This document shows positions 1 through 64,000 of a stretch of DNA of 64,000 bases, piece after piece; position 1 is the stretch's first letter; every line of letters begins with the position of its first letter. A program made the translations under genes and the position numbers. The DNA is taken from the NCBI RefSeq assembly GCF_034377285.1, contig NZ_CP139715.1, forward strand, positions 682,001-746,000. Direction: 5' to 3'. The notes below the pieces were generated by a model. That model saw only the letters and a list, made by a program, of their open reading frames with translations. It ran no database searches and had not been told where the DNA came from. Source of the DNA: Thalassobaculum sp. OXR-137. GTDB lineage: Bacteria; Pseudomonadota; Alphaproteobacteria; Thalassobaculales; Thalassobaculaceae.

Positions 1-894
1 AAGGCCCGCCTCGACGCCCTGCCCGGCAGCTACACCCTGGTCCAGGGCGACATCCGCCAGGCCGAGCCCGTCGCCCAGGCGATCGGCGATCACAAGGTCA
101 CCCAGGTGTTCTACGGCGCCGCCGTCACCTCCGGTCCGGACCGGGAGCGCGAGGCGCCGGAAAGCGTGATCGAGGTCAACCTGGTCGGCCTCGCCCACGC
201 CCTCAAGGCGGCGTGGAAGGCCGGCGCGACCCGGCTGATCAACATCTCCTCGGGCGCGGCCTACGGCACCGGCGCCTTCGGCGAGACCGGCTGGGACGGC
301 CCGCTGGACGAGTACGGCACCCGCGAGGAGCCGTTCAAGATCTACGGCATGACCAAATACGGCTCCGAACGGCTGGTGCGCCGCTACGCAGAGCTGACAG
401 ACCTGGATACCCGCTCGGTCCGGCTGTCCACGATCTACGGCGCCTGGGAGATCGACAGCGGCGCCCGCGATACCTTGTCGGCGCCGATGCAGGCCGCCCT
501 GCTCGCCCGCTCCGGCGGCACCGCGATCCTCGCCCGGCGCGACAGCCTCGACTGGACCTATTCCCGTCATGTGGCCGGCGCCCTGCAGGCGCTGATGGCG
601 GCCCCGACCGAAACGCTGAAAAGCGACCTGTTCAACGTCACCTCGGCCAAGCCGGTCAGCGTGCTGGACATGTGCGCCGAGCTGGCCACGGCCTTCCCGG
701 ACTTCTCCTACCGCCTGGCCGAGCCGGGCGAGGAGCCGACGATCAATCTCTGGTCCGACCAGGACCGCTTTCCCATGAAGCCGGACCGGCTGGCCGACGA
801 GGCCGGGCACCGGCTGCCGGACGACCTGGCCGCCACCATGGCCGACTTCATCGGCTGGATCCGCGACCATGGCAGTTTCTGGGACCGAAGCTGA
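1..894 (+). CDS. NAD-dependent epimerase/dehydratase (extended SDR), 5' end outside window
   Basis: The reading frame is open from base 1, so the start and the N-terminal NAD-binding glycine motif lie upstream. The visible 297 residues look like the later part of an extended short-chain dehydrogenase of the UDP-glucose 4-epimerase/dTDP-glucose dehydratase group. A serine-rich strand (LINISSGAAYG) is followed by the catalytic YxxxK in IYGMTKYGSE, then a substrate-binding C-terminal half. Such enzymes oxidise, dehydrate or epimerise nucleotide sugars or related substrates in the cytoplasm. The specific substrate cannot be told from this fragment. The 3' end overlaps the next gene by 26 bases, suggesting co-transcription with the exporter. 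Confidence 0.85.
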   Translation, partial: KARLDALPGSYTLVQGDIRQAEPVAQAIGDHKVTQVFYGAAVTSGPDREREAPESVIEVNLVGLAHALKAAWKAGATRLINISSGAAYGTGAFGETGWDGPLDEYGTREEPFKIYGMTKYGSERLVRRYAELTDLDTRSVRLSTIYGAWEIDSGARDTLSAPMQAALLARSGGTAILARRDSLDWTYSRHVAGALQALMAAPTETLKSDLFNVTSAKPVSVLDMCAELATAFPDFSYRLAEPGEEPTINLWSDQDRFPMKPDRLADEAGHRLPDDLAATMADFIGWIRDHGSFWDRS

Positions 895-1774
895 CGCCGA
901 GCGCCGGCGCGGGCGGCTCGTCGGCTTCGGCCTTGCCCTGGCGGCGACGGTCGGGCTCGGCCTGGCCATCGCGGTCGCCCGCATCGCCTTCGAGGGCGGC
1001 ACCAACGGCCAGTCGGTGGCCCTGGTGCGGGCCTGGTTCGTCGTCGCCCTGGTCGGCACCTGGTGCCTAGCCTCGGGCCGGTCGCTGAAGGTCGACCGGC
1101 TGACCTGGCTGAACTGTCTCGGGCTCGGGCTGCTGCTGGCCCACATGTTCTTCGGCAATATCGGCGCGGTGCAGTTCATCCCGGTCGGCGTCGCCGCCCT
1201 GCTGTTCTTCGTCTACCCGCCCCTGGTGAGCGTCTTCACCGCCCTGCTCGACCGCCGCTGGCCGGGAGGGTTGCGGCTCGCCGCCTTCCTGACCGCCTTC
1301 GCCGGTCTGGCGATCATGCTGGGCGAAGGTCTGCACCAGCTCGATCCCCGCGGCGTGCTGCTCGGCCTGTCGGCCGGCATCGCCTGCGCCATCAACGTCA
1401 CCTGGATCGGCCGGGCGATGCGCGGGCGGGATTCCCTGGTGATCATGTTCCACATGGCCCTGGTGGCGGCGGTGGTGCTGAGCGTCATCGTACCGTCGAC
1501 CACCGGGCTGACGGCACCGCTGACCACCGCCGGCTGGCTCGGCGCCCTGGGGGTGATCCTGCTCCAGGGCTGTTCGATCCCGCTCTATTTCGCCTCGATC
1601 CAGAAGATCGGAGCCGAGACCAGCTCCATTCTGAACAACCTGCAGCCGGTGACCTCGATCCTCGCCGCCTACCTGATGTTCGGCGAGGCCCTGACCGCGG
1701 CCCAGGGGCTGGGCGCGGTGCTGGTGCTCGGCGGGATCGTGGCGATGCAGCTCTCGGGCCGGTTTCGGCGTTAG
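869..1774 (+). CDS. EamA/DMT-family transporter
   Basis: A 301-residue, very hydrophobic protein with about ten predicted membrane segments arranged as two EamA repeats, the usual size for the drug/metabolite transporter superfamily. The second repeat ends in the typical pattern SSILNNLQPVTSILAAYLMFGE. Family members export amino acids, sugars or other small metabolites across the inner membrane, and the substrate here is unknown. The ATG lies inside the end of the upstream epimerase gene, so translation is probably coupled. The stop codon overlaps by 4 bases the end of the convergent histidine kinase gene. Confidence 0.88.
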   Translation: MAVSGTEADAERRRGRLVGFGLALAATVGLGLAIAVARIAFEGGTNGQSVALVRAWFVVALVGTWCLASGRSLKVDRLTWLNCLGLGLLLAHMFFGNIGAVQFIPVGVAALLFFVYPPLVSVFTALLDRRWPGGLRLAAFLTAFAGLAIMLGEGLHQLDPRGVLLGLSAGIACAINVTWIGRAMRGRDSLVIMFHMALVAAVVLSVIVPSTTGLTAPLTTAGWLGALGVILLQGCSIPLYFASIQKIGAETSSILNNLQPVTSILAAYLMFGEALTAAQGLGAVLVLGGIVAMQLSGRFRR

Positions 1775-2880
1775 AGCAGCTCCATGGTCGGTATCCGCGG
1801 CTCGAAGTTCAGGGTGGCGACCACCCCGGCCGGGCCGGAGCGCAGGTCGAGCGCGCTCTCCAGTTCCATGCACACGATTTCGGCGATCTTCATACCCAGC
1901 CCGGCAGGGGCCGGATCGAGGTCCGGGGGCAGGCCGATCCCGTCGTCGGAACACCTCAGACACGCCGTGCCCGCCTCCGTCAGCCGCAGGCTGATCGTAA
2001 CCGTGCCTTCCCTCTCGTTCGGAAAGCCGTGCTTGAAGGAATTGGTGATGAACTCGTTGAGATAGGTCCCAACGGCGGCGGCCTGGTCGGCGGTGACGAT
2101 GATCCGATCCGCCTCCACGGCGAGGATTACACCGGGCGGCGCAATACCCCGCAGATGACCGCAGACCCGGCCGATGTACTCGCCGAGCTCCACCGCCAGA
2201 TGCTCGTTCGTCTCGTAGAGCTGGTGGTGCAGATGGACCAGGGAATCGATGCGCGTCAGAATCATCGACAGCGCCAGCTTCGCCTCCTCCGAGGCAAAGG
2301 CCCGCCGCTGCAGGCGGGCGAAGGCGGTGAGGGCCTGTAGCGAATTCTTGACCCTGTGGTCCACTTCCAGGCGCAGCAGGTCCGCGGTGCGCAGCGCCTT
2401 GCGCGATTCAAGCAGGGCGATGACCTGCCGCGCCAGGACGCGCAGCGTGTCGCGCTGAAGAGCGGTCAGCGTTCTGGGCGCGTAGTCGAGGACGCACAGG
2501 GTGCCCAGCGGAAGCCCCTCGGCGGTCTTGAGCAGCGCCCCGGCGTAGAACCGCAGGCCCGGATCGCCGCAGCACAGCGGATTGTCGCGCATGCGCGGGT
2601 CGTCGAGCGTGTCGTTGATCTCGACGAACTCGTCCTGGAGGATGACATGGGCGCAGATCGAGGTCGCAAGCGGTGTCTCGCGCACGCCCAGCCCGGTTTC
2701 GGCCTTGAACCATTGCCGTTCGGCGTCGATGAAGTTCACCACCGAGATCGAGGTGCCGCAGGTCGCCGCCGCCAGCTTCACGATATCGTCGAAGTCCCGT
2801 TCCGGGTCGGTGTCGAGAATCTCGAATGAATGCAGGGCGGCAAGCCGCTCGTGCTGGAGTGGGTGGCACGCGGCCTCCAT
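1771..2880 (-). CDS. GAF-domain sensor histidine kinase, HisKA_2 family
   Basis: A soluble 369-residue kinase. Residues ~20-160 form a GAF-type sensor domain (FDDIVKLAAATCGTSISVVNF start, CVLDY end). Residues ~165-220 are a HisKA_2 dimerisation domain with the phospho-accepting histidine in LEVDHRVKNSLQ (H175). The C-terminus is an HATPase with N-box NEFITNSFKHGF, DDGIGLP and GLGMKIAE. The frame stays open for 131 codons upstream. I chose the ATG at 2880 because GGGAG sits 7 bases before it and the family similarity begins there. No membrane segment and no adjacent response regulator are visible, so the signal and partner are unknown. HisKA_2 kinases are common in alphaproteobacteria, often in general stress or light/oxygen signalling. 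Confidence 0.88.
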   Translation of the reverse strand: MEAACHPLQHERLAALHSFEILDTDPERDFDDIVKLAAATCGTSISVVNFIDAERQWFKAETGLGVRETPLATSICAHVILQDEFVEINDTLDDPRMRDNPLCCGDPGLRFYAGALLKTAEGLPLGTLCVLDYAPRTLTALQRDTLRVLARQVIALLESRKALRTADLLRLEVDHRVKNSLQALTAFARLQRRAFASEEAKLALSMILTRIDSLVHLHHQLYETNEHLAVELGEYIGRVCGHLRGIAPPGVILAVEADRIIVTADQAAAVGTYLNEFITNSFKHGFPNEREGTVTISLRLTEAGTACLRCSDDGIGLPPDLDPAPAGLGMKIAEIVCMELESALDLRSGPAGVVATLNFEPRIPTMELL

Positions 2881-3131
2881 AGTCGGACTCCCGCTTTCAG
2901 AAACGTGTTCGACGGAACGGTCGCTGGACCGCAGGCGCCGATCCCGACGAGGCCCGCGCGACCGGACGGGCGAGACCAGAACACACTTATTGCTGGAGTC
3001 ACAAGCCGGGATCGCACCGCCGGGCGGCCCCTCGGCGGCTTGACCGTCAGGGCCCGTCCTGCGACGAGGTGCGGTCCCAGCGGTCCCCACCCCGAGCCGG
3101 GAAGGATCAGGAAGGGGAGCCGGGGTGACCC

Positions 3132-3470
3132 TTACGCCTCGTCGAACGGGTGCCAGCCGTCCCGGGATTCGATCTCCAGGACCCAGAGGTCCGGGTCGAT
3201 GCGGCGTTCCTTCTCGATATGGGCGTCGACCTCGTATTCCGGCAATGGATGCTCGCCCAGGGGGCGGCGCCACACCATTTTGCCGCTGTCGTAGTCGCGG
3301 GTCGGCGCCAGCAGGACGAAGCCGATGTCGCGTCCCCGGTTGACGACCACGAAGACCTGTCCGGCATCGTCGTCGCCGTGACGCACCACCGTCGCCGGAA
3401 TGCCGCGGGCGCCGGCCTGGCGGATGGCCGCCTGCACGATGATGCCTGCCTTGAGCCGTGGTTCGGTCAC
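3132..3470 (-). CDS. DUF1491 family protein
   Basis: A 112-residue protein matching the DUF1491 pattern. It begins RLKAGIIVQAAIRQA, continues with a VVRHGDDDAGQVFVVVNR core, has a basic-aromatic central part (MVWRRPLG) and ends in an acidic tail after DPDLWVLEIESRDG. The family is small, cytoplasmic, largely restricted to alphaproteobacteria and of unknown function. It is divergently oriented from the nucleoside-transporter operon, sharing a 110-base gap. Bases 2881-3131 between it and the kinase hold no gene I can support. Confidence 0.85.
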   Translation of the reverse strand: MTEPRLKAGIIVQAAIRQAGARGIPATVVRHGDDDAGQVFVVVNRGRDIGFVLLAPTRDYDSGKMVWRRPLGEHPLPEYEVDAHIEKERRIDPDLWVLEIESRDGWHPFDEA

Positions 3471-3580
3471 AGTACCCTCAACGTTGATTTCGCGCCCCGA
3501 GACGCTGGGAACGCCTTATGATTTCGCATAGATTACACCTCAACCGCCGATTTGGCGGACCCAAACAGGGGAGCTCATCC

Positions 3581-4594
3581 ATGCATTTTCGTCTTCTCGG
3601 CCAAAAGTCGGTCCTGGGTGCGGCGGTCGCGCTGTCCCTGGTCGCCGGCCCGGTCCTGGCGGCCGACATCGCCCCCGCCGTCGTCTTCGACATGGGCGGC
3701 AAGTTCGACAAGAGCTTTAACGAAGGCGTCTACAACGGCGTAGAGAAATTCAAGAAGGAAACGGGCATCGACTACCGCGAGTTCGAGGTCACCAACGAGA
3801 CCCAGCGCGAGCAGGCGATCACCCGCATGGCCCAGCGCGGGGCCAACCCGGTGCTCGGCGTCGGCTTCGCCCAGGCCCCGGCCATGGAGAAGGTCGCCAA
3901 GGCGAACCCGGACACCAAGTTCGCCATCATCGACAGCGTGGTCGACCTGCCGAACGTCCGCTCCATCGTCTTCAAGGAGCATGAGGGCTCGTTCCTGGTC
4001 GGGATGATCGCGGCCATGGCCTCGAAAAGCGGCAAGATCGGCTTCGTCGGCGGCATGGACATCCCGCTGATCCGCCGCTTCGCCTGCGGCTACGTGCAGG
4101 GCGCCAAGCACGCCAATCCGGACGTTGAGGTGTTCCAGAACATGACCGGCACCACCCCGTCGGCCTGGAACGACCCGACCAAGGGCGGCGAGCTGGCCAA
4201 GTCGCAGTTCGATCGCGGCGCCGACGTGGTGTTCGCGGCGGCCGGCGGCACCGGCCTCGGCGTCTATCAGGCGGCCGCCGACAACGGCAAGCTGGCCATC
4301 GGCGTCGACAGCAACCAGAACCACCTGCATCCGGGCACCATGCTGACCTCGATGCTCAAGCGGGTGGACGTGGCCGCCTACATGGCGTTCTCCGATGCCC
4401 ATAACGACAAGTTCACCACCGGCGTGCAGAATCTCGGTCTGGCCGAGGGCGGCGTCGACTGGGCACTGGACGACAACAACCGCCCCCTGATCACCGGCGA
4501 GATGAAGCGCGAGGTCGAGCTGGCCAAGGAGAGCATCACCCTCGGCAAGATCGTGGTGCACGACTACATGGCCGACAATTCCTGCCCGCACTGA
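3581..4594 (+). CDS. BMP-family nucleoside ABC transporter substrate-binding protein
   Basis: A 337-residue periplasmic binding protein of the basic membrane protein (Med/BMP, PnrA-like) family. Residues 1-27 form a signal peptide ending VLAAD. The mature part starts with AVVFDMGGKFDKSFNEG, followed by a GVGFAQ segment, a KIGFVGGMDIPLIRRF hinge and GVDSNQNH near the ligand pocket. The start at 3581 is preceded by GGGGAG; an upstream in-frame start at 3518 lacks a signal sequence. A 5-bp hairpin (3544-3558) lies just before the ribosome site. PnrA-type proteins bind purine nucleosides, and the downstream PNP and DeoC genes support a nucleoside ligand here. It is the first gene of the operon. 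Confidence 0.93.
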   Translation: MHFRLLGQKSVLGAAVALSLVAGPVLAADIAPAVVFDMGGKFDKSFNEGVYNGVEKFKKETGIDYREFEVTNETQREQAITRMAQRGANPVLGVGFAQAPAMEKVAKANPDTKFAIIDSVVDLPNVRSIVFKEHEGSFLVGMIAAMASKSGKIGFVGGMDIPLIRRFACGYVQGAKHANPDVEVFQNMTGTTPSAWNDPTKGGELAKSQFDRGADVVFAAAGGTGLGVYQAAADNGKLAIGVDSNQNHLHPGTMLTSMLKRVDVAAYMAFSDAHNDKFTTGVQNLGLAEGGVDWALDDNNRPLITGEMKREVELAKESITLGKIVVHDYMADNSCPH

Positions 4595-4628
4595 GCCGGC
4601 GCAGCGCAGCCAACACGGAGGGGACGGA

Positions 4629-6257
4629 GTGAGCACCGCCGCAGAAACGGCCAACACCCGCTCCGTCCCGTCCTCCCCGCATGGCTCCCCGGCCGCCATC
4701 GAGCTCGTTGGTATCGAGAAACGGTTCGGGCCGGTCCACGCCAATCGGGACGTGTCCCTGTCGGTCGCCCCCGGCACGATCCACGGCATCGTCGGTGAGA
4801 ACGGCGCCGGCAAATCCACCCTGATGAGCATCCTCTACGGCTTCTACGAGGCCGATGCGGGAGAGATCCGGATCGACGGCAAGCGGGTTTCCATCCGCAA
4901 CGCCAAGGACGCGATCCGCGCCGGCATCGGCATGGTGCACCAGCACTTCATGCTGGTCCCGCCCTTCACCGTGCTGGAGAACGTCATGCTGGGGGCCGAG
5001 GGGGCGCCCCTGCTCGCCGCCGGCATCGGCGCCGCCCGGGCGGAGCTCTTGCGCCTGGGCCGCGAATACGGGCTGGAGATCGACCCGGACGCCATTGTCG
5101 GCGAGCTGCCGGTCGGGCTGCAGCAGCGGGTGGAGATCCTGAAGGCGCTGTATCGCGGCGCCCGCATCCTGATCCTGGACGAGCCGACCGGCGTGCTGAC
5201 GCCCCAGGAGACCGACCAGCTTTTCGAGATCCTGCGCGAGCTGAAGCGCGAGGGCGTCACCGTCATCCTGATCACCCACAAGCTGCGCGAGATCCTGGCG
5301 GTGACCGACACCGTGTCGGTGATGCGCCGCGGCGAGATGGTCGCCCACCGGCCGACCGCCCAGACCTCGCGCGAGGAACTGGCCGAGCTGATGGTCGGCC
5401 GCAAGGTGCTGTTCCGGGTCGAGAAGGGCCCGGCCAAGCCCGGCGCGCCGCTGCTGTCGGTGTCGGGACTGGGCGTTGTCGACAGTGCCGGCGTGACCCG
5501 GCTGCGCGACGTGTCGTTCACCGTGCGGGAAGGCGAGATCGTCGGCCTGGCCGGGGTCTCCGGCAACGGCCAGAGCGAGCTGCTGGAGGTCCTGGCCGGA
5601 CTGCGCGCGCCCACATCCGGCACCGTGCGGCTGGGGCCGTTGGAGATTACGCCCGACCGTCCCTCGAACGGCGCCGAGGTTCGGGCGGCCGGGGTCGGGC
5701 ATGTGCCGGAGGACCGCCACGCCATGGGCATGGTGATGGATTTCGACGCCCGGGAAAGCGCGATCCTCGGCCACCATGCCGACCCCCGTTTCAATGCCGG
5801 CCTGCTGACCGATCCGCGGGCCATCGACGACGCCTGCCGGGCGAAGATGGAGAGCTTCGACGTCCGACCGCCGGATCCGTCGCTGAAATCCTCGCTGTTC
5901 TCCGGCGGCAACCAGCAGAAGCTGGTGCTGGCCCGCGAGCTGGACGGCGACCCGAAGATCCTGCTGGTCGGCCAGCCGACGCGGGGCGTGGATATCGGCG
6001 CCATCGAATTCATCCACCGCCAGCTCGTCGCCATGCGCGACCGCGGCGCCGCCATCCTGCTGGTCTCGGTTGAACTGGACGAGATCATGGGGCTGAGCGA
6101 CCGTATCCTGGTCATGTGCGGCGGCGCCCTGGTCGGCGAGCTGCCGGCCGAAGAGGCGGACGAACGAACGCTCGGGCTTATGATGGCCAACGTGCCCCTG
6201 GCCGAGATCCGTGCCCAGGGTCGTACCCAAGGCCGTACCCGGGGAGGCCCCGCATGA
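4629..6257 (+). CDS. ABC transporter ATP-binding protein, tandem NBD (nucleoside importer)
   Basis: A 542-residue duplicated ATPase energising the BMP-type importer. The first nucleotide-binding half has Walker A GENGAGKST (residues 56-64), a signature VGLQQRVEILKALYRGA and Walker B ILILDEPTGVLTPQE. The second half has the relaxed Walker A GVSGNGQSE typical of sugar/nucleoside importers, FSGGNQQKLVLARE and LLVGQPTRGVD. Translation starts at a GTG (4629), with a GGAGGGGACGGA ribosome site overlapping it. The gene follows the binding protein by 34 bases. Its stop codon overlaps the start of dgt in an ATGA arrangement. Confidence 0.93.
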   Translation: MSTAAETANTRSVPSSPHGSPAAIELVGIEKRFGPVHANRDVSLSVAPGTIHGIVGENGAGKSTLMSILYGFYEADAGEIRIDGKRVSIRNAKDAIRAGIGMVHQHFMLVPPFTVLENVMLGAEGAPLLAAGIGAARAELLRLGREYGLEIDPDAIVGELPVGLQQRVEILKALYRGARILILDEPTGVLTPQETDQLFEILRELKREGVTVILITHKLREILAVTDTVSVMRRGEMVAHRPTAQTSREELAELMVGRKVLFRVEKGPAKPGAPLLSVSGLGVVDSAGVTRLRDVSFTVREGEIVGLAGVSGNGQSELLEVLAGLRAPTSGTVRLGPLEITPDRPSNGAEVRAAGVGHVPEDRHAMGMVMDFDARESAILGHHADPRFNAGLLTDPRAIDDACRAKMESFDVRPPDPSLKSSLFSGGNQQKLVLARELDGDPKILLVGQPTRGVDIGAIEFIHRQLVAMRDRGAAILLVSVELDEIMGLSDRILVMCGGALVGELPAEEADERTLGLMMANVPLAEIRAQGRTQGRTRGGPA

Positions 6258-7558
6258 CCGGAGATCTTGCGGCGTTCACCGAGCGCCGCCATCCGGAGCC
6301 GCCGCGCTCCGCCGATGTGCGCGATGCCTACGACCACGACAAGGGCCGGGTGATCCACTCCGCCGCCTTCCGCCGGCTGCAGGGCAAGACCCAGGTCATG
6401 GCCACCGGCGAGGGCGACTTCCACCGCACCCGGCTGACCCACAGCATCGAGTGCGGCCAGATCGGCGAAGGGCTGTTGCTGAAGATCCGCGCCGATCCGG
6501 CGGTGCCGGAGGCGCTGAAGACCTGGCTGCCCTCGGCCTCGCTGATGACCGCCTCCTGCCACGCCCACGATCTCGGCCACCCGCCCTACGGCCATAGCGG
6601 CGAGGAGACCCTGAACGCCTGCATGGCCGGCAACGGGGGGTTCGAGGGCAACGGCCAGACCCTGCGGGTGCTGAACCGACTGGAGAAGTACCGGCGGGCG
6701 GGGATCGGTCTGAACCCGACCCGGCGACTCAACCTGGCGGTGCTGAAATACCCCGCCTCCTATTCCGCCTGCGCCGCCGCCTTCGCGACGCTGGGCAAGG
6801 ATGCCGACGACCGGCCGCCGAAATGCTACCTGGACAGCGAGCAGGACATCGTCGACTGGGCGCTCGCTCCGTTCTCCAACGCCGACCGCGACACCCTGCC
6901 GGCGCTGGACACCACCGGCCGGCCGATCTACCGGACCATCGACTGCGCGCTGATGGAATGCGCCGACGACATCGCCTATGGGGTCCACGACCTGGAGGAT
7001 GCCATCGCCCGCGGGCTGATCCGGCGCGACACCTTCGAGGCCTATGCGGCCCGCACCGCGGATCTGCCGGATTTCGAGGGGCTGAAGGCCGAGGGGCTCG
7101 GTCTCGACCGCGACGCCCTTGCCGACGCCCTGTTCTCGCGCTCCAGCTACGACCGCAAGCAGGCGATCTCCGCCCTGGTCAACGTGCTGGTCACCCATGT
7201 GAACGTGTTCGAGCGGCCGGAATTCGAGCATCCGCTGCTGCGCCACACGGTCGATTTCGCCGGGCCCGTGAAGGACCTGGTGCGGTTCCTGAAGACCTTC
7301 GTCTATGAGACCGTGATCAACAGCGCCTCGGTCCGCCAGCTCCGCCGCAAGGGGCATCTGGTGGTGAACAGCCTGTTCGACGAGTTGATCCACGACCCGA
7401 CCATGATCCCGGAGAGCGCGCGCGACGACCTGCTGAGCTCCGATCCGATCCAGCGTCAGGTCTGCGACTACATCGCCGGGATGACGGACACTTATGCCGA
7501 GCGGCTGTACCGGCGCATGTTCGAGCCGGGTTTCGGGACCACGACGGATGAGCTCTAG
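6254..7558 (+). CDS. dgt: deoxyguanosinetriphosphate triphosphohydrolase
   Basis: A 434-residue HD-domain dGTPase that hydrolyses dGTP to deoxyguanosine and triphosphate. The N-terminus has the family opening YDHDKGRVIHSAAFRRLQGK. Metal-binding residues appear in RTRLTHSIE, in CHAHDLGHPPYGHSGEE (the HD pair) and in ECADDIAYGVHDLEDA. The C-terminal part (RFLKTFVYETVINS) also fits. The start at 6254 was chosen because it overlaps the stop of the ATP-binding gene; a longer open frame upstream belongs to shadow sequence. The placement is unusual: it separates the ATPase from the permeases of one transporter. Its product, deoxyguanosine, is a substrate for the PNP encoded downstream. Confidence 0.92.
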   Translation: MTGDLAAFTERRHPEPPRSADVRDAYDHDKGRVIHSAAFRRLQGKTQVMATGEGDFHRTRLTHSIECGQIGEGLLLKIRADPAVPEALKTWLPSASLMTASCHAHDLGHPPYGHSGEETLNACMAGNGGFEGNGQTLRVLNRLEKYRRAGIGLNPTRRLNLAVLKYPASYSACAAAFATLGKDADDRPPKCYLDSEQDIVDWALAPFSNADRDTLPALDTTGRPIYRTIDCALMECADDIAYGVHDLEDAIARGLIRRDTFEAYAARTADLPDFEGLKAEGLGLDRDALADALFSRSSYDRKQAISALVNVLVTHVNVFERPEFEHPLLRHTVDFAGPVKDLVRFLKTFVYETVINSASVRQLRRKGHLVVNSLFDELIHDPTMIPESARDDLLSSDPIQRQVCDYIAGMTDTYAERLYRRMFEPGFGTTTDEL

Positions 7559-7591
7559 GTCGATCGGCGTCTCTATGAACACACCCTTTCC

Positions 7592-7704
7592 CCCTCACCG
7601 ACTTCCTGGGCCCGCGCAGCGGGATCCAGGACCCATGGCTCCGACCGCCCTCTGGATCCTGGATCGTCCGGCCATGGGCCGGCCGTCCAGGAAGTCGGTG
7701 AGGG
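7592..7704. repeat. Palindromic intergenic repeat, family A, copy 1
   Basis: A 113-base element with perfect 18-base inverted arms at 7592-7609 (CCCTCACCGACTTCCTGG) and 7687-7704. A nested inverted pair around GATCCAGGA and GGATCCTGGATC lies inside. It fills most of the 195-base gap between dgt and the first permease gene, inside the operon. Related copies are at 50251-50362 and 50422-50529. No open reading frame is supported. It resembles REP/MITE-type elements, and in mRNA it would fold into a long hairpin. Confidence 0.85.
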
Positions 7705-7753
7705 AGGAGCGGCTGAACACCGCTCTCAAGCAAAGCCGAGCCGGGAGCCTGAT

Positions 7754-8860
7754 ATGAGCCGGGAGCTGCCCGCCTGGATCGATATCGGCGTTCTGCCGGC
7801 CCTGAACATCCTGATGGCCTTCGTGGTCGCCGGGCTGATCGTGCTGATCGTCGGCGAGAACCCGCTGGAAGCGCTGGATGTGCTGGTGGCCGGGGCTTTC
7901 GGCTATCCGGGGTCGCTCGGCTACACGCTGTACTACACCACCAACCTGATCTTCACCGGCCTCGCCGTCGCCGTCGCCCACCATGCCGGGCTGTTCAACA
8001 TCGGCGGCGAGGGTCAGGCCTATATCGGCGGGCTCGGGGTCGGCATCGCGGCCCTGTCCCTGGACACCGTCCTGCCCGGCTGGCTGGTGATCCCCATCGC
8101 CGGACTGGCCGGCGGGCTGTTCGGCGCCGCCTGGGCCTTCATCCCGGCCTGGCTGCAGGCCCATCGCGGCAGTCACATCGTCATCACCACCATCATGTTC
8201 AACTTCCTGGCCGCCGCCCTGATGGTCCACCTGATGGTGAACGTGGTGATCGAGCCCGGCCAGATGTCGCCTCAGAGCCGGGAGATGGCGGAGGCCGTCT
8301 GGCTGCCCTTCGTGCACGACATTCTCGGCGGCTTCGGCATCGAGGTGGCGCCCTCGCCGCTCAACGTGTCGATCTTCTGGGCCGGACTCGCCTGCATCTT
8401 CGTCTGGCTGCTGATCTGGCGCACCCGGTGGGGCTACGCGATCCGCACCGTCGGCCGCAACGAGAAGGCAGCGGTCTATGCCGGCATCGACCCCAAGCGG
8501 GTGATCGTGGTCTCCATGGTGATCTCCGGCGCGCTGGCCGGTTTTGTCGGCCTCAACGAGCTGCTGGGCGTGCACCACCGGCTGCTGCTGAACTTCACCG
8601 CCGGCTACGGCTTCACCGGCATCGCCGTCGCCCTGATGGGCCGCAGCCACCCGGTCGGCATCGTTCTGGCGAGCCTGCTGTTCGGGGCGCTGTACCAGGG
8701 CGGCACCGAGCTCGATTTCGAGTTCCAGACCATCACCCGCGATCTGGTCGTGGTGATCCAGGGTCTGGTGATCCTGTTCTCCGGGGCGCTGGCCTTCATG
8801 CTGCATCCCACCGCGCTGAAGCTTTGGCGCGGGTGGACGGCCCGGCGGGAGGCCGCGTGA
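7754..8860 (+). CDS. ABC transporter permease 1 (BMP-type nucleoside importer)
   Basis: A 368-residue integral membrane permease of the BPD_transp_2 family, matching YufP/NupB-like subunits of nucleoside importers. Many hydrophobic helices surround the family motif LFNIGGEGQAYIGG near residue 80, and a conserved segment RTVGRNEKAAVYAGID lies about two-thirds along. It would form one half of the inner-membrane channel with the next gene product. The ATG at 7754 follows the family A repeat. The stop overlaps the next start by one base (TGATG), so the two permeases are translationally coupled. Confidence 0.92.
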   Translation: MSRELPAWIDIGVLPALNILMAFVVAGLIVLIVGENPLEALDVLVAGAFGYPGSLGYTLYYTTNLIFTGLAVAVAHHAGLFNIGGEGQAYIGGLGVGIAALSLDTVLPGWLVIPIAGLAGGLFGAAWAFIPAWLQAHRGSHIVITTIMFNFLAAALMVHLMVNVVIEPGQMSPQSREMAEAVWLPFVHDILGGFGIEVAPSPLNVSIFWAGLACIFVWLLIWRTRWGYAIRTVGRNEKAAVYAGIDPKRVIVVSMVISGALAGFVGLNELLGVHHRLLLNFTAGYGFTGIAVALMGRSHPVGIVLASLLFGALYQGGTELDFEFQTITRDLVVVIQGLVILFSGALAFMLHPTALKLWRGWTARREAA

Positions 8861-9843
8861 TGGTCGATCTCGCCGAGTTCTGGCTGCTGTTCGTCCTGAC
8901 CCTGGACGCCACCATCCGGGTCGCCGCCCCGCTGATCCTCTGTGCCATGGCCGGCCTGTTCAGCGAGCGCTCCGGCGTGGTCGATATCGGGCTGGAGGGC
9001 AAGATGCTGGCCGGCGCCTTCGCCGCCGCCGCCGTCGCCTATGTCACCGGCAACGCCTGGCTCGGCCTGCTGGCCGCCATGGCGGTGTCGACCGCGCTCG
9101 CCCTGCTGCACGGCTTCGCCTGCATCACCCATCGCGGCGATCAGGTGGTCAGCGGCGTGGCGATCAACGTGCTGGTGGCGGGGCTGACCATCGTGCTCGG
9201 CATCGCCTGGTTCTCCCAGGGCGGGCAGACGCCGCCCCTGCCCCAAGGCGGCCGGTTCCAGTCCATCGCGTGGCCCTTCGCCGCCGAGATGCAGGCGGTG
9301 CCGGTGCTCGGCCAGTTCTATGCGGAGGTGCTCAGCGGCCACAACATCCTGGTCTATGTGGCGCTGGCCTCGGTCCCGTTCACCTGGTGGTTGGTCTACC
9401 GCACCCGGTTCGGCCTGCGCCTGCGCGCCGTCGGCGAGAGCCCGAGCGCGGTCGACACCGCCGGCATCTCGGTGACCTTCCTGCGCTACCGGGCGCTGCT
9501 GTTCACCGGCGCGCTCTGCGGCATCGCCGGCGCCTATCTCTCCACCGCCCAGTCCGCCGCCTTCGTGCGCGACATGACGGCGGGCAAGGGCTACATCGCG
9601 CTCGCCGCCCTGATCTTCGGCAAATGGCGGCCGGTGCCGGCCTTGATGGCCTGCCTGCTGTTCGGGTTCCTCGACGCGGTCGCCACACGGCTCCAGGGGG
9701 TGGAGATCCCCGGCATCGGCCAGGCGCCGGTGGCGCTGATCCAGGCCCTGCCCTATGCCTTGACGGTGATCCTGCTGGCGGGCTTCATCGGCAAGGCCAT
9801 CGCGCCCAAGGCGATCGGCGTGCCCTATGTGAAGGAACGGTGA
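8860..9843 (+). CDS. ABC transporter permease 2 (BMP-type nucleoside importer)
   Basis: A 327-residue permease of the same family (YufQ/NupC-like), partner of the preceding subunit. It has the equivalent motif VVDIGLEGKMLAGAF near residue 50 and RAVGESPSAVDTAGI in the second half. The start at 8860 (ATG in TGATG) was chosen over a longer open frame because it coincides with the upstream stop and places the first membrane helix directly after the N-terminus. Together with the binding protein and tandem ATPase it completes the importer. Confidence 0.92.
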   Translation: MVDLAEFWLLFVLTLDATIRVAAPLILCAMAGLFSERSGVVDIGLEGKMLAGAFAAAAVAYVTGNAWLGLLAAMAVSTALALLHGFACITHRGDQVVSGVAINVLVAGLTIVLGIAWFSQGGQTPPLPQGGRFQSIAWPFAAEMQAVPVLGQFYAEVLSGHNILVYVALASVPFTWWLVYRTRFGLRLRAVGESPSAVDTAGISVTFLRYRALLFTGALCGIAGAYLSTAQSAAFVRDMTAGKGYIALAALIFGKWRPVPALMACLLFGFLDAVATRLQGVEIPGIGQAPVALIQALPYALTVILLAGFIGKAIAPKAIGVPYVKER

Positions 9844-9851
9844 GACCGGCC

Positions 9852-10376
9852 ATGGACCTGTCGTCCCTGGATATCGAGACCGAGCGGCTGCACCTGCGCG
9901 CCTATCGCGAGGACGACGCGGCGGAGATCTTCGCGGCGGTGACGCCGGAGATCTGCGAATACATGACCTTCAATCCGGCGCAGTCCGTCGAGGAGGTCCG
10001 CTTGATCGGCGAAAAGTGGCTGATCCAGGCGGCGGAGGGGCGCGAAGTGGCGGTGCCGATCCGGGACAGGGCGACACAGCGTTTTCTCGGCATGGGGGGC
10101 ATCCATTACCGCAAGCATCCTCAACCCGGTCTGGGCATCTGGGTCCGCGCCGACGCCCAGGGCCGGGGCTACGGCCGCGAGGCCATCGTCGGGCTGATCG
10201 GCTACGTGCGCGACGTGCTGGGAGAGCCGGAAGTTCACTACGTCGTTGCCGAGGAGAACGGCCCCAGCCGCCGGATCCCCGAAAGCCTGGGCGGCGTGGT
10301 GTTCGGCAGCGAGACCGTCCAGCGGCCCTCCGGCCCGCTCTACCCCGGCGTCATTTATCGGATCGCCCTGACATGA
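9852..10376 (+). CDS. GNAT-family N-acetyltransferase (RimJ/RimL-like)
   Basis: A 174-residue GNAT protein of the Acetyltransf_3/RimJ-RimL type. It opens with IETERLHLRAYREDDAAEIF, and the acetyl-CoA-binding loop is visible as VRADAQGRGYGREA (residues ~95-108). These enzymes transfer acetyl groups to protein N-termini or small amines; the substrate here is unknown. The usual asparagine/glycine-rich C-terminal motif reads ENGPSRRIPESLGG. It sits 8 bases after the permease gene and overlaps the PNP gene by 4 bases, so it is expressed with the nucleoside operon. Confidence 0.85.
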   Translation: MDLSSLDIETERLHLRAYREDDAAEIFAAVTPEICEYMTFNPAQSVEEVRLIGEKWLIQAAEGREVAVPIRDRATQRFLGMGGIHYRKHPQPGLGIWVRADAQGRGYGREAIVGLIGYVRDVLGEPEVHYVVAEENGPSRRIPESLGGVVFGSETVQRPSGPLYPGVIYRIALT

Positions 10377-11209
10377 CCGAGATCGACCGCATCGACGCCG
10401 CCGTCGCGGCCATCCAGGCCGCCGCCCCCGGGTTCAGGCCACGCCTCGGCATCGTGCTCGGCTCCGGGCTGGATGCCTGTGCCGAGGCGATCACCGGACG
10501 GGTCGACATCTCCTACGCCGATATCCCCGGCTTCCCGAAGCCCGCCGTCGACAGCCATGCCGGACGGCTGCGGCTCGGCTCGCTCGGCGGGCTGCCCGTG
10601 GCGATGCTGCGCGGCCGGGCCCATGCCTATGAGGGTCATCCGATGGTCGATGTGGTGCGGCCGGTGCGCACGCTCGCCCGCCTCGGCTGCCAGGCGGTGG
10701 TGCTGACCAATGCGGCAGGCTCCCTGCGCGAGGAGGTCGGCCCCGGCCGGCTGATGGCGATCACCGACCACATCAACTGGTCCGGCCTGAACCCGCTGAC
10801 CGGGCCGAACCTGGCGGCACTCGGCGCCCGGTTCATCGACATGACCACCGCCTACGATCCTGGCCTGCGTGGCCACCTTGCCGCCGCCGCCGCAGAGATC
10901 GGCCTCGACCTCGCCGAGGGGGTGTATTTCTGGTACCCGGGCCCGAGCTTCGAGACCCCGGCGGAGATCCGCGCCTTCAAGACCCTGGGCGCCGACGCGG
11001 TCGGCATGTCCACCGTGCCGGAATGCATCGCCCTGCGGCATATGGGGGTGAAGGTGGCCGGCATCTCGACCATCACCAACCTGGCCGCCGGCATGGGTGA
11101 CGGCACCGCGCTCGACCATGCCGACGTCATGACCACCGGAGCCGCCATGGCCCAGGACCTCGCCCGCCTGCTCACCGCCTTCGCTGGGATCGCCGCCGAT
11201 GACCTCTGA
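10373..11209 (+). CDS. purine-nucleoside phosphorylase (trimeric, NP-II family)
   Basis: A 278-residue enzyme that cleaves purine (deoxy)ribonucleosides with phosphate to give the free base and (deoxy)ribose 1-phosphate. Visible family motifs are IVLGSGLD, SHAGRLRLG, RGRAHAYEGHP, LTNAAGSL, the substrate loop WYPGPSFETPAEI, GADAVGMSTVPE, and STITNLAAGM carrying the conserved asparagine. Length and motifs fit the trimeric mammalian-like family rather than hexameric DeoD. The ATG overlaps the stop of the acetyltransferase gene. Imported nucleosides and deoxyguanosine released by Dgt are its likely substrates. Confidence 0.92.
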   Translation: MTEIDRIDAAVAAIQAAAPGFRPRLGIVLGSGLDACAEAITGRVDISYADIPGFPKPAVDSHAGRLRLGSLGGLPVAMLRGRAHAYEGHPMVDVVRPVRTLARLGCQAVVLTNAAGSLREEVGPGRLMAITDHINWSGLNPLTGPNLAALGARFIDMTTAYDPGLRGHLAAAAAEIGLDLAEGVYFWYPGPSFETPAEIRAFKTLGADAVGMSTVPECIALRHMGVKVAGISTITNLAAGMGDGTALDHADVMTTGAAMAQDLARLLTAFAGIAADDL

Positions 11210-11957
11210 AGCGCTCGCCGACACCGCCCGCCGGGCGATCGCCTGCCTGGACCTGACCTCGCTGAACAACGGCGACGACGATGCGGCGATCGAGAAGCTC
11301 TGCCGGCGCGCGGTGACGCCGGCCGGGCCGGTCGCCGCCGTCTGCGTGTGGCCGCGCTTCGTGCCGCTCTGCCGCGACCGGCTGGAGGGCAGCGGCGTGA
11401 AGGTCTGCACCGTGGTGAACTTCCCGCACGGCCGCGACAGTGTGGAGCGGGTGCGCGACGAGATCCTGCCGGCCATCGCCGACGGCGCCGACGAGATCGA
11501 CGTGGTGCTGCCGTACACCGCGCTGCTGACCGGCCGGGTGGCGGAGGCGCGGGCGGTGCTCGACATGGCCCGGCTGATGACCGGCGAGGCGACGTTGAAA
11601 GTGATCCTGGAGACCGGACGCCTGCTCACCCAATCGGCGATCCGCGAAGCCTCGGAGCTGGCCGTCGACGCCGGGGCCGACTTCCTGAAGACCTCCACCG
11701 GCAAGGTGGCGATCTCCGCCACGCTGGAGGCCGCCCATGTGCTGCTGGACGTCGCGGCGGCCGCACCCCGCCCGGTCGGCGTGAAGGTCGCCGGCGGCGT
11801 GCGCACCACCGACCAGGCCGCCGCCTATCTGCGGCTGGCCGATGCGATCAACGGACGGGCCGAGCCGTCAAACTTCCGCTTCGGCGCCAGCGGTCTGCTG
11901 GACGCGCTGCTGGCGACACTGGACGGCGGGCCGGCGACGGTGTCAGCGGGGTATTAA
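11199..11957 (+). CDS. deoC: deoxyribose-phosphate aldolase
   Basis: A 252-residue class I aldolase that splits 2-deoxyribose 5-phosphate into glyceraldehyde 3-phosphate and acetaldehyde. The DeoC/LacD barrel shows VCVWPRFVPLC, EIDVVLPYTALL, the Schiff-base lysine in DFLKTSTGKV and a second lysine in VGVKVAGGVRT. It overlaps the PNP gene by 11 bases and is the last gene of the operon. The phosphopentomutase needed to link PNP and DeoC is not encoded in this window. Confidence 0.93.
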   Translation: MTSEALADTARRAIACLDLTSLNNGDDDAAIEKLCRRAVTPAGPVAAVCVWPRFVPLCRDRLEGSGVKVCTVVNFPHGRDSVERVRDEILPAIADGADEIDVVLPYTALLTGRVAEARAVLDMARLMTGEATLKVILETGRLLTQSAIREASELAVDAGADFLKTSTGKVAISATLEAAHVLLDVAAAAPRPVGVKVAGGVRTTDQAAAYLRLADAINGRAEPSNFRFGASGLLDALLATLDGGPATVSAGY

Positions 11958-11984
11958 CGAGTTGGGCGATATTTCGGATTAGTG

Positions 11985-12002
11985 TTAACCTTCTACGGTT
12001 AA
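11985..12002. other. Short inverted repeat at deoC / DUF2806 convergent ends
   Basis: The sequence TTAACC-N6-GGTTAA is a perfect 6-bp palindrome overlapping the stop codon of the convergent DUF2806 gene, 28 bases after deoC. It could act as a weak transcription terminator or mark the junction of foreign DNA. No T-run follows on either strand, so the terminator role is only a guess. Confidence 0.35.
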
Positions 12003-12952
12003 GCAATAACCTCAATTTGCAAACCGCGAGTAATCATTTCAATTCTCTTGATGCCAACTTTTCCAGATAACTTTCTAGCCGCTATACGGATATTAGCCGG
12101 ATAATCAGGCTCCTCCAGAATGCTACCAAGTTCACGGCCAATACGAGTGAACTCTATACACTGCCAACTGGCGTTACATTCTTGCGAAAAATGGACTCGC
12201 AAAAGAGTCGTGCCGGCAGACATAGGACTCCATAGCGCGTCACCATTATAAACTGGTCGATAGGGAGGTAGAAACTGATTTATTTTTGTCTGGGCCATTA
12301 GGCCAGCTTCTGCCATCCGTTTCCAACGACTGAACCATTCCCCGCGCGCGAACTCCTCATTATAGTCAACCGCACCACCGACGCTCTTTGACCAAACCAA
12401 ACTAAAATCTTCGGCAGTAGATTTGTCTAACTCACTCACCGTCCGAAGCGTTGATAAGGAAAAAGAACCATTCCGCATCACTTCGCCTGCGAGGATTCGT
12501 GCAAACAAGTTCTGTAGTTGCTCGGATGATGCATCATCAGCGAGCCGCATGAACTTGTTCATCCAATCATCGTCGGGTGGTGCCGCTTCGCTAGAATTGG
12601 TCTTTCCTACTTGATCGACTGTGTATTCTGCAGCCTTCTGCGCAATCTGCACGCGGTTTCTAGCTTTGCGAACGGCCGACGGTAGATAAATTTCCATGGC
12701 CAGCTGCATAATTGCGGGATCATTTAACGCGCTTTCGGCTACACCCTTTGCCAGAACCGCGGAAACTGTCGATCGTGCCGCCGTGACATCATTTATGGCT
12801 TGTGCGGGGCGCTTTAGCCACGCTGCAGGTATTGCCGTTGCGCTGCCAATGAGGTGGCTAACGGCCTTGAAAAAACTGGTTTCAACTGGGGCAGGCAAAC
12901 CGCTGATACTGTCAGCAATCGCCTCCAGAGCAGATGATTTCTCTTCGGCCAT
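11999..12952 (-). CDS. DUF2806 domain protein, low-GC, probably acquired
   Basis: A 317-residue protein of unknown function. The central part WMNKFMRLADDASSEQLQNLFARILAGEV followed by GSFSLSTLRTVSELD matches the DUF2806 pattern I recall. The N-terminal half is alanine-rich and helical, and there is no clear signal peptide or membrane helix. Base composition differs strongly from its surroundings: sampled 60-base lines count 45% and 55% GC, against about 70% in neighbours, and codons with A/T third bases are common. This indicates horizontal acquisition. It is a single gene between convergent deoC and a co-directional chemoreceptor, with no integrase nearby. No function can be assigned. Confidence 0.75.
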   Translation of the reverse strand: MAEEKSSALEAIADSISGLPAPVETSFFKAVSHLIGSATAIPAAWLKRPAQAINDVTAARSTVSAVLAKGVAESALNDPAIMQLAMEIYLPSAVRKARNRVQIAQKAAEYTVDQVGKTNSSEAAPPDDDWMNKFMRLADDASSEQLQNLFARILAGEVMRNGSFSLSTLRTVSELDKSTAEDFSLVWSKSVGGAVDYNEEFARGEWFSRWKRMAEAGLMAQTKINQFLPPYRPVYNGDALWSPMSAGTTLLRVHFSQECNASWQCIEFTRIGRELGSILEEPDYPANIRIAARKLSGKVGIKRIEMITRGLQIEVIA

Positions 12953-13019
12953 GTAGTCCCGCCGTCCAGCCGATCACGGGCTTTAGTATAAAAAGAAATC
13001 TGGTTGAAATCTACAGAGG

Positions 13020-15053
13020 CTATATATTCTTGAACTTCCTCAGGAAGGCGTCGACCGCCTCGGTGACTTTCCGTTCGGCCTCGTCGACGCGCCGCATCTG
13101 CTGCATCACGTCCCGCGCCGCCGTGGCCGCCTCGGCGGAGGCCGCTTCGACGCCGCCGATGTTCTGATCGACCGCCGTCACACGCTGGGCCGTGTCCGCC
13201 ATGTTGCCGGTGATGTCCGACGTCACCGCACCCTGCTCCTCGGCGGCGGTGGACATGGCCGTGGCCTGTTCGCGGACCAGCTCGATGGCCTCGGTGATCG
13301 ACCGGATGGCGGCGACATTCTCCCGCACCGCCTTGGTGACGCTGTCCACTTCGGAGCCGATCTCCTCGGTGGACGCGGTGGTCTGGGAGGCGAGCTTGCG
13401 GACCTCTTCCGCGACCACGGCAAAGCCGCGCCCGGCATCGCCCGCCCGGGCCGCTTCGATGGACGCGTTCAGGGCGAGCAGGTTCGTCTTGTTGGCGATG
13501 TCCTTGATGAGCGTGACCACGCCGGTGATGCGCTTGGTCGCAGTCTCCAGATTCTGCAGCGACGAGGTCGCCACCGCCGCCCGGTCGGAGGCGTCTTCGG
13601 TCAGGCCGGAGGTCTTGGTCACCCCCTTGACGATCTCCTGGATGGACGACGCCATCTGATCCATCGCCACGGCGACGATGGAGACGTTCTCGGAGGCGGC
13701 AACCGAGTTCTCCTTGACGACGGAGCCCTGGCGGTTCGTCGATTCCGCCGTCGCGACCATCGATTCAGCGGAGATCTTGGAGCGTTTCGACGCCTTGTGC
13801 AGGGCGTTCATCGCGCCGACGACGCTGTCGTGGAAATCCCTGCCGAGCGCCTGCACCGGGCGCAGGAGAATCATCGACAATCCGTAGCCGCAGGCCAGGA
13901 TGATCAGGCCGAACACGCCCAGGGTGACAATGGCGCTGCGGATCGAGGCGTTGGCATCCGCCATCGCCTCTTCCTGGGTCACCGAGAGGATGATCTTCCA
14001 GTCGAGCCCGGGCAGGCTGACCTGCTCGAAGCCGGCGATGACCGGGATGCCCTTGTGATCCAGCGCGGCGACGCGGCCCTGCGTGCTTTCGAGGGCCCGG
14101 GTGACGACCTCGCTGGACATCGGCGACCCGATGGCGAGATTCTCCGCATTCTGAGGAACGGACCGCAGCTGGCCGTTCGAGCCCATCAGGAAAGTTTCGG
14201 CGGTCTCGAAGCCGGCGATGTCCTTGTTGACGATCGCGTTGATCCGATCGACCGGCATCTGGAACGCAATAATCCCGATGAGCTCGCCGTTTTCCTTCAG
14301 GGGGGCGAGCAGGAACGAGGCGTCCTGGTTGTAGGACGGCTCGTAGGGCTCGAAATCGACGAAGAGGATGTCGTCCGACTTGTCGCGGATGATCTGCTGA
14401 ACCGCCCGTCCGAAAGCCGACCCGCTATAGGGACCGTCGACGAAGGACGTGGAATAGTCGAGCTCCTTGAAGACGGAATAGACGATCCGGCCGTCCTTGG
14501 GTTCGAACAGGAAGATGTCGTAGAACGCGAACTCTTCCAGATACGCCTTGAAATACGGGTGATAGGTCTCGTGGAGGCTGGAATACCGGCTGCCGTCGCC
14601 TGCCGCCATGAGCAGGTGCTTCTCGCCGATTTTCTCGGGATTGTCGGAAATGTAGAGGTGCTGAAGCGTCTCCGAGATCGGATCGATCTTCATCCACCGG
14701 TCCAGATCCGCCTGGGTTGCCCCCGCGGTATTTTCCTGCTGGTAGCGGTAGCGCTGCTCCAGGCTCTCGGCGTTTATGGCTGCGGAGGTGTCCAGCTCGT
14801 CGATCGCGGCGGTGAAGGCCCGCGTCGCGTCGGTGACCACCGGATTGATCGCGAGCGTGCGCGCGATGCTCAGGAGCGTTCCGAAGTAAGTCTCGACCAT
14901 CTCCTGCTTCAGGTCGACGACGGAGGCGATTTCCGCACGGGCCGCGTCTTCGGCCATCGTGTACATGCGGGAGATATCCAACACGGAGCTGACGATCAGA
15001 GGCAGGATGCCGGCCGCCAGCAACGCACCCATAACCTTGTATTTGAACTTCAT
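13020..15053 (-). CDS. methyl-accepting chemotaxis protein, membrane-bound
   Basis: A 677-residue chemoreceptor. A membrane helix near residues 8-28 ([17 protein letters not shown]) is followed by a ~340-residue periplasmic region, probably a Cache-type ligand domain. A second helix lies at ~375-395 ([18 protein letters not shown]), then a linker and the cytoplasmic signalling coil. The highly conserved hairpin tip, [20 protein letters not shown] followed by [12 protein letters not shown], lies near residues 515-550. It would pass an attractant or repellent signal to CheA/CheW. The start at 15053 places the first membrane helix directly after a short basic N-terminus; an alternative ATG is at 15113. 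No che genes are in the window. Confidence 0.93.
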
Positions 15054-15214
15054 CGCCGATGGATCACATTCTGTTTCCCACACATATCGACGTACCAGAT
15101 TTCGAGACGGCATTCACACGATATGTCGATGGGCATGCCGTCGGATAGGGGTCCGCTGCGGACGAGACACCGGAGGGGCTTTCCGACGCGCGCCCCGCGC
15201 CGGAAAGCAGCGCC

Positions 15215-16159
15215 TCAGTTCACCGGCGTGATCAGCGGCTTGCCGGCGAGACCCGCCAGGGCGTTCTCCATCACCAGCCGGCCCATGGCGAGGCGGGTGT
15301 CATGGGTGGCGCTCGCCTGGTGCGGCTGCAGGACGACGTTCTCGGTCATGTCCTTCAGCGCCTGGGGCACCTTCGGCTCCTGCTCGAACACGTCGAGGCC
15401 GGCGGCGCCGAGCCGTCCATCCTTCAGCGCCTCGATCAGGGCCGCCTCGTCCACCACCGAGCCGCGGGCGACGTTCACCAGCACGCCGGCCGGGCCGAGC
15501 GCGTCGAGAACCTCGCGGTCGATCATGTGCTTGGTGGACGCCCCGCCCGGCACGATGGCGATCAGGAAGTCCACGTCCTTCGCCATGGACAGCAGATCGC
15601 CGTAATAGGTGTAGGGCACGTCCGTCTTCTTGCTGCGGGTATGGTAGGCGATGTCCATCTTGAAGCCCTCGCAGCGCCGGGCGATCTCGATGCCGATGCG
15701 GCCGAGGCCGAGGATGCCGACCTTGCGGCCATGCACCCGCTGGGTGAAGGCCATGTTGCCCTCGCTCTCCCACTTGCCGGCGCGCACATAGCGGTCGGCA
15801 TGGGGGATCTTGCGGCAGGTAGCGAGCAGCAGGCCCAGGGCGAAATCGGCGACCTCGTCGCTCAGCACGTCCGGGGTGTTCGACACCTTGATGCCGCGCT
15901 CGGTCGCCGCCTTCACGTCGACCCCGTCATAGCCGACGCCGTGATGGGCGATCACCTTGGCCTTGGGCAGGGCGTCCATGATGTCGGCGCCGCAGGCGGT
16001 GGCCCCGGCGATCGCCTCGCAGCGGTCGGCGATGGAGGCGAGCAGGCCCGCCTTGTCCTTGCTCTCCCAGAGCTTGTGGACGGTGAAATGGTCGTCCAGC
16101 TCCTTCATGGCGACGTCGTACCAGGGGGAGATGACGAGGAGATCGGGCTTGGTGCTCAC
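15215..16159 (-). CDS. D-isomer-specific 2-hydroxyacid dehydrogenase
   Basis: A 314-residue NAD(P)-dependent dehydrogenase, similar to glyoxylate/hydroxypyruvate reductases. Features are the dinucleotide motif GILGLGRIGIEIARR, the catalytic arginine in NVARGSVVDEAAL, the glutamate in LDVFEQEP and the histidine in LQPHQASATHD. It interconverts 2-oxo and D-2-hydroxy acids in the cytoplasm; the exact substrate is unknown. Translation starts at a GTG (16159) with AAGGA about 8 bases upstream. It lies downstream of, and in the same direction as, the DUF924 gene, 56 bases away. Confidence 0.92.
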   Translation of the reverse strand: MSTKPDLLVISPWYDVAMKELDDHFTVHKLWESKDKAGLLASIADRCEAIAGATACGADIMDALPKAKVIAHHGVGYDGVDVKAATERGIKVSNTPDVLSDEVADFALGLLLATCRKIPHADRYVRAGKWESEGNMAFTQRVHGRKVGILGLGRIGIEIARRCEGFKMDIAYHTRSKKTDVPYTYYGDLLSMAKDVDFLIAIVPGGASTKHMIDREVLDALGPAGVLVNVARGSVVDEAALIEALKDGRLGAAGLDVFEQEPKVPQALKDMTENVVLQPHQASATHDTRLAMGRLVMENALAGLAGKPLITPVN

Positions 16160-16215
16160 GGCTGGCGTCCTTCTGTCGGGGCGTGAATTTTGGGCGTGAA
16201 TTTGGGCGTGATGGG

Positions 16216-16767
16216 TCAGAACGATGAATTGGGTTGCTGGAGAAAGGCGATCTCCTCGGCGGTGCTCTGCCGGCCCAGGGTCTCGTTGCGATGGGGGAAG
16301 CGGCCGAACCGGTCGACGATCTCCTTGTGCCGCCGGGCGAACTCGGTCAGCTCGTCATCGCCCAGCGCGGTGAACAGCGCCATGCACAGGGCCTGGTCGG
16401 CCGGGTTCTCGCTATGCTCGAAGGGCAGGTAGAGGAACAGCCGGCGATCCCGGCTCGCCCCCGCATGGTCGCCCTCGGCGAGGGCGCGGCGGGCAAGCGC
16501 CAGGGCGGCCGGATCCTGGGCGAAGGCGCGGGCATCGCCGCGCAGCAGGTTGCGCGACATCTGGTCGAGCAGGAGGATCAGGGCGAGCCGTCCGTCCGGC
16601 GTCTCGGCCCAGGCGTCGAGCCGGCCCTCGGCGGCGGCCGCGTGGGTCGGGCCGAACCGCGCCTGCAGCGTGGCGTCGAACGCGTCGCTCTTCTTGAACC
16701 AGTCTTCCTGCGAACACTCCTCGAACCAGAAGGTCAGAACGTCCTCGACGGTGGCGGTATCGGTCAT
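16216..16767 (-). CDS. DUF924 family protein
   Basis: A 183-residue soluble helical protein with the DUF924 hallmarks: opening VLTFWFEECSQEDWFKK, central LALILLLDQMSRNLLRG, LFLYLPFEHSE, and RFGRFPHRNETLGRQST near the C-terminus. The family has a TPR-like fold and no firmly established function. The ATG at 16767 is preceded by GGGAGGA. It probably forms a small operon with the hydroxyacid dehydrogenase downstream. Confidence 0.9.
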   Translation of the reverse strand: MTDTATVEDVLTFWFEECSQEDWFKKSDAFDATLQARFGPTHAAAAEGRLDAWAETPDGRLALILLLDQMSRNLLRGDARAFAQDPAALALARRALAEGDHAGASRDRRLFLYLPFEHSENPADQALCMALFTALGDDELTEFARRHKEIVDRFGRFPHRNETLGRQSTAEEIAFLQQPNSSF

Positions 16768-16919
16768 CGGTATCCTCCCGCCGCGACCTTAGCGGAGCCA
16801 CCGCAAAGGTTGAAGCGTGCGGATCGCTCGGGATCGCCGGAGAGCGGCCGCGACGGAATGCGGCCTTGCCGACGTTGACCGCGATGCGCACATAGGAGTC
16901 GGATCAGGAGGATCGAACC

Positions 16920-17561
16920 ATGCTGAAATTCGGGCGACGGGTCGGGATGCTGGGCGTATGCGCGCTGGCCCTGGCCGGATGCGTGACGGCGCAGAACACC
17001 ATTCAACCGACGGATTCCGAGGGCCGCCGCGCCTATCTGCGCTACGCCGGCTCGGACAGCCCGGTCTATCTGCGCGCCGCCAATCCGCCGACGGAACTGG
17101 GCGACCATGATGCCGTCGCCTCGGTGATGGCGAACGCGGCCAGCGGCGCCGTCTTCGCGATGCCGACGACCTTCACCTCGGAGATCGGTGCGGCGAACCA
17201 TCCGAACTTCCGCATCGTCGCCCTGTTCGATCCGGAAGAGTCCCTGTCGACCGCCGATGTCTGCGAGTCCGAGGCCCGCGCCGCCGACGTGGCGGCCGCG
17301 CGCTATAGCGACCGCACCAACCTGTTCCTCGCCTTCTGCACCCGCGGCGAAGCGCTGGGCGGCACCAAGGTCAGCGGCCCGAAGATCACGTCGCTGAGCG
17401 ATCCGGCCCTGGCGAAGATGACCCGCGCCGGCATCCAGGAGATGTTCGCCGTCGATGCCCGCGACCGCAGACGCGGCGAGCCGCCGGTGCTGGGCTCGAT
17501 CTCCGGCAACCCGAGCAATTTCGGCTTCCGCCTGAACCCGCTGGAAGGGGTGATCAACTGA
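16920..17561 (+). CDS. hypothetical lipoprotein
   Basis: A 213-residue protein that I do not recognise. Its N-terminus is a lipoprotein signal: basic MLKFGRR, a hydrophobic stretch and the lipobox LALAGC with Cys21, so it should be acylated and anchored to a membrane facing the periplasm. The mature part has two further cysteines (VCESEA, AFCTRG) that could form a disulfide. No enzymatic motif is visible. AGGAGG is correctly placed before the ATG. It is monocistronic, divergent from DUF924 and convergent with the acyl-CoA dehydrogenase gene across a family B repeat. Confidence 0.75.
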   Translation: MLKFGRRVGMLGVCALALAGCVTAQNTIQPTDSEGRRAYLRYAGSDSPVYLRAANPPTELGDHDAVASVMANAASGAVFAMPTTFTSEIGAANHPNFRIVALFDPEESLSTADVCESEARAADVAAARYSDRTNLFLAFCTRGEALGGTKVSGPKITSLSDPALAKMTRAGIQEMFAVDARDRRRGEPPVLGSISGNPSNFGFRLNPLEGVIN

Positions 17562-17601
17562 GGCGCGGAGGCTCTCCCTCTCCTCCACTCCTCTCTCACT
17601 T

Positions 17602-17714
17602 CACTCCCCGGATTCATTCCGGGGTCCACCCATCACTCGGCACGGGCGTCGGTGATCGCGGCCAGGCGTCTAGGTCGCGCCCAGTGGTGGACCCCGGAAT
17701 GAATCCGGGGAGTG
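17602..17714. repeat. Palindromic intergenic repeat, family B, copy 1
   Basis: A 113-base element with perfect 29-base inverted arms at 17602-17630 and 17686-17714. Each arm contains its own smaller palindrome, CCCCGGATTCATTCCGGGG, so the element can form a cruciform or a bidirectional hairpin. It lies between the convergent lipoprotein and acyl-CoA dehydrogenase genes, where it could terminate both transcripts. Related copies are at 21384-21495 and 39666-39776. Confidence 0.88.
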
Positions 17715-17758
17715 TAAGTTGTTTGCGGGCGGGGAATAGCTGCCGCCGCAGCCCGCCT

Positions 17759-19561
17759 CTAAAACTGATCCTCGGCCAGGGCCATCACCGTCTCCCCGCC
17801 GGCGGTGATGGTGTCCAGCAGGGACGGCGCCTGGGCCAGAACGTGGTCGGCGTAGTGCCGCACCGTCACCAGCTTCGCCTCCAGATACCGCGCGTCGACA
17901 TCGCCGCCTTCCGACAGCAGCCGCCGCGCCGCCAGGCCCGACCGCGCCATCAGCCAGCCGCCGGCCACCAGGCCGAACAGCTTCAGGAACACCGCCGAGG
18001 GAGAAGCCGCCGCCGCCGGGTCGCCCGGCATGGTCGCCACCACCCAGTCGGTCGCCTCGGCCAGGGCCTTGCGGCCCGCCGACAGATGGCGGTGCATGGC
18101 GTGCAGGGTGGTGTCGCCCGCCGCGTGCTCGGAAAGCTCGGCGACGGTCAGGTCGATATCGGCCAGCAGTTCGCCCATGGCCGCCCCGCCGTCGCGGGAC
18201 ACCTTGCGACCGACCAGATCCAACGCCTGGACGCCGTTCGCCCCCTCGTAGATCGGCAGGATGCGGGCGTCGCGGTGATGCTGGGCGGCACCGGTCTCCT
18301 CGATGAAGCCCATGCCGCCATGGACCTGGATGTTGGTGGAGCAGATCTCCACCGCCGTATCGGTGCACCAGGCCTTGGCCACCGGGATCAGCAGGTCGAC
18401 CCGGCGCTGGGCCTTCGACGCAACGTCCTTGTCGGCGTGCCGGTCGGCGGTATCGATGGCGGCGGCGGTGTCGTAGACCAGCCCGCGCATCGCCTCGATC
18501 TGCGCCTTCATGGTCATCAGCATGCGGCGCACGTCCGGGTGGTGGATGATCGTCACGCCGTCGCTCGAGCCGTTGATCGCCCGGCTCTGGACCCGGTTGC
18601 GGGCATAGTCCACCGCCTGCTGGTAGGCGCGCTCGGCAATGGCCACGCCCTGCAGGCCGACGGCCAGTCGGGCGTTGTTCATCATGATGAACATGTACTC
18701 GATGCCGCGGTTTTCCTCGCCGACCAGCCAGCCGACCGCGCCCTCGTCCTCGCCATAGGCCATCACGCAGGTCGGGCTCGCATGGATGCCCAGCTTGTGC
18801 TCCAGACCGACCGGCCGCACGTCGTTGCGCGTGCCCGGATTGCCGTCGGCGTCGGGGATGAATTTCGGCACGATGTAGAGCGAGAGACCCTTGGTGCCGG
18901 CAATGCCGTCGGGCGAACGGGCCAGCACCAGATGCACGATGTTGGCGGTGCAGTCGTGGTCGCCCCAGGTGATGTAGATCTTCTGACCCTTCAGCCGGTA
19001 GCTGCCGTCGTCCCGCTTCTCCGCCTTGGTGCGGATAGCACCCAGATCCGTGCCGGCCTGGGGCTCGGTCAGGTTCATGGTGCCGGTCCACTCGCCGGAC
19101 ACCAGCTTGGGCAGGTACAGCGCCTTCTGCTCGTCGGAGCCGACCTCGCGCAGGGCGTCGATCGCCGCCTGGGTGAGCAGCGGGCACAGGCCGAAGGCGA
19201 GGTTGGCGCCCTGCCACATCTCCTGCAGCGCGGTGGAGACCAGCCAGGGCAGGCCCATGCCGCCGTATTCTTCCTCGAAGGGCGCGCCGTTCCAGCCGCC
19301 CTCGGCGAACTGGCGGTAGGCGTCCGGGAATCCGTTGGGTGTCCGCACAACGCCGTTTTCCAGCGTCGGCGGATACTTGTCGCCGACTGAGTTCAGCGGG
19401 GCGAGCACGTCGCCGGCGAGCTTACCGCCTTCCTCCAGGATCTGGGAGACCAGATCGGGGTCGGTGCCGTCGAGCCCGGGCAGGGCCGCGATGCGGTCGA
19501 GACCGACCACGTCGTTCAGCACGAAGCGCATGTCGCGCAGGGGGGCAGCGTAAGGGCTCAT
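17759..19561 (-). CDS. acyl-CoA dehydrogenase, long (~600 aa) DmdC-like form
   Basis: A 600-residue flavoenzyme with the full acyl-CoA dehydrogenase fold plus a C-terminal extension, as in DmdC-type and related long forms. Visible are the alphaproteobacterial opening SPYAAPLRDMRFVL, the FAD/substrate motif TMNLTEPQAGTDLGAI, the middle-domain YITWGDHD, and ILPIYEGANGVQALDLVGRK carrying the catalytic glutamate. It would oxidise an acyl-CoA to the enoyl-CoA and pass electrons to ETF. Chain-length or methylthio specificity cannot be read from sequence alone. I chose the ATG at 19561, with AGAGGA upstream, rather than the one 17 codons earlier. Confidence 0.92.
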   Translation of the reverse strand: MSPYAAPLRDMRFVLNDVVGLDRIAALPGLDGTDPDLVSQILEEGGKLAGDVLAPLNSVGDKYPPTLENGVVRTPNGFPDAYRQFAEGGWNGAPFEEEYGGMGLPWLVSTALQEMWQGANLAFGLCPLLTQAAIDALREVGSDEQKALYLPKLVSGEWTGTMNLTEPQAGTDLGAIRTKAEKRDDGSYRLKGQKIYITWGDHDCTANIVHLVLARSPDGIAGTKGLSLYIVPKFIPDADGNPGTRNDVRPVGLEHKLGIHASPTCVMAYGEDEGAVGWLVGEENRGIEYMFIMMNNARLAVGLQGVAIAERAYQQAVDYARNRVQSRAINGSSDGVTIIHHPDVRRMLMTMKAQIEAMRGLVYDTAAAIDTADRHADKDVASKAQRRVDLLIPVAKAWCTDTAVEICSTNIQVHGGMGFIEETGAAQHHRDARILPIYEGANGVQALDLVGRKVSRDGGAAMGELLADIDLTVAELSEHAAGDTTLHAMHRHLSAGRKALAEATDWVVATMPGDPAAAASPSAVFLKLFGLVAGGWLMARSGLAARRLLSEGGDVDARYLEAKLVTVRHYADHVLAQAPSLLDTITAGGETVMALAEDQF

Positions 19562-19737
19562 CACTCGCGTCCTCTTCCTCCCGCGCCGGCCGTCTTGCAG
19601 GGGCCCGGTCACGATCCTCGAAATCGAGCGCCCTTATATAGTCGCGATGACCGGGCGCCCAACCCAGGGACGACATATCTGTCGCCTGCGGAGAATCCTA
19701 CTCCGAAATGGGCGGGCGCCCAGCTTTCGTGTTGGCG

Positions 19738-21180
19738 TCAGAGCACCTTGCCCGGGTTGAAGATGCCCGTCGGGTCCAGGGTCGCCTTGATCGCCCGCAT
19801 CAGGTCCATGGAGACCGCGTCCTTGTAGTGGGCGAGTTCGCCGCGCTTCAGGCGGCCGATGCCATGCTCGGCGCTGATCGAGCCGCCCATCTCCACCACC
19901 GTGTCATGGACCGCCCGGTTGAACTCGTCCCAGCGCGCCAGGAAGGCCTTGCCGTCGCCGCCTTCGGGGACCTGCAGGTTGTAGTGCAGGTTGCCGTCGC
20001 CGACATGGCCAAAGCCGACCAGCCGCACCGTGGGGTCGATCTCCTCCACCTTCTTCCAGGCGGCATCGTAGAACTCGGCGATGCGCGAGACCGGAACGGA
20101 GACGTCGTGCTTGATCGACGCGCCCTCGATCTTCTGGCTCTCCGAGGCGTTCTCGCGCAGCTTCCAGAACTCCTGGCGCTGGGCCTCGTTCTGGGCGATG
20201 GCGGCGTCGATCACCAGCCCGGCCTCGAACGCGCCCTCCAGAATCGACTCCAGCCGCTCCGACAGCCCGCTCTCGCCGGACGCCGTGGAGACCAGTTCCA
20301 GCAGGACGTAGAACTCGTAGCGCTCGGCCAGCGGGTCCTCGCAGTCCGGCATGTGCTTGAGCACCAGGTCGATGACCAGCCGCGGCATCAGCTCGAAAGT
20401 CTCCACCGCGTCGCCGCTCTCCGCCCGGGCGCGGCCGAGCAGGGTGACGGCTGAGGCCACGTCCGGCACCGCGCAGAAGGCGCTACGCACGTCGGTCGGC
20501 TTGGGGAAGATCTTCAACACGGCGGCGGTGATGATGCCGAGCGTGCCTTCCGCACCGAGGAAGAGTTGCTTCAGGTCGTAGCCGGTATTGTCCTTGCGCA
20601 GGCCGCGCAGGCCGTTCCAGATCCGGCCGTCCGGCAGCACCACCTCAAGGCCGAGCACCAGCTCGCGGGCATTACCGTATTTCAGCACGTTGGTGCCGCC
20701 GGCATTGGTCGACAGGTTGCCGCCGATCATCGCGCTGCCCTCGGCGGCCAGCGACAGCGGGAAATAGCGGTCGGCGTCGGAGGCCACCTGCTGCAGGCTC
20801 TCCAGGATGCAGCCGGCCTCCACCGTCATGGTGTAGTTGTCCGGATCGACGGCACGGACCTTGTTCATGCGCGCCAGCGACAGGATGATCTCCTCGCCGC
20901 CCTCGTCCGGGGTCGAGCCGCCGCACAGGGAAGTGTTGCCGCCCTGGGGGACGATGGGGATGCCGGCCTCGGCGCAGACCGCGACCACGTCGGCCACTTC
21001 CTGGGTATTCGCCGGCTTCACCACCATGCGCGCCGAGCCGCCGTAGAGCCCGCGCCAGTCGGCCAGATGCGGCGCCATGGCGTCGGCGTCGTCGATCCAG
21101 CCCTTCGGGCCGACGATGGTCTTGATGCGCTCCAGAGCCTGGTCGGCGTCGTTGCGGGTGGCGGCGGCTGGCGCGGCCAT
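19738..21180 (-). CDS. FAD-linked D-2-hydroxyacid dehydrogenase (GlcD/D2HGDH family)
   Basis: A 480-residue FAD-binding type 4 oxidoreductase. The FAD domain shows IPIVPQGGNTSLCGGSTPDE and AMIGGNLSTNAGGTNVLKYG. The C-terminal FAD-oxidase domain ends with VGFGHVGDGNLHYNL, SAEHGIGRLKRGEL and GIFNPGKVL, which carry the metal-binding histidines and glutamate. Members oxidise D-2-hydroxyglutarate, D-lactate or glycolate; the overall pattern is closest to D-2-hydroxyglutarate dehydrogenase, but the substrate is inferred. The start at 21180 has GAGGAG 7 bases upstream. An alternative start lies 5 codons earlier. Confidence 0.92.
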   Translation of the reverse strand: MAAPAAATRNDADQALERIKTIVGPKGWIDDADAMAPHLADWRGLYGGSARMVVKPANTQEVADVVAVCAEAGIPIVPQGGNTSLCGGSTPDEGGEEIILSLARMNKVRAVDPDNYTMTVEAGCILESLQQVASDADRYFPLSLAAEGSAMIGGNLSTNAGGTNVLKYGNARELVLGLEVVLPDGRIWNGLRGLRKDNTGYDLKQLFLGAEGTLGIITAAVLKIFPKPTDVRSAFCAVPDVASAVTLLGRARAESGDAVETFELMPRLVIDLVLKHMPDCEDPLAERYEFYVLLELVSTASGESGLSERLESILEGAFEAGLVIDAAIAQNEAQRQEFWKLRENASESQKIEGASIKHDVSVPVSRIAEFYDAAWKKVEEIDPTVRLVGFGHVGDGNLHYNLQVPEGGDGKAFLARWDEFNRAVHDTVVEMGGSISAEHGIGRLKRGELAHYKDAVSMDLMRAIKATLDPTGIFNPGKVL

Positions 21181-21383
21181 GGGCAGTCTCCTCACGGTGA
21201 GGTATGGGACATGTGGATAACCCGATCATAAGGCTCCATCCCCGCACGACAAGATGCGTCCGCGATTGGTCCATTCACCGGGGCGGAAATTTGGCCTCAG
21301 GCGGAGGGGATGCTAGCCGAGCTTCCCAGCTGCTCCTCTGCTTTTGGTCATCCTGGCGCAGGTCAGGATCAACGCTCCCCCCT

Positions 21384-21495
21384 CACTCCCCGGATTTATT
21401 CCGGGGCCCACGGTTGGTCCTGCTCGGCAACCGGGGACCTTGCGTCGCCGCCCTCGCGCGGGCAGGGGTGGACCCCGGAATAAATCCGGGGAGTG
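21384..21495. repeat. Palindromic intergenic repeat, family B, copy 2
   Basis: A 112-base element with 28-base arms at 21384-21411 and 21468-21495 that match with one mismatch. It lies in the 337-base gap 21181-21517 between the FAD oxidoreductase start and the 3' end of the Sua5/TsaC gene. Apart from this element I see no gene in that gap; bases 21181-21383 must include the oxidoreductase promoter, which I could not resolve. Confidence 0.88.
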
Positions 21496-21517
21496 CTTTG
21501 AAAAATGGGAAAGTGTG

Positions 21518-22465
21518 TCACCCGCGCGGTGCCGCTGCCCGGCGCAGGCGGTCGTTGATCGCGGCCCCCAGCCCTGCTTCCGGGATCTGAGCGACCGCGA
21601 TGGCGGCCACGCCCTGCCGGTCCAGCGCGCGCAGCAGCGCGAAGAGATTGGCCGCCGCCTCCACCGGATCGCCCGTGGGGCTGAGATCGGCCTCCGCCCC
21701 CAGGTGCCCGGCGAAATCCAGCCCGACCTCGCCCGCCCGCAGTTCGGTGGCGTTCAACCGAACCGGCGCCGCCGGCGCGTAGTGGCTGGCCAGCATCCCC
21801 GGCGCGGTGATCGCATCCCCATGGCCGGCCAGCTCGATCGGTCCGACCAGCGCCTCGATCTGTTCCCGGGTGACCGAACCCGGCCGCAACAGCCGCGGCG
21901 TCTCGCCGGAAACGTCCAGCACCGTGCTCTCCAGCCCGACCGTGCACGCCCCGCCGTCGAGGATCACGTCCAGCCCGTCGAAGCCCTCGGCCGCCACATG
22001 GGCCGCATTGGTCGGGCTGACCCGGCCCGACCGGTTGGCGCTGGGGGCGGCGATGGGGCGGCCGACCTCCGCCAGCAGCGCGCGGGCGTCGGGCTTGCCG
22101 GGCACGCGGATCGCCACCGTCTCCAGCCCGGCGGAGGTCAGCCAGGCGATGGGACAGCCCTCGGCCCGGCGCAGCACCAGGGTCAGCGGTCCTGGCCAGA
22201 ACGCCTGCGCCACCGCCCGCGCGGCTTCCGTCGCCTGTCCAAGGGCGAAGGCGGTCTCCACATCGGGCACATGGCTGATCAGCGGATTGAAGCGCGGCCG
22301 GCCCTTGGCGGCGAAGATCTTGGCCACCGCCGTCTCGTCGGTGGCATCGGCGCCGAGCCCGTAGACGGTCTCGGTGGCGAAGGCGACGAGGCCGCCGGCA
22401 CGCAGGATCCGCGCCGCCTCGGCACGGGCGTCAGGGTCGTCGAGGGGGCGGATCGGTACGGACAT
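21518..22465 (-). CDS. L-threonylcarbamoyladenylate synthase, Sua5 form
   Basis: A 315-residue enzyme that makes threonylcarbamoyl-AMP from threonine, bicarbonate and ATP, the first step of the universal t6A modification at position 37 of ANN-decoding tRNAs. The YrdC domain (residues ~8-200) has AFATETVYGLGADA, KGRPRFNPLISHV, WPGPLTLVL, APSANRSGRVSPT and LDGGACTVGLESTV. A linker GSVTREQIE leads to a C-terminal Sua5 domain starting around GMLASHYAPAAPVRL, so this is the longer two-domain version rather than short TsaC. Function is essential in most bacteria. Confidence 0.93.
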   Translation of the reverse strand: MSVPIRPLDDPDARAEAARILRAGGLVAFATETVYGLGADATDETAVAKIFAAKGRPRFNPLISHVPDVETAFALGQATEAARAVAQAFWPGPLTLVLRRAEGCPIAWLTSAGLETVAIRVPGKPDARALLAEVGRPIAAPSANRSGRVSPTNAAHVAAEGFDGLDVILDGGACTVGLESTVLDVSGETPRLLRPGSVTREQIEALVGPIELAGHGDAITAPGMLASHYAPAAPVRLNATELRAGEVGLDFAGHLGAEADLSPTGDPVEAAANLFALLRALDRQGVAAIAVAQIPEAGLGAAINDRLRRAAAPRG

Positions 22466-22582
22466 GGCGGGGCAGGTGCCTCACGGGAGACGCAACGTCA
22501 AGTCGCGGTACTGTTTTGCAGTGCAGCATAGCCGTCGGCCCGCTACACTGCTCCGACAATCTTTAGAGGAGGGAGGGCCTGA

Positions 22583-23230
22583 ATGGCACGCATCCTCACC
22601 GTCGCCCAGCAGAAGGGCGGCGCCGGCAAGACAACGCTGGCCGCCCATCTCGCCGTGGCGATCGCCGAGACCGGTAAGTCCGTCGCCGTCGTCGATATCG
22701 ATCCCCAGGCCTCGCTGTCCTCCTGGTGGGACATGCGCACCGAGCTGGGCCTGCCCGAACCGTCCAACGGCAAGGGCAAGGGCAGCCTGTCGGTGCACCG
22801 GATCACCGGCTGGCGCACCGCCAACGAGGTCGAGAAACTGGCCCGCGACCACGACGTGGTGGTGGTCGACAGCCCGCCCCATGCCGAGACCGAGGCGAAG
22901 ATCGCCGTGCGGGTGGCGGATCTGGTGCTGGTGCCGCTGCAGCCGAGCCCGATGGATTTCTGGGCCACCCAGGCGACCCTGGACCTCGCCAAATCGGAGA
23001 AGACCGCCGCCCTGCTGGTGCTGAACCGGGTGCCGTCGCGCGCCTCCCTGACCGAGGCGATGACGGCGAAGACCGGCGAGATGGGGGCGAAGGTGGCGAA
23101 GGCGACCATCGGCAACCGCACCGCGCTGGCCGCCTCCCTGCTGGAGGGCAAGGGGGTGACCGAATATCAGAAGCGCGGCACCGCGGCGGCCGAGATCAAG
23201 GCGCTGGCCGCCGAGGTGATGAAGAAGTAG
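22583..23230 (+). CDS. orphan ParA-family ATPase
   Basis: A 215-residue P-loop ATPase of the ParA/MinD superfamily. It has the deviant Walker A QQKGGAGKTT (residues ~9-18), Walker A' region VVDIDPQASLSSWW, and Walker B DVVVVDSPPH. It lacks the N-terminal DNA-binding extension of large plasmid ParA proteins. No parB gene or parS-like repeats are nearby, so it is not an obvious partition module. Related small orphan ParAs position chemoreceptor arrays, flagella or other large complexes; which applies here is unknown. GAGGAGGGAGG precedes the ATG. It stands alone, divergent from the Sua5 gene. Confidence 0.88.
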   Translation: MARILTVAQQKGGAGKTTLAAHLAVAIAETGKSVAVVDIDPQASLSSWWDMRTELGLPEPSNGKGKGSLSVHRITGWRTANEVEKLARDHDVVVVDSPPHAETEAKIAVRVADLVLVPLQPSPMDFWATQATLDLAKSEKTAALLVLNRVPSRASLTEAMTAKTGEMGAKVAKATIGNRTALAASLLEGKGVTEYQKRGTAAAEIKALAAEVMKK

Positions 23231-23262
23231 AGGGCGTACCCGCACTCTCGATCTGGCCCCGG

Positions 23263-23418
23263 CCCTTCGACATGCCCCTGCGGGGCTGCTCAGGGCGAGG
23301 TCTCCATTAATTTCCAGATGACCTCGCCCTGAAATTTCCAGATGACCTCGCCCTGAGCAGCGCAGGCCCGGACTTGGTCCGGGTCGGAGCGTGTCGAAGG
23401 GTCGGAGCGTGTCGAAGG
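23263..23418. repeat. Composite repeat: inverted arms plus two tandem duplications
   Basis: Between the convergent ParA and acyl-CoA ligase genes. Perfect 17-base inverted arms lie at 23286-23302 and 23344-23360 (GACCTCGCCCTGAGCAG). An outer pair CCCTTCGACA (23263-23272) faces its complement, which occurs twice near 23391-23417. A 24-base unit is tandemly duplicated at 23309-23332 and 23333-23356. An 18-base unit GTCGGAGCGTGTCGAAGG is duplicated at 23383-23400 and 23401-23418. This looks like a palindromic element that grew by slippage. Nothing coding is supported. Confidence 0.85.
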
Positions 23419-23440
23419 GCCGGCCTGTCGCGCCTTTTCC

Positions 23441-25081
23441 CTACAGGTTCCGCGCCCGCTCCCGCAGGACGAATTTCTGCACCTTGCCAGTGGAGGTCTT
23501 CGGCAGCTCGCCGAACACCACCGTCTTCGGCGCCTTGAAATGCGCCATGTGCTCGCGGGCGAAGGCGATGAGCTGGGCCTCGGTCGCCTCCTTGCCGGGG
23601 CGCAGGGTGACGAAGGCGCAGGGGGTCTCGCCCCATTTCTCGTCCGGGCGGGCGACCACCGCCACGTCCATCACCGCCGGGTGCTTGTACAGCACACCCT
23701 CGACCTCGATCGTGGAGATGTTCTCGCCGCCGGAGATGATGATGTCCTTGGAGCGGTCCTTGAGCTCGATATAGCCGTCCTCGTGCATCACGCCGAGATC
23801 GCCGGTATGGAACCAGCCGCCCTTGAACGCCTTGTCGGTGGCCGACGGGTTCTTCAGATATCCCTTCATCACCACGTTCCCGCGCATCATGACCTCGCCC
23901 ATGGTCTCGCCGTCGGCGGGCACGGGCGCCAGGGTCTCGGCATCGGCGATGTAGAGGCCTTCCAGCGACGGGTAGCGCACGCCCTGGCGCGATTTCAGCG
24001 CCGCCTGCTCGTCCACTGGCTTGATCGACCACTCGTCGTGCCAGGCGCAGACCACAGCCGGGCCGTAGACCTCGGTCAGGCCGTAGACATGGGTGACGTC
24101 GATGCCCAGGTTCTGCATCCCGGCCAGGACCGGAGCCGGCGGCGGCGAGGCGGCGGTCATCATCTGGACCGATTGCGGGAAGGACTGCTTGGTCTGCTCG
24201 TCGGCGTTCAGCAGCATCGACATGACGATGGGCGCGCCGCAGAGATGGGTCACCCCCTCCTCGGCGAAGGCCTTGTAGATCGCCGAAGCCTCGACCTTGC
24301 GCAGGCAGACATGGGTGCCCGCCTGCACGGTGATGGTCCACGGAAAGCACCAGCCGTTGCAGTGGAACATCGGCAGGGTCCAGAGATAGACCGGGTGCAT
24401 CTTCATACCCCAGACCATGATGTTCCCCAGCGCGTTCAGATAGGCGCCGCGGTGGTGGTAGACCACGCCCTTGGGGTCGCCCGTCGTGCCGGACGTGTAG
24501 TTGAGGGCGATGGCATCCCACTCGTCGTCGGGCCGCACGCCCGCGAAATCCGGATCGCCCGTGGCGAGGAAGGATTCGTAGTCCACCTCGCCCAGCTTCT
24601 CGCCGCCCGGCCCTTCGCTGTCGTCGATGTCGATGACCAGGAGTTCGCGGTCGGTCAGGGTCAGGGCTTCGTTGATCACCGGCGCGAACTCGGTGTCGGT
24701 CAGCAGGACCTTGGCCTCGCCGTGATCGAGGATGAAGGCGATGGTGGCCGCGTCCAGGCGCGTGTTCAGCATGTTCAGCACACCACCGGCCATCGGCACG
24801 CCATGGGCCGCTTCCACCCCTTCCGGCGTGTTCGTCAGCATGGCCGCCACGGTGTCGTTCTTGCCCACCCCGCGCTTCGCCAGCGCCGAGGCCAGCCGGC
24901 GGCAGCGCTCTGCCGTCTGCGCCCAGGTGTAGCGCCGCTTGCCATGGGCGATGGCCAGCCGGTCCGGGAAGGTCGCGGCGGTGCGCACCAGGAAGCTCAA
25001 CGGCGACAACGGCACGTAGTTCGCGGCGTTGCGGTCGAGATCGGTTTCGAACGGATTATCGGCAGTAGCAGTAGCAGTCAT
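23441..25081 (-). CDS. acyl-CoA synthetase (AMP-forming)
   Basis: A 546-residue member of the ANL superfamily that activates a carboxylic acid to its CoA thioester through an acyl-AMP. It has the ATP loop NYTSGTTGDPKGVVYHHRG, the A5-type THVYGLTEVYGPA, the hinge WFHTGDLGVMHEDGYIELKDRSKD and the catalytic lysine in LPKTSTGKVQK. It is soluble and of the short/medium-chain type. Substrate is uncertain. An acyl-CoA dehydrogenase (17759-19561) and a propionyl-CoA ligase (26026-27927) lie on either side, compatible with fatty acid or branched-acid catabolism. GGAGAG precedes the ATG. Confidence 0.92.
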   Translation of the reverse strand: MTATATADNPFETDLDRNAANYVPLSPLSFLVRTAATFPDRLAIAHGKRRYTWAQTAERCRRLASALAKRGVGKNDTVAAMLTNTPEGVEAAHGVPMAGGVLNMLNTRLDAATIAFILDHGEAKVLLTDTEFAPVINEALTLTDRELLVIDIDDSEGPGGEKLGEVDYESFLATGDPDFAGVRPDDEWDAIALNYTSGTTGDPKGVVYHHRGAYLNALGNIMVWGMKMHPVYLWTLPMFHCNGWCFPWTITVQAGTHVCLRKVEASAIYKAFAEEGVTHLCGAPIVMSMLLNADEQTKQSFPQSVQMMTAASPPPAPVLAGMQNLGIDVTHVYGLTEVYGPAVVCAWHDEWSIKPVDEQAALKSRQGVRYPSLEGLYIADAETLAPVPADGETMGEVMMRGNVVMKGYLKNPSATDKAFKGGWFHTGDLGVMHEDGYIELKDRSKDIIISGGENISTIEVEGVLYKHPAVMDVAVVARPDEKWGETPCAFVTLRPGKEATEAQLIAFAREHMAHFKAPKTVVFGELPKTSTGKVQKFVLRERARNL

Positions 25082-25125
25082 TGTCGCTCTCCGGTGGTCG
25101 CGCAGACCCTAGCCGAGAACGCGAA

Positions 25126-25686
25126 TTATGCCCACACCCCGAGATGCTGGACCAGAATGACGCTGCCGATGCCGATCAGGATCAGCCCGCCGATGGCGCC
25201 CGCCGGCCGGCCGATGGCATTGCCGGCGGCCCGGCCCAGCAGCATGCCGAGACACGCCAGGACGAAGGTCACGGCGGCGATGGCGAGCGCGGTCGGCACC
25301 ACCGCATCCTCCATCAGCGCCAGCACGGCGCCGACGGCGAAGGTGTCGACGCTGGTGCCGATGGCGGTCAGCACGAGGGTCGGCCAGATCACCGCCGGGC
25401 CGCTATCGGCCTCGGACGGGACGATCAGGCTTTCCCAGATCATCTTGATGCCCACGCCCCCGAGGATGCCGAAGGCGATCCAGTGGTCGACCGCCGCCAC
25501 ATAGGTGTTGGCGGCATGCCCAAGCGACCAGCCGATCAGCAACGCCACCGTCTCCGCCGCGGCGAAGACCAAGGCGATGGTCAGGATATCGACGGCCCGA
25601 TGACGGTCCTGGCGCGCACCTTTTCCGATGGCGACGGTGAACGCGTCCGCCGAGACGCCGACGGCGAGGGCAAGGGTCGAAATCAT
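25126..25686 (-). CDS. MntP-family manganese efflux pump
   Basis: A 186-residue membrane protein with six hydrophobic helices in two repeats. The paired family motifs are LAVGVSADAFTVAIGKG at the N-terminus and AIGTSVDTFAVGAVLA in the second half, whose aspartates bind the ion in MntP. It would export Mn(II) from the cytoplasm. The ribosome site before the ATG at 25686 is weak (CCGGA). A strong sigma-70-like promoter lies 55-83 bases upstream. No convincing manganese riboswitch was found in the short leader. The gene ends 44 bases before the acyl-CoA synthetase start, so read-through is possible. Confidence 0.87.
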   Translation of the reverse strand: MISTLALAVGVSADAFTVAIGKGARQDRHRAVDILTIALVFAAAETVALLIGWSLGHAANTYVAAVDHWIAFGILGGVGIKMIWESLIVPSEADSGPAVIWPTLVLTAIGTSVDTFAVGAVLALMEDAVVPTALAIAAVTFVLACLGMLLGRAAGNAIGRPAGAIGGLILIGIGSVILVQHLGVWA

Positions 25687-25740
25687 TCCGGGTCCGCCGG
25701 TCTGTGGATGGGCACCGCAGCGCCCCTGTGGGATGCCCCG

Positions 25741-25769
25741 TATATAGCGACCTCCGGCGGGGAAGTCAA
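25741..25769 (-). promoter_or_regulatory. Sigma-70-type promoter for the MntP gene
   Basis: On the minus strand a -35 box TTGACT (25764-25769) and a -10 box TATATA (25741-25746) are separated by exactly 17 bases. Transcription would begin near 25734, giving a ~48-base leader in which GGGCA can pair with UGCCC. It stands in the 339-base gap 25687-26025 between divergent MntP and PrpE genes. The rest of that gap is AT-rich at 25770-25820, then contains only the PrpE leader, with no supported gene. Confidence 0.6.
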
Positions 25770-26025
25770 AAATTAGGCAAAGCTAACTTTATGATATTAA
25801 AGAGAGTTTCTTACATGGAGGATGACATCTATACCCCCCTCAATCTTCTTAGTCGGCCGCCGGACGGGACCGGTCCGGCCGGCGACTAAACCTGTCCGCG
25901 ATCCCGCCCGGCCGGCAGCCGCGGCAATGCTGCCGCTTAACAAGACCGCCACCTCGCGCATAGAGTTCGCAGAAGAACGAACAGACGGACCGACAACGGT
26001 CCCGCCGACAAGGGAGGCCGCGACG

Positions 26026-27927
26026 ATGGGTCAATTCGACGACGTCTATGCCGCGTGGCGCTCGGACCCGCAGGCGTTCTGGGCGCGCGCCGCCGAGGAT
26101 GTGGTGTGGACCAAGCGCTGGGACACCGTGCTCGACGACAGCAACCCGCCGTTCTACCGGTGGTTCGTCGGGGGCGAGACCAACACCTGCTACAACGCGG
26201 TCGACCGACATGTGGACGAAGGGCGCGGCAGCCAGCCGGCCATCATCTACGACAGCCCGGTCACCAAGACCGTGGAGACCATCACCTACGACCAGCTCAA
26301 GGAACGGACGGCCGCCTTCGCCGGCGCCCTGGCGGGCCTGGGGGTGCGCTATGGCGACCGGGTGATCCTCTACATGCCGATGATCCCCGAGGCGGTAATC
26401 GCCATGCTGGCCTGCAGCCGGATCGGCGCGATCCATTCGGTGGTGTTCGGCGGCTTCGCCTCCAAGGAACTGGCGACCCGGATCGACGACGCCAAGCCGA
26501 AGGTGATCGTCGCCGCCTCCTGCGGGTTGGAGGGCCAGCGGGTGGTCCACTACAAGCCGCTGCTGGACCGGGCCATCGAGCTGGCCGAGCACAAGCCGAA
26601 CGCCTGCATCATCAAGCAGCGCCCCCAAGAGGAGGCCTCCCTGGTCATGGGCCGCGACTGGCTGTGGGAGGACGCGGTCGACCAGGCGGAGCCGGCCAAA
26701 TGCGTGCCGGTCAAGGCGGAGGATCCCGTCTACATCCTCTACACCTCCGGGACGACCGGGAAGCCGAAGGGCGTAGTGCGCGCCACCGGCGGCCATCTGG
26801 TCACCCTGAAATGGTCGATGCCGAACATCTACGGCATGGACACCGGCGACGTGTACTGGGCCGCCTCCGATGTCGGCTGGGTGGTCGGCCACTCCTACAT
26901 CGTCTACGCGCCGCTGTTCCACGGCTGCACCACGATCCTCTACGAGGGCAAGCCGATCGGCACGCCCGATGCCGGCGCCTTCTGGCGGGTGATCGCCGAC
27001 CACAAGGTCAAGGCGATGTTCACCGCCCCGACCGCCCTGCGCGCGATCAAGAAGGAGGATCCCCAGGGCAAGCTGCTGGCGAACTACGACCTGTCCCATT
27101 TCCGCGCCCAGTTCCTGGCCGGCGAGCGCTGCGATCCGGACACGCTCAAATGGGCCCAGGACAAGTTGAACGTGCCGGTGATCGACAACTGGTGGCAGAC
27201 CGAGACCGGCTCGCCCATCGCCTCCAACTGTCTCGGCATCGAACTGCTGCCGTTCAAGCCGGGATCGCCGACCCGCGCCGTGCCGGGCTACGAGGTCCAT
27301 GCCCTGTCGCCGGAGGGCGAGGAGATGCCGCCGGGCGAGATCGGCTCGCTGGCGATCAAGCTGCCCATGGCGCCCGCCGCCCTGCCGACCCTATGGAACA
27401 ACGACGAGCGCTTCGTGGAAAGCTACATGGCCGAGTTCCCCGGCTACTACCAGACGGGGGATGCCGGCATCGTCGACGAGGACGGCTATCTCCACGTCAT
27501 GTCGCGGACCGACGACATCATCAACGTCGCCGGCCACCGCCTGTCGACCGGCGGCATGGAAGAGGTGCTGGCCAGCCACCAGGACGTCGCCGAATGCGCG
27601 GTGATCGGCGTCGCCGACGAGGTGAAGGGCCAGGTGCCGCTCGGCTTCCTGGTGCTGAAGGACGGGGTGAACCGGCCGCATGAGGAGATCGTGAAGGAGG
27701 TGGTCGCCATGGTGCGCGACCGCATCGGACCGGTCGCGGCCTTCAAGCAGGCGACGGTGGTCCACCGGCTGCCGAAGACCCGCTCGGGCAAGATCCTGCG
27801 CGCCACCATGCAGAAGATCGCCGACGGCGAGAGCTTTTCCACCCCCGCCACCATCGACGACCCGGCGATCATCGACGAGATCGGCGCGTCGCTGCAGACC
27901 ATCGGATACGCCCGCAAAGGGGCATAA
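26026..27927 (+). CDS. prpE: propionyl-CoA synthetase / acetyl-CoA synthetase-like
   Basis: A 633-residue AMP-forming acyl-CoA synthetase of the acetyl/propionyl-CoA synthetase group. It opens with YAAWRSDPQAFWARAAEDV, typical of PrpE. The ATP loop is LYTSGTTGKPKGVVR, followed by DVGWVVGHSYIVYAPL, NWWQTETGSPI, GYYQTGDAGIVDEDGY and the acetylatable catalytic lysine in RSGKILR. It activates propionate (and probably acetate) for the methylcitrate or methylmalonyl pathway; neither pathway is otherwise in the window. The ATG at 26026 has AGGGAGG upstream; the open frame extends 68 codons further without family similarity. An SDR gene follows after 14 bases. Confidence 0.9.
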   Translation: MGQFDDVYAAWRSDPQAFWARAAEDVVWTKRWDTVLDDSNPPFYRWFVGGETNTCYNAVDRHVDEGRGSQPAIIYDSPVTKTVETITYDQLKERTAAFAGALAGLGVRYGDRVILYMPMIPEAVIAMLACSRIGAIHSVVFGGFASKELATRIDDAKPKVIVAASCGLEGQRVVHYKPLLDRAIELAEHKPNACIIKQRPQEEASLVMGRDWLWEDAVDQAEPAKCVPVKAEDPVYILYTSGTTGKPKGVVRATGGHLVTLKWSMPNIYGMDTGDVYWAASDVGWVVGHSYIVYAPLFHGCTTILYEGKPIGTPDAGAFWRVIADHKVKAMFTAPTALRAIKKEDPQGKLLANYDLSHFRAQFLAGERCDPDTLKWAQDKLNVPVIDNWWQTETGSPIASNCLGIELLPFKPGSPTRAVPGYEVHALSPEGEEMPPGEIGSLAIKLPMAPAALPTLWNNDERFVESYMAEFPGYYQTGDAGIVDEDGYLHVMSRTDDIINVAGHRLSTGGMEEVLASHQDVAECAVIGVADEVKGQVPLGFLVLKDGVNRPHEEIVKEVVAMVRDRIGPVAAFKQATVVHRLPKTRSGKILRATMQKIADGESFSTPATIDDPAIIDEIGASLQTIGYARKGA

Positions 27928-27941
27928 GGAAGGGAATTGAC

Positions 27942-28721
27942 ATGCGTCTGGAAGGAAAAGTCGCCGTCGTCACCGGCGCGGCACGGGGGATCGGTGCGGC
28001 CATCGCCAAGCGATTCGCCCTGGAAGGGGCCAAGGTCGTGGTGTCGGACGCCGATCCCATGGCCGGCGATGCGTCGGTCGAGGCGATCAAGCAGGCCGGC
28101 GGCGAGGCGCGGTTCATCGCCTGCGACGTCTCTGACCGCGCCCAGGTCGCCTCGCTGATGGATCGCACCCTGGAAGCCTACGGCAGCCTGGATATCGCCG
28201 TGGCCAATGCCGGCGTGATCCACAACCACCCGTTCCTCGAGTTGGACGACGCCACCTTCGACCGGGTGATCGCGGTCAACCTGAAGGGCGTGTTCCTGAC
28301 CGGCCAGGAGGCGGCGCGGCGGATGGTCGATCGCGGCATCCAGGGCCGGATCGTCAATACCGCCTCGGTCAACTCGGTGATCGCACCGACGGGGCTCGCC
28401 GCCTACAACGCGTCCAAGGGCGGGGTGGCGCAGCTCACCAAGACCATGGCGATGGATCTGGCGGATTACGGCATCCGGGTGAACGCCATCGGCCCGGGCA
28501 GCGTGGCCACCGACTTGTTCCGCGCCGGCATTCTCACCGACAACGAGGCGATGCGCCGGGTGGAAATGCGCACGCCGATGCGCCGTGCGTCCGAGCCGGA
28601 GGAGATGGCCGGCGTGGCCCTGTTCCTGGCCAGCGACGACAGCTCGTACGTCACCGGCCAGGTGATCTACGCCGATGGCGGCCGCCTCGCCCAGGGACAT
28701 GTGATCCAGCCGAAGGACTGA
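27942..28721 (+). CDS. short-chain dehydrogenase/reductase (classical SDR)
   Basis: A 259-residue NAD(P)-dependent oxidoreductase. It has the cofactor motif TGAARGIGA (residues ~12-20), NAG in AVANAGV, the catalytic serine in NTASVNSV and the YxxxK pair in YNASKGG. The aspartate in VVSDADP after the second strand suggests NAD rather than NADP preference. C-terminal YADGGRLAQG fits the family. The substrate is unknown. It lies 14 bases after prpE and 4 bases before a GNAT gene, implying one operon. Confidence 0.9.
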   Translation: MRLEGKVAVVTGAARGIGAAIAKRFALEGAKVVVSDADPMAGDASVEAIKQAGGEARFIACDVSDRAQVASLMDRTLEAYGSLDIAVANAGVIHNHPFLELDDATFDRVIAVNLKGVFLTGQEAARRMVDRGIQGRIVNTASVNSVIAPTGLAAYNASKGGVAQLTKTMAMDLADYGIRVNAIGPGSVATDLFRAGILTDNEAMRRVEMRTPMRRASEPEEMAGVALFLASDDSSYVTGQVIYADGGRLAQGHVIQPKD

Positions 28722-28725
28722 AGGC

Positions 28726-29172
28726 ATGAGCGGCCAGGTAACGGTCCGAGCGATGACGCTGAGCGACGTTCCGCGCTGCGTCACCCTGTTGAACCAGCTC
28801 GGTTACGCGATGGACGCTGAGGTTCTCGCCGACCGACTGCGTGTCGTTCAGGACTCTCCGGGGCACGCCGTCATGGTCAGTGTGTTCGGGGAGGAGGTCG
28901 TCGGCGTCCTTCATGTGTTCCAACGCCCGGCCATCGAGAAGCCGACGGAGGCCGTCGTGCAGTCGCTGGTGATCGACGAGACCCGGCGCGGCCTCGGACT
29001 CGGCCGGCGCCTGATGGCTGCTGCCGAGAGTTGGGCGAGAGAACACGGTCTCTCATCCGTCAGCCTGGCGTCCCATGAGCGCCGGACGGACGCGCACGCC
29101 TTCTACACGGCCCTTGGATACGAAAACACCGACACGTCGAAGTTCTTCCGCCGAACGTTGGGTCCCTGCTGA
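28726..29172 (+). CDS. GNAT-family N-acetyltransferase
   Basis: A 148-residue GNAT protein. The N-terminus VTVRAMTLSDVPRCVTLLNQLGY starts the fold, and the acetyl-CoA loop is TRRGLGLGRRLM near residues 85-96. The C-terminal SHERRTDAHAFYTALGY is the motif common in amino-acid and aminoglycoside-like acetyltransferases. The acceptor is unknown. It is the last gene of the prpE-SDR-GNAT run and is followed by strong hairpins. Confidence 0.86.
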   Translation: MSGQVTVRAMTLSDVPRCVTLLNQLGYAMDAEVLADRLRVVQDSPGHAVMVSVFGEEVVGVLHVFQRPAIEKPTEAVVQSLVIDETRRGLGLGRRLMAAAESWAREHGLSSVSLASHERRTDAHAFYTALGYENTDTSKFFRRTLGPC

Positions 29173-29208
29173 CCTTGAGGCCTGCTCTCACTGCCGGGGA
29201 ACCGAGTC

Positions 29209-29273
29209 CCGGCCTGAAAGGCCGGCGGGGCGGATCGGCGACCGGGTCTTAAGAGCCCCGGTGCCGACCCGCC
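29209..29273. terminator. Two adjacent hairpins between convergent GNAT and hsp20 genes
   Basis: A perfect 7-bp stem with a GAA loop lies at 29209-29225 (CCGGCCT/AGGCCGG). A longer imperfect hairpin follows, with arms 29229-29246 and 29256-29273 (about 16 of 18 bases paired) around TCTTAAGA. The genes converge here, so a bidirectional terminator is likely. There is no T-run, so it would be a non-canonical intrinsic terminator or a transcript-end stabiliser. Confidence 0.5.
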
Positions 29274-29318
29274 TGCCCAGCCCCCCACGGGCCAGCCGGT
29301 CGACCGTCGTCGGACGGC

Positions 29319-29777
29319 CTATTCGAAATTCGGACGGGGATCCCCGGTCACGCCCTTGGGCGCGCGCTGGATATCGATACGGCGCTTGCCCTGAGACGCT
29401 TCCGCCTTCTTCGGCAGGGTGATGCGCAGGATGCCGTCCTCGCTATGGGCCTCGATGCCGCCCTCGTCCACATCCGGCGGAAAGCGGAAGCTGCGCCGGA
29501 ACGCGCCATAGGTCCGTTCGGAGAAGATGTAGCTGTCGGTCTTCTCGTTGCGCGAGGACCGCTTCTCGCCGCTGACAGTCATCTGATCGCCATGGACCTC
29601 CACATGGATGTCCTCCTCGCGCACGCCAGGCAGCTCGATCTCGATGACATAGGCGGAACTCGACGCGGTGGCGTCGGAGGGCGGGCTGAAGAACTCGGCG
29701 ACCCGATGGCCGAACCGCCGCAGCGGATCCATGACCTGGGGCCACCAGTCGGCTTGGGATGGAACGCCTTCGACCAT
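29319..29777 (-). CDS. Hsp20 / alpha-crystallin small heat shock protein
   Basis: A 152-residue ATP-independent holdase that binds unfolding proteins. The alpha-crystallin domain spans residues ~40-135: SAYVIEIELPGVREEDIHVEV, ERTYGAFRRSFRFPPDVD, and the A-x-x-x-n-G-I-L signature as AHSEDGILRITLPKK. The N-terminal arm mentions tryptophans (ADWWPQVMDPLRRF), as in other class A/HspC-like bacterial members. GGGAGG is 5 bases before the ATG. Upstream is a perfect FNR/CRP-family palindrome positioned for activation, suggesting control by oxygen, nitric oxide or redox state rather than only heat. Confidence 0.93.
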   Translation of the reverse strand: MVEGVPSQADWWPQVMDPLRRFGHRVAEFFSPPSDATASSSAYVIEIELPGVREEDIHVEVHGDQMTVSGEKRSSRNEKTDSYIFSERTYGAFRRSFRFPPDVDEGGIEAHSEDGILRITLPKKAEASQGKRRIDIQRAPKGVTGDPRPNFE

Positions 29778-29824
29778 TTCGACCTCCCTGGCTCATTTCC
29801 CAACGTCCCTTCAGGGACGGGGGA

Positions 29825-29867
29825 AACCTACGGGGAGAGCGCCGATAGCGCTTTGACCTGGGTCAAA
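29825..29867 (-). promoter_or_regulatory. FNR/CRP-type box and class II promoter for hsp20
   Basis: TTTGACCTGGGTCAAA at 29852-29867 matches the FNR/FixK/DNR-type pattern TTGA(C/T)-N4-(G/A)TCAA. A -10-like TAGGTT lies on the minus strand at 29825-29830, putting the start near 29818. The palindrome centre is then at -41.5, the textbook spacing for activation by this regulator family. The only gene downstream on this strand is hsp20, 48 bases after the -10 box; the chemoreceptor gene upstream ends at 29884. Confidence 0.65.
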
Positions 29868-29883
29868 TCGGTCCGTTAAACGC

Positions 29884-32016
29884 TCATCCGCGATAGGCCA
29901 GCCGCAGATTGCCCCAGATCCGGTTCGCCACGCGGATCGGGCAGTCGACCTCCTTCAGCACCTGCTTGTTGCCGCCGCCCATGTCGCGCACGTAGCTCTG
30001 GATCTTGTAGGGCTCGGTATTGCGGGCGGCGAGCAGGCCGGCGCGGTCGTCGAAGATCCGGCGGTTGCGGCTGTTCGCGGTGTTCCAGACCGTCTCCCCC
30101 GGCTTCTGCGGCTTGGAGAAGGCGGCGTTGTGGGTGGGGAGATAGGCGTTCCGGTCGACCGCGGCGCAGAACACGATGGCCGAGTTCTTCGCCACCACCG
30201 CCTCCTGGATCGCCGGGAACTGCTCGTCGGTCAGCGCCAGGAACCGGGTGGAGTACTGAACCGGATCGGTGCCTGCGATCGGGACGTAGTCCTCGTCGAA
30301 CAGGCCCGCCTGGTCCAGCCGGCCGGAGGAGAGCGCGCTCGCCAGGATGCCGGACAGCCTCTCGGCCGCGTCCCGGCACAGATCGACCAGCGGCGCGTCC
30401 TTGACCTTGGTCGCCTCCATGGCCTGCCGCACGCGGGCGAGGTCGGCGGCGCTCGGGTCGAGGAACTGAAGATGGGAGCCGAGCGGGCTGCTGCCGACCA
30501 CCCGGATCGGCATCCGGCCGATCCCCTCGACGTCCACCGCTCCGGTCTGCCCGGTGGCCGATTCCTCCAGGCCGGGGAAGAACAGTCCGCCGGACGGGGA
30601 GAGGTCGATCACGTGACCGGTCAGCGCGGCGCTTCCGACGGACAAGGTACCGGCAATGCCGACCGACACCCGCTCCGACTGTCCCGCCTGGCCGGTGCTG
30701 GAGGTGCGCAGCATGGTGACGATCCGCCGTTGGAGATCGCCCACATCGCGGCCGAGCCGGGTGGCGACCTCCGACAGCCGGTCGGCGGCGCGCAGGGACA
30801 TCTGGGCGGTGTCCTGGATTGCCCCGATCTGGTCGGCAACCTGCCCGGTCTCCAGCGAGGCGCGTTCGGCGCTGCGGGCGATCTCGGCGATGGCGGCGCG
30901 CTGTTCGTCGGCGGCCGACGAGACCGAGCCGGCGCGCTGGGACAGTTCCTCCACCCCGGCGACGATGCTGCCGAGGGCCAGATTGACCGAGTCGGTGGAT
31001 TCGGAGATCTGCTGGGTGCGTTCATGGACCGAGGCGATCGCCTGCTCGGTTTCCGCCGCGAGGCTCTTCACCTCGCCGGCCACCACGGCGAATCCCTTGC
31101 CCATGTCGCCGGCGCGCGCCGCCTCGATGGTCGCGTTCAGGGCCAGCAACCGGGTCTGTTTGGCGATGTTACGGACGAGTTCCGTCACCCCGCCGATCGC
31201 CGCCGCACTCTCGGTCAGGGCGGCCATCGCTGCCTTCGCCCGGTCGATATCCGCCAGGGTGTCCTCCGCCTTCAAGGCGGCACCGGTTGTCTGGTCGGAG
31301 ATCTCCTGGCTGGAGGCCTCCATCTCCTGGGAGGCGCTGGCGACGATGTTCACGCCCTCGCGGGTGTTCTCCGCACTGGCGGCGACCGTGCCGGTGGCCG
31401 AGGTCACGTCCCCGGCGATGCCCTCCAGCTGCCCGGCCACCTGGGTCAGGGTCTGCACTTGGTGGCGCACCTCCGAGAGGGTGGTCGACATCTCCCGTTC
31501 CAGGCTGTCCGACATGGCGGCCAACCGTCCCGCCGCATCGCCGTCCGGTCCGGTGCCCGGCGCGGCGCCGAGGCCGGCGGCCAGATCGGCGAAACAGCGG
31601 CGCAGGATCGTGCGGATCGCCTGCTCCTGCCGGTCCGATTTCCGCACGCTCTTCAGCGCACCGACGACCAGCTCCTCCGTCAGGGCTTCGTACTCGGCGA
31701 TGGCGGCGGCGGTCCCGATGCCGGCCTCGGAGCGCATCCGGGCGATGGTCGCGGACGTGGCGAACCGGGTCTCCCCCTGCGCCGCGGAACCGCTCGACAT
31801 GAGGGCAGCCCAATGCTCCTTCTGGGCACGCATGAAACGGTCGAGATCGCCGTTCTCGAAATGGGGAGCGATGTCGGAGCGGCCGATGCCCGAGCCGTAG
31901 AAACCCTCCAGCGCGGACCGCGCCAGCCGGTCGCCCTCGGGAACCGCTCCCTGGTCATCCAGCCGGAACAATCTTTGGATTTCCGCGATTTCTGGCGCGC
32001 CACTCCCAGACTTCAT
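29884..32016 (-). CDS. cytoplasmic chemoreceptor: globin-like + MCP + PilZ + C-terminal sensor domain
   Basis: About 710 residues without a membrane helix. Residues ~1-150 resemble a protoglobin sensor: [32 protein letters not shown], then [19 protein letters not shown]. Aligned by eye to globin-coupled sensors, the heme-ligand histidine position is an arginine. The MCP hairpin tip ([19 protein letters not shown]) is near 280-320. A PilZ-like segment at ~450-530 has DLSPSGG but a degenerate RxxxR (SERVSVG). The last ~170 residues form a further Cache-like domain ending [15 protein letters not shown]. The ATG at 32016 is favoured because AAGGGGG is 7 bases upstream; an ATG at 32022 adds two residues. 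Ligands are unknown. Confidence 0.85.
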
Positions 32017-32079
32017 GCCCATTCCCCCTTACGGTCACGGTCTTTTTGCGCGATGACGCGAGGGGCCGGGGGTCTTTTC

Positions 32080-32940
32080 TTATGGGCTGAGTAACCACCT
32101 GCCGGGGGTCCCCGCCATCGTGTCGCCGGCCATGCGCCACCGTCCCGACAAAAATACTATCACGCCGAATATGGGCATGCTCTTCATAATCGTCTCATAT
32201 TCAATCAATCCGAACTGTAGGGCGCGGTCGATCTCGATTTCTGAGAGTGACCCTACTTTTAATACGACTTCCCGGTCTCCGAGATCGCTGTCCGGGTCCT
32301 CGGCCGAGGCCGGCCCGCGCCGGATTGCCGGATGGCCGGGCAGGTCGACCGCATTGCCGATCAGCGTGGCGGCCACATCGGCGGTCGCCGCATCCAGGGC
32401 CAGGACTGTCACCGCATCGGCGATCCCGAAGGAGTAGGAGCGCCCGCCGCGCCCGCTGGTCGCCACCCCGCGCACTGGGTCGGCGTGGCTCAGGACGGCG
32501 GTCCCGGCGAGGGCGGGCGCGTGCAGTTCCGGCACCAGCCCGACCTCGAAAGTCTGTCCCGGCGCCAGATGAAAGGAAATGTCGCCGCCGTCGTTCACCC
32601 AGGCGCGGGAGAGGTCGGGTGCGGCCGCCAGCATTACGGCCAGGATGTGATCGGCGACGGATCCGGCGACGGCGGCCATCGGCGTCACGAACCGACCGGC
32701 ATAGGGGGCGACGGCGGCGACCATGCGGCGGGCCACGGGACCGCTTACCCCCGGCGGCGGATCGACGATGGGTCGACGCAGGATCGTCAGCTCCCCCGCC
32801 AGCTCGGCCAGCAGCCCGTCGAAGGCGGCGACAGCCGCCCGCGCCGCGGCCTCGTGACCGGGGCCTTCCGCCTTGAGGATCAGGTCGATCGGGCCGTCCT
32901 GCAGGTGTATGCGGCCGTCGGAAAGGCGGGCGGCCTGCAT
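32080..32940 (-). CDS. UPF0280 family protein
   Basis: A 286-residue protein of the UPF0280 family (ApbE-related fold). Matching segments are DLILKAEG, MVAAVAPYAGRFVTPMAAVAGSVADHI, AWVNDGGDISFHL, GVATSGRGGRSYSFGIADAVTV and ADVAATLIGNAVDLP. No biochemical function is established. The distant relation to ApbE flavin transferases suggests a role with flavin or redox cofactors. It is the last gene of the molybdenum-hydroxylase operon, 8 bases after the 6-hydroxynicotinate-reductase-like gene, with GAGG before the ATG. The final ~35 codons are noticeably more AT-rich than the rest. Confidence 0.85.
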   Translation of the reverse strand: MQAARLSDGRIHLQDGPIDLILKAEGPGHEAAARAAVAAFDGLLAELAGELTILRRPIVDPPPGVSGPVARRMVAAVAPYAGRFVTPMAAVAGSVADHILAVMLAAAPDLSRAWVNDGGDISFHLAPGQTFEVGLVPELHAPALAGTAVLSHADPVRGVATSGRGGRSYSFGIADAVTVLALDAATADVAATLIGNAVDLPGHPAIRRGPASAEDPDSDLGDREVVLKVGSLSEIEIDRALQFGLIEYETIMKSMPIFGVIVFLSGRWRMAGDTMAGTPGRWLLSP

Positions 32941-32948
32941 GCCCGGCC

Positions 32949-34439
32949 TCAGCCGCCGCGGGCGGTCGTGCCCTGGGGCAGATAGGGCCAGGGATTGTCC
33001 GACGCCTGGGCTTCCCGGCGCAGATCCGGCCGGCTGTCCAGCACGTCGGCCAGAGGGCGGATGGCGTCCATGTAGCCGCCCAACTCCTCATAGGCCCAGC
33101 GCGGCAGGGTGAACTCGATCGGGGCGACCAGGGCCGGGGTCGGCACATAGCCGAAGGCGCCTTTCGGCAGGCGGGTCACGTCGACCATCAGCGTGATGCC
33201 GCCGCCCGGCCAGACATAGACCGGCGCGCCGCCGCAGGTGACCCGGGTGATCGCCGACTGAACCGAGCGGGTGAGCCGCACCGGGTTCTCGGTTACCCCG
33301 GCCCGCAGGCTGCCGCCGGCCCCGCCCATGAACAGCACGGTGCACAGCGCCGGTTCGCAATTCTCGCCGATCCGATCGACCACCACCTCCAGCGGTTTCG
33401 GCATTGGTTTGGCGACGAAATTCAGCCCGTCATCCAGCTCAAAATAGGCGCTGTCCTCGCCGGTCGTGGAGACCATGAGGATCCGTTCGCCGGGCCAGGC
33501 GGTCTTCGGATCGACCCGGTCGATGATGTCCAGCGGGTCGGTCACGTCGGTGCCGCCCCAACCGGAGCCGGGGTCGGCCACCTGGAAATACCGGCCGGGG
33601 GTGGATTTGCGGCCCCGCACCCGGATGCCGCCGGGCTTCATGTCGAGGAACTTTCCGGCCTGGTGCTCGCTCAGCACGCCGGTGATGTGGTCGTCCACGA
33701 CGATGACCTCGTCGGCATGGCCGAGCCACTGGCGCGCGAAGATGCCGATGGTGGCCGAGCCGCAGCCGACCCGCATCCGCTCCTCCTGCTTGCCGTCGAC
33801 GATCGGCGGCTTGCCGGCCTGGACGGTGACCTTGCTCCCGCCCTCGATCTGCAGGTCCACCGCCTCGCCGTTGCACAGGGCCAGCATGGCGGCGCAGGTC
33901 ACGGTGCCTTCCTTCTTGCTGCCGCCGGTCAGGTGGCGCACGCCGCCGAGCGACAGCATCTGGCTGCCGTATTCCGCCGTGGTCACATGGCCGACCGGCT
34001 CGCCATCGGCCAGCACCTGGGCCTGCTCGGGGCCGAGATGGCGGTCGGTGTCGATCTTCACCTTCACGCCGCAATAGCTGAAGATTCCCTCGGTCACGAC
34101 GGTGACCGTGTCCACTCCCTCCCACTGCGCGCCGACGATGAAGGGTGCCGGCTTGTAGTCGGGATAGGTCGTGCCTGAGCCGATGCCGGTGACGAAGACC
34201 GGCGGCTCGGCGACGATCCGGCCGTCCCAGTCGGATGCGTTCTCCAGGAACGGGACGACGGTGCCGTCGCGCTCGATCGCCCGCTCTGTCACCACCAGCG
34301 GGTCGAGGCGGACCAGGTCGCCGTCCACATTGGCGTAGCGGTCACAGGCGCCGGACTTGCCCTCGCGGATCCGGCAGAGCACCGGGCAGGCGTCGCAGCG
34401 CACGATGCCGTCGGGCAGGGTTTCCGTTTCCGCACTCAT
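32949..34439 (-). CDS. 6-hydroxynicotinate reductase-like iron-sulfur protein
   Basis: A 496-residue protein resembling 6-hydroxynicotinate reductase (Hnr) of Eubacterium barkeri, which reduces 6-hydroxynicotinate to its 1,4,5,6-tetrahydro form. The N-terminus has a cysteine cluster CDACPVLCRIREGKSGACD suited to an iron-sulfur cluster. Further conserved-looking parts are IGSGTTYPDYKPAPFIVGAQ, SYCGVKVKIDTDRHLG, MRVGCGSATIGIFARQW and a glycine-rich VLFMGGAGGSLRAGV. The ATG overlaps the stop of the Mo-subunit gene by 4 bases, so it is made together with a hydroxylase able to create a hydroxylated ring. Assignment of the actual substrate is inference. Confidence 0.75.
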   Translation of the reverse strand: MSAETETLPDGIVRCDACPVLCRIREGKSGACDRYANVDGDLVRLDPLVVTERAIERDGTVVPFLENASDWDGRIVAEPPVFVTGIGSGTTYPDYKPAPFIVGAQWEGVDTVTVVTEGIFSYCGVKVKIDTDRHLGPEQAQVLADGEPVGHVTTAEYGSQMLSLGGVRHLTGGSKKEGTVTCAAMLALCNGEAVDLQIEGGSKVTVQAGKPPIVDGKQEERMRVGCGSATIGIFARQWLGHADEVIVVDDHITGVLSEHQAGKFLDMKPGGIRVRGRKSTPGRYFQVADPGSGWGGTDVTDPLDIIDRVDPKTAWPGERILMVSTTGEDSAYFELDDGLNFVAKPMPKPLEVVVDRIGENCEPALCTVLFMGGAGGSLRAGVTENPVRLTRSVQSAITRVTCGGAPVYVWPGGGITLMVDVTRLPKGAFGYVPTPALVAPIEFTLPRWAYEELGGYMDAIRPLADVLDSRPDLRREAQASDNPWPYLPQGTTARGG

Positions 34440-37192
34440 TCCGCCGCCTCCTTCGCCTGGGCGGCCCGGATCGCCGCGCGCAGACGATGGGGCAGGACCG
34501 GCACCTTGTCCGGGCATACGCCGACCGCCTGGCGGATGCCGGCGAGGATGGCGGGCGCCGTCGGCACCAGGGCCGGCTCGCCGATCCCCTTGGCGCCGAA
34601 CGGGCCGAGGGGCTCCGGATCCTCGATCAGGATGCAGTCGATCTGCGGCATGTCGCCGACCGTGGGGATCAGGTAGTCGTGCAGGTTCTCGGTGCGGCCG
34701 GGGACGTATTCCTCCATCAGCGCCAGGCCGAGCCCCTGGGCGATGCCGCCATGGATCTGCCCCTCCACCAGGGTCGGGTTCACCGCCCGGCCGACATCGT
34801 GGGCGGCGGTCATGTGCAGCACCTTGGTGGTGCCGAGCTCCGGGTCGACCTCCACCAGCGCGATCTGGGCGGCGAAGGCGTAGGTGGCGTAGGGGGTGCC
34901 CTGGCCGTCGCCGTCGAGCGGAGCGGTCGGCGGGTCGAACGTCCCCTCGCCCACCAGCAGATGTCCGTCGCCATCCACCGGCAGGGTCGACAGGTCCAAC
35001 TCCCGCGTCCCGGCGGCGTCGCGGATGGCGATCCGCGCCCCGTCGAAGGACTGGTCCGCATCCTCGCCCGCATTGGCTAGCCGCAGGATCTGCGCCCGCA
35101 GGTCGCGGCCGGCCAGCTCCGAGGCCCGGCCGGACACGAAGGTCTGGCGCGAGGCGGAGGTCTTGCCGGCATCGGGCGTCAGGTCGGTATCGCCCCAGAC
35201 CTGATCGACCAGGGCCAGCGGCGCGCCCAGCGCGTCGGCGGCGATCTGCGCCATGATGGTGTAGCTGCCCTGGCCGATATCGACCGCGCCGTTGAACAGG
35301 GTCAGCCGCCCGTCCGGCTTCAGCGCCAGGCGCATGGTGGACGGGTTCGACATGGAGGTGTTGCCGCAGCCATACCACATGCAGCCGATCCCGGCGCCGA
35401 GACGGGTTCGACCGGCTTTCGCATTGTGGGCCGCGACCTGCTCGGCATAGCGCGCCCAGGCGGGCTTCAGGGCTTCGATACACGCGGCAAGGCCAACCGA
35501 AGCCTCGATCACCTGACCTGTTGCCGTCGGGTCACCGACGCGCAGGGCGTTCAGCAGCCGGAACTCCAACGGGTCCATGCCGATGCTGGCGGCCGCTTCG
35601 TCCATCAGCCGCTCGCCGATGATGGCCGCCTGGGGCACGCCGAAGCCGCGGAAGGCGCCCGCCGGCGGCCCGTCCGTATAGACCGCCGCACTGGTCGCGA
35701 GCACCGAGCCCACCCGGTAGGGACCCGGGGCATGGACCGGCACCCGGCCCGCCACCGTCGGCCCCCAGGAGGCATAGGCGCCGGTGTCGAAATCGCCATG
35801 GAACCGGAAGCCGGCGATCGTGCCGTCTCGCCTCACACCCAGGCTCGCGGTCATCGCGGCCGGGTGGCGTTTGGTGGTGGCGGCGAAACTCTCCGGGCGG
35901 TGATAGAGCGTCGCCACCGGCCGGCCGAGCTTCCAGGTCGCGACCGCCAGGGGGAGCTGGATCGACTGGTCGAGCTTGCCGCCGAACCCGCCGCCGACGG
36001 CCGACGGCGTCACCCGCACCGCCTCCTGCGGAACGCCGAGCACATGGGCGACCTCGTCGCGGTCCATATAGGGGGTCTGGGTGGTCACCCGCAGTTCGAC
36101 CCGGTCGCCGACCCGCCGGGCCCAACCGGCCTCGGGCTCGATATAGGAATGCTCCACGAAGCTGGTCTGCATGGCGGCCTCGACCACCGCATCGGCGCCG
36201 GCCAGGGCCGAGTCGATATCGCCGGACGCCACCCGGCCGCGGATCAGCACGTTGCCGGGCGACGCCTCATGCAACTGCGTGGCGCCGTCCTTCAGAGCCG
36301 CCTCGATGCCGACCACCGCCTCGCGCGGCGACCACTCGACCGGGAAGTCGGACAGGTCCACCGCCTCGAAGGCCGCCCGGTCGGCGACCACCACCGCGGC
36401 CACCGCCTCGCCGCGATAGCGCACGAAGCGCTCGGCGAAGACCGGCTGATCCTTCAGGGTGGGGTAGATGCCGAAGCTGTTATGCCCCGGTACGTCGCGG
36501 GCGGTGAGCACCGCCACCACCCCCGGCGTCGCATCGGCCCAGGCGTCGAGATCGCCGAGCGAAAAATCCGCCAGCGCATGGGGCGAGCGCACCACCCGCA
36601 GCCAGAGCGCGTCGGCCGGCGTGGTGTCGTCGCCATAGAGCTCGCGGCCGTCCAGCTTGCCGCTGCCGTCCAGCCGCGCGACCCGCGCGCCGACCGCCGC
36701 CCCGGGTTCCGGCATCCCGGCGTCGGGCGCGTTGGAGGCGACGTCCAGCACCGCCTCGACGATCTTCAGATACCCGGTGCAGCGGCACAGCACCCCGCCC
36801 AGGGCATCCTCGACGGCGCTCCGGCTCGGTTGCGGCTCTCGGCGCAGCAGATCCTCCGCCGCCATCAGCATGCCCGGGGTGCAGATCCCGCATTGGGCGG
36901 CCCCGTGACGGGCGAAGGCGCGCTGCAGGGCGGAGTGGGACCCGTCCGTTTCCGCCAGGCCCTCGACGGTCACGATCTCGCAGCCAGCGGCCTGGCCGGC
37001 CGGGACGAGACAGGCGCAGATCTGCGCGCCGTCCATTAGCACCGTACAGGCCCCGCAATCGCCGGCATCGCAGCCGACCTTGGTGCCGGTAAGGCCCAGA
37101 TCCTCGCGCAGCACCCGGGACAGACGCCGCTGCGGGGCGGTCTCGACGGATCGGGGCGTGCCGTTGACGGTAAAGCTCAGCATCTCGGTCAT
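34436..37192 (-). CDS. xanthine dehydrogenase-family fused [2Fe-2S]/molybdopterin subunit
   Basis: A 918-residue fusion. Residues 1-~155 carry two [2Fe-2S] clusters: GCDAGDCGACTVLMDG with its later cysteine, and CGICTPGML with LCRCTGYLKI. After a linker, residues ~165-918 form the molybdopterin subunit: VGGGFGGK, GAFRGFGVPQAA with the substrate-orienting arginine, VDIGQGSYT and the catalytic glutamate in KGIGEPALV. These enzymes hydroxylate heterocycles or aldehydes using water and a Mo cofactor. Small and large subunits are usually separate genes, so the fusion is distinctive. Start at 37192 overlaps the upstream stop by 4 bases. The substrate is unknown, most likely an N-heterocycle. Confidence 0.9.
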   Translation of the reverse strand: MTEMLSFTVNGTPRSVETAPQRRLSRVLREDLGLTGTKVGCDAGDCGACTVLMDGAQICACLVPAGQAAGCEIVTVEGLAETDGSHSALQRAFARHGAAQCGICTPGMLMAAEDLLRREPQPSRSAVEDALGGVLCRCTGYLKIVEAVLDVASNAPDAGMPEPGAAVGARVARLDGSGKLDGRELYGDDTTPADALWLRVVRSPHALADFSLGDLDAWADATPGVVAVLTARDVPGHNSFGIYPTLKDQPVFAERFVRYRGEAVAAVVVADRAAFEAVDLSDFPVEWSPREAVVGIEAALKDGATQLHEASPGNVLIRGRVASGDIDSALAGADAVVEAAMQTSFVEHSYIEPEAGWARRVGDRVELRVTTQTPYMDRDEVAHVLGVPQEAVRVTPSAVGGGFGGKLDQSIQLPLAVATWKLGRPVATLYHRPESFAATTKRHPAAMTASLGVRRDGTIAGFRFHGDFDTGAYASWGPTVAGRVPVHAPGPYRVGSVLATSAAVYTDGPPAGAFRGFGVPQAAIIGERLMDEAAASIGMDPLEFRLLNALRVGDPTATGQVIEASVGLAACIEALKPAWARYAEQVAAHNAKAGRTRLGAGIGCMWYGCGNTSMSNPSTMRLALKPDGRLTLFNGAVDIGQGSYTIMAQIAADALGAPLALVDQVWGDTDLTPDAGKTSASRQTFVSGRASELAGRDLRAQILRLANAGEDADQSFDGARIAIRDAAGTRELDLSTLPVDGDGHLLVGEGTFDPPTAPLDGDGQGTPYATYAFAAQIALVEVDPELGTTKVLHMTAAHDVGRAVNPTLVEGQIHGGIAQGLGLALMEEYVPGRTENLHDYLIPTVGDMPQIDCILIEDPEPLGPFGAKGIGEPALVPTAPAILAGIRQAVGVCPDKVPVLPHRLRAAIRAAQAKEAAE

Positions 37193-38028
37193 GCCGCCTC
37201 CGCCAGGTCGGTCAGGCAACGCCGCACCAGAATGCGGGCGGTATCCAGCCGATAGGGGGCATCGCCCCGCACATCGGCGATCGGCGCCAGGGCGGCGAGA
37301 TGACTGTCGTCCAGCCGGTCCGCCGCCCCCCTCGGCGACAGCCCGACCAGCGCGTTCTCCAGCGCCTCCAGCCGGAGGGCGGCGGCGGAGCAGGCGCCCA
37401 CCGCCATCCGCGCGGCCGCGACGGTTCCGTCGGGCGCCAGCCGCATGGTTCCGGCGACCATGACGATGGAAATCACCAGATAACGCCGCGCGCCCAGCTT
37501 CAGGAACCGGCCCGTCCCCTCCAGCGCGGTCTGCGGCAGGTGGATGGCGGTCAGCAGCTCACCCGGCGCCAGCGCGGTCTTGCGGTTGCCCAGCACAAAG
37601 CGGTCGAGCGGCAGACGGCGAGTTCCGCCGATGGAGGCCAACTCCACCTCGGCATCGAGGGACAGCAGGGCCGGTACCCCGTCGGCGGCGGGCGAAGCGT
37701 TGCAGAGATTGCCGCCGACCGTCCCCCGGTTCTGGATCTGAGCGCCGCCGATCTCCCGTGCCGCCGCCTTGAGCCCGTCGCAGGCCGGCGGCAGGTCGGC
37801 GTCGATCACCGCCCGCCAGGTCGCGGCCGCGCCGATCCGAAGGCCGGCCGCGGTCCGCTCGATCCCCTTCAGGGCCTCGAGCGCGGTGATGTCGAGGATG
37901 TCCTCGTCGCGGTCGTGGATCGCACGTGCCGGAAAATGATCGGTCCCGCCGGCGAGCACCGTCCAACGGTCCTCCGCCAGTTCGCGAAGGGCCTCGTCCA
38001 GGTTGCGTGGACGCAGATATCGGCTCAC
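37189..38028 (-). CDS. xanthine dehydrogenase-family FAD-binding subunit
   Basis: A 279-residue FAD subunit (CoxM/XdhB type) that passes electrons from the iron-sulfur clusters to the final acceptor. The FAD motifs are VLAGGTDHFPARA near residue 25 and the second loop TVGGNLCNASPAADGVPALL near residue 105; the C-terminal CO-dehydrogenase flavoprotein domain follows. Translation starts at a GTG (38028) with GGAGG 5 bases upstream. It is the first gene of the four-gene operon, which is divergent from the DUF1194 pair. A palindrome that could bind a GntR-type regulator lies 27-46 bases upstream. Confidence 0.9.
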   Translation of the reverse strand: MSRYLRPRNLDEALRELAEDRWTVLAGGTDHFPARAIHDRDEDILDITALEALKGIERTAAGLRIGAAATWRAVIDADLPPACDGLKAAAREIGGAQIQNRGTVGGNLCNASPAADGVPALLSLDAEVELASIGGTRRLPLDRFVLGNRKTALAPGELLTAIHLPQTALEGTGRFLKLGARRYLVISIVMVAGTMRLAPDGTVAAARMAVGACSAAALRLEALENALVGLSPRGAADRLDDSHLAALAPIADVRGDAPYRLDTARILVRRCLTDLAEAA

Positions 38029-38054
38029 GGCACCTCCGGCGGACGGCTTTAAAT

Positions 38055-38074
38055 TTCATTCGTACACCAATGAA
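38055..38074. promoter_or_regulatory. Palindromic operator candidate upstream of the Mo-hydroxylase operon
   Basis: TTCATT-N8-AATGAA is a perfect 6-bp inverted repeat. Within it, on the minus strand, TGGTGTACGA fits the T-N-G-T-N-N-A-C-N-A core typical of GntR regulators of the FadR/FCD type. It lies in the 133-base gap between the FAD subunit and the first DUF1194 gene. TTGACC also occurs further upstream on the minus strand but I see no good -10 partner. The regulator gene is not in the window. Confidence 0.4.
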
Positions 38075-38161
38075 GTGTGCCACGAGTTTGTGAGCGGTCA
38101 AGGGGTCGCGCCGGTGTCGCGGCACTGGATTTGGCCACAATCGGATGCAAGTCTTTCCACC

Positions 38162-38950
38162 ATGAGAGCGCCGCATTTCCTTCGCCGGTTTGCCCGTGCC
38201 CTTCGACCGGCGGTCGTCGCGGCGCCGTGGGTCGTGGCCCTGGCCTGCGCGGCCCCCGTCGCCCAGGCCCAGACGCCGGTCGACCTCGCCCTTGTTCTTG
38301 CCGTCGACAGCTCCGCCAGCGTCGACGAGTCCGAATTCGCGCTGCAGCGCGGCGGCCTTGCCCAGGCCTTTCGCGATCCGGAGGTGGTGAAGGCCATCGC
38401 CAGCGGCCCGTTCAAGCGGATCGCCGTGACCGTGATCGAATGGGCGGGCCACGCGGACCAGTCGGTGGACATTCCCTGGACCGTGGTCGACGGTCCGGAC
38501 GGGGCCACGGCGCTGGCCGACCGGATCGACGGATTGCAGCGGCAGATCCTGACCGGCGCCACCTCCATCGCCGGTGCCCTCGACTTCGCCAACGCCCTGC
38601 TGCACGCCAATCCGTTCGACGCCAGCCGGCTGGTGATCGACCTGTCCGGCGACGGCCGCAACAACCAGGGCCCGCCGGTGGACACCGTCCGCCAAGGCAT
38701 CGTCGCCCAGGGCGTGACGATCAACGGCCTCGCCATCGTCAACGAGCATCCGACCCTGAACTACTATTTCGAGGACCGGGTGATCGGCGGCACCGCCGCC
38801 TTCGTGGAGGTGGCCAACGACTACGCCGACTATCCCCGGGCCATCCGCCGAAAACTGATCCGCGAGATCCGCACGATGAACATCAGCGCCCCCGCCGCCC
38901 CGCTCCCGGCCGGAGCCGCGGCAACAGTCCTGGCCGCCGATCGATGGTAG
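38162..38950 (+). CDS. DUF1194 (VWA-like) exported protein, paralog 1
   Basis: A 262-residue protein with a long signal peptide (basic start, hydrophobic AVVAAPWVVALACAAPVAQA, cleavage near residue 36). The mature part is a von Willebrand A-like domain of the DUF1194 family: LVLAVDSSASVDESEF contains the DxSxS metal site, followed by ITGATSIAGALDFAN, a strand LVIDLSGDGRNNQG and NGLAIVNEH. Such domains bind a divalent metal and protein partners; the role in the periplasm is unknown. It overlaps its paralog by 7 bases, giving a two-gene operon. Confidence 0.87.
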   Translation: MRAPHFLRRFARALRPAVVAAPWVVALACAAPVAQAQTPVDLALVLAVDSSASVDESEFALQRGGLAQAFRDPEVVKAIASGPFKRIAVTVIEWAGHADQSVDIPWTVVDGPDGATALADRIDGLQRQILTGATSIAGALDFANALLHANPFDASRLVIDLSGDGRNNQGPPVDTVRQGIVAQGVTINGLAIVNEHPTLNYYFEDRVIGGTAAFVEVANDYADYPRAIRRKLIREIRTMNISAPAAPLPAGAAATVLAADRW

Positions 38951-39633
38951 CGTCCATGCGGGTCCTGGCAGCGATCCTGGCCGGCCTTCTGCTGGCGGGC
39001 CCGGCGCAGGCGGCGGAACCGGTCGATCTGGAGCTGGTCCTCGCCGTCGACAGCTCCGCCAGCGTCGACTACACCGAGTTCAACCTGCAGCTCCAGGGCC
39101 TGACCCTCGCCTTCGAGGACGAGGAACTGGCGAACGCGATCGCCGCCGGACCGCTGGGGGCGATTGCCGTCACCCTGGTGGAATGGTCGAGCGCGGAGCG
39201 CCAGGAGGTGTCCATTCCCTGGACGGTGATCCGCAATGCCGACGACGCCCGCGCCTTCGCCGCCGAGATCAGCGCCGCCCCGCGGCAAGTGATCACCGGC
39301 GCGACCTCGATCTCCGCCTCGGTGCTTTACTCGGCCGCCATGTTCGACGCCAACGGGTTCGAGGGGACCCGGAAGGTGATCGACCTGTCCGGCGACGGCT
39401 ACAACAACCAGGGCCCGGCCCTGGCGGTGGCCCGCGACCTGGTGCTGGAGCGCGGGATCACGATCAACGCGGTGGCCATCGAGAACCAGGTGCCGGGGCT
39501 GGGCGACTATTTCGAGGAGAGCCTGATCGGCGGCTTCGGCGCCTTCATGATCCGGGCGTCCGACTACGAGGACTATATCGGCCAGATCCGCCGCAAGCTG
39601 CTGCGCGAGATCCAACCGGTGCCGATTTCTTAG
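38944..39633 (+). CDS. DUF1194 (VWA-like) exported protein, paralog 2
   Basis: A 229-residue paralog of the preceding protein, clearly a tandem duplicate: it repeats LVLAVDSSASVDYTEF, VEWSSAERQEVSIPWTV, ITGATSISASVLY, VIDLSGDGYNNQG and YFEESLIGG in the same order. The signal peptide is shorter (MRVLAAILAGLLLAGPAQA). Two starts are possible: 38944, used here because it overlaps the upstream stop, and 38956, which begins directly with the signal peptide. The MIDAS residues are kept, so both copies should bind metal. A family B repeat follows the stop. Confidence 0.87.
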   Translation: MVASMRVLAAILAGLLLAGPAQAAEPVDLELVLAVDSSASVDYTEFNLQLQGLTLAFEDEELANAIAAGPLGAIAVTLVEWSSAERQEVSIPWTVIRNADDARAFAAEISAAPRQVITGATSISASVLYSAAMFDANGFEGTRKVIDLSGDGYNNQGPALAVARDLVLERGITINAVAIENQVPGLGDYFEESLIGGFGAFMIRASDYEDYIGQIRRKLLREIQPVPIS

Positions 39634-39665
39634 GGCGCTCTCCCGCTCATCTCCCTTTCATCTCG

Positions 39666-39776
39666 CACTCCCCGGATTTATTCCGGGGCAACGCCGGGGC
39701 TTGAGCGGACGTCCGTGTGCGCCCCGACGCGCCCGGTCATCCTCGAGGGCTCACCCCGGAATAAATCCGGGGAGTG
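39666..39776. repeat. Palindromic intergenic repeat, family B, copy 3
   Basis: A 111-base element with perfect 23-base arms at 39666-39688 and 39754-39776. Each arm is itself palindromic (CCCCGGATTTATTCCGGGG). The central part differs from the other copies, so arms are conserved more than the interior. It separates convergent DUF1194 and deacetylase-like genes. Confidence 0.88.
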
Positions 39777-39810
39777 ATATGGAGATGGGTGGGGGCGGGA
39801 AGCCCTCCCC

Positions 39811-40842
39811 TTACCCCCGCGCGCCGTCGAAGCCCGCCAGCACCGCCGCCAGATTGTCGCCGAGGATGTCGGAGATGTAGCCGCCCTCCTGCACGATCAC
39901 CGTCGGCCGGCTGCCGGCGCCGAGCTTGGCGCCGATCTGGCGGAATCCCTCCGTGGTGACGCCGAGGAAGGCCAGCGGATCCTTCTCCGACGCGTCGAGA
40001 CCGAGCGCTATGACCAGGGCGTCCGCGCCGAAGGCGTCGATCGCGGCCAGGGCGGTGTCCAGGGTCTCCAGATATTCCGCGTCGCCGGTCCCCTGCGGCA
40101 GCGGCAGGTTCACGTTCGCCCCGCGGCCCGGACCGGCCCCGATCTCGTCGGCATAGCCGGTGAAGAAGGGGTAGTAGCTGTGCGGATCGCCGTGGATAGA
40201 CACGGTCAGCACGTCGCCCCGGCGGTAGAAGATGCCCTGGGTACCGTTGCCGTGATGCACGTCCACGTCGAGAATCGCCACCTTGGCGGCCCCCTGGTCG
40301 CGCAGGTACTGGGCGGCGATGGCCGAGTTGTTCAGGAAGCAGAACCCGCCCGCCTGGTCGCCATAGGCATGGTGTCCCGGCGGCCGGCACAGGGCGTAGG
40401 TCGGCTTGCCGTCGCGCCACAGGGCATCGGCAGCGGTCAGCGCCACCTGGGCCGAAGACAGCGCGCCCTTCCAGGTGCCCGGCCCGATCGGACAGGCGGT
40501 GTCGGCCTGATAATGGCCGGCCAGGCCGACGATATGGGTCGGGTGGATGTCCATGTTCCGTCCCGGATGCACGTTCGGGAGGATCTCCGGCGCATGGTGC
40601 GGCAGGGCCGACCACTTGTCCCAGGCGGTCTGCAGGAAGTCGAGATAGTCGGCGGCATGGACCGCCTGGACCGGAGCAAGGCCGAAATCCTGGGGCGCGA
40701 TCACCTCGTGGGAACCGGCCTCCACCGCCCGCCGCAGGATCGCCGCGCGCTCCGGCACTTCCGGGTTGGGTGCTCGGTTGCCGCGGCTGATGAAGCCGCT
40801 GGGGGCGTGCACGCTGTAGTCATCGGCCAGAACGACCCGCAT
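39811..40842 (-). CDS. histone deacetylase-family amidohydrolase (acetylpolyamine deacetylase-like)
   Basis: A 343-residue zinc amidohydrolase of the HDAC superfamily, bacterial class II/acetylpolyamine type. The fold is shown by RPPGHHAYGDQAGGFCFLN (the tandem active-site histidines), ILDVDVHHGNGTQ carrying zinc ligands, VSIHGDPHSYYPFFTG, ALGLDASEKDPL with the second zinc aspartate, and IVQEGGYISDILGDN near the C-terminus. It would remove acetyl groups from polyamines or other small amines, or from proteins. The ATG at 40842 has AGGAGAG upstream. It is monocistronic between repeat elements. Confidence 0.9.
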   Translation of the reverse strand: MRVVLADDYSVHAPSGFISRGNRAPNPEVPERAAILRRAVEAGSHEVIAPQDFGLAPVQAVHAADYLDFLQTAWDKWSALPHHAPEILPNVHPGRNMDIHPTHIVGLAGHYQADTACPIGPGTWKGALSSAQVALTAADALWRDGKPTYALCRPPGHHAYGDQAGGFCFLNNSAIAAQYLRDQGAAKVAILDVDVHHGNGTQGIFYRRGDVLTVSIHGDPHSYYPFFTGYADEIGAGPGRGANVNLPLPQGTGDAEYLETLDTALAAIDAFGADALVIALGLDASEKDPLAFLGVTTEGFRQIGAKLGAGSRPTVIVQEGGYISDILGDNLAAVLAGFDGARG

Positions 40843-40927
40843 CTCATCTCTCCTGCTCGGTCCTACCTGCAGGTGTAGCGGGCTCTGCGGCGGGGGCGCA
40901 AGGGTTGGAGCGGGCAGATAAGGAGGA

Positions 40928-41012
40928 GGCTTGGTCCTGACTTTCGTCAGGACGACGACCTTTTCTTTTTCCAAACCCCGACCGTCGTCCTGATGCAAAT
41001 CAGGACCAAGCC
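40928..41012. repeat. Imperfect inverted-repeat element, family C
   Basis: An 85-base hairpin with ~30-base imperfect arms: GGCTTGGTCCTGAC at 40928-40941 faces ATCAGGACCAAGCC at 40999-41012, and the inner parts CAGGACGACG and CCGTCGTCCTG also pair. The loop is a pyrimidine-rich run. It lies in the 284-base gap 40843-41126 upstream of the deacetylase gene and downstream of gltB, and may end the gltB transcript. Confidence 0.75.
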
Positions 41013-41062
41013 GCCGACGCCGGAACCGCCCCAATGTCAGGGCGGCCCTGCCGCCGGATCAA

Positions 41063-41081
41063 TCCCGGATTAAATCCGGGA
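41063..41081. repeat. Short palindrome near gltB 3' end
   Basis: TCCCGGAT-TAA-ATCCGGGA is a perfect 8-bp inverted repeat 46 bases beyond the gltB stop. It resembles the half-arms of the family B repeats but is a single isolated unit. It may act with the 40928-41012 element as a transcript end. Confidence 0.55.
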
Positions 41082-41126
41082 CGGGAGCCGCCGGGATGAC
41101 GGAACTGGGGTGAGAAAGGCGGAGGC

Positions 41127-44100
41127 TTACGCCCGCCGTTCCCGCGTGGTGTTGCTGATCGGCTGGGACAGGCGGCTGACCATCTCCTTGGGCACCACCT
41201 GCCAGAAATTGTCGCGCTCGTGGCGCCAGTCGATCAGCAGCCGCTCGGCGAAGCGGGACTGGGTCTCGCGGACATGCTCCGACACCATGCGGCGCAGCAG
41301 CATCTCCCAGTAGTCGGTCTCGATCCGCTGGTAGATCACCGTTTCCGGGTTCACCACCTGCTCGAAATTCCCCGCCGCGTCGTAGACGAAGGCCATGCCG
41401 CCGGTCATGCCGGCGCCGAAGTTGTGGCCGACCTCGCCCAGGATCACCACGGTGCCGCCGGTCATGTACTCGCAGCCGTTCGACCCGCAGCCCTCCACCA
41501 CCGCGTCGGCGCCGGAGTTCCGCACGCAGAACCGCTCGCCCGCCTGGCCGGCGGCGAACAGCTTGCCCGCCGTGGCCCCGTACAGGACGGTGTTGCCGAT
41601 GATCGTGTTCTCGTTCGGCGTGAAGGATGCCGCCGTCATCGGTCGGACCGAGATGATGCCACCGGACAGACCCTTGCCCACATAGTCGTTGGCGTCGCCG
41701 AACACCTCCAGCTTCAGCCCCTGCACGGCGAAGGCGCCGAGCGACTGGCCGGCGGTGCCGCGCAGCCGCACGGTGATGTGCCCCGGCTGCAGGCCCGACA
41801 TGCCGTACTTGCGGACCAGGACCGAGCTGAGCTTGGTGCCGATGGCGCGCTGGGTATTGGCGATGTTGTAGGTGAGCTGCAGCTTCTCGCCGCCCTCGAT
41901 CGCCGGCTTCACATCCTTGATCATGATGGCGTCGAGGGTCTCGGGCACCTCGTTGCGGTGCTCGACGGTGTTGTAGGGCGGCAGGCCGCCGGTATCGGCG
42001 CGCACCAGGATCGGGTTCAGGTCCAGGTCGTCCAGGGACGGATCGCCGCGGCTGACCTGGGCCAGCAGGTCGGAGCGGCCAACCACCTCGCGCAGGTGAC
42101 GCATGCCGAGGCTCGCCAGGATCTCGCGCACCTCCTCGGCGACGAAGGAGAACAGGTTCACCACCTTCTCCGGCGTGCCCTCGAACTTGGCGCGCAGCCC
42201 CTCGTCCTGGGTGCACACGCCCACCGGGCAGGTGTTGGAGTGGCACTGGCGGACCATGATGCAGCCCATGGCGACCAGGGAGGCCGTGCCGATGCCGAAC
42301 TCCTCGGCGCCGAGCATGGCGGCGATCACCACGTCGCGGCCGGTCTTGATGCCGCCATCGGTGCGCAGGGTCACCTTGTGCCGCAGGCGGTTCAGGGTGA
42401 GCACCTGGTGCACCTCCGACAGGCCCATCTCCCACGGGATGCCGGCATACTTGATCGAGGTCTGCGGGCTGGCGCCGGTGCCGCCGCCATGGCCCGAGAT
42501 CAGGATCGTGTCGGCATGGGCCTTGGCCACGCCGGCGGCGATGGTGCCGATACCGGTGGAGGCGACCAGCTTCACGCAGACCCGGGCGTCCGGGTTGATC
42601 TGCTTCAGGTCGTAAATGAGCTGGGCCAGATCCTCGATCGAGTAGATGTCGTGGTGCGGCGGCGGCGAGATCAGGGTGACGCCGGGCGTGGAGTGGCGCA
42701 GCCGGGCGATCAGGCTGTTCACCTTGATGCCGGGAAGCTGGCCGCCCTCGCCGGGCTTCGCGCCCTGGGCCACCTTGATCTCGATCTCGCGGCAGTTGTT
42801 CAGGTATTCCGCCGTCACGCCGAAGCGGCCGGACGCCACCTGCTTGATCGCCGAGCTCGGGTTGTCGCCGTTCGGCCGCGGCCGGAAGCGGGCCGGATCC
42901 TCGCCGCCCTCGCCGCTGTCGGACTTCGCACCGATGCGGTTCATGGCGATGGAGAGCGTCTCGTGCGCCTCCGGGCTCAGTGCGCCGAGCGAGATGCCCG
43001 GGGCGATCAGCCGCTTGCGGATGTCGGTGATCGACTCGACCTCGTCGAGCGGCACCGTCTCCTTGACCTGCTTGAAGCCGAGCAGGTCGCGCAGGTTGAT
43101 CGGCGCCTCGTCGTAGACCGCGTTCGCGTAGCGCTTGTAGAGGTGGTAGCTGTCGGTCTCCACCGCGCGCTGCAGGGCGTGCATCATGTCGCCGTTGAAG
43201 GCGTGACGCTCGCCGGTGCGCCGGTAGCGGTAGAGCCCGCCCACCGGCAGCGGCACGACGCTCTCGTCGAACGCCTTCTTGTGCATCGCCAGGACCTTGG
43301 CCTGGATGCCGTTCAGGCCGAGGCCGGAGATGCGCGAGGACATGCCCGGGAAATACTGCTCCACCAGGGAGCGGGACAGGCCGACCGCCTCGAAGTTATA
43401 GCCGCCGCGATAGGAGGACAGGACCGAGATGCCCATCTTGGACATGACCTTCAGCAGGCCGTCCTGGATCGCCCTCTTGTAGTTGGCGAGGCAGTCCTCG
43501 AGCGTGCGGTCGCCGAACAGGCCGCGCGACAGCCGGTCGGCGATCGCCTCCTGAACGAGATAGGGGTTGATGGTGGTGCCGCCGACGCCGATCAGCACGG
43601 CGAAGTAATGCACGTCCAGCACCTCGCCGCAGCGCACGTTGATCGAGGTGAAGGTGCGGAGCTGCTGGCGGACCAGATGGCTGTGCACCGCACCGGTCGC
43701 CAGGATCATCGGCATGCCGGCCCGGGTCGGGGTGGTCTCCATGTCCGACAGGATCACGTGCGTGCAGCCGCCGCGCACGGCGTCCTCGGCCTCCTGGCGG
43801 ATCCGGTTCAGCGCGGTCTCAAGCGCGTGCGGGCCGCCCTCGGCGTCGAAGGTGCAGTCGATCTCCGCCGCCGTCTCGCCCATGTAGTCGCGCATGGCGT
43901 GGAACTCGGCATTGGTCAGCACCGGGCTTTCCAGCAGCAGGTGGTCGCACTGCTCGCTGTCCTCGTCGAGGATGTTGCCCAGGTTGCCGAGGCGGGTGCG
44001 CAGGGTCATCACCCGGCGCTCGCGCAGGCTGTCGATCGGCGGGTTGGTCACCTGGCTGAAGTTCTGCCGGAAGAAGTGGTGCAGGCCGCGATACTTGTCG

Positions 44101-45671
44101 GACAGAACCGCCAGCGGCGTGTCGTCGCCCATGGAGCCGACGGCTTCCTTGCCGCCCTCGGCCATCGGCTGCAGCAGCAGTTCCATGTCCTCCAGGGTCC
44201 AGCCGGCCACCACCTGACGGCGGCGCAGCACGTCGCGCTCGAAAGCCGGCTTCTCCTCGTGCTCGGCGCGGATCAGCTTGTCGATCTTGGTGCTCTCGGT
44301 GATCCACTCGCCGAACGGGCGGCTGTTGGCCAGCAGGTCCTTCAGCTCGGCATCGTGGTAGAGCTTCCCCTCGAGCAGGTCGACGGCGATCATCTGGCCC
44401 GGATCCAACCGGCCCTTCTCGATCAGCTTGGACTCGTCGACACGGACCATACCGGCCTCCGACCCGCCGATCAGCAGGCCGTCATCGGTTACCGAATAGC
44501 GCAGCGGCCGCAACCCGTTGCGGTCCATTCCGCCGAGCACCCAGCGCCCGCCATAGGCGGCGATCGCCGCCGGGCCGTCCCAGGGCTCCATCACCGCGTT
44601 GGCATAGGCGTAGAGGTCGCGCCAGGACTGCGGCAGGTCGTCTTCCTCGGTCCAGGCCTCCGGAATGCACATGGTCTTGACCATGGGCAGCTCGCGGCCG
44701 GAACGGACCATCAGCTCGAAGGTGGCATCCAGTGCCGCGCTGTCGGAGGAGCCGGCCTGCACCACCGGCTTCAGGTCCTCGATGAGCTCGCCGAAGGTCG
44801 GATGCGCCATCCGGGTCTCGTGGCTCGCCATCCAGTTGACGTTGCCCTTAACCGTGTTGATCTCGCCGTTATGGGCCAGCACGCGGAACGGCTGGGCCAG
44901 ACGCCAGGTCGGGAAGGTGTTGGTCGAATAGCGCTGGTGGTAGACGGCGAAGTTCGACACGAACCGCTCGTCGGTCAGGTCGGGATAGAACTGGTCCACC
45001 TGCTCGGCCAGGAACATGCCCTTGTAGATGATCGAGCGGCAGGACATCGAGCAGATGTAGAAGTCGGTGATGTGCTCGGCCAGCGCCGCCTTCTCGATCC
45101 GGCGGCGGATGACGTAGAGGTCGCGCTCGATCTGGTCGGCGTCATGCTCCGTCGGGGCGGAGAACATGATCTGCTCGATTTCCGGGCGGGTCGCGTTCGC
45201 CTTCTCGCCGATCACCGAGATGTCGACCGGGACCTGGCGCCAGCCGTAGATGAAGCAGCCGGTCTTCAGGATCTCCGACTCGACGATGATCCGGCAGCGC
45301 TCCTGGGCGGCGAGGTCGGTGCGCGGCAGGAAGACCATGCCGACGCCGATCCGCTCGTCGAGCAGCTTGTGTCCGGTATTGGCGACCTCCTCGCGGAAGA
45401 AGTCGGCCGGGATCTCGATATGGATGCCGGCGCCGTCGCCGGTCTTGCCGTCGGCATCCACCGCTCCGCGGTGCCAGACCGCCTTCAGCGCCTGGATCGC
45501 CGAGGTGACGACCTCGCGCCGCGGCTTGCCGTCGATGGCGGCGACGAAGCCGACGCCGCAGGACTCGTGCTCATGGGCCGGGTCGTAGGCGTGGCCGGCC
45601 TGCAGTTTGGCCGCGTTCTCCCGCCACTCGCGCACGAAAGTCTCGCCGTTCAGGATGGGCGTGTCCGACAT
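41127..45671 (-). CDS. gltB: glutamate synthase (NADPH) large subunit
   Basis: A 1514-residue alpha subunit of bacterial GOGAT, which converts glutamine and 2-oxoglutarate to two glutamates. A 37-residue propeptide precedes the catalytic N-terminal cysteine in HESCGVGF (Cys38), so processing is expected, as in Azospirillum brasilense. Domains follow in order: class II glutamine amidotransferase (~38-430), central domain, FMN-binding synthase domain (~860-1250; GHGGGTGASPQTSIKYAG, and the 3Fe-4S cysteines in VRQCHSNTCPVGVC), and the GXGXG beta-helix domain (VVEGCGSNGCEYMTGG). GAGGAGG precedes the ATG. It lies 42 bases downstream of gltD. Confidence 0.97.
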   Translation of the reverse strand: MSDTPILNGETFVREWRENAAKLQAGHAYDPAHEHESCGVGFVAAIDGKPRREVVTSAIQALKAVWHRGAVDADGKTGDGAGIHIEIPADFFREEVANTGHKLLDERIGVGMVFLPRTDLAAQERCRIIVESEILKTGCFIYGWRQVPVDISVIGEKANATRPEIEQIMFSAPTEHDADQIERDLYVIRRRIEKAALAEHITDFYICSMSCRSIIYKGMFLAEQVDQFYPDLTDERFVSNFAVYHQRYSTNTFPTWRLAQPFRVLAHNGEINTVKGNVNWMASHETRMAHPTFGELIEDLKPVVQAGSSDSAALDATFELMVRSGRELPMVKTMCIPEAWTEEDDLPQSWRDLYAYANAVMEPWDGPAAIAAYGGRWVLGGMDRNGLRPLRYSVTDDGLLIGGSEAGMVRVDESKLIEKGRLDPGQMIAVDLLEGKLYHDAELKDLLANSRPFGEWITESTKIDKLIRAEHEEKPAFERDVLRRRQVVAGWTLEDMELLLQPMAEGGKEAVGSMGDDTPLAVLSDKYRGLHHFFRQNFSQVTNPPIDSLRERRVMTLRTRLGNLGNILDEDSEQCDHLLLESPVLTNAEFHAMRDYMGETAAEIDCTFDAEGGPHALETALNRIRQEAEDAVRGGCTHVILSDMETTPTRAGMPMILATGAVHSHLVRQQLRTFTSINVRCGEVLDVHYFAVLIGVGGTTINPYLVQEAIADRLSRGLFGDRTLEDCLANYKRAIQDGLLKVMSKMGISVLSSYRGGYNFEAVGLSRSLVEQYFPGMSSRISGLGLNGIQAKVLAMHKKAFDESVVPLPVGGLYRYRRTGERHAFNGDMMHALQRAVETDSYHLYKRYANAVYDEAPINLRDLLGFKQVKETVPLDEVESITDIRKRLIAPGISLGALSPEAHETLSIAMNRIGAKSDSGEGGEDPARFRPRPNGDNPSSAIKQVASGRFGVTAEYLNNCREIEIKVAQGAKPGEGGQLPGIKVNSLIARLRHSTPGVTLISPPPHHDIYSIEDLAQLIYDLKQINPDARVCVKLVASTGIGTIAAGVAKAHADTILISGHGGGTGASPQTSIKYAGIPWEMGLSEVHQVLTLNRLRHKVTLRTDGGIKTGRDVVIAAMLGAEEFGIGTASLVAMGCIMVRQCHSNTCPVGVCTQDEGLRAKFEGTPEKVVNLFSFVAEEVREILASLGMRHLREVVGRSDLLAQVSRGDPSLDDLDLNPILVRADTGGLPPYNTVEHRNEVPETLDAIMIKDVKPAIEGGEKLQLTYNIANTQRAIGTKLSSVLVRKYGMSGLQPGHITVRLRGTAGQSLGAFAVQGLKLEVFGDANDYVGKGLSGGIISVRPMTAASFTPNENTIIGNTVLYGATAGKLFAAGQAGERFCVRNSGADAVVEGCGSNGCEYMTGGTVVILGEVGHNFGAGMTGGMAFVYDAAGNFEQVVNPETVIYQRIETDYWEMLLRRMVSEHVRETQSRFAERLLIDWRHERDNFWQVVPKEMVSRLSQPISNTTRERRA

Positions 45672-45713
45672 GTCTGGCCTCCTCGGGTCAGCAAACGGTG
45701 TCTGCGGGATGGG

Positions 45714-47153
45714 TCAGGCGGCCGACAGGGCCGTCTCGGCCTTGGCGGTCAGGTAGTCGTGGATGCGGTCGGCGGCGTCGCGGCCGTCGCGCACCGCCCA
45801 GACCACCAGCGAGGCGCCGCGCACGATGTCGCCGGCGGCGAACACCCCGTCGAGGCTCGTCATCATGGTCTTGAAGTCGATGCCGATGGTGCCCCAGCGC
45901 GAGACCTTCAGGTCGGCCGCGCCGAACAGGCCGGGCAGGTCCTCCGGATCGAAGCCGAGCGCCTTGATCGCCATGTCGCATTCGATGGTGAAGCTGGAGC
46001 CCTCGATCGGCTGCGGGGTCTGGCGGCCGGTGGCGTCAGGCACGCCCAGATGGATGCGCTGGCAGCGCACGCCGTCCACGGTCTCGCCGCCGACGAAGGC
46101 TTCCGGCGCGGCGAGCCATTCGAAGGTCACGCCCTCTTCCTCCGCATTGGCGACCTCGCGCTGGGAGCCGGGCATGTTGGTCCGGTCGCGCCGGTAGACG
46201 CAGGTGACGGCCTCGGCACCCTGGCGGATGGCCGTGCGCACGCAGTCCATGGCGGTGTCGCCGCCGCCGATGACCACGACCTTCTTGCCCTTGGCGTCGA
46301 GCGTGCCGTTGTCGAATTCCGGCACGGCATCGCCCAGGCCCTTGCGGTTGGAGGCGGTCAGGTAGTCGAGTGCCGGATAGATGCCGTCCAGGCCGACGCC
46401 CGGGCACTGCATGTCGCGGGCCTTGTAGACGCCGGTGGCGATCAGCACGGCGCTGTGGCGCTGGCGCAGTTCGTCCAGGGTGACGTCGCGGCCGATCTCG
46501 GTGTTGGCGTGATACTGCACGCCGCCGTCGGCCAGCAGGACCGTGCGCCGCTCGACGACCTCCTTCTCCAGCTTGAAGTTCGGAATGCCGTAGATCATCA
46601 GGCCGCCCATGCGGTCGTAGCGGTCGTAGACATGGACCTGGTAGCCGCGCTTGCGGAGCTGTTCCGCCGCCGCCAGGCCGCCCGGTCCGCCGCCGATGAT
46701 GCCGACAGACTCCTCGCGCTCGCGCACCGGCTTGACCGGCTTCACCCACCCGTTATCGAAGGCGGTCTCCGTGATGTACTTCTCCACCGACCCGATGGTG
46801 ACCGACTGGAAGCCCTTCTCGATGACGCAGTTCCCCTCGCACAGGCGGTCCTGCGGGCAGATACGGCCGCAGATCTCCGGGAAGTTGTTGGTCGCCGAGG
46901 AGATCTCGTAGGCCTCCTCCAGGCGCCCAGCCGCCGTCAGCATCAGCCAGTCGGGGATGTTGTTCTGCAGCGGGCAGTGGACCTGACAGTAGGGCACGCC
47001 GCATTGCGAGCAGCGGCCGGCCTGCTCCTCCGCCCGGGCCGGATCGAACTCGTTGTAGATCTCGCCGAAATCGGTGCGGCGGTCCTCGGCGGCGCGCTTC
47101 TGGGGCATCCGCTTTTCGGTTCCGACAAACTTCAGCATCCGATCGGTCGTCAT
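45714..47153 (-). CDS. gltD: glutamate synthase (NADPH) small subunit
   Basis: A 479-residue beta subunit that passes NADPH electrons through FAD and iron-sulfur clusters to GltB. The N-terminal cysteines are in RCSQCGVPYCQVHCPLQNN and CGRICPQDRLCEGNC. The FAD motif is GGGPGGLAAAEQLRKRGY and the NADPH motif VVIGGGDTAMDCV. The C-terminal FAAGDIVRGASLVVWAVRDG closes the FAD site. GAGGAG precedes the ATG. It is the first gene of gltD-gltB, divergent from uppP. In the gap 47154-47469 (316 bases) I see no gene, only a short inverted repeat and AT-rich promoter DNA. Confidence 0.96.
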   Translation of the reverse strand: MTTDRMLKFVGTEKRMPQKRAAEDRRTDFGEIYNEFDPARAEEQAGRCSQCGVPYCQVHCPLQNNIPDWLMLTAAGRLEEAYEISSATNNFPEICGRICPQDRLCEGNCVIEKGFQSVTIGSVEKYITETAFDNGWVKPVKPVREREESVGIIGGGPGGLAAAEQLRKRGYQVHVYDRYDRMGGLMIYGIPNFKLEKEVVERRTVLLADGGVQYHANTEIGRDVTLDELRQRHSAVLIATGVYKARDMQCPGVGLDGIYPALDYLTASNRKGLGDAVPEFDNGTLDAKGKKVVVIGGGDTAMDCVRTAIRQGAEAVTCVYRRDRTNMPGSQREVANAEEEGVTFEWLAAPEAFVGGETVDGVRCQRIHLGVPDATGRQTPQPIEGSSFTIECDMAIKALGFDPEDLPGLFGAADLKVSRWGTIGIDFKTMMTSLDGVFAAGDIVRGASLVVWAVRDGRDAADRIHDYLTAKAETALSAA

Positions 47154-47278
47154 GGCGTCGTCTCCTCATCTGGAACCGGGCGCGCAGGCGCGATCCCGGA
47201 TCCTTAACTCCCGCCTTATCGCGTGGCGGGCGGCCTCTATACACGTTCAGGGAGAGTCGAAAAAGACCAAAAGTCGTA

Positions 47279-47301
47279 TTTAGGTCCGTTTTGGGCCTAA
47301 A
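47279..47301. promoter_or_regulatory. Inverted repeat in the gltD-uppP intergenic region
   Basis: TTTAGGTCC-N5-GGGCCTAAA is a 9-base inverted repeat with one non-complementary position (a wobble pair in plus-strand RNA). It sits 126 bases upstream of the gltD start, in the AT-rich part of the divergent region. It could be an operator for the gltDB promoter; the protein that would bind is unknown. Confidence 0.35.
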
Positions 47302-47469
47302 TCGGATCCTACACTCGCCAAAGCCTGGGAACAATCCCGGATCACATCGGTCGGCATAGCCGTCTGTGGATGATTATAATTCCGAAATGAGACTATTTTT
47401 GCCGCCTGCGTTGGACGAGCGAATCTTATATTGTCCGAGCCGCGCCATCGGACAGCGGGGGAAGTGCGC

Positions 47470-48270
47470 GTGTCCATCGAACATCTGATCCTCATCGCCA
47501 TCGTGCAGGGGATCACCGAATTCCTGCCGATCAGCTCGTCGGGCCACCTGATCCTGATCCCGTCGCTGACCGGCGAGGCCGACCAGGGGCTGGTGATCGA
47601 CGTCGCGGTCCATGTGGGCACCCTGCTGGCCGTCTGTCTGTACCTGTGGCGCGACATCGGGCGGATGACGCTCGGGACCTTGAACGGCCTGCGCGGCCGC
47701 CGCGATCCCGGCTTTCGCCTCGCCCTGCAGATCGTGCTGGCGACCATCCCGGTGATCTGTGCCGGCTATGCCCTGAAGCGCTACATGGGCGGCATGCCGC
47801 GTTCGCCGGAGGTCGTCGCCTGGGCCACCCTCGGCTTCGGCATTCTGCTCGGCATCGTCGACTATGTCGGCATGACCCTGCGGCGGATCGAGCACATGCG
47901 CTACGGCGAGGCGCTGTTCATCGGCCTGGCCCAGGTGCTGGCCCTGATTCCCGGCACCAGCCGGTCCGGCATCACCATGACCGCCGCCCGGGCGCTCGGC
48001 TACGAGCGCCAGGAGGCGGCCCGGTTCTCCATGCTGATGGGCATCCCGACGATTCTCGCCGCCGGTGCGCTGATCGGGCTGGATCTCTACGAGGCCGGCG
48101 ACGCCCAGCTCACCGCCGACGCGCTGATCGCGGGCGGTCTGTCCTTCATCGCCGCCCTGGTCTCGATCGCCCTGATGATGGGCTGGCTGAAGCGGGCGAG
48201 CTTCCTGCCCTTCGTGATTTACCGGATCCTGATGGGCGGCGGATTGCTGATCTGGCTCTATACGGCTTGA
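47470..48270 (+). CDS. uppP: undecaprenyl-diphosphatase
   Basis: A 266-residue integral membrane phosphatase (BacA family) that converts undecaprenyl diphosphate to the monophosphate, recycling the lipid carrier for peptidoglycan synthesis and giving bacitracin tolerance. The two catalytic signatures are present: GITEFLPISSSGHLIL near the N-terminus and IPGTSRSGITM near residue 165. Start choice: a GTG at 47470 with GGGGGAA 6 bases upstream; another GTG is two codons earlier, and the frame remains open to a TTG at 47431. It is monocistronic or linked with the serine hydrolase 47 bases downstream. Confidence 0.94.
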   Translation: MSIEHLILIAIVQGITEFLPISSSGHLILIPSLTGEADQGLVIDVAVHVGTLLAVCLYLWRDIGRMTLGTLNGLRGRRDPGFRLALQIVLATIPVICAGYALKRYMGGMPRSPEVVAWATLGFGILLGIVDYVGMTLRRIEHMRYGEALFIGLAQVLALIPGTSRSGITMTAARALGYERQEAARFSMLMGIPTILAAGALIGLDLYEAGDAQLTADALIAGGLSFIAALVSIALMMGWLKRASFLPFVIYRILMGGGLLIWLYTA

Positions 48271-48317
48271 GCATCCCTGCCTAATCTCGGCTCCCAAAAG
48301 CATTGGAGGGAGCCGAC

Positions 48318-49571
48318 ATGACCGAATTCGCCGAGCACCAGAGCCTCGCGGCCTTCGCCAACCAGACCGAGAACCCCAAGGCGCTGGGCTTCGATGCCGG
48401 CCGCCTGGCGCGGATCGGCGACTGGATGGACCGCTATGTCGAGGCGGGCAAGCTGCCCTATGCGATGACCGCGATCCTGCGCGGCGGCGAGCTCGCCTAT
48501 CTGGACGCCCGCGGCTACACCGACCCGGACGCGAAGCAGGCGCCGGCGGTCGACCACCTCGCCCGCATCTACTCCATGACCAAGCCGATCGTCACGGCAG
48601 CAGCCATGACCTATTACGAGGAGGCGCGGTTCCAGCTCGAGGATCCGATCAGCCGCTTCTTGCCCGAATTCGCCGAGCCCCGGGTTTATGTCTCGGGCGA
48701 GGGCGACAGCATGGTGACCCGGCCGGCAGAAGGCCCGATCACCATCCGCCAGCTCATGACCCACACCGCCGGGCTGACTTACGGCTTCTTCGATCCGGGC
48801 CCGATCGGGGCCGCCTATCGCAAGAACAACGTCAACTACTTCCCCGGCAAGGAGAGCGCCGCCGAGGTGACCAAACGTACCGCCGCGGTGCCGCTGCTGT
48901 TCGAGCCGGGTAGCCAGTGGACCTATTCGGTCGCCATCGACGTGCTCGGCCGCCTCGTGGAAGTCGTCGCCGGCAAGCCGCTGGGCGAGGTCCTGCGCGA
49001 ACGCATCTTCGAGCCGCTGGGGATGATCGACACGTTCTTCGGCGTGCCGGAGGACAAGGTCGGCCGCTTCGTGCCGTGCTACGAGAAGGCCGGCCAGGGC
49101 ATGAAGCGCGGCGAGGAGCCGGGCACCTCCAAGTTCCTGGGCACGCCGGCGATGGAATCCGGCGGCGGCGGCCTGGTCGGCACCCTGCCCGACTATCTGC
49201 GCTTCATGGAGATGATGCGCCGGGGCGGCACCTTCGGCGCGGCCCGCATCCTCGGGCGCAAGACCGTCGACCTGATGATGTCGAACCACCTGCCGGGCGA
49301 CATCGCCTCCATGGGGCAGTCGAGCTTCTCGGAAATGCCGATGGTCGGCATCGGCTTCGGCCTGGGCGGCTCCATCCTGCTGGACACCGCCGCCGCCCAG
49401 ATCCCGGGCAGCGTCGGCGAGTTCGCCTGGGGCGGGGTGGCGAGCACCGGGTTCTGGATCGACCGGGCGGAGGAGATCTCGGCGGTGTTCTTCACCCAGC
49501 TCACCCCGTCGTCCTCCTGGCCGCTGCGCCGCGAGCTCCGGGTGCTGACCTATCAGTCGCTGGTGGACTGA
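48318..49571 (+). CDS. serine hydrolase, beta-lactamase class C/esterase family
   Basis: A 417-residue member of the serine beta-lactamase-like family. The active-site SxxK is in YSMTKPIV (residue ~92), a Y-x-x motif in WTYSVAIDVLG, and a late GGVASTGFW replaces the HxG/KTG box. There is no signal peptide, so it is probably cytoplasmic, as in family VIII esterases such as EstB and similar hydrolases, rather than a secreted beta-lactamase. The natural substrate is unknown. GGAGGGA precedes the ATG. Its 3' end overlaps the convergent XRE regulator gene by 19 bases. Confidence 0.9.
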   Translation: MTEFAEHQSLAAFANQTENPKALGFDAGRLARIGDWMDRYVEAGKLPYAMTAILRGGELAYLDARGYTDPDAKQAPAVDHLARIYSMTKPIVTAAAMTYYEEARFQLEDPISRFLPEFAEPRVYVSGEGDSMVTRPAEGPITIRQLMTHTAGLTYGFFDPGPIGAAYRKNNVNYFPGKESAAEVTKRTAAVPLLFEPGSQWTYSVAIDVLGRLVEVVAGKPLGEVLRERIFEPLGMIDTFFGVPEDKVGRFVPCYEKAGQGMKRGEEPGTSKFLGTPAMESGGGGLVGTLPDYLRFMEMMRRGGTFGAARILGRKTVDLMMSNHLPGDIASMGQSSFSEMPMVGIGFGLGGSILLDTAAAQIPGSVGEFAWGGVASTGFWIDRAEEISAVFFTQLTPSSSWPLRRELRVLTYQSLVD

Positions 49572-49846
49572 GGCTCACCGAGCGGTTCCGGGGCCGCCGG
49601 ATCCTTGTCGCGTGGCGGGCCGTCGTAGTCCGCCACGCCCGACGCCACGGCAGAGCAGGCCAAGCGGATGTATTTCGGGATCTGCACCTTCTCGCCGTCG
49701 CGCTCGCCCTTCTCGTAATACTGGACGACACGGCGCTTCAGACCGAGCGCTTCGGCGGCTTCCTTCTGCGACAGCTTCAGCGTCTTGCGCCAACGCTTGA
49801 AGTCCGCCGGTTTCATCACATTGGAATCGTTGGGCTGTTTGGCCAC
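49553..49846 (-). CDS. small XRE-family transcriptional regulator
   Basis: A 97-residue protein with one helix-turn-helix of the XRE/Cro type at residues ~17-55: WRKTLKLSQKEAAEALGLKRRVVQYYEKG. The tail is acidic and proline-rich without recognised domain. Translation starts at a GTG (49846) with GAGGG 5 bases before it; an internal ATG at residue 11 lacks a ribosome site. It faces the 81-residue gene across a 144-base region with two palindromes, the classic layout of an autoregulated divergent switch. TTGGCT-17-TTAAAT on the minus strand could be its promoter. Confidence 0.87.
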   Translation of the reverse strand: MAKQPNDSNVMKPADFKRWRKTLKLSQKEAAEALGLKRRVVQYYEKGERDGEKVQIPKYIRLACSAVASGVADYDGPPRDKDPAAPEPLGEPQSTSD

Positions 49847-49909
49847 GCATACCCTCGCACTCGGTCGAGCCGGGATTTAACAGCTTATTAAACAAGTAGC
49901 CAATATAAA

Positions 49910-49960
49910 ATGCGCACGACGTGCGGTTCTTCCTCTTGATTAGACGCACCTCGTGCGCAT
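49910..49960. promoter_or_regulatory. Paired palindromic operators in the XRE / 81-aa divergent region
   Basis: Two 16-base sites, ATGCGCACGACGTGCG (49910-49925) and CGCACCTCGTGCGCAT (49945-49960), are reverse complements with one mismatch, and each holds its own GCAC/GTGC palindrome. The right-hand site fills the spacer of a plausible plus-strand promoter, TTGATT (49936-49941) and TATACA (49960-49965) 18 bases apart. A protein bound there would block transcription of the 81-residue gene. The adjacent XRE protein is the obvious candidate. Confidence 0.6.
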
Positions 49961-49990
49961 ATACATATTTCTGGAACAATGGAGGCCACG

Positions 49991-50236
49991 ATGGCGCGTC
50001 ATCTTTTTCTGCATAACGGGGTCGCTTACGAGGGCGAACTCGCCCTGTTCAAGAGCACCCATGTGAGTGCGTCGGGCGCCCAGGCCAAGGCCGACCTGCC
50101 GGGCCTGCGCCCCGGCTTCATGTACAGCGTGACGGACGGAACCGAGACCCGGATCATGGACGACGAGGTGGCGGTCCACCGCTACATGTTCAGCCATCCG
50201 AGCGCGACGGTGTCCACGGTTCCGCTCCGCAACTGA
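49991..50236 (+). CDS. hypothetical small protein (81 aa)
   Basis: An 81-residue soluble protein that I do not recognise. It starts ARHLFLHNGVAYEGELALF and contains GLRPGFMYSVTDGTETRIMDDEVAVHRYMF. It appears beta-rich, has no cysteine, no signal peptide and no membrane helix. GGAGG is placed 6 bases before the ATG at 49991; a second ATG at 49979 is less well served. It is transcribed from a promoter overlapped by an inverted repeat and divergent from the XRE regulator, so it is probably repressed by that protein. Its coding GC matches the surroundings. Confidence 0.7.
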   Translation: MARHLFLHNGVAYEGELALFKSTHVSASGAQAKADLPGLRPGFMYSVTDGTETRIMDDEVAVHRYMFSHPSATVSTVPLRN

Positions 50237-50250
50237 GGGGCCTCCCCTTC

Positions 50251-50362
50251 CCCTCACCGACTTCCTGGACGAAGCCCGCAAGGGTGCAGATCCAGGACCA
50301 TGTTCCGGCGCCCGTCACAGGATCCTGGATCGCCCTGAAACTTCGGGGCGTCCAGGAAGTCG
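50251..50362. repeat. Palindromic intergenic repeat, family A, copy 2
   Basis: A 112-base element. The left arm 50251-50268 is identical to that of the copy at 7592. The right arm is shortened to CCAGGAAGTCG (50352-50362). The inner pair GATCCAGGACC / GGATCCTGGATC is kept. With copy 3 it fills the 316-base gap 50237-50552 between the 81-residue gene and the convergent thioesterase gene; nothing coding is seen there. Confidence 0.85.
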
Positions 50363-50421
50363 AATAGGTTTAACGACGAGCCGGTTTCCCTGCTTCTCCC
50401 CCACTCCTCCCGCACCCTTCT

Positions 50422-50529
50422 CCCTGACCGACTTCCTGGACGAAGCCCGCAAGGGCGCAGATCCAGGACCGCGTTCCGGCGCCCGTCACAGGATCCTGGA
50501 TGCCCCCTCTCGGGGGCTCCAGGAAATCG
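50422..50529. repeat. Palindromic intergenic repeat, family A, copy 3
   Basis: A 108-base element in direct orientation to copy 2 and 60 bases from it. Left arm 50422-50439 is CCCTGACCGACTTCCTGG and right arm 50519-50529 is CCAGGAAATCG. The interior from GACGAAGCCCGCAAGG to GGATCCTGGAT is nearly identical to copy 2, so this pair probably arose by a local duplication. Confidence 0.85.
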
Positions 50530-50552
50530 AGATGAGGAAGATATGAAGGGAA

Positions 50553-51032
50553 TTACCCCGGAAACGGACCGTCTCCATCCCCCTCGCAGGCCTGGATGAG
50601 GTTCGCACGCAACGTATCCGATATCGGCACAGACGTGCGCAGACGCGGATCGAAGCACACCGCGGTCGCCACCGCCGTCACCCGGCAGGTCCCGTCCACG
50701 AAGATCCCCTGCTCCACCCGGCATGACGTTGTCCCGAACCGGGTCACCCGCGTGCCGGTCCACACGATGCCGGGAAAGCGGATCTCCCGCACGAAATCGG
50801 TCTCCAGCCGCCGCACCACCCAGGTGGTCTCCGGCGAGCCGCCCTCGGCCGCGGCGCTGTAGAGGTTCTCGCCCGCCGCCATGAACATGCGCACCCGGCC
50901 GTTCTCCAGGAACACGCCGATCGCGTTGTTGTTCACATGTCCCACGATGTCGAGATCGCCGGCACGCAGCCGCTCCTGGGTCCAGAAAGCGAAGCTGGCG
51001 GGCGTGCTCGGATCGAAAGCGGCGTCGGTCAT
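50553..51032 (-). CDS. 4HBT-type acyl-CoA thioesterase
   Basis: A 159-residue hot-dog fold protein of the YbgC/4-hydroxybenzoyl-CoA thioesterase group. It has WTQERLRAGDLDIVGHVNNNAIGVFLENGRVRMF, in which the aspartate and the HVNN segment form the family active site, followed by strands VVRRLETDFVREIRFPG and GTRVTRFGTTSCRVEQGIF. It would hydrolyse an acyl-CoA, substrate unknown. I used the ATG at 51032, with GAGGACC upstream, because residues before it have no family similarity. It is downstream of tamB on the opposite side of its stop, 28 bases away, but runs in the same direction. Confidence 0.87.
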   Translation of the reverse strand: MTDAAFDPSTPASFAFWTQERLRAGDLDIVGHVNNNAIGVFLENGRVRMFMAAGENLYSAAAEGGSPETTWVVRRLETDFVREIRFPGIVWTGTRVTRFGTTSCRVEQGIFVDGTCRVTAVATAVCFDPRLRTSVPISDTLRANLIQACEGDGDGPFPG

Positions 51033-51060
51033 CGGAGGTCCTCGAAAAGCGTGAGGCCCC

Positions 51061-54000
51061 TCAATAGTCGAGCTCGTAGGTGACGCCAACCCGGCTTTGG
51101 GAATCCGCGCCCACATCGGTCTCCACCGAGATGCTATCGGTCACTTCCACTTCCACCACCGCCCGGCTGGAGGCGCCGGAAAGGCCCTGCTGCAGCTTCA
51201 GGAAAACCCCAGGGGCGATATACTTGCCGACGGAGAGCGACGCGCCGACCGACCCGTCATCGGCGGTGCTGGTGTCGACGTCGATCGTGTCCACGCCGAG
51301 CGCATCGCGCACCTGTTCGGTCACGCCCGGACCGGCGCCGAAGCCGCCCGACAGGATCGCCGCCGACCGGGCCAGCTTGAGCGCCTGGATCGGCGTCAGC
51401 TCGGCCTTGTCGGAGCCGAACAGGATGCGGGAGAGGATGTCCTCCTCCGGCAGGGCCGGGGTGCTTTCCAGGCTGATATCCGGGTCGCTGGCGTTCCCGC
51501 CGACCACGACCGAGGCGGTGATCTCCGTCAGCTCGGCGGTCAGACGCATGTCGAGCGCCGGATCCTCGGCCGGGCCGCCGTCGAAGATCACCCGGCCGCG
51601 TTCGAAATTGAAGTTCTCGCCGACCGCGCTCAGCACGCCGCGGCGCACCGAGATCTCGCCGTCCACCACCGGCGCGTCGGCCAGCCCGGTCACCGTCAGA
51701 TGGCCGCCCCACTCGCTGTCGAGGCCGCGGCCGCGCACGAAGACTTGGCCGGGAATGTCGATCTCGATATCCAGGCGCAGCGGCGCGCCGGCCTCCTCCC
51801 GGGCTTCTTCCTCGCGCTTCTCTTCCTCCGGGTCCTCGACCACCCGGCCGTCCTTGATCTCGACCACCTCGATCTTGACCACGCTCGGCGGCAGGTTCTC
51901 GGGAATGCGGATTTCGGTGGGTAGCACCGTCACCTTGCCGGCGAGCAGGTATTCCGGCATCGCGCCCTGCACCGTCAGGTCCATGTCGACGGAGACCGAG
52001 GCCATGTCCATGTCGGAGGCGTTGAACCTGTCGGCGGTGATGCGGATATCCGCCGGGAAGTCGGTTTCCGGATCGGCCGACAGGGTGCCGGACGCGCTGA
52101 TCGTGCCGCCGCCGGCCGCCTTGGCGTCGAACCGGCGGATGACCAGTTCCTGGCCCGCGCCCTCGGCCCGCAGCGTGGCCTCGCGCAGGTAAAGCCCGGC
52201 CGACGGCACGTCGACCCGCCCCCGGTCCACCGTCACCGCGCCGGCCAGCGCCGGGTCGCCGATGGTCCCGCCCGCGGTGATGCGCGCCTGCGCCGCCCCG
52301 CCCAGGGCCACCAGGTCGAGCGGCAGGAACGCGGAGACTCGGTCGAGATCCATGTCCGCGTCCAGCCGCGCGTCCAGCCGGGCGCTGTTCTCGAAGACCG
52401 GCGGCGATCCCGCCGGCCCGGCGGCACCGTCCACCATGGCCGTTAGGGTCACCGTGGCGCCTTCGCCGATCGAGGCGTTGACCTTGGCGGTCGCCTGGCG
52501 GTCGGAAAGTTTCACGCCGAGATCGGCCACCAGTGGCGGGATATCGGCGAGATTGGGATCGAGGGTCCGCACGCCCGACGTGGACAGGGAGATCTCCGCC
52601 CTCGGGTTCTCGATCGGCCCGGTGACCCTGACGTCGCCGCCGATCCGTCCGTCCAGCTCCAGGGTCGGGTCGGCCAGCCGCGCCAGGCTAGCCGGCAGCT
52701 CCCGCATGGCCAGCGCGATATCCAGGTCGGCGGTGTCGAGCCCGGCATGGCCGCTGACCCGTCCGTCGTCGATCGCCAGGTCGATGCCGTCGATCCGCGG
52801 TGCCGGGTCCAGGGCGACCTGCATCGTACCCCGCTGACGGATCGCCACATCGCCCACATCGGCGTCGAGCTTCCGCACCGAGATCGGCCCGAGCGTCGGA
52901 TCCAGCGAGACCGTTGCCGCCGCCGCGAGCAGCACCGGCACGCCCGCCTCGCCCTCGGCATTCAGGGTCACCTGCGCCACACCGCCGGTGACGTCGGCGT
53001 CGAGCACCGCCGTTTTCAGGGTCGCCCCGTCGGCGGAGACACCCGTCACGGTCAGGTCGACCCGGCCGGCCGCCTTGCCGGTGGCATCGGCCAGGGAGGC
53101 TTCCAAATAGACGCGTTCGACCACGGGACCGTCGGTCACGGCCAGGTTGGCGGCATCCAGAGTCAATCCGACCCCCTGCCCCTTCTTGTCGGTCAGCCGC
53201 ACCGCGCCCGTCACACTGCCGCCGGCAAGCGGGGCGTTCAGCGCGGTGCCGACGATGCCGAGATCGGCGATGGCGATCTCCAGCTCGCCGCGCGCGAGGT
53301 TGCTGTCCAGATCGACCGCCGCACCGCCCGTGACGGTCGTCCCCAGCCCGTCGAGCGACAGGCCGCTGACCCGCAGCGAACCGTCGGCGAGGGCGTAGCC
53401 GAAGGTCAGGTCCACCGGCTCCCCACGAAAGCCCAGAGACGCCTGCACCCGTCCGACCGGAGCGTCCGGAAGACCCGAGGCGGTGACCGAGCCGGTGATC
53501 TCATCCACCGGCGTGCCGGCCGCAACCAGATCCACGATCCGCCAGGAGGCTGAGGCCGCCGGCGCGTCGAGCGTGCCGCCCAGAGCCACGGCAACCGCCG
53601 CGGCACCGGACAGGTCGGTGCCGGCGATCCCGCTCAGGGCGGACAGGTCAGGGGCATTGAGGTCGATCCGCCCGCCGATCTCGCCGCCGCCCAGATCGAG
53701 GGAGACGTCGCCGGTGGCCTGGGCCGCATCCGCCGTGAGCTCGATCCCGACGAGATCCAGATGCTGCTCGGCATCCAGCCCGATGCCGGCGATCAGGCTC
53801 GGCGCCGGGCCGATCAGCCGCTCCAGGGCCGGGTCGCCGAGACCGAATTCGGCCCCCGCGACGGAGAGGGTGGCGGACAGGGCGAGCGGGTCGAGGTCGA
53901 GGGTCCCGTCCACCTCGACCTCGGCCGCGCCCGACAGGTCCATGCCGGCGAGATCGGCGAAGCGGGAGAGATCGGAGGCCGTCAGGCGCAGGGACGGTGT

Positions 54001-55455
54001 CAGCGTCTCGCCGCCGGTGAAGGACGCCGTACCCTCCAGCGTTGCCGCCGCGGTGGTCAGGGTCAGACTGTCGACCGTGGCGTCCATCGTATCCGGCGCC
54101 ACCGACCCGGCGGCGGCCAGCGTGAGGCGCGGACCGAGCAGATCCACGGTGTCGACCCCGTCCACCTGCGGCGTGGCCACCCCGCCGTCCAGGGCGAGGC
54201 GGATCCGGTCGGGGACGGTCGCCAGGGCGTCGTCGGCCTCGGCGGTGAGGGACAGGGCGAGATCGTCGAGGGCGATGGCCTGGACCGACGGCGCGCCCCC
54301 GGCCGTCACGGCCAGCCGCCGCCCCTGCATGTCGAGCCGGGCGGAGAGCGTGAGCGGACCGGAGAGGTCGGTGCCGGCGAGCCCGGCGAAGGCGGCGAGG
54401 TCCGGAACCGCCAGATCGGCCTGGGCCGCCACCGGCGTCCCCTCCGCGTCGATCTCGGCCGACCCTGTCAGCTCGGCCGAGGGAAGGCCGATCCTCAGGT
54501 TTTCCAGTCGGGCGCTGCCGTCCGGATGGGCCCGGGCCTCCAGCGCCAGGACGATCGGCGCGGCCAGAAGCGTACGCAGCTCGGGCGGCGCCACCCGAGA
54601 AGCGGCGACGGTCCCGTCGACCGACAGGCCGTATCCCTGCTCCGTGGAGGTCACGACGAGATCCAGATCGGCCCGCGCGTTGGGGCCGAAACCGCCCTCC
54701 AGCGCGCCCTGCCAGCGCTCCAACCCGCCTTGTCCGGTCAGCGACAGGGCCAGGGGCGGACGGCCTTCGATCTCCAACAAGCCGGCGACCAGCCCGCCTT
54801 CCGGCTCCCGCAGGCTGATCTCGGCGCGCAACACGCCGCTCGACGGCACCAGTGCCGCGTCGATCTCGGCGCGGGCCGGCGGCCCCTGCTCCCGGACCGC
54901 CTCGATCCAGCCGCCGGCGCGGATATCCGCGTCGGTCAGGGCGGCGGACAGGTCGGCGGTGACGGTGACCGGTTCGCCGGCGACATCGGCCCCCAGCACG
55001 AGCGCGTCGACCGACAGTCGGTCGAGCGACACCTCGATACCCGGCAGCTCGAATTTCAGGGACAGCGGCTCCGGAGTCTCCGGCTCCGGCTCCTCGGGGG
55101 TCGGCGGAAGCTCGGGGATGCGGTCGAGCCGGGCGTCGGCCAGGGCGAGGGCGTTCACCGAAACCCGCCCGCCCAGCAGGTCGAGCACGTCCCAGTCCAG
55201 CACCAGGGATCCGGCCCGGGCGAACTCGCCCCGGCTGTCATAGGCGGAGACGTCCAGCAACTCGATCCGGCCGGGCAGGGTGCCGTCGATGGCGCCGATG
55301 CTGACCCGCACCGGGCCGTCGGCGGTGGCATCCTCCACCAGGGCGATGATCCGGGCGCGGCCCCAGTCGGTGTTGGCAAGCGCCAGCAGCCCCAGCACCG
55401 CGACCGCCAGGATGCCGAGCGTGCCGCCAAGAATGAGGAGCGCGCGCCGCAGCAT
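51061..55455 (-). CDS. tamB: translocation and assembly module protein TamB
   Basis: A 1464-residue AsmA-like inner-membrane protein. One N-terminal membrane helix (LLILGGTLGILAVAVLGLLALA) is followed by a very long region of short repeated beta-strands, and the C-terminal TamB/DUF490 domain (~1100-1464) ends DSISVETDVG...YELDY. The strands form a hydrophobic groove spanning the periplasm. With TamA it helps insert some outer-membrane proteins, and the family is also implicated in phospholipid transport to the outer membrane. It starts 3 bases after the tamA stop, so the two are coupled. Confidence 0.93.
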   Translation of the reverse strand: MLRRALLILGGTLGILAVAVLGLLALANTDWGRARIIALVEDATADGPVRVSIGAIDGTLPGRIELLDVSAYDSRGEFARAGSLVLDWDVLDLLGGRVSVNALALADARLDRIPELPPTPEEPEPETPEPLSLKFELPGIEVSLDRLSVDALVLGADVAGEPVTVTADLSAALTDADIRAGGWIEAVREQGPPARAEIDAALVPSSGVLRAEISLREPEGGLVAGLLEIEGRPPLALSLTGQGGLERWQGALEGGFGPNARADLDLVVTSTEQGYGLSVDGTVAASRVAPPELRTLLAAPIVLALEARAHPDGSARLENLRIGLPSAELTGSAEIDAEGTPVAAQADLAVPDLAAFAGLAGTDLSGPLTLSARLDMQGRRLAVTAGGAPSVQAIALDDLALSLTAEADDALATVPDRIRLALDGGVATPQVDGVDTVDLLGPRLTLAAAGSVAPDTMDATVDSLTLTTAAATLEGTASFTGGETLTPSLRLTASDLSRFADLAGMDLSGAAEVEVDGTLDLDPLALSATLSVAGAEFGLGDPALERLIGPAPSLIAGIGLDAEQHLDLVGIELTADAAQATGDVSLDLGGGEIGGRIDLNAPDLSALSGIAGTDLSGAAAVAVALGGTLDAPAASASWRIVDLVAAGTPVDEITGSVTASGLPDAPVGRVQASLGFRGEPVDLTFGYALADGSLRVSGLSLDGLGTTVTGGAAVDLDSNLARGELEIAIADLGIVGTALNAPLAGGSVTGAVRLTDKKGQGVGLTLDAANLAVTDGPVVERVYLEASLADATGKAAGRVDLTVTGVSADGATLKTAVLDADVTGGVAQVTLNAEGEAGVPVLLAAAATVSLDPTLGPISVRKLDADVGDVAIRQRGTMQVALDPAPRIDGIDLAIDDGRVSGHAGLDTADLDIALAMRELPASLARLADPTLELDGRIGGDVRVTGPIENPRAEISLSTSGVRTLDPNLADIPPLVADLGVKLSDRQATAKVNASIGEGATVTLTAMVDGAAGPAGSPPVFENSARLDARLDADMDLDRVSAFLPLDLVALGGAAQARITAGGTIGDPALAGAVTVDRGRVDVPSAGLYLREATLRAEGAGQELVIRRFDAKAAGGGTISASGTLSADPETDFPADIRITADRFNASDMDMASVSVDMDLTVQGAMPEYLLAGKVTVLPTEIRIPENLPPSVVKIEVVEIKDGRVVEDPEEEKREEEAREEAGAPLRLDIEIDIPGQVFVRGRGLDSEWGGHLTVTGLADAPVVDGEISVRRGVLSAVGENFNFERGRVIFDGGPAEDPALDMRLTAELTEITASVVVGGNASDPDISLESTPALPEEDILSRILFGSDKAELTPIQALKLARSAAILSGGFGAGPGVTEQVRDALGVDTIDVDTSTADDGSVGASLSVGKYIAPGVFLKLQQGLSGASSRAVVEVEVTDSISVETDVGADSQSRVGVTYELDY

Positions 55456-55458
55456 GGC

Positions 55459-57273
55459 TCAGAACGCCTGGCCGAGACTGAAATAGACCTGGAAAGCGTC
55501 GTCGCTGTCGCGCGGATTCAGGGGAAAGGCGATATCGGCGCGGATCGGACCGATCGCGGTGAAATACCGGAAGCCGAGGCCGGCGCCCCATTGCAGGTCG
55601 CCGTCCAGGGTCGGCACCTCCTGATCGTAGACCTGGCCCGCGTCGATGAACGGGACGATGCCGAAATCGCCATAGACCCGCCACCGCAGCTCGGCCCCGA
55701 AATCGAGCAGGGCGCTGCCGCCGGTCGGCTCGTTGGAGGCGTCGAGCGGCCCGACGCTCTGCAGCGCATAGCCCCGCACCGATCCCGACCCGCCGGTATA
55801 GAACCGCTTGTCCGCCGGCAGATTGCCGGTCGATGCGCCGAAGATCGTGCCGATCCCGGCCCGGCCGGCGAGGACGAGATCGCCCTCGTCGTCCAGCGCC
55901 AGGTAATGGGCATGGCGCACCGAGGTCGAGTAGAACGACAGGGTGGAGCCAAGGCTTTCCAGATACGGCGTGAACTTGATCCGGGTGCGCCCACCACGGG
56001 TCGGGTTCAGCAGGTCGTTCGACGTGTCGATGGAGGCGCCGAGCGGGATGCCGACCAGGGTGAACCGCTGCTCCTGACCGTCCTCCTCGATGCGGGACCG
56101 CTCCAGGCTGAGACCGTAATCCACCGAGAGCATATCGGAGATGCGCCGGTCGAACCGGCCGCCGAGGGTATAGCTCTCGCTGTCATAGCCGTCGGTGTAT
56201 TGCTGGATGTAGCCGCTCTCTATGGTGAAGTTCTGGTCGGTGACCAGCACGTCGGGGATGGTGAACGCCCCCGTCAGGCTGGTTTCCACTTCGGCGACGG
56301 TGGTCTCGATCCGCAGTTTTTCCGCCCCGCCGAACAGGTTGCGATGCTCCCAATGGGCGCTGGTGCCGAGACCTTCGGAGGTCGAGTAGCTGATGCCGGC
56401 GCCGATGCTGCGCGCCGGCCGCTCGCGGACGGTGACGGTGATCGGCAGCGAGCCGTCGTCGGCGACCGCATCGCCGATCTGGATGCCGGCACTGTCGAAG
56501 CGGCCGGTGCTCACCAGGGCGCGGCGGCCCTTGTCGATCTCGCGCATGTCCACCGGCGCGCCATAGGTCCAGGGCAGCCGCCGCACGATGTAGTCGCGCT
56601 CGATGCTGTCGTTGCCTTTGACGGCGATGTCGCCATACCGGGCCCTGGCGCCGGGATCCACCTCGAACACGAGGTCCATGGTCTTGGCGTCGCGGTCGAT
56701 CAGCGCGGTGCGGTCGGCGAGCTTGGCCAGGGGATAGGCCTGCTGCTGCAGCAGGCGGATCAGGTTGGTCTCGGCATCGACCACAGCGGAAGACTTGGCC
56801 GGAGCCCCCCGCTCCACCGCCAGATCCTCCCGCGGCAGGTCGAGCCCGTCCGGCAACCCACCCTTGCCGGCGGCGCGGATGGTGAGGGCGTCGAAGGTAT
56901 AGACACTACCGGGATCGCCGTAGACCAGAACCCGGACCGGGCCGCCGGGGTCGACCGGATCGTCGACCCGGTGGACGAAGACCGCGTCGTAGTAGCCGAG
57001 CGACCGGGCGACGCTGTCGAAGATCTCCTCGTCCTCCCGCGCCCGGCGTTCCAGGGCCGCCTCGGAGACCGGAAGATCGTCGATGCGCGACTTCAGCACC
57101 GAGCTTTCCTCCACCAGGGACTTCAGTTCCCCGGTGCCGTCCAGCCCCTCGATGCTGACCTCGTAGACGATGCCCGGCTGCTCTTCCTCGGCCGGGTCGG
57201 CCTGTGCCCAGGCCGGCCGGACTCCGCCTGCGAACAGCAGGAGTCCCAGAAAGAGCATCGAAGCGAAGCGCAT
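55459..57273 (-). CDS. tamA: autotransporter assembly complex outer-membrane protein TamA
   Basis: A 604-residue Omp85-family protein. A signal peptide (MLFLGLLLFAGGVRPAWAQA) precedes POTRA domains (~residues 35-260; VYEVSIEGLDGTGELKSLV at the start). The C-terminal ~350 residues form a 16-strand barrel with the conserved GSGSVRGYALQSVGP (VRGY loop), ending in the phenylalanine of VYFSLGQAF. It cooperates with TamB at the outer membrane. The ATG at 57273 gives a normal signal peptide; the frame is also open from a TTG at 57300. Upstream bases 57274-57369 separate it from the small protein gene and should hold its promoter. Confidence 0.93.
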   Translation of the reverse strand: MRFASMLFLGLLLFAGGVRPAWAQADPAEEEQPGIVYEVSIEGLDGTGELKSLVEESSVLKSRIDDLPVSEAALERRAREDEEIFDSVARSLGYYDAVFVHRVDDPVDPGGPVRVLVYGDPGSVYTFDALTIRAAGKGGLPDGLDLPREDLAVERGAPAKSSAVVDAETNLIRLLQQQAYPLAKLADRTALIDRDAKTMDLVFEVDPGARARYGDIAVKGNDSIERDYIVRRLPWTYGAPVDMREIDKGRRALVSTGRFDSAGIQIGDAVADDGSLPITVTVRERPARSIGAGISYSTSEGLGTSAHWEHRNLFGGAEKLRIETTVAEVETSLTGAFTIPDVLVTDQNFTIESGYIQQYTDGYDSESYTLGGRFDRRISDMLSVDYGLSLERSRIEEDGQEQRFTLVGIPLGASIDTSNDLLNPTRGGRTRIKFTPYLESLGSTLSFYSTSVRHAHYLALDDEGDLVLAGRAGIGTIFGASTGNLPADKRFYTGGSGSVRGYALQSVGPLDASNEPTGGSALLDFGAELRWRVYGDFGIVPFIDAGQVYDQEVPTLDGDLQWGAGLGFRYFTAIGPIRADIAFPLNPRDSDDAFQVYFSLGQAF

Positions 57274-57369
57274 GAGCGCAGCCGGACCGTCAGTGGTCAA
57301 AGCCTTCGGGTATAAGGGTCGATCGGCGATGAGTCACGCCTTCCCACTGACGTCAGCGGCGATCCGGGG

Positions 57370-57591
57370 TCACTCCTCGGGCTCCTCGATCGGCTCGCGG
57401 GTGATCCGGTCGCCGGGCTTGTAGGTCAGCACCACCGCCAGCACGGTCACGCAGCCGATGGCCAGGCAGATCGCGCTGAAGGTGTTGAAGGCATAGGTGT
57501 GCATGTAGAACTCGCCCACCACGCCGAGCAGGACGAAGGCCACCACCAGAAGTCCCCAGTGCCAGGGCTTGCCGATGAAGATGTCAGCCAT
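57370..57591 (-). CDS. small two-helix membrane protein linked to the TRAP transporter
   Basis: A 73-residue protein with two predicted membrane helices, GLLVVAFVLLGVVGEFYM and FSAICLAIGCVTVLAVVLTY, and an acidic tail EEPIEEPEE-like at the C-terminus. I know no function for it. It has a strong ribosome site, GGGAGGAG, inside the 3' end of the TRAP permease gene and overlaps that gene by 8 bases, so it is translated with it. A role as an accessory or stability subunit of the transporter is inferred from position only. Confidence 0.8.
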   Translation of the reverse strand: MADIFIGKPWHWGLLVVAFVLLGVVGEFYMHTYAFNTFSAICLAIGCVTVLAVVLTYKPGDRITREPIEEPEE

Positions 57592-59593
57592 GGGCTCCTC
57601 CCTTGTGAGCGGCGAATTCCGGCGCGGGGTCCCGTCGCCGGAGCAGGGCGACCGCCGCCCCGAGGCCGAGACCGGCCAGGGACAGGATCACGCCGGGAAT
57701 GCCGAGGATGTCGATGGTCGGCGGCATCAGCGCCAGCACGGCGGAGGCGAAGACCGTCAGCCGCAGCAGCCAGTTGAGCGGGCCGTAGAGCCAGGCCTCC
57801 AGCGCCGCGGACAGCAGCCACAGTCCGGCCACCGCCGCCAGGGCGGAATAGACGGTCCAGGCGATCGAGCCCTCGAAGAGCAGCGACGGATTGTAGACGA
57901 AGGCGAAGGGCACGAGATATTTGGCGATGCCGACCCGGGCGGATTCCACCGCCGTCGCCATGGGCGGCGTCTTGGCGATGGCCGCTCCGGCGAAGGCGGC
58001 AAGCGCCACCGGTGGGGTGATGGTGGAGACCACGCCGAAATAGAAGGCGAAGAGGTGGGCCGCCATCGGCAGCACGTCCAGCTTCTCCAGCGACGGAACG
58101 ATCAGCGCCGAGACCGTGATGTACACCGCCGTGGTGGTCATCCCCATGCCCAGCACGATCGCCGCAACCGCCGTCAGGGAGAGCAGGATCAGCAGGTTCC
58201 CGCCCGACATGTCGATGACCGACTGGGTGAACTTCAGGCCGAGGCCGGAAACGAAGACCGAGCCGATGATGATGCCGGCACAGGCGCAGGCCACGGTCAC
58301 CGGGACGGTGGCGCGGATGCCGCTCTCGAACGCCGCCAGGATGTCGGCGGGACTCATGCGCGTCGCCGGACGGATGAAGCTGAGCCCGATCAGCGCCAGA
58401 ATACCCCAGAAGGCGGACTTCATCGGGGTGTAGCCGGTGACCAGGAAGAAGATCAGAACGCCGAGGGCGAACAGCAGGTGCCATCCGTCCTTCAGCACCT
58501 CCAGCGCCCGGGGCAGGCGATCCTTGGAGATCCGCTCGATTCCGCTCTTCTCCGCCTCGAAATGCACCATGAAGTAGATGGTGGCGAAGTAGAGGAAGGC
58601 CGGAATGACGGCGGCCAGGATCACGTAGACGTAAGGCAGCGCCAGATTCTCTGCGATGATGAAGGCGGCGGCGCCCATGATCGGCGGCGTGATCTGCCCG
58701 CCGGACGACGCGCAGGCCTCCACCGCGGCGGCGAATTTCGGCCGGTAGCCGAGCTTCTTCATCAGCGGGATCGTGAAGGATCCGGTGGTCACCACGTTGG
58801 CCACGGCGGATCCGGAGACGGTCCCCATGAAGCCGGAAGCGACGGTGGCCGCCTTGGCCGGGCCGCCGACCCGGTGGCCGGTCAGCGACACGGCGAGGTC
58901 GATGAAGAACTTGCCCGCACCGGAGCGGATCAGCAGCCCGCCGAAGATGATGAAGAGCACGATGTAGGTGGCGGCGACGTGCAGCGGCAGGCCGAAGATG
59001 CCGTCGGTGCTCATGAACATCGTGTCGATGTACTTCGCCGGCCGGGTCGGCGGTCCGTAGAAGAAGCCGAAGAACTTGTGGGCGTAGAGCGCGTGGGTGA
59101 TGAAGAAAGCGGTCACCAGCACCATCGCCAGACCCACCGTGCGGCGGGTCGCCTCCAGCACCAGGGCGATGCACAGGGTGCCGACGAGCAGATCGCCCTC
59201 CTCCTTGGAGCCCAGCCGGAGCTGGAAGGCGTCGATGTCCCACATCGTCCAGACATGGACGAAGATCACCGCCAGCACGAGCACCAGGTCGATGCCGAAG
59301 CCGAGCTTCTTCATCGGCGTGTCGATCGGCTCGAAATGCGAGGGGCGGAACAGCGGATTGATCAGCAGAGCCAGCACCATCATCACGGTGAGGTGCGTCG
59401 TCCGGAACGACCGGCCCTCCGGCGTGCCGAACTCGGCGACGTAGAGGTGGAAGAAGGAGAGCGCGACGGCGATCACCACGCAGAACAGGGTGATGGTCCA
59501 GGCCAGTGTCCAGCGCTTCTGCACCAGCAGGCGCTCAAGAAACGTGACCTCTTTGACCTCGCCGTAATCGAGGGCGTTTTCCGTCTGGCTCAT
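57584..59593 (-). CDS. TRAP transporter fused permease (4TM/12TM)
   Basis: A 669-residue protein in which the small (DctQ-like) and large (DctM-like) TRAP permease subunits are fused, as is usual with TAXI-type binding proteins. The N-terminal part has four helices (LAWTITLFCVVIAVALSFF first). The large domain shows FGGLLIRSGAGKFFIDLA, GTVSGSAVANVVTTGSFTIP, SSGGQITPPIMGAAAFII, and late STITPPVALAAFAGAAIA. It is an Na+- or H+-driven secondary importer; ligand unknown, though TAXI systems often take up glutamate, 2-oxo acids or related compounds. The ATG at 59593 removes 26 codons of unrelated upstream frame. Confidence 0.93.
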   Translation of the reverse strand: MSQTENALDYGEVKEVTFLERLLVQKRWTLAWTITLFCVVIAVALSFFHLYVAEFGTPEGRSFRTTHLTVMMVLALLINPLFRPSHFEPIDTPMKKLGFGIDLVLVLAVIFVHVWTMWDIDAFQLRLGSKEEGDLLVGTLCIALVLEATRRTVGLAMVLVTAFFITHALYAHKFFGFFYGPPTRPAKYIDTMFMSTDGIFGLPLHVAATYIVLFIIFGGLLIRSGAGKFFIDLAVSLTGHRVGGPAKAATVASGFMGTVSGSAVANVVTTGSFTIPLMKKLGYRPKFAAAVEACASSGGQITPPIMGAAAFIIAENLALPYVYVILAAVIPAFLYFATIYFMVHFEAEKSGIERISKDRLPRALEVLKDGWHLLFALGVLIFFLVTGYTPMKSAFWGILALIGLSFIRPATRMSPADILAAFESGIRATVPVTVACACAGIIIGSVFVSGLGLKFTQSVIDMSGGNLLILLSLTAVAAIVLGMGMTTTAVYITVSALIVPSLEKLDVLPMAAHLFAFYFGVVSTITPPVALAAFAGAAIAKTPPMATAVESARVGIAKYLVPFAFVYNPSLLFEGSIAWTVYSALAAVAGLWLLSAALEAWLYGPLNWLLRLTVFASAVLALMPPTIDILGIPGVILSLAGLGLGAAVALLRRRDPAPEFAAHKGGAHG

Positions 59594-59691
59594 TGCGGCC
59601 GTCCCGGCTTTCGTATCTTGGATCTGGAAATGAAAACGCCGAGCGGACGCCGGGATGTCCGGCGCCCGCAACGGTCAGCAGTGCGAGGCGA

Positions 59692-60660
59692 TCAGCTCGC
59701 CGGGCGCACGCCCTTCTCTTCGTAGTAACGCGCCGCACCCGGATGGACCGGCACCGAAGCGCCGTTCAGGGCATCCTCGAGGGTGACCTCGTTCCACGTC
59801 TTCTTCACCTCGGCGAAGGCAGCGTGGTTGTCCCAGAACACGGTCATCATCTGGTAGACGAGATCGTCCGGCAGATCCTTGTTCACGATCATGCTGGTGA
59901 CGATGCCCAGGGTCGGGATGTCCTTCTCGACGCCGTCATAGGCCGCCGGCGTGATGGCGCCGCGGATGTAGCCCGGGTTCGCCTTGATGATCTCGGTCAG
60001 CTTCGGCTCCGGAATACCGATGAAGCGCAGTCCCGGGCTGTGGTTCAGTTCGATATAGGATGCCTGCGGCATGGAGGTCGCGGCCATGAACACGTCGATA
60101 TGGCCGTCCTTCATCAGGGCGACGGACTCGGTGTAGTCCACGTAGTGGACGGTGCCGCCGTTGTTCTTGATGTCTTCGAAGTTGAAGCCGTAGGCCTGCA
60201 GAATCGATTCCGCGAAGGCCGTGCCGGTCCAGCCGGTCTTGCCCGGCGAGATGTTGGCGTTCTTCATGTCTTCGAAGGACATGATCTTGCTGTCGCGGGG
60301 AACGGCGACCTGGAAGGTCGACGGGTACAGCGTCGCGAAATAGGCGATGTCCTTGGCCGGCTTCTCGAACTTGCCCTTGCCGGCAAAGCCGTTGGCCGCT
60401 GTGTGAGCGTAGGTCCAGCCGAGTTCCGCGTCGCCGTCGCTGACGGCCTTGACGTTGGCGATGCCGCCGCCCGACGTGTTGGACGCGGCGATGCCGTCGA
60501 TCTGGTCCTGCATCACCTGCATGATCTTGGCGCCCAGCGGGTACCAGGAACCGCCGGACGGGCCGGACACCATGCGGACGAACTGGTCGGCACTGGCGCC
60601 GGTCGCGCCCAGGGCCAGGATCGGGGCAGCGATCACCGCCGCTCTTGCGAGACGTTTCAT
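59692..60660 (-). CDS. TAXI-family TRAP transporter substrate-binding protein
   Basis: A 322-residue periplasmic protein with a signal peptide (MKRLARAAVIAAPILALGATGASA). The TAXI hallmark is present: FVRMVSGPSGGSWYPLGAKI (the family is named for a TAXI segment, here replaced by SGPSGGSW), then SGGGIANVKAVSDGDAELGW and GWTGTAFAESILQAYG. It captures the ligand and presents it to the fused permease encoded 98 bases downstream. GGAGGAA precedes the ATG. The upstream gap 60661-60805 holds no gene and probably carries the operon promoter. Confidence 0.92.
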   Translation of the reverse strand: MKRLARAAVIAAPILALGATGASADQFVRMVSGPSGGSWYPLGAKIMQVMQDQIDGIAASNTSGGGIANVKAVSDGDAELGWTYAHTAANGFAGKGKFEKPAKDIAYFATLYPSTFQVAVPRDSKIMSFEDMKNANISPGKTGWTGTAFAESILQAYGFNFEDIKNNGGTVHYVDYTESVALMKDGHIDVFMAATSMPQASYIELNHSPGLRFIGIPEPKLTEIIKANPGYIRGAITPAAYDGVEKDIPTLGIVTSMIVNKDLPDDLVYQMMTVFWDNHAAFAEVKKTWNEVTLEDALNGASVPVHPGAARYYEEKGVRPAS

Positions 60661-60805
60661 TGCGTTTCCTCCATCAGATTCTCTTTTTACCGGCCGTCTA
60701 GCGCGACCATCCGGGCTCAAAATTGCATTAGTGTGCCATTGAGGCAAGACACCATGCGCAATCGGGACCGAGAACGGCGGCAGCCTGGGAGCCTGCCGGA
60801 GGCGG

Positions 60806-62191
60806 TCACGCGCCCAGCCGCTCCTTGGGGAGATAGAGGTGGGCGGTCGTGCCTTCGCCGACGGTGCTGGTCAGCTCCACGGAGCCGCCATGCAGCTCGG
60901 CCAAGGTGCGCGACAGGGCCAGGCCGAGCCCCAAGCCGTCCGAGGCGCGGACCTGGGCGTGGTCGCCCCGCACGAACGGCTCCATCACCCGTTTGAGCTC
61001 CTCGGGAGAGATGCCGAACCCGGTGTCGCTGACCGCGATATCGAGATCGCCGTCGGCGGTGCGCCGGATCGACAGGGCGACCCGGCCGCCGCTCTGGGTG
61101 AACTTCACGGCGTTGGACAGCAGGTTGATGATGATCTGCCGGATCTTCGAGGGATCGCAGCGCAGCAGGGGAAGGTCGGGATCGACCGTGGCCGTCAGGG
61201 TCAGCCCCTGCGACGATGCGCGCTCGGCGATCAACGCCTCGCAGGTCGCCGCCAGTTCGGCCAGCGGCACCTCCTCCTCATCCAGGGTGATGCGCCCGCT
61301 CTCCAGCCTGGACAGGTCCATCGCCTGGCCGATCAGGATGTCCAGGTGCTGGCCCGCATGGACGATGTTGCTGGCGTATTCGACATAGCGCTTGTTGCCG
61401 ACCGGCCCCCACAGCTCGGCCTCGATCGCCTGGCCGAAGCCGATGATGGCGTTCAGCGGGGTCCGCAATTCGTGGCTCAGGCTGGCGAAACCGTCATGGC
61501 GGGTGCGGTCGAGCTCGCGGGCATGCTCCCGCGCCATTCCGAGGTCGCTGGCGAGCGCATAGTTCTCCAGGCGCAGCGCGATGCTCTCCGCGAGGGTGCG
61601 CGACACCACCCGTCCCCAGATCGCCACGGCCCCGAAATAGGGCAGGCCGGCCACGCCCAGGGTCTGAACGGCCGGCTGATCCGACATCAGCATCCCGCTG
61701 ACCGGCGGGACGATCACGAGGATCAGATAGGCGACGAAGCTGCGCCACCAGATCGCGAAGGAAAAGACGGCCCCCGCCCCCAACGCGGCCACGCAGGCGC
61801 CGTACAGCGTCACCGTGTCGATCGGCAGGGGGGTGGTGTAGAGCAGGATGGACGGGACGGCCCAGGTGACGGCAGAGGCCAACAGTCCGGCCTCGTAGAT
61901 CAACGCCCAGCGGCGGTGATTCGCCACCGTGATCCGTCTGCTGCGGGACAGAATCCAGACATAGACCCGGCATCCCGAGATCGCGATCTGCACCGCCATC
62001 CAGGCCACGGCAAGCTCACGCCCGACCACCCCGATGCTGACGAAGGCCAGGACGAAGGCCGCAAAGGTGCTGGCCAGCACCGAGGCCGGCGACCTGTACA
62101 GATAGCGAACCCGCTCCGTATCCAGCGCGTCTGCCGACACGCGGAATCCCGGACCGGTCCCCCCTCTCCCCTCAAAGGCGGGAGCGGTCAT
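60806..62191 (-). CDS. membrane-bound sensor histidine kinase
   Basis: A 461-residue kinase with an N-terminal half of about six membrane helices (~residues 35-200) and no recognisable soluble sensor. The HisKA domain begins FASLSHELRTPLNAIIGFGQ with the phospho-accepting histidine. The HATPase has IINLLSNAVKFTQSGG, DTGFGISPEEL and DGLGLGLALSRTLAELHGG. It should autophosphorylate and pass phosphate to a response regulator that is not in the window. The start at 62191 was chosen because GGGAGG lies 6 bases upstream. It may respond to a membrane-associated cue, since no extracytoplasmic domain is visible. Confidence 0.9.
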   Translation of the reverse strand: MTAPAFEGRGGTGPGFRVSADALDTERVRYLYRSPASVLASTFAAFVLAFVSIGVVGRELAVAWMAVQIAISGCRVYVWILSRSRRITVANHRRWALIYEAGLLASAVTWAVPSILLYTTPLPIDTVTLYGACVAALGAGAVFSFAIWWRSFVAYLILVIVPPVSGMLMSDQPAVQTLGVAGLPYFGAVAIWGRVVSRTLAESIALRLENYALASDLGMAREHARELDRTRHDGFASLSHELRTPLNAIIGFGQAIEAELWGPVGNKRYVEYASNIVHAGQHLDILIGQAMDLSRLESGRITLDEEEVPLAELAATCEALIAERASSQGLTLTATVDPDLPLLRCDPSKIRQIIINLLSNAVKFTQSGGRVALSIRRTADGDLDIAVSDTGFGISPEELKRVMEPFVRGDHAQVRASDGLGLGLALSRTLAELHGGSVELTSTVGEGTTAHLYLPKERLGA

Positions 62192-62305
62192 GACTGACCT
62201 CCCAATAGGCACGGGCGGCGCAGAGTGCCGCATCTGCCGCGACGCTACAGAACTTTGCGTTAACGATTGGTTGCTTCGTCCGCGGTCTCCCACCCCGCTC
62301 CCGAA

Positions 62306-62776
62306 TTACGAAACAAGACCTCTGCGCGCGTGCCAGTCTGCGATCGATTCTTCCGGATATTCCTCGAAACACCGGTCGCCGACCCCTACCGCCGGCTCCA
62401 CCCAGGGCGCCTTGGAGCCGAGCATCAGGTGGACCTTCTCCGGCGGGACCGGGAGCGGCGTGTCGATGGCCGAGGCGAAGGGATGGATCAGCTCCGGCCA
62501 GCGGCTGTCCCAGGCCCAGAGCATGCTGCCGCACTGGGAGCAGAACCGCCGGCCCAGCGGGCTCGGGCCGTCCGGGCCCTGCGCGTGGTAGACCGTCACG
62601 TGCTCTTCGCCCTCGACGGTGAGCGTGGCCGCCTCGCCGCCGAGATTGATGGCGAAACCGCCGGCCCCGGCGGTCTTGCGGCAGATCGAGCAGTAACAGA
62701 GGTTGAAGGGATAGGGGTGGGCGCTCTCGACGCTGAACCGCACCTTCCCGCAATGACAGGACCCGTCCAGCTTCAT
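62306..62776 (-). CDS. GFA-family zinc protein
   Basis: A 156-residue protein of the glutathione-dependent formaldehyde-activating (GFA/CENP-V) family. The zinc ligands are visible as SCHCGKVRF, NLCYCSICRKTAGAGGF and RRFCSQCGSMLWAWD. Despite the family name, most members have no proven formaldehyde activity. No glutathione- or formaldehyde-oxidation genes are nearby, so function is uncertain. GGGAGGGA precedes the ATG. It lies 23 bases after the dioxygenase gene in the same direction, suggesting co-transcription. Confidence 0.92.
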   Translation of the reverse strand: MKLDGSCHCGKVRFSVESAHPYPFNLCYCSICRKTAGAGGFAINLGGEAATLTVEGEEHVTVYHAQGPDGPSPLGRRFCSQCGSMLWAWDSRWPELIHPFASAIDTPLPVPPEKVHLMLGSKAPWVEPAVGVGDRCFEEYPEESIADWHARRGLVS

Positions 62777-62799
62777 GTCCGTCCCTCCCGATCCTGGCC

Positions 62800-63666
62800 T
62801 CAGTGCGGCCGATCGCCCTGCAGCGTGACCCGGCGCATGTGCCGGCGATGGCCCTCGTAGTCGTTCACCGCCCGGTGCATCAGGCAGCGGTTGTCCCAGA
62901 CCGCGACCGACCCCCGCTCCCAGCGGAAGCGGCAGATGAACTCGTCGCGGATCGCGTGGGCATAGAGATAGTCGAGCAGCGGCTTGGATTCCGCCTCGCT
63001 CCAGTCCTTGAAGCGGATCGTGTAGTTCGGATTGACGAACAGCCCCTTGCGGCCGGTCTCCGGATGGGTGCGCACCACTGGATGCTCGATCAGCCGGTCG
63101 CCGTCCTCGTTGGCGTCGATCGACATGGAGACCGAGGTGTTCTTGCCGCCCTGGAACTTCGACTGGCTGCCGTAGGAGCGGGTGCCGCTGTGCAGCGCCG
63201 TCATGCCCTCCAGGGTCCGCTTCAGGCCGTCGGACAGGGTCTCGTAGGCGGCGTAGAGATCGGCGAACAGGGTGTCGCCGCCGCGCGGCGGCACGTCCAG
63301 CGCATAGAGCAGCGAGCCCATTGCCGGGGTTTCCAGGAAGCTGGTGTCGGTGTGCCAGTTGCCGCCGAAATTGTACTTCCCGACATCCTCGGCTTCCTTG
63401 ACGATCTCGATGATCTCGGGATGGCCGTCCAGCGACTTCACGAAGGGGATCGCCACCGGCTCGCCGAACAGCCGGGCGGCGCGCTTCTGGCGCTCCGGAT
63501 CGTCCAGGTCCTGGCCGCGGAAGAAGACCACCGAGTTCGCCAGGAAGGCCGCATGGACCTCCGCCGCCTGGGCGTTGGACAGGGGCTCGGCGAGATCGAC
63601 TCCGTGGATGACAGCGCCGATCGCGCCGCCGAGCGGCTCCACGTCGATAGTATCGTAGGTGGTCAT
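62800..63666 (-). CDS. TauD/TfdA-family alpha-ketoglutarate-dependent dioxygenase
   Basis: A 288-residue Fe(II)/2-oxoglutarate dioxygenase. It opens with PLGGAIGAVIHGVDLAEPLS, as TauD does. The iron facial triad is HTD in NWHTDTSFLETPAMGSLL plus the histidine in NRCLMHRAVNDYEGHRRHM, where the late arginines bind 2-oxoglutarate. These enzymes hydroxylate taurine, other sulfonates, 2,4-D or similar small acids; the precise substrate is not decided by sequence and no sulfonate transporter is adjacent. GAGAGGA precedes the ATG. Confidence 0.93.
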   Translation of the reverse strand: MTTYDTIDVEPLGGAIGAVIHGVDLAEPLSNAQAAEVHAAFLANSVVFFRGQDLDDPERQKRAARLFGEPVAIPFVKSLDGHPEIIEIVKEAEDVGKYNFGGNWHTDTSFLETPAMGSLLYALDVPPRGGDTLFADLYAAYETLSDGLKRTLEGMTALHSGTRSYGSQSKFQGGKNTSVSMSIDANEDGDRLIEHPVVRTHPETGRKGLFVNPNYTIRFKDWSEAESKPLLDYLYAHAIRDEFICRFRWERGSVAVWDNRCLMHRAVNDYEGHRRHMRRVTLQGDRPH

Positions 63667-63760
63667 GCTGGCGTCCTCTCCGGGGTGTCGTTTTCCGCCA
63701 GTCTAGCGGCTGACGATGAGACCGCGCACCACCGAATATAGCCTGCGATTGAGTTTCTTC

Positions 63761-64000
63761 TCACACACTTCGCGTTATGCCGCCATCCACCCGGAGGTTC
63801 TGACCCGTCATGTAGGACGACGCATCCGACACCAGGAAGGCCGCCACGTCGGCGATCTCCTCGGCCCTTCCGTAGCGACCCATGGGGATCCGGGCGCGGA
63901 ACGCCTCCTTCTCCGGCCGGCTGTCGATGAAGCCTGGCAGAATGTTGTTCATCCGGATACCGGCGGCGGCGTATTTATCGGTCACCAGCTTGGTGAACGC
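63761..64000 (-). CDS. short-chain dehydrogenase/reductase, C-terminal part
   Basis: The frame is open to the window edge, and only the last 79 residues are visible. They match the end of a classical [31 protein letters not shown], then [35 protein letters not shown]. The cofactor motif and the catalytic YxxxK lie upstream, beyond base 64000, so the substrate class cannot be judged. It is co-directional with the dioxygenase, with a 94-base gap. Confidence 0.85.

Follow-up and report, generated by a model that had tools for sequence, protein, structure and literature searches.

The reductive catabolism of nicotinate, as described for Eubacterium barkeri and for Azorhizobium and Bradyrhizobiaceae SG-6C, begins with a molybdenum hydroxylase, continues with 6-hydroxynicotinate reductase (Hnr) and makes use of an enamidase. 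The Hnr of E. barkeri is reported by Alhapel 2006 to carry a covalently bound flavin and several iron-sulfur clusters, and it may have been purified as a single kind of subunit. One published account links Hnr clusters of Azorhizobium and Bradyrhizobiaceae to the breakdown of nicotinate via THON. It also presents a cluster that encodes the first three steps together with an ABC transporter and two unknown but conserved proteins, and gives 42% for the Hnr of SG-6C compared with that of E. barkeri (PMC3511419). In the literature searched, the UPF0280 (COG2122) family has been given a role in anaerobes only, in the synthesis of homocysteine and the use of sulfur. In Desulfovibrio, COG2122 is needed genetically, along with DUF39, to form homocysteine (r = 0.98, 170 fitness experiments), with a role in persulfide modification suggested for COG2122 (PMC5764234), and COG2122 relatives have been assigned to sulfur trafficking in Methanosarcina (PMC12068725). 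MA1715 and DvMF_0044, which are the COG2122 proteins acting with DUF39 in homocysteine synthesis, and DVU1097 (2o34) belong to the same family as the UPF0280 protein studied here; in alphaproteobacteria, Hnr takes the place of DUF39 as partner.

We have analysed 64,000 nucleotides of Thalassobaculum sp. OXR-137, the whole of which is called the window, and have found in it an operon of four genes on the minus strand, reading from 38028 to 32080 (Table 1). The FAD/Mo and Mo/Hnr junctions are 4-base overlaps, and 8 bases separate the Hnr and UPF0280 genes. The coordinates, the overlaps and the Pfam and NCBIfam matches agree with the four overlapping or nearly overlapping genes of a preliminary description of this DNA, and the conservation of the set across genomes, which it had proposed as a check, has been found on locus reading: the order FAD-Mo-Hnr-UPF0280 recurs in many genera, beyond chance. 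Promoter and terminator scans of the operon have given no signal exceeding that of shuffled sequences.

Table 1. Genes of the operon, with positions in the window.
Feature	Position	Strand	Remarks
FAD-binding subunit, xanthine-dehydrogenase-family molybdenum hydroxylase	37189..38028	-	279 aa, GTG start
Fused 2Fe-2S and molybdopterin subunit, hydroxylase proper	34436..37192	-	918 aa
Hnr-like (6-hydroxynicotinate reductase-like) putative iron-sulfur protein	32949..34439	-	496 aa
UPF0280 (COG2122) protein, predicted ApbE-superfamily fold	32080..32940	-	286 aa

The FAD subunit matches the Pfam families FAD_binding_5 (4.2e-41) and CO_deh_flav_C (6.7e-11), and the Mo subunit matches Fer2, Fer2_2, Ald_Xan_dh_C, MoCoBD_1 and MoCoBD_2, no NCBIfam equivalog reaching its cut-off for the latter. 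Pfam and locus reading have placed a molybdenum hydroxylase beside Hnr, as in the reductive nicotinate pathway; unlike the clusters of that pathway, the window operon has no adjoining transporter, regulator or amidohydrolase, as read from its open reading frames. Hydroxylation followed by ring reduction, which had been taken for the logic of the operon beforehand, matches known reductive nicotinate catabolism. Since this order is known in Alphaproteobacteria, the pathway type is not new, and the earlier suggestion of an undescribed pathway is not supported, Hnr clusters having already been linked to nicotinate breakdown (PMC3511419).

To the observed gene set, UPF0280-Hnr co-occurrence and HyuA clade, and to the ApbE-like fold modelled for UPF0280, we add by inference a substrate, an electron donor, flavin attachment and ring opening by HyuAB, as follows. 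The molybdenum hydroxylase would hydroxylate the ring, the conversion of nicotinate to 6-hydroxynicotinate being the likeliest case, and Hnr, taking electrons from a ferredoxin-like donor, would reduce the hydroxy/oxo ring. The product would be a lactam, which in the known pathway is 1,4,5,6-tetrahydro-6-oxonicotinate. UPF0280 would be a dedicated and obligate maturation factor of Hnr, not of the molybdenum enzyme, and would most likely place or covalently attach the Hnr flavin by means of an ApbE-type fold with a chemistry differing from that of canonical ApbE. Opening of the lactam would then fall to HyuAB, an ATP-dependent enzyme whose genes lie about 1.2 Mb from the operon and which would replace the classical enamidase. 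Taken as a whole, the model of an operon for the first two steps of nicotinate-type N-heterocycle reduction, with UPF0280 maturing Hnr and HyuAB opening the lactam, appears to us slightly better than an even bet.

No Pfam family reaches its cut-off on the Hnr-like protein, which owes its name to its relatives and to the literature on such clusters (PMC3511419): in 26 plasmid records with relatives at 62-71% identity, the protein is annotated as 6-hydroxynicotinate reductase in 17 (62.5-69.2% identity) and as hypothetical in 3, with no annotation at that place in 6. Cysteines 15, 18, 22, 32, 123, 226 and 361 are conserved across 137 sequences and may be ligands of iron-sulfur clusters. The stretch D-D-H-I-T-G-V-x-[S/T]-E-H is also unusually conserved, with S or T at position 257 in 137 of 137. 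A structural model (pLDDT 83) has found no match among solved structures at E <0.001 in Foldseek and no convincing relative over the full length, so that an experimental structure of Hnr would be informative. A barrel like the C-terminal one of GcvT recurs weakly at about residues 124-211, with a best structural Z of 5.0, and Pfam GCV_T_C has been found in 20 of 21 Hnr members, below cut-off in the window protein; it is too weak a clue to the identity of Hnr to be relied on. A suspected kinship of Hnr to DUF39 has been dropped as well, Pfam scans of 21 members having given no HcyBio match at E up to 10.

The distribution of the two downstream genes has been followed in 385 evenly drawn alphaproteobacterial genomes, 76 of which have matched Hnr with 0.001 as the upper limit of E. 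Eight weak matches (G094, G113, G131, G216, G245, G309, G338, G408; E 1.6e-4 to 9.8e-4) cover residues 6-43 only, the Cys motif that is also the source of a weak AmmeMemoRadiSam match, and have been dropped, leaving 68 genomes. The genomes with Hnr and those with UPF0280 form identical sets, 68 and 68 of the 385 (Fisher 2e-77, with genomes treated as independent and kinship ignored); counted by genus, UPF0280 is present in 41 of 276. Gene order has been read at 101 loci, including two same-contig pairs (L094/L165, L095/L167). A first set of 63, of up to 25 kb, comprises 44 loci from the 68 class genomes, 16 from the bacterial family of the window genome and 3 from the 26 plasmid records; a second set of 38, of up to 8 kb, has been found by an AT-biased DNA pattern aimed at the Hnr of Firmicutes, and all 38 stretches carry Hnr under proteobacterial titles, none being titled Firmicutes. 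Among the probed genes, UPF0280 comes right after Hnr and in the same orientation at 63 of 63 loci of the first set, small unprobed genes in between being possible, and at 32 of 38 of the second. Three of the other six stretches end at Hnr (L170, L192, L198), one has UPF0280 upstream within the same cluster (L172), and two have no UPF0280 within the 8-kb stretch around Hnr (L179, L195); the gene has been found in seven of seven genomes queried, among them all six without the standard order. An apparent Hnr-UPF0280 gene fusion (L191) reads across an assembly gap of N and has been discarded.

Among plasmids, 27 records contain UPF0280, namely the 26 with Hnr and pBPS33-1 of Hydrogenophaga sp. 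BPS33, which has four UPF0280 places, two of them, in the stretch read, within repeated units with IS1071. Just before each of the two places read lies a C-terminal remnant of Hnr, matching residues 470-505 of a Comamonadaceae Hnr with 45% identity (E 3.8e-6, that stretch alone being searched), so that in this exception, too, an Hnr-UPF0280 pair seems to have been broken. The repeated units also carry genes for a Rieske oxygenase and a PDR/VanB reductase as well as transporter genes, and the repeats suggest amplification of a catabolic segment.

The hydroxylase follows Hnr less strictly. It had been asked beforehand whether UPF0280 and Hnr are conserved together with it; conservation of the set is supported, the FAD/Mo pair being present, entire or partial, at 84 of the 101 loci. 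Six of the 17 loci without it are uninformative, with less than 1 kb visible upstream of Hnr (L173, L178, L189, L193, L196, L197); at the 11 with at least 2.5 kb visible, UPF0280 is kept in 10, and a different hydroxylase is present at some of the loci without the pair (L022, L128). UPF0280 is tied to Hnr and not to the hydroxylase, which is new here; the literature searched contains no report of a link between the two, most subscription papers being outside reach. The sequences compared are proteobacterial, and the co-occurrence applies to Proteobacteria. Within Proteobacteria the obligate pairing offers a tractable system for the UPF0280 family, with one client, one helper and a measurable cofactor.

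Genes of the AA_synth family (PF06684) have been observed at 61 of the 101 Hnr loci, often in pairs (e.g., L021, L118, L132), and may perhaps encode a further pathway step or helper. Some loci, L128 and L217 for example, look like the cluster described in PMC3511419, and the two conserved unknown proteins of that cluster are likely UPF0280 and AA_synth.

The UPF0280 protein of the window passes the NCBIfam model NF003322 (PRK04334) with 335 bits against a cut-off of 290. Its structural model (pLDDT 93) matches DVU1097 (2o34) best (Z 19.8, 214 residues, 3.3 A), which is also the sole convincing match in a PDB sequence search, followed by ApbE, Ftp and FmnB (Z 13.7-16.5, 201-219 residues, 3.0-3.5 A); uricases, at a Z of about 8, lie well below these ApbE-type matches. 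A relation to flavin-handling ApbE, which had been proposed from the sequence, accordingly reappears in the modelled fold. When compared with seven ApbE proteins, the UPF0280 profile has given a probability of 94.5% (E 7e-8, 99 columns), and the alignment brings the Ser of the ATSG motif onto S162, the Asp of AD..AT onto D188 and the His of YSH onto F171. The catalytic residues of Vibrio cholerae ApbE are Ser241, His257 and Asp285 (PMC12052999), which we have assigned to these motifs via the 16- and 28-residue spacing in L210. Two of the three catalytic positions are kept in UPF0280, S162 and D188 being conserved in at least 98.5% of 128 sequences, and the catalytic His is missing. UPF0280 therefore resembles ApbE, Ftp and FmnB in its modelled fold, in motifs of the GGD, ATSG and AD..AT types and in where the catalytic Ser and Asp sit, but it lacks their catalytic His and, in the profile alignment, the DPxTG loop; an export signal has not been seen by eye. 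The partner differs as well: the usual target motif of ApbE partners, D-x-x-[ST]-G-A-[ST], occurs in none of 137 Hnr sequences and none of 72 Mo-subunit alignments. A similar D..[ST]GAC at the N-terminal Cys motif of Hnr (41 of 137) has been rejected as an ApbE target, as it has Cys instead, most likely an Fe-S ligand. Canonical ApbE is absent from 8 of 12 Hnr-bearing genomes, 21 genomes having been searched, and for this reason cannot substitute everywhere; the window genome has one.

On this basis, UPF0280 probably accompanies Hnr as a helper in cofactor acquisition, and we infer that it matures Hnr, perhaps by flavin attachment. The hunch that UPF0280 serves this system has gained from its sharing the distribution of Hnr in the 385 genomes and from the ApbE-like modelled fold. 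That flavin attachment is preferred goes back mainly to the covalent flavin which the Hnr of E. barkeri is said to carry. Co-occurrence alone cannot separate a maturation factor from a subunit, and a heteromer, in which UPF0280 is a subunit or an electron-transfer or binding partner of Hnr, would account equally well for the shared distribution and the nearly invariant gene order. We regard such a heteromer as unlikely, considering that UPF0280 is modelled with the fold of transferases that handle flavin and keeps their active-site Ser and Asp positions, that the window UPF0280 has not a single Cys and so could hold no Cys-bound Fe-S cluster, that in two genomes the gene lies outside the 8-kb stretch around Hnr, and that the E. 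barkeri enzyme may consist of one kind of subunit. More doubtful still is that UPF0280 provides Hnr, or the Mo cofactor, with sulfur or persulfide, in line with what has been proposed for COG2122 and DUF39 in homocysteine synthesis. The requirement for COG2122 together with DUF39 in Desulfovibrio and the persulfide role suggested for it (PMC5764234) speak for such a supply, as do three invariant Hnr cysteines beyond the N-terminal four, but DUF39/HcyBio occurs in 0 of the 385 class genomes, the window genome included, the same model matching 3 of 14 control genomes, so that homocysteine synthesis does not account for UPF0280 here. Nor is any Cys found among the residues conserved in the 128 UPF0280 sequences, and UPF0280 stays at nearly all informative loci missing the FAD/Mo pair, where another hydroxylase may serve. 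The preference for a maturation factor over a subunit or a sulfur carrier has come from the fold, the absence of Cys and the background on the E. barkeri enzyme. A more far-reaching proposal, which we put forward tentatively and think rather less probable than not, is that UPF0280 founds a second class of flavin transferases, cytosolic, without the His and descended from ApbE, each member being dedicated to a single Fe-S reductase of the cytosol. In Proteobacteria this would be Hnr, and in anaerobes perhaps the DUF39/NIL-ferredoxin homocysteine synthase. If this were true, the conserved Hnr stretch around position 257 would be the first candidate for the flavin site.

Regarding the ring opening, the amidohydrolase linked to Hnr in Sulfitobacter (L021) is presumably the enamidase, judging from its family and position. 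The window genome has no close relative of it (the best match, at E 2.6e-4, spans a portion of the query; a more distant amidohydrolase may be present), while the same query has reached 3.8e-197 and 1.2e-205 in two genomes that possess it, and the classical route is therefore incomplete there. Nine HyuA matches have been found in the window genome, one of which, at C1:1889812-1891899 with hyuB adjoining, lies about 1.2 Mb from the operon and groups with 18 Hnr-linked HyuA and six counterparts from the family in a clade of 25 rows (support 100/100). Three other HyuA paralogs of the genome included in the tree stand outside this clade, as do the HyuA match in locus L107 and the second one in L115 (35-36%), which have been set aside. 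The family HyuA may lie either within or beside the Hnr-linked HyuA. The earlier statement that later pathway enzymes are absent accordingly holds within the window, but not for the genome, which has a HyuAB of the Hnr-linked clade elsewhere. Ten open reading frames beside this HyuAB have been scanned, of which 7 have a Pfam family, none indicating the substrate (2-keto-3-deoxy-galactonokinase, KDPG aldolase, GNAT, two peptidase M20, S24, HicB-like).

With 58% identity as the lower limit for scoring HyuA as present, the family genomes of at least 90% completeness have both Hnr and HyuA in 13 cases, Hnr only in 1, HyuA only in 0 and neither in 6 (Fisher 1.8e-4, kinship ignored); in the whole family, incomplete genomes included, the counts are 14, 7, 2 and 13 (p 0.002, kinship ignored). 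Four of the seven genomes with Hnr only have been read: in G011 and G020 the Hnr-linked amidohydrolase adjoins Hnr, and in G012 and G026 neither ring opener is present in the stretch read. Among the 101 Hnr loci, 16 have the amidohydrolase and 21 the HyuAB of the Hnr-linked clade, and none has both (chance 0.017 if independent). The two labels interleave on the Hnr tree with 5 changes, 4 of them forced by well-supported branches, the window row being entered as HyuAB although its HyuAB lies elsewhere. We read this as a repeated replacement, new here, of one ring-opening enzyme by another, unrelated one beside Hnr. The alternation would provide a testable second ring-opening route and would correct pathway predictions that allow for the enamidase only.

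The same observations bear on the substrate. A heterocycle other than nicotinate is a serious candidate, to which we give somewhat less than an even chance; it could be a different pyridine carboxylate, a pyrimidine or a similar compound, and HyuAB would open its lactam or imide after reduction. The lack of a close relative of the presumed enamidase and the presence of the Hnr-linked HyuAB in the window genome would both fit such a substrate; the Mo subunit stays below every equivalog cut-off, and the loci with a NicAB-like hydroxylase and an amidohydrolase (L128, L217) are built differently. Against it, the ring-opener labels interleave with at least 4 changes on a tree whose Hnr are 60-95% identical to the window protein, which is most simply explained by an identical or almost identical reduced product. 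Nicotinate stays our likeliest substrate.

Some further features of the surroundings have been recorded. The window has a GC content of 0.66-0.73, falling to 0.61 at 12001..16000. Two single-contig genomes of 1.5 Mb (G001, G005; 99% complete) are classified in the genus of the 5.6 Mb window genome, and neither Hnr nor UPF0280 has been found in them; their small size may reflect either strong genome reduction or a classification oddity. Adjoining the operon on the plus strand is a tandem pair of related genes (38003..38950 and about 39004..39633, about 53% identity), of which 2-3 copies stand beside the operon in eight of nine family loci examined (L082-L088, L100), L089 being the sole one without. 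On the other side, beyond the downstream end of UPF0280 and 57 bases from it, a gene of the same orientation that reads like a methyl-accepting chemotaxis protein (29884..32022, minus strand) adjoins the operon in three of three same-genus loci with 73-75% identity, but this search has given no match in six further loci of the family (L085-L089, L100); its product could be a chemoreceptor for the pathway substrate.
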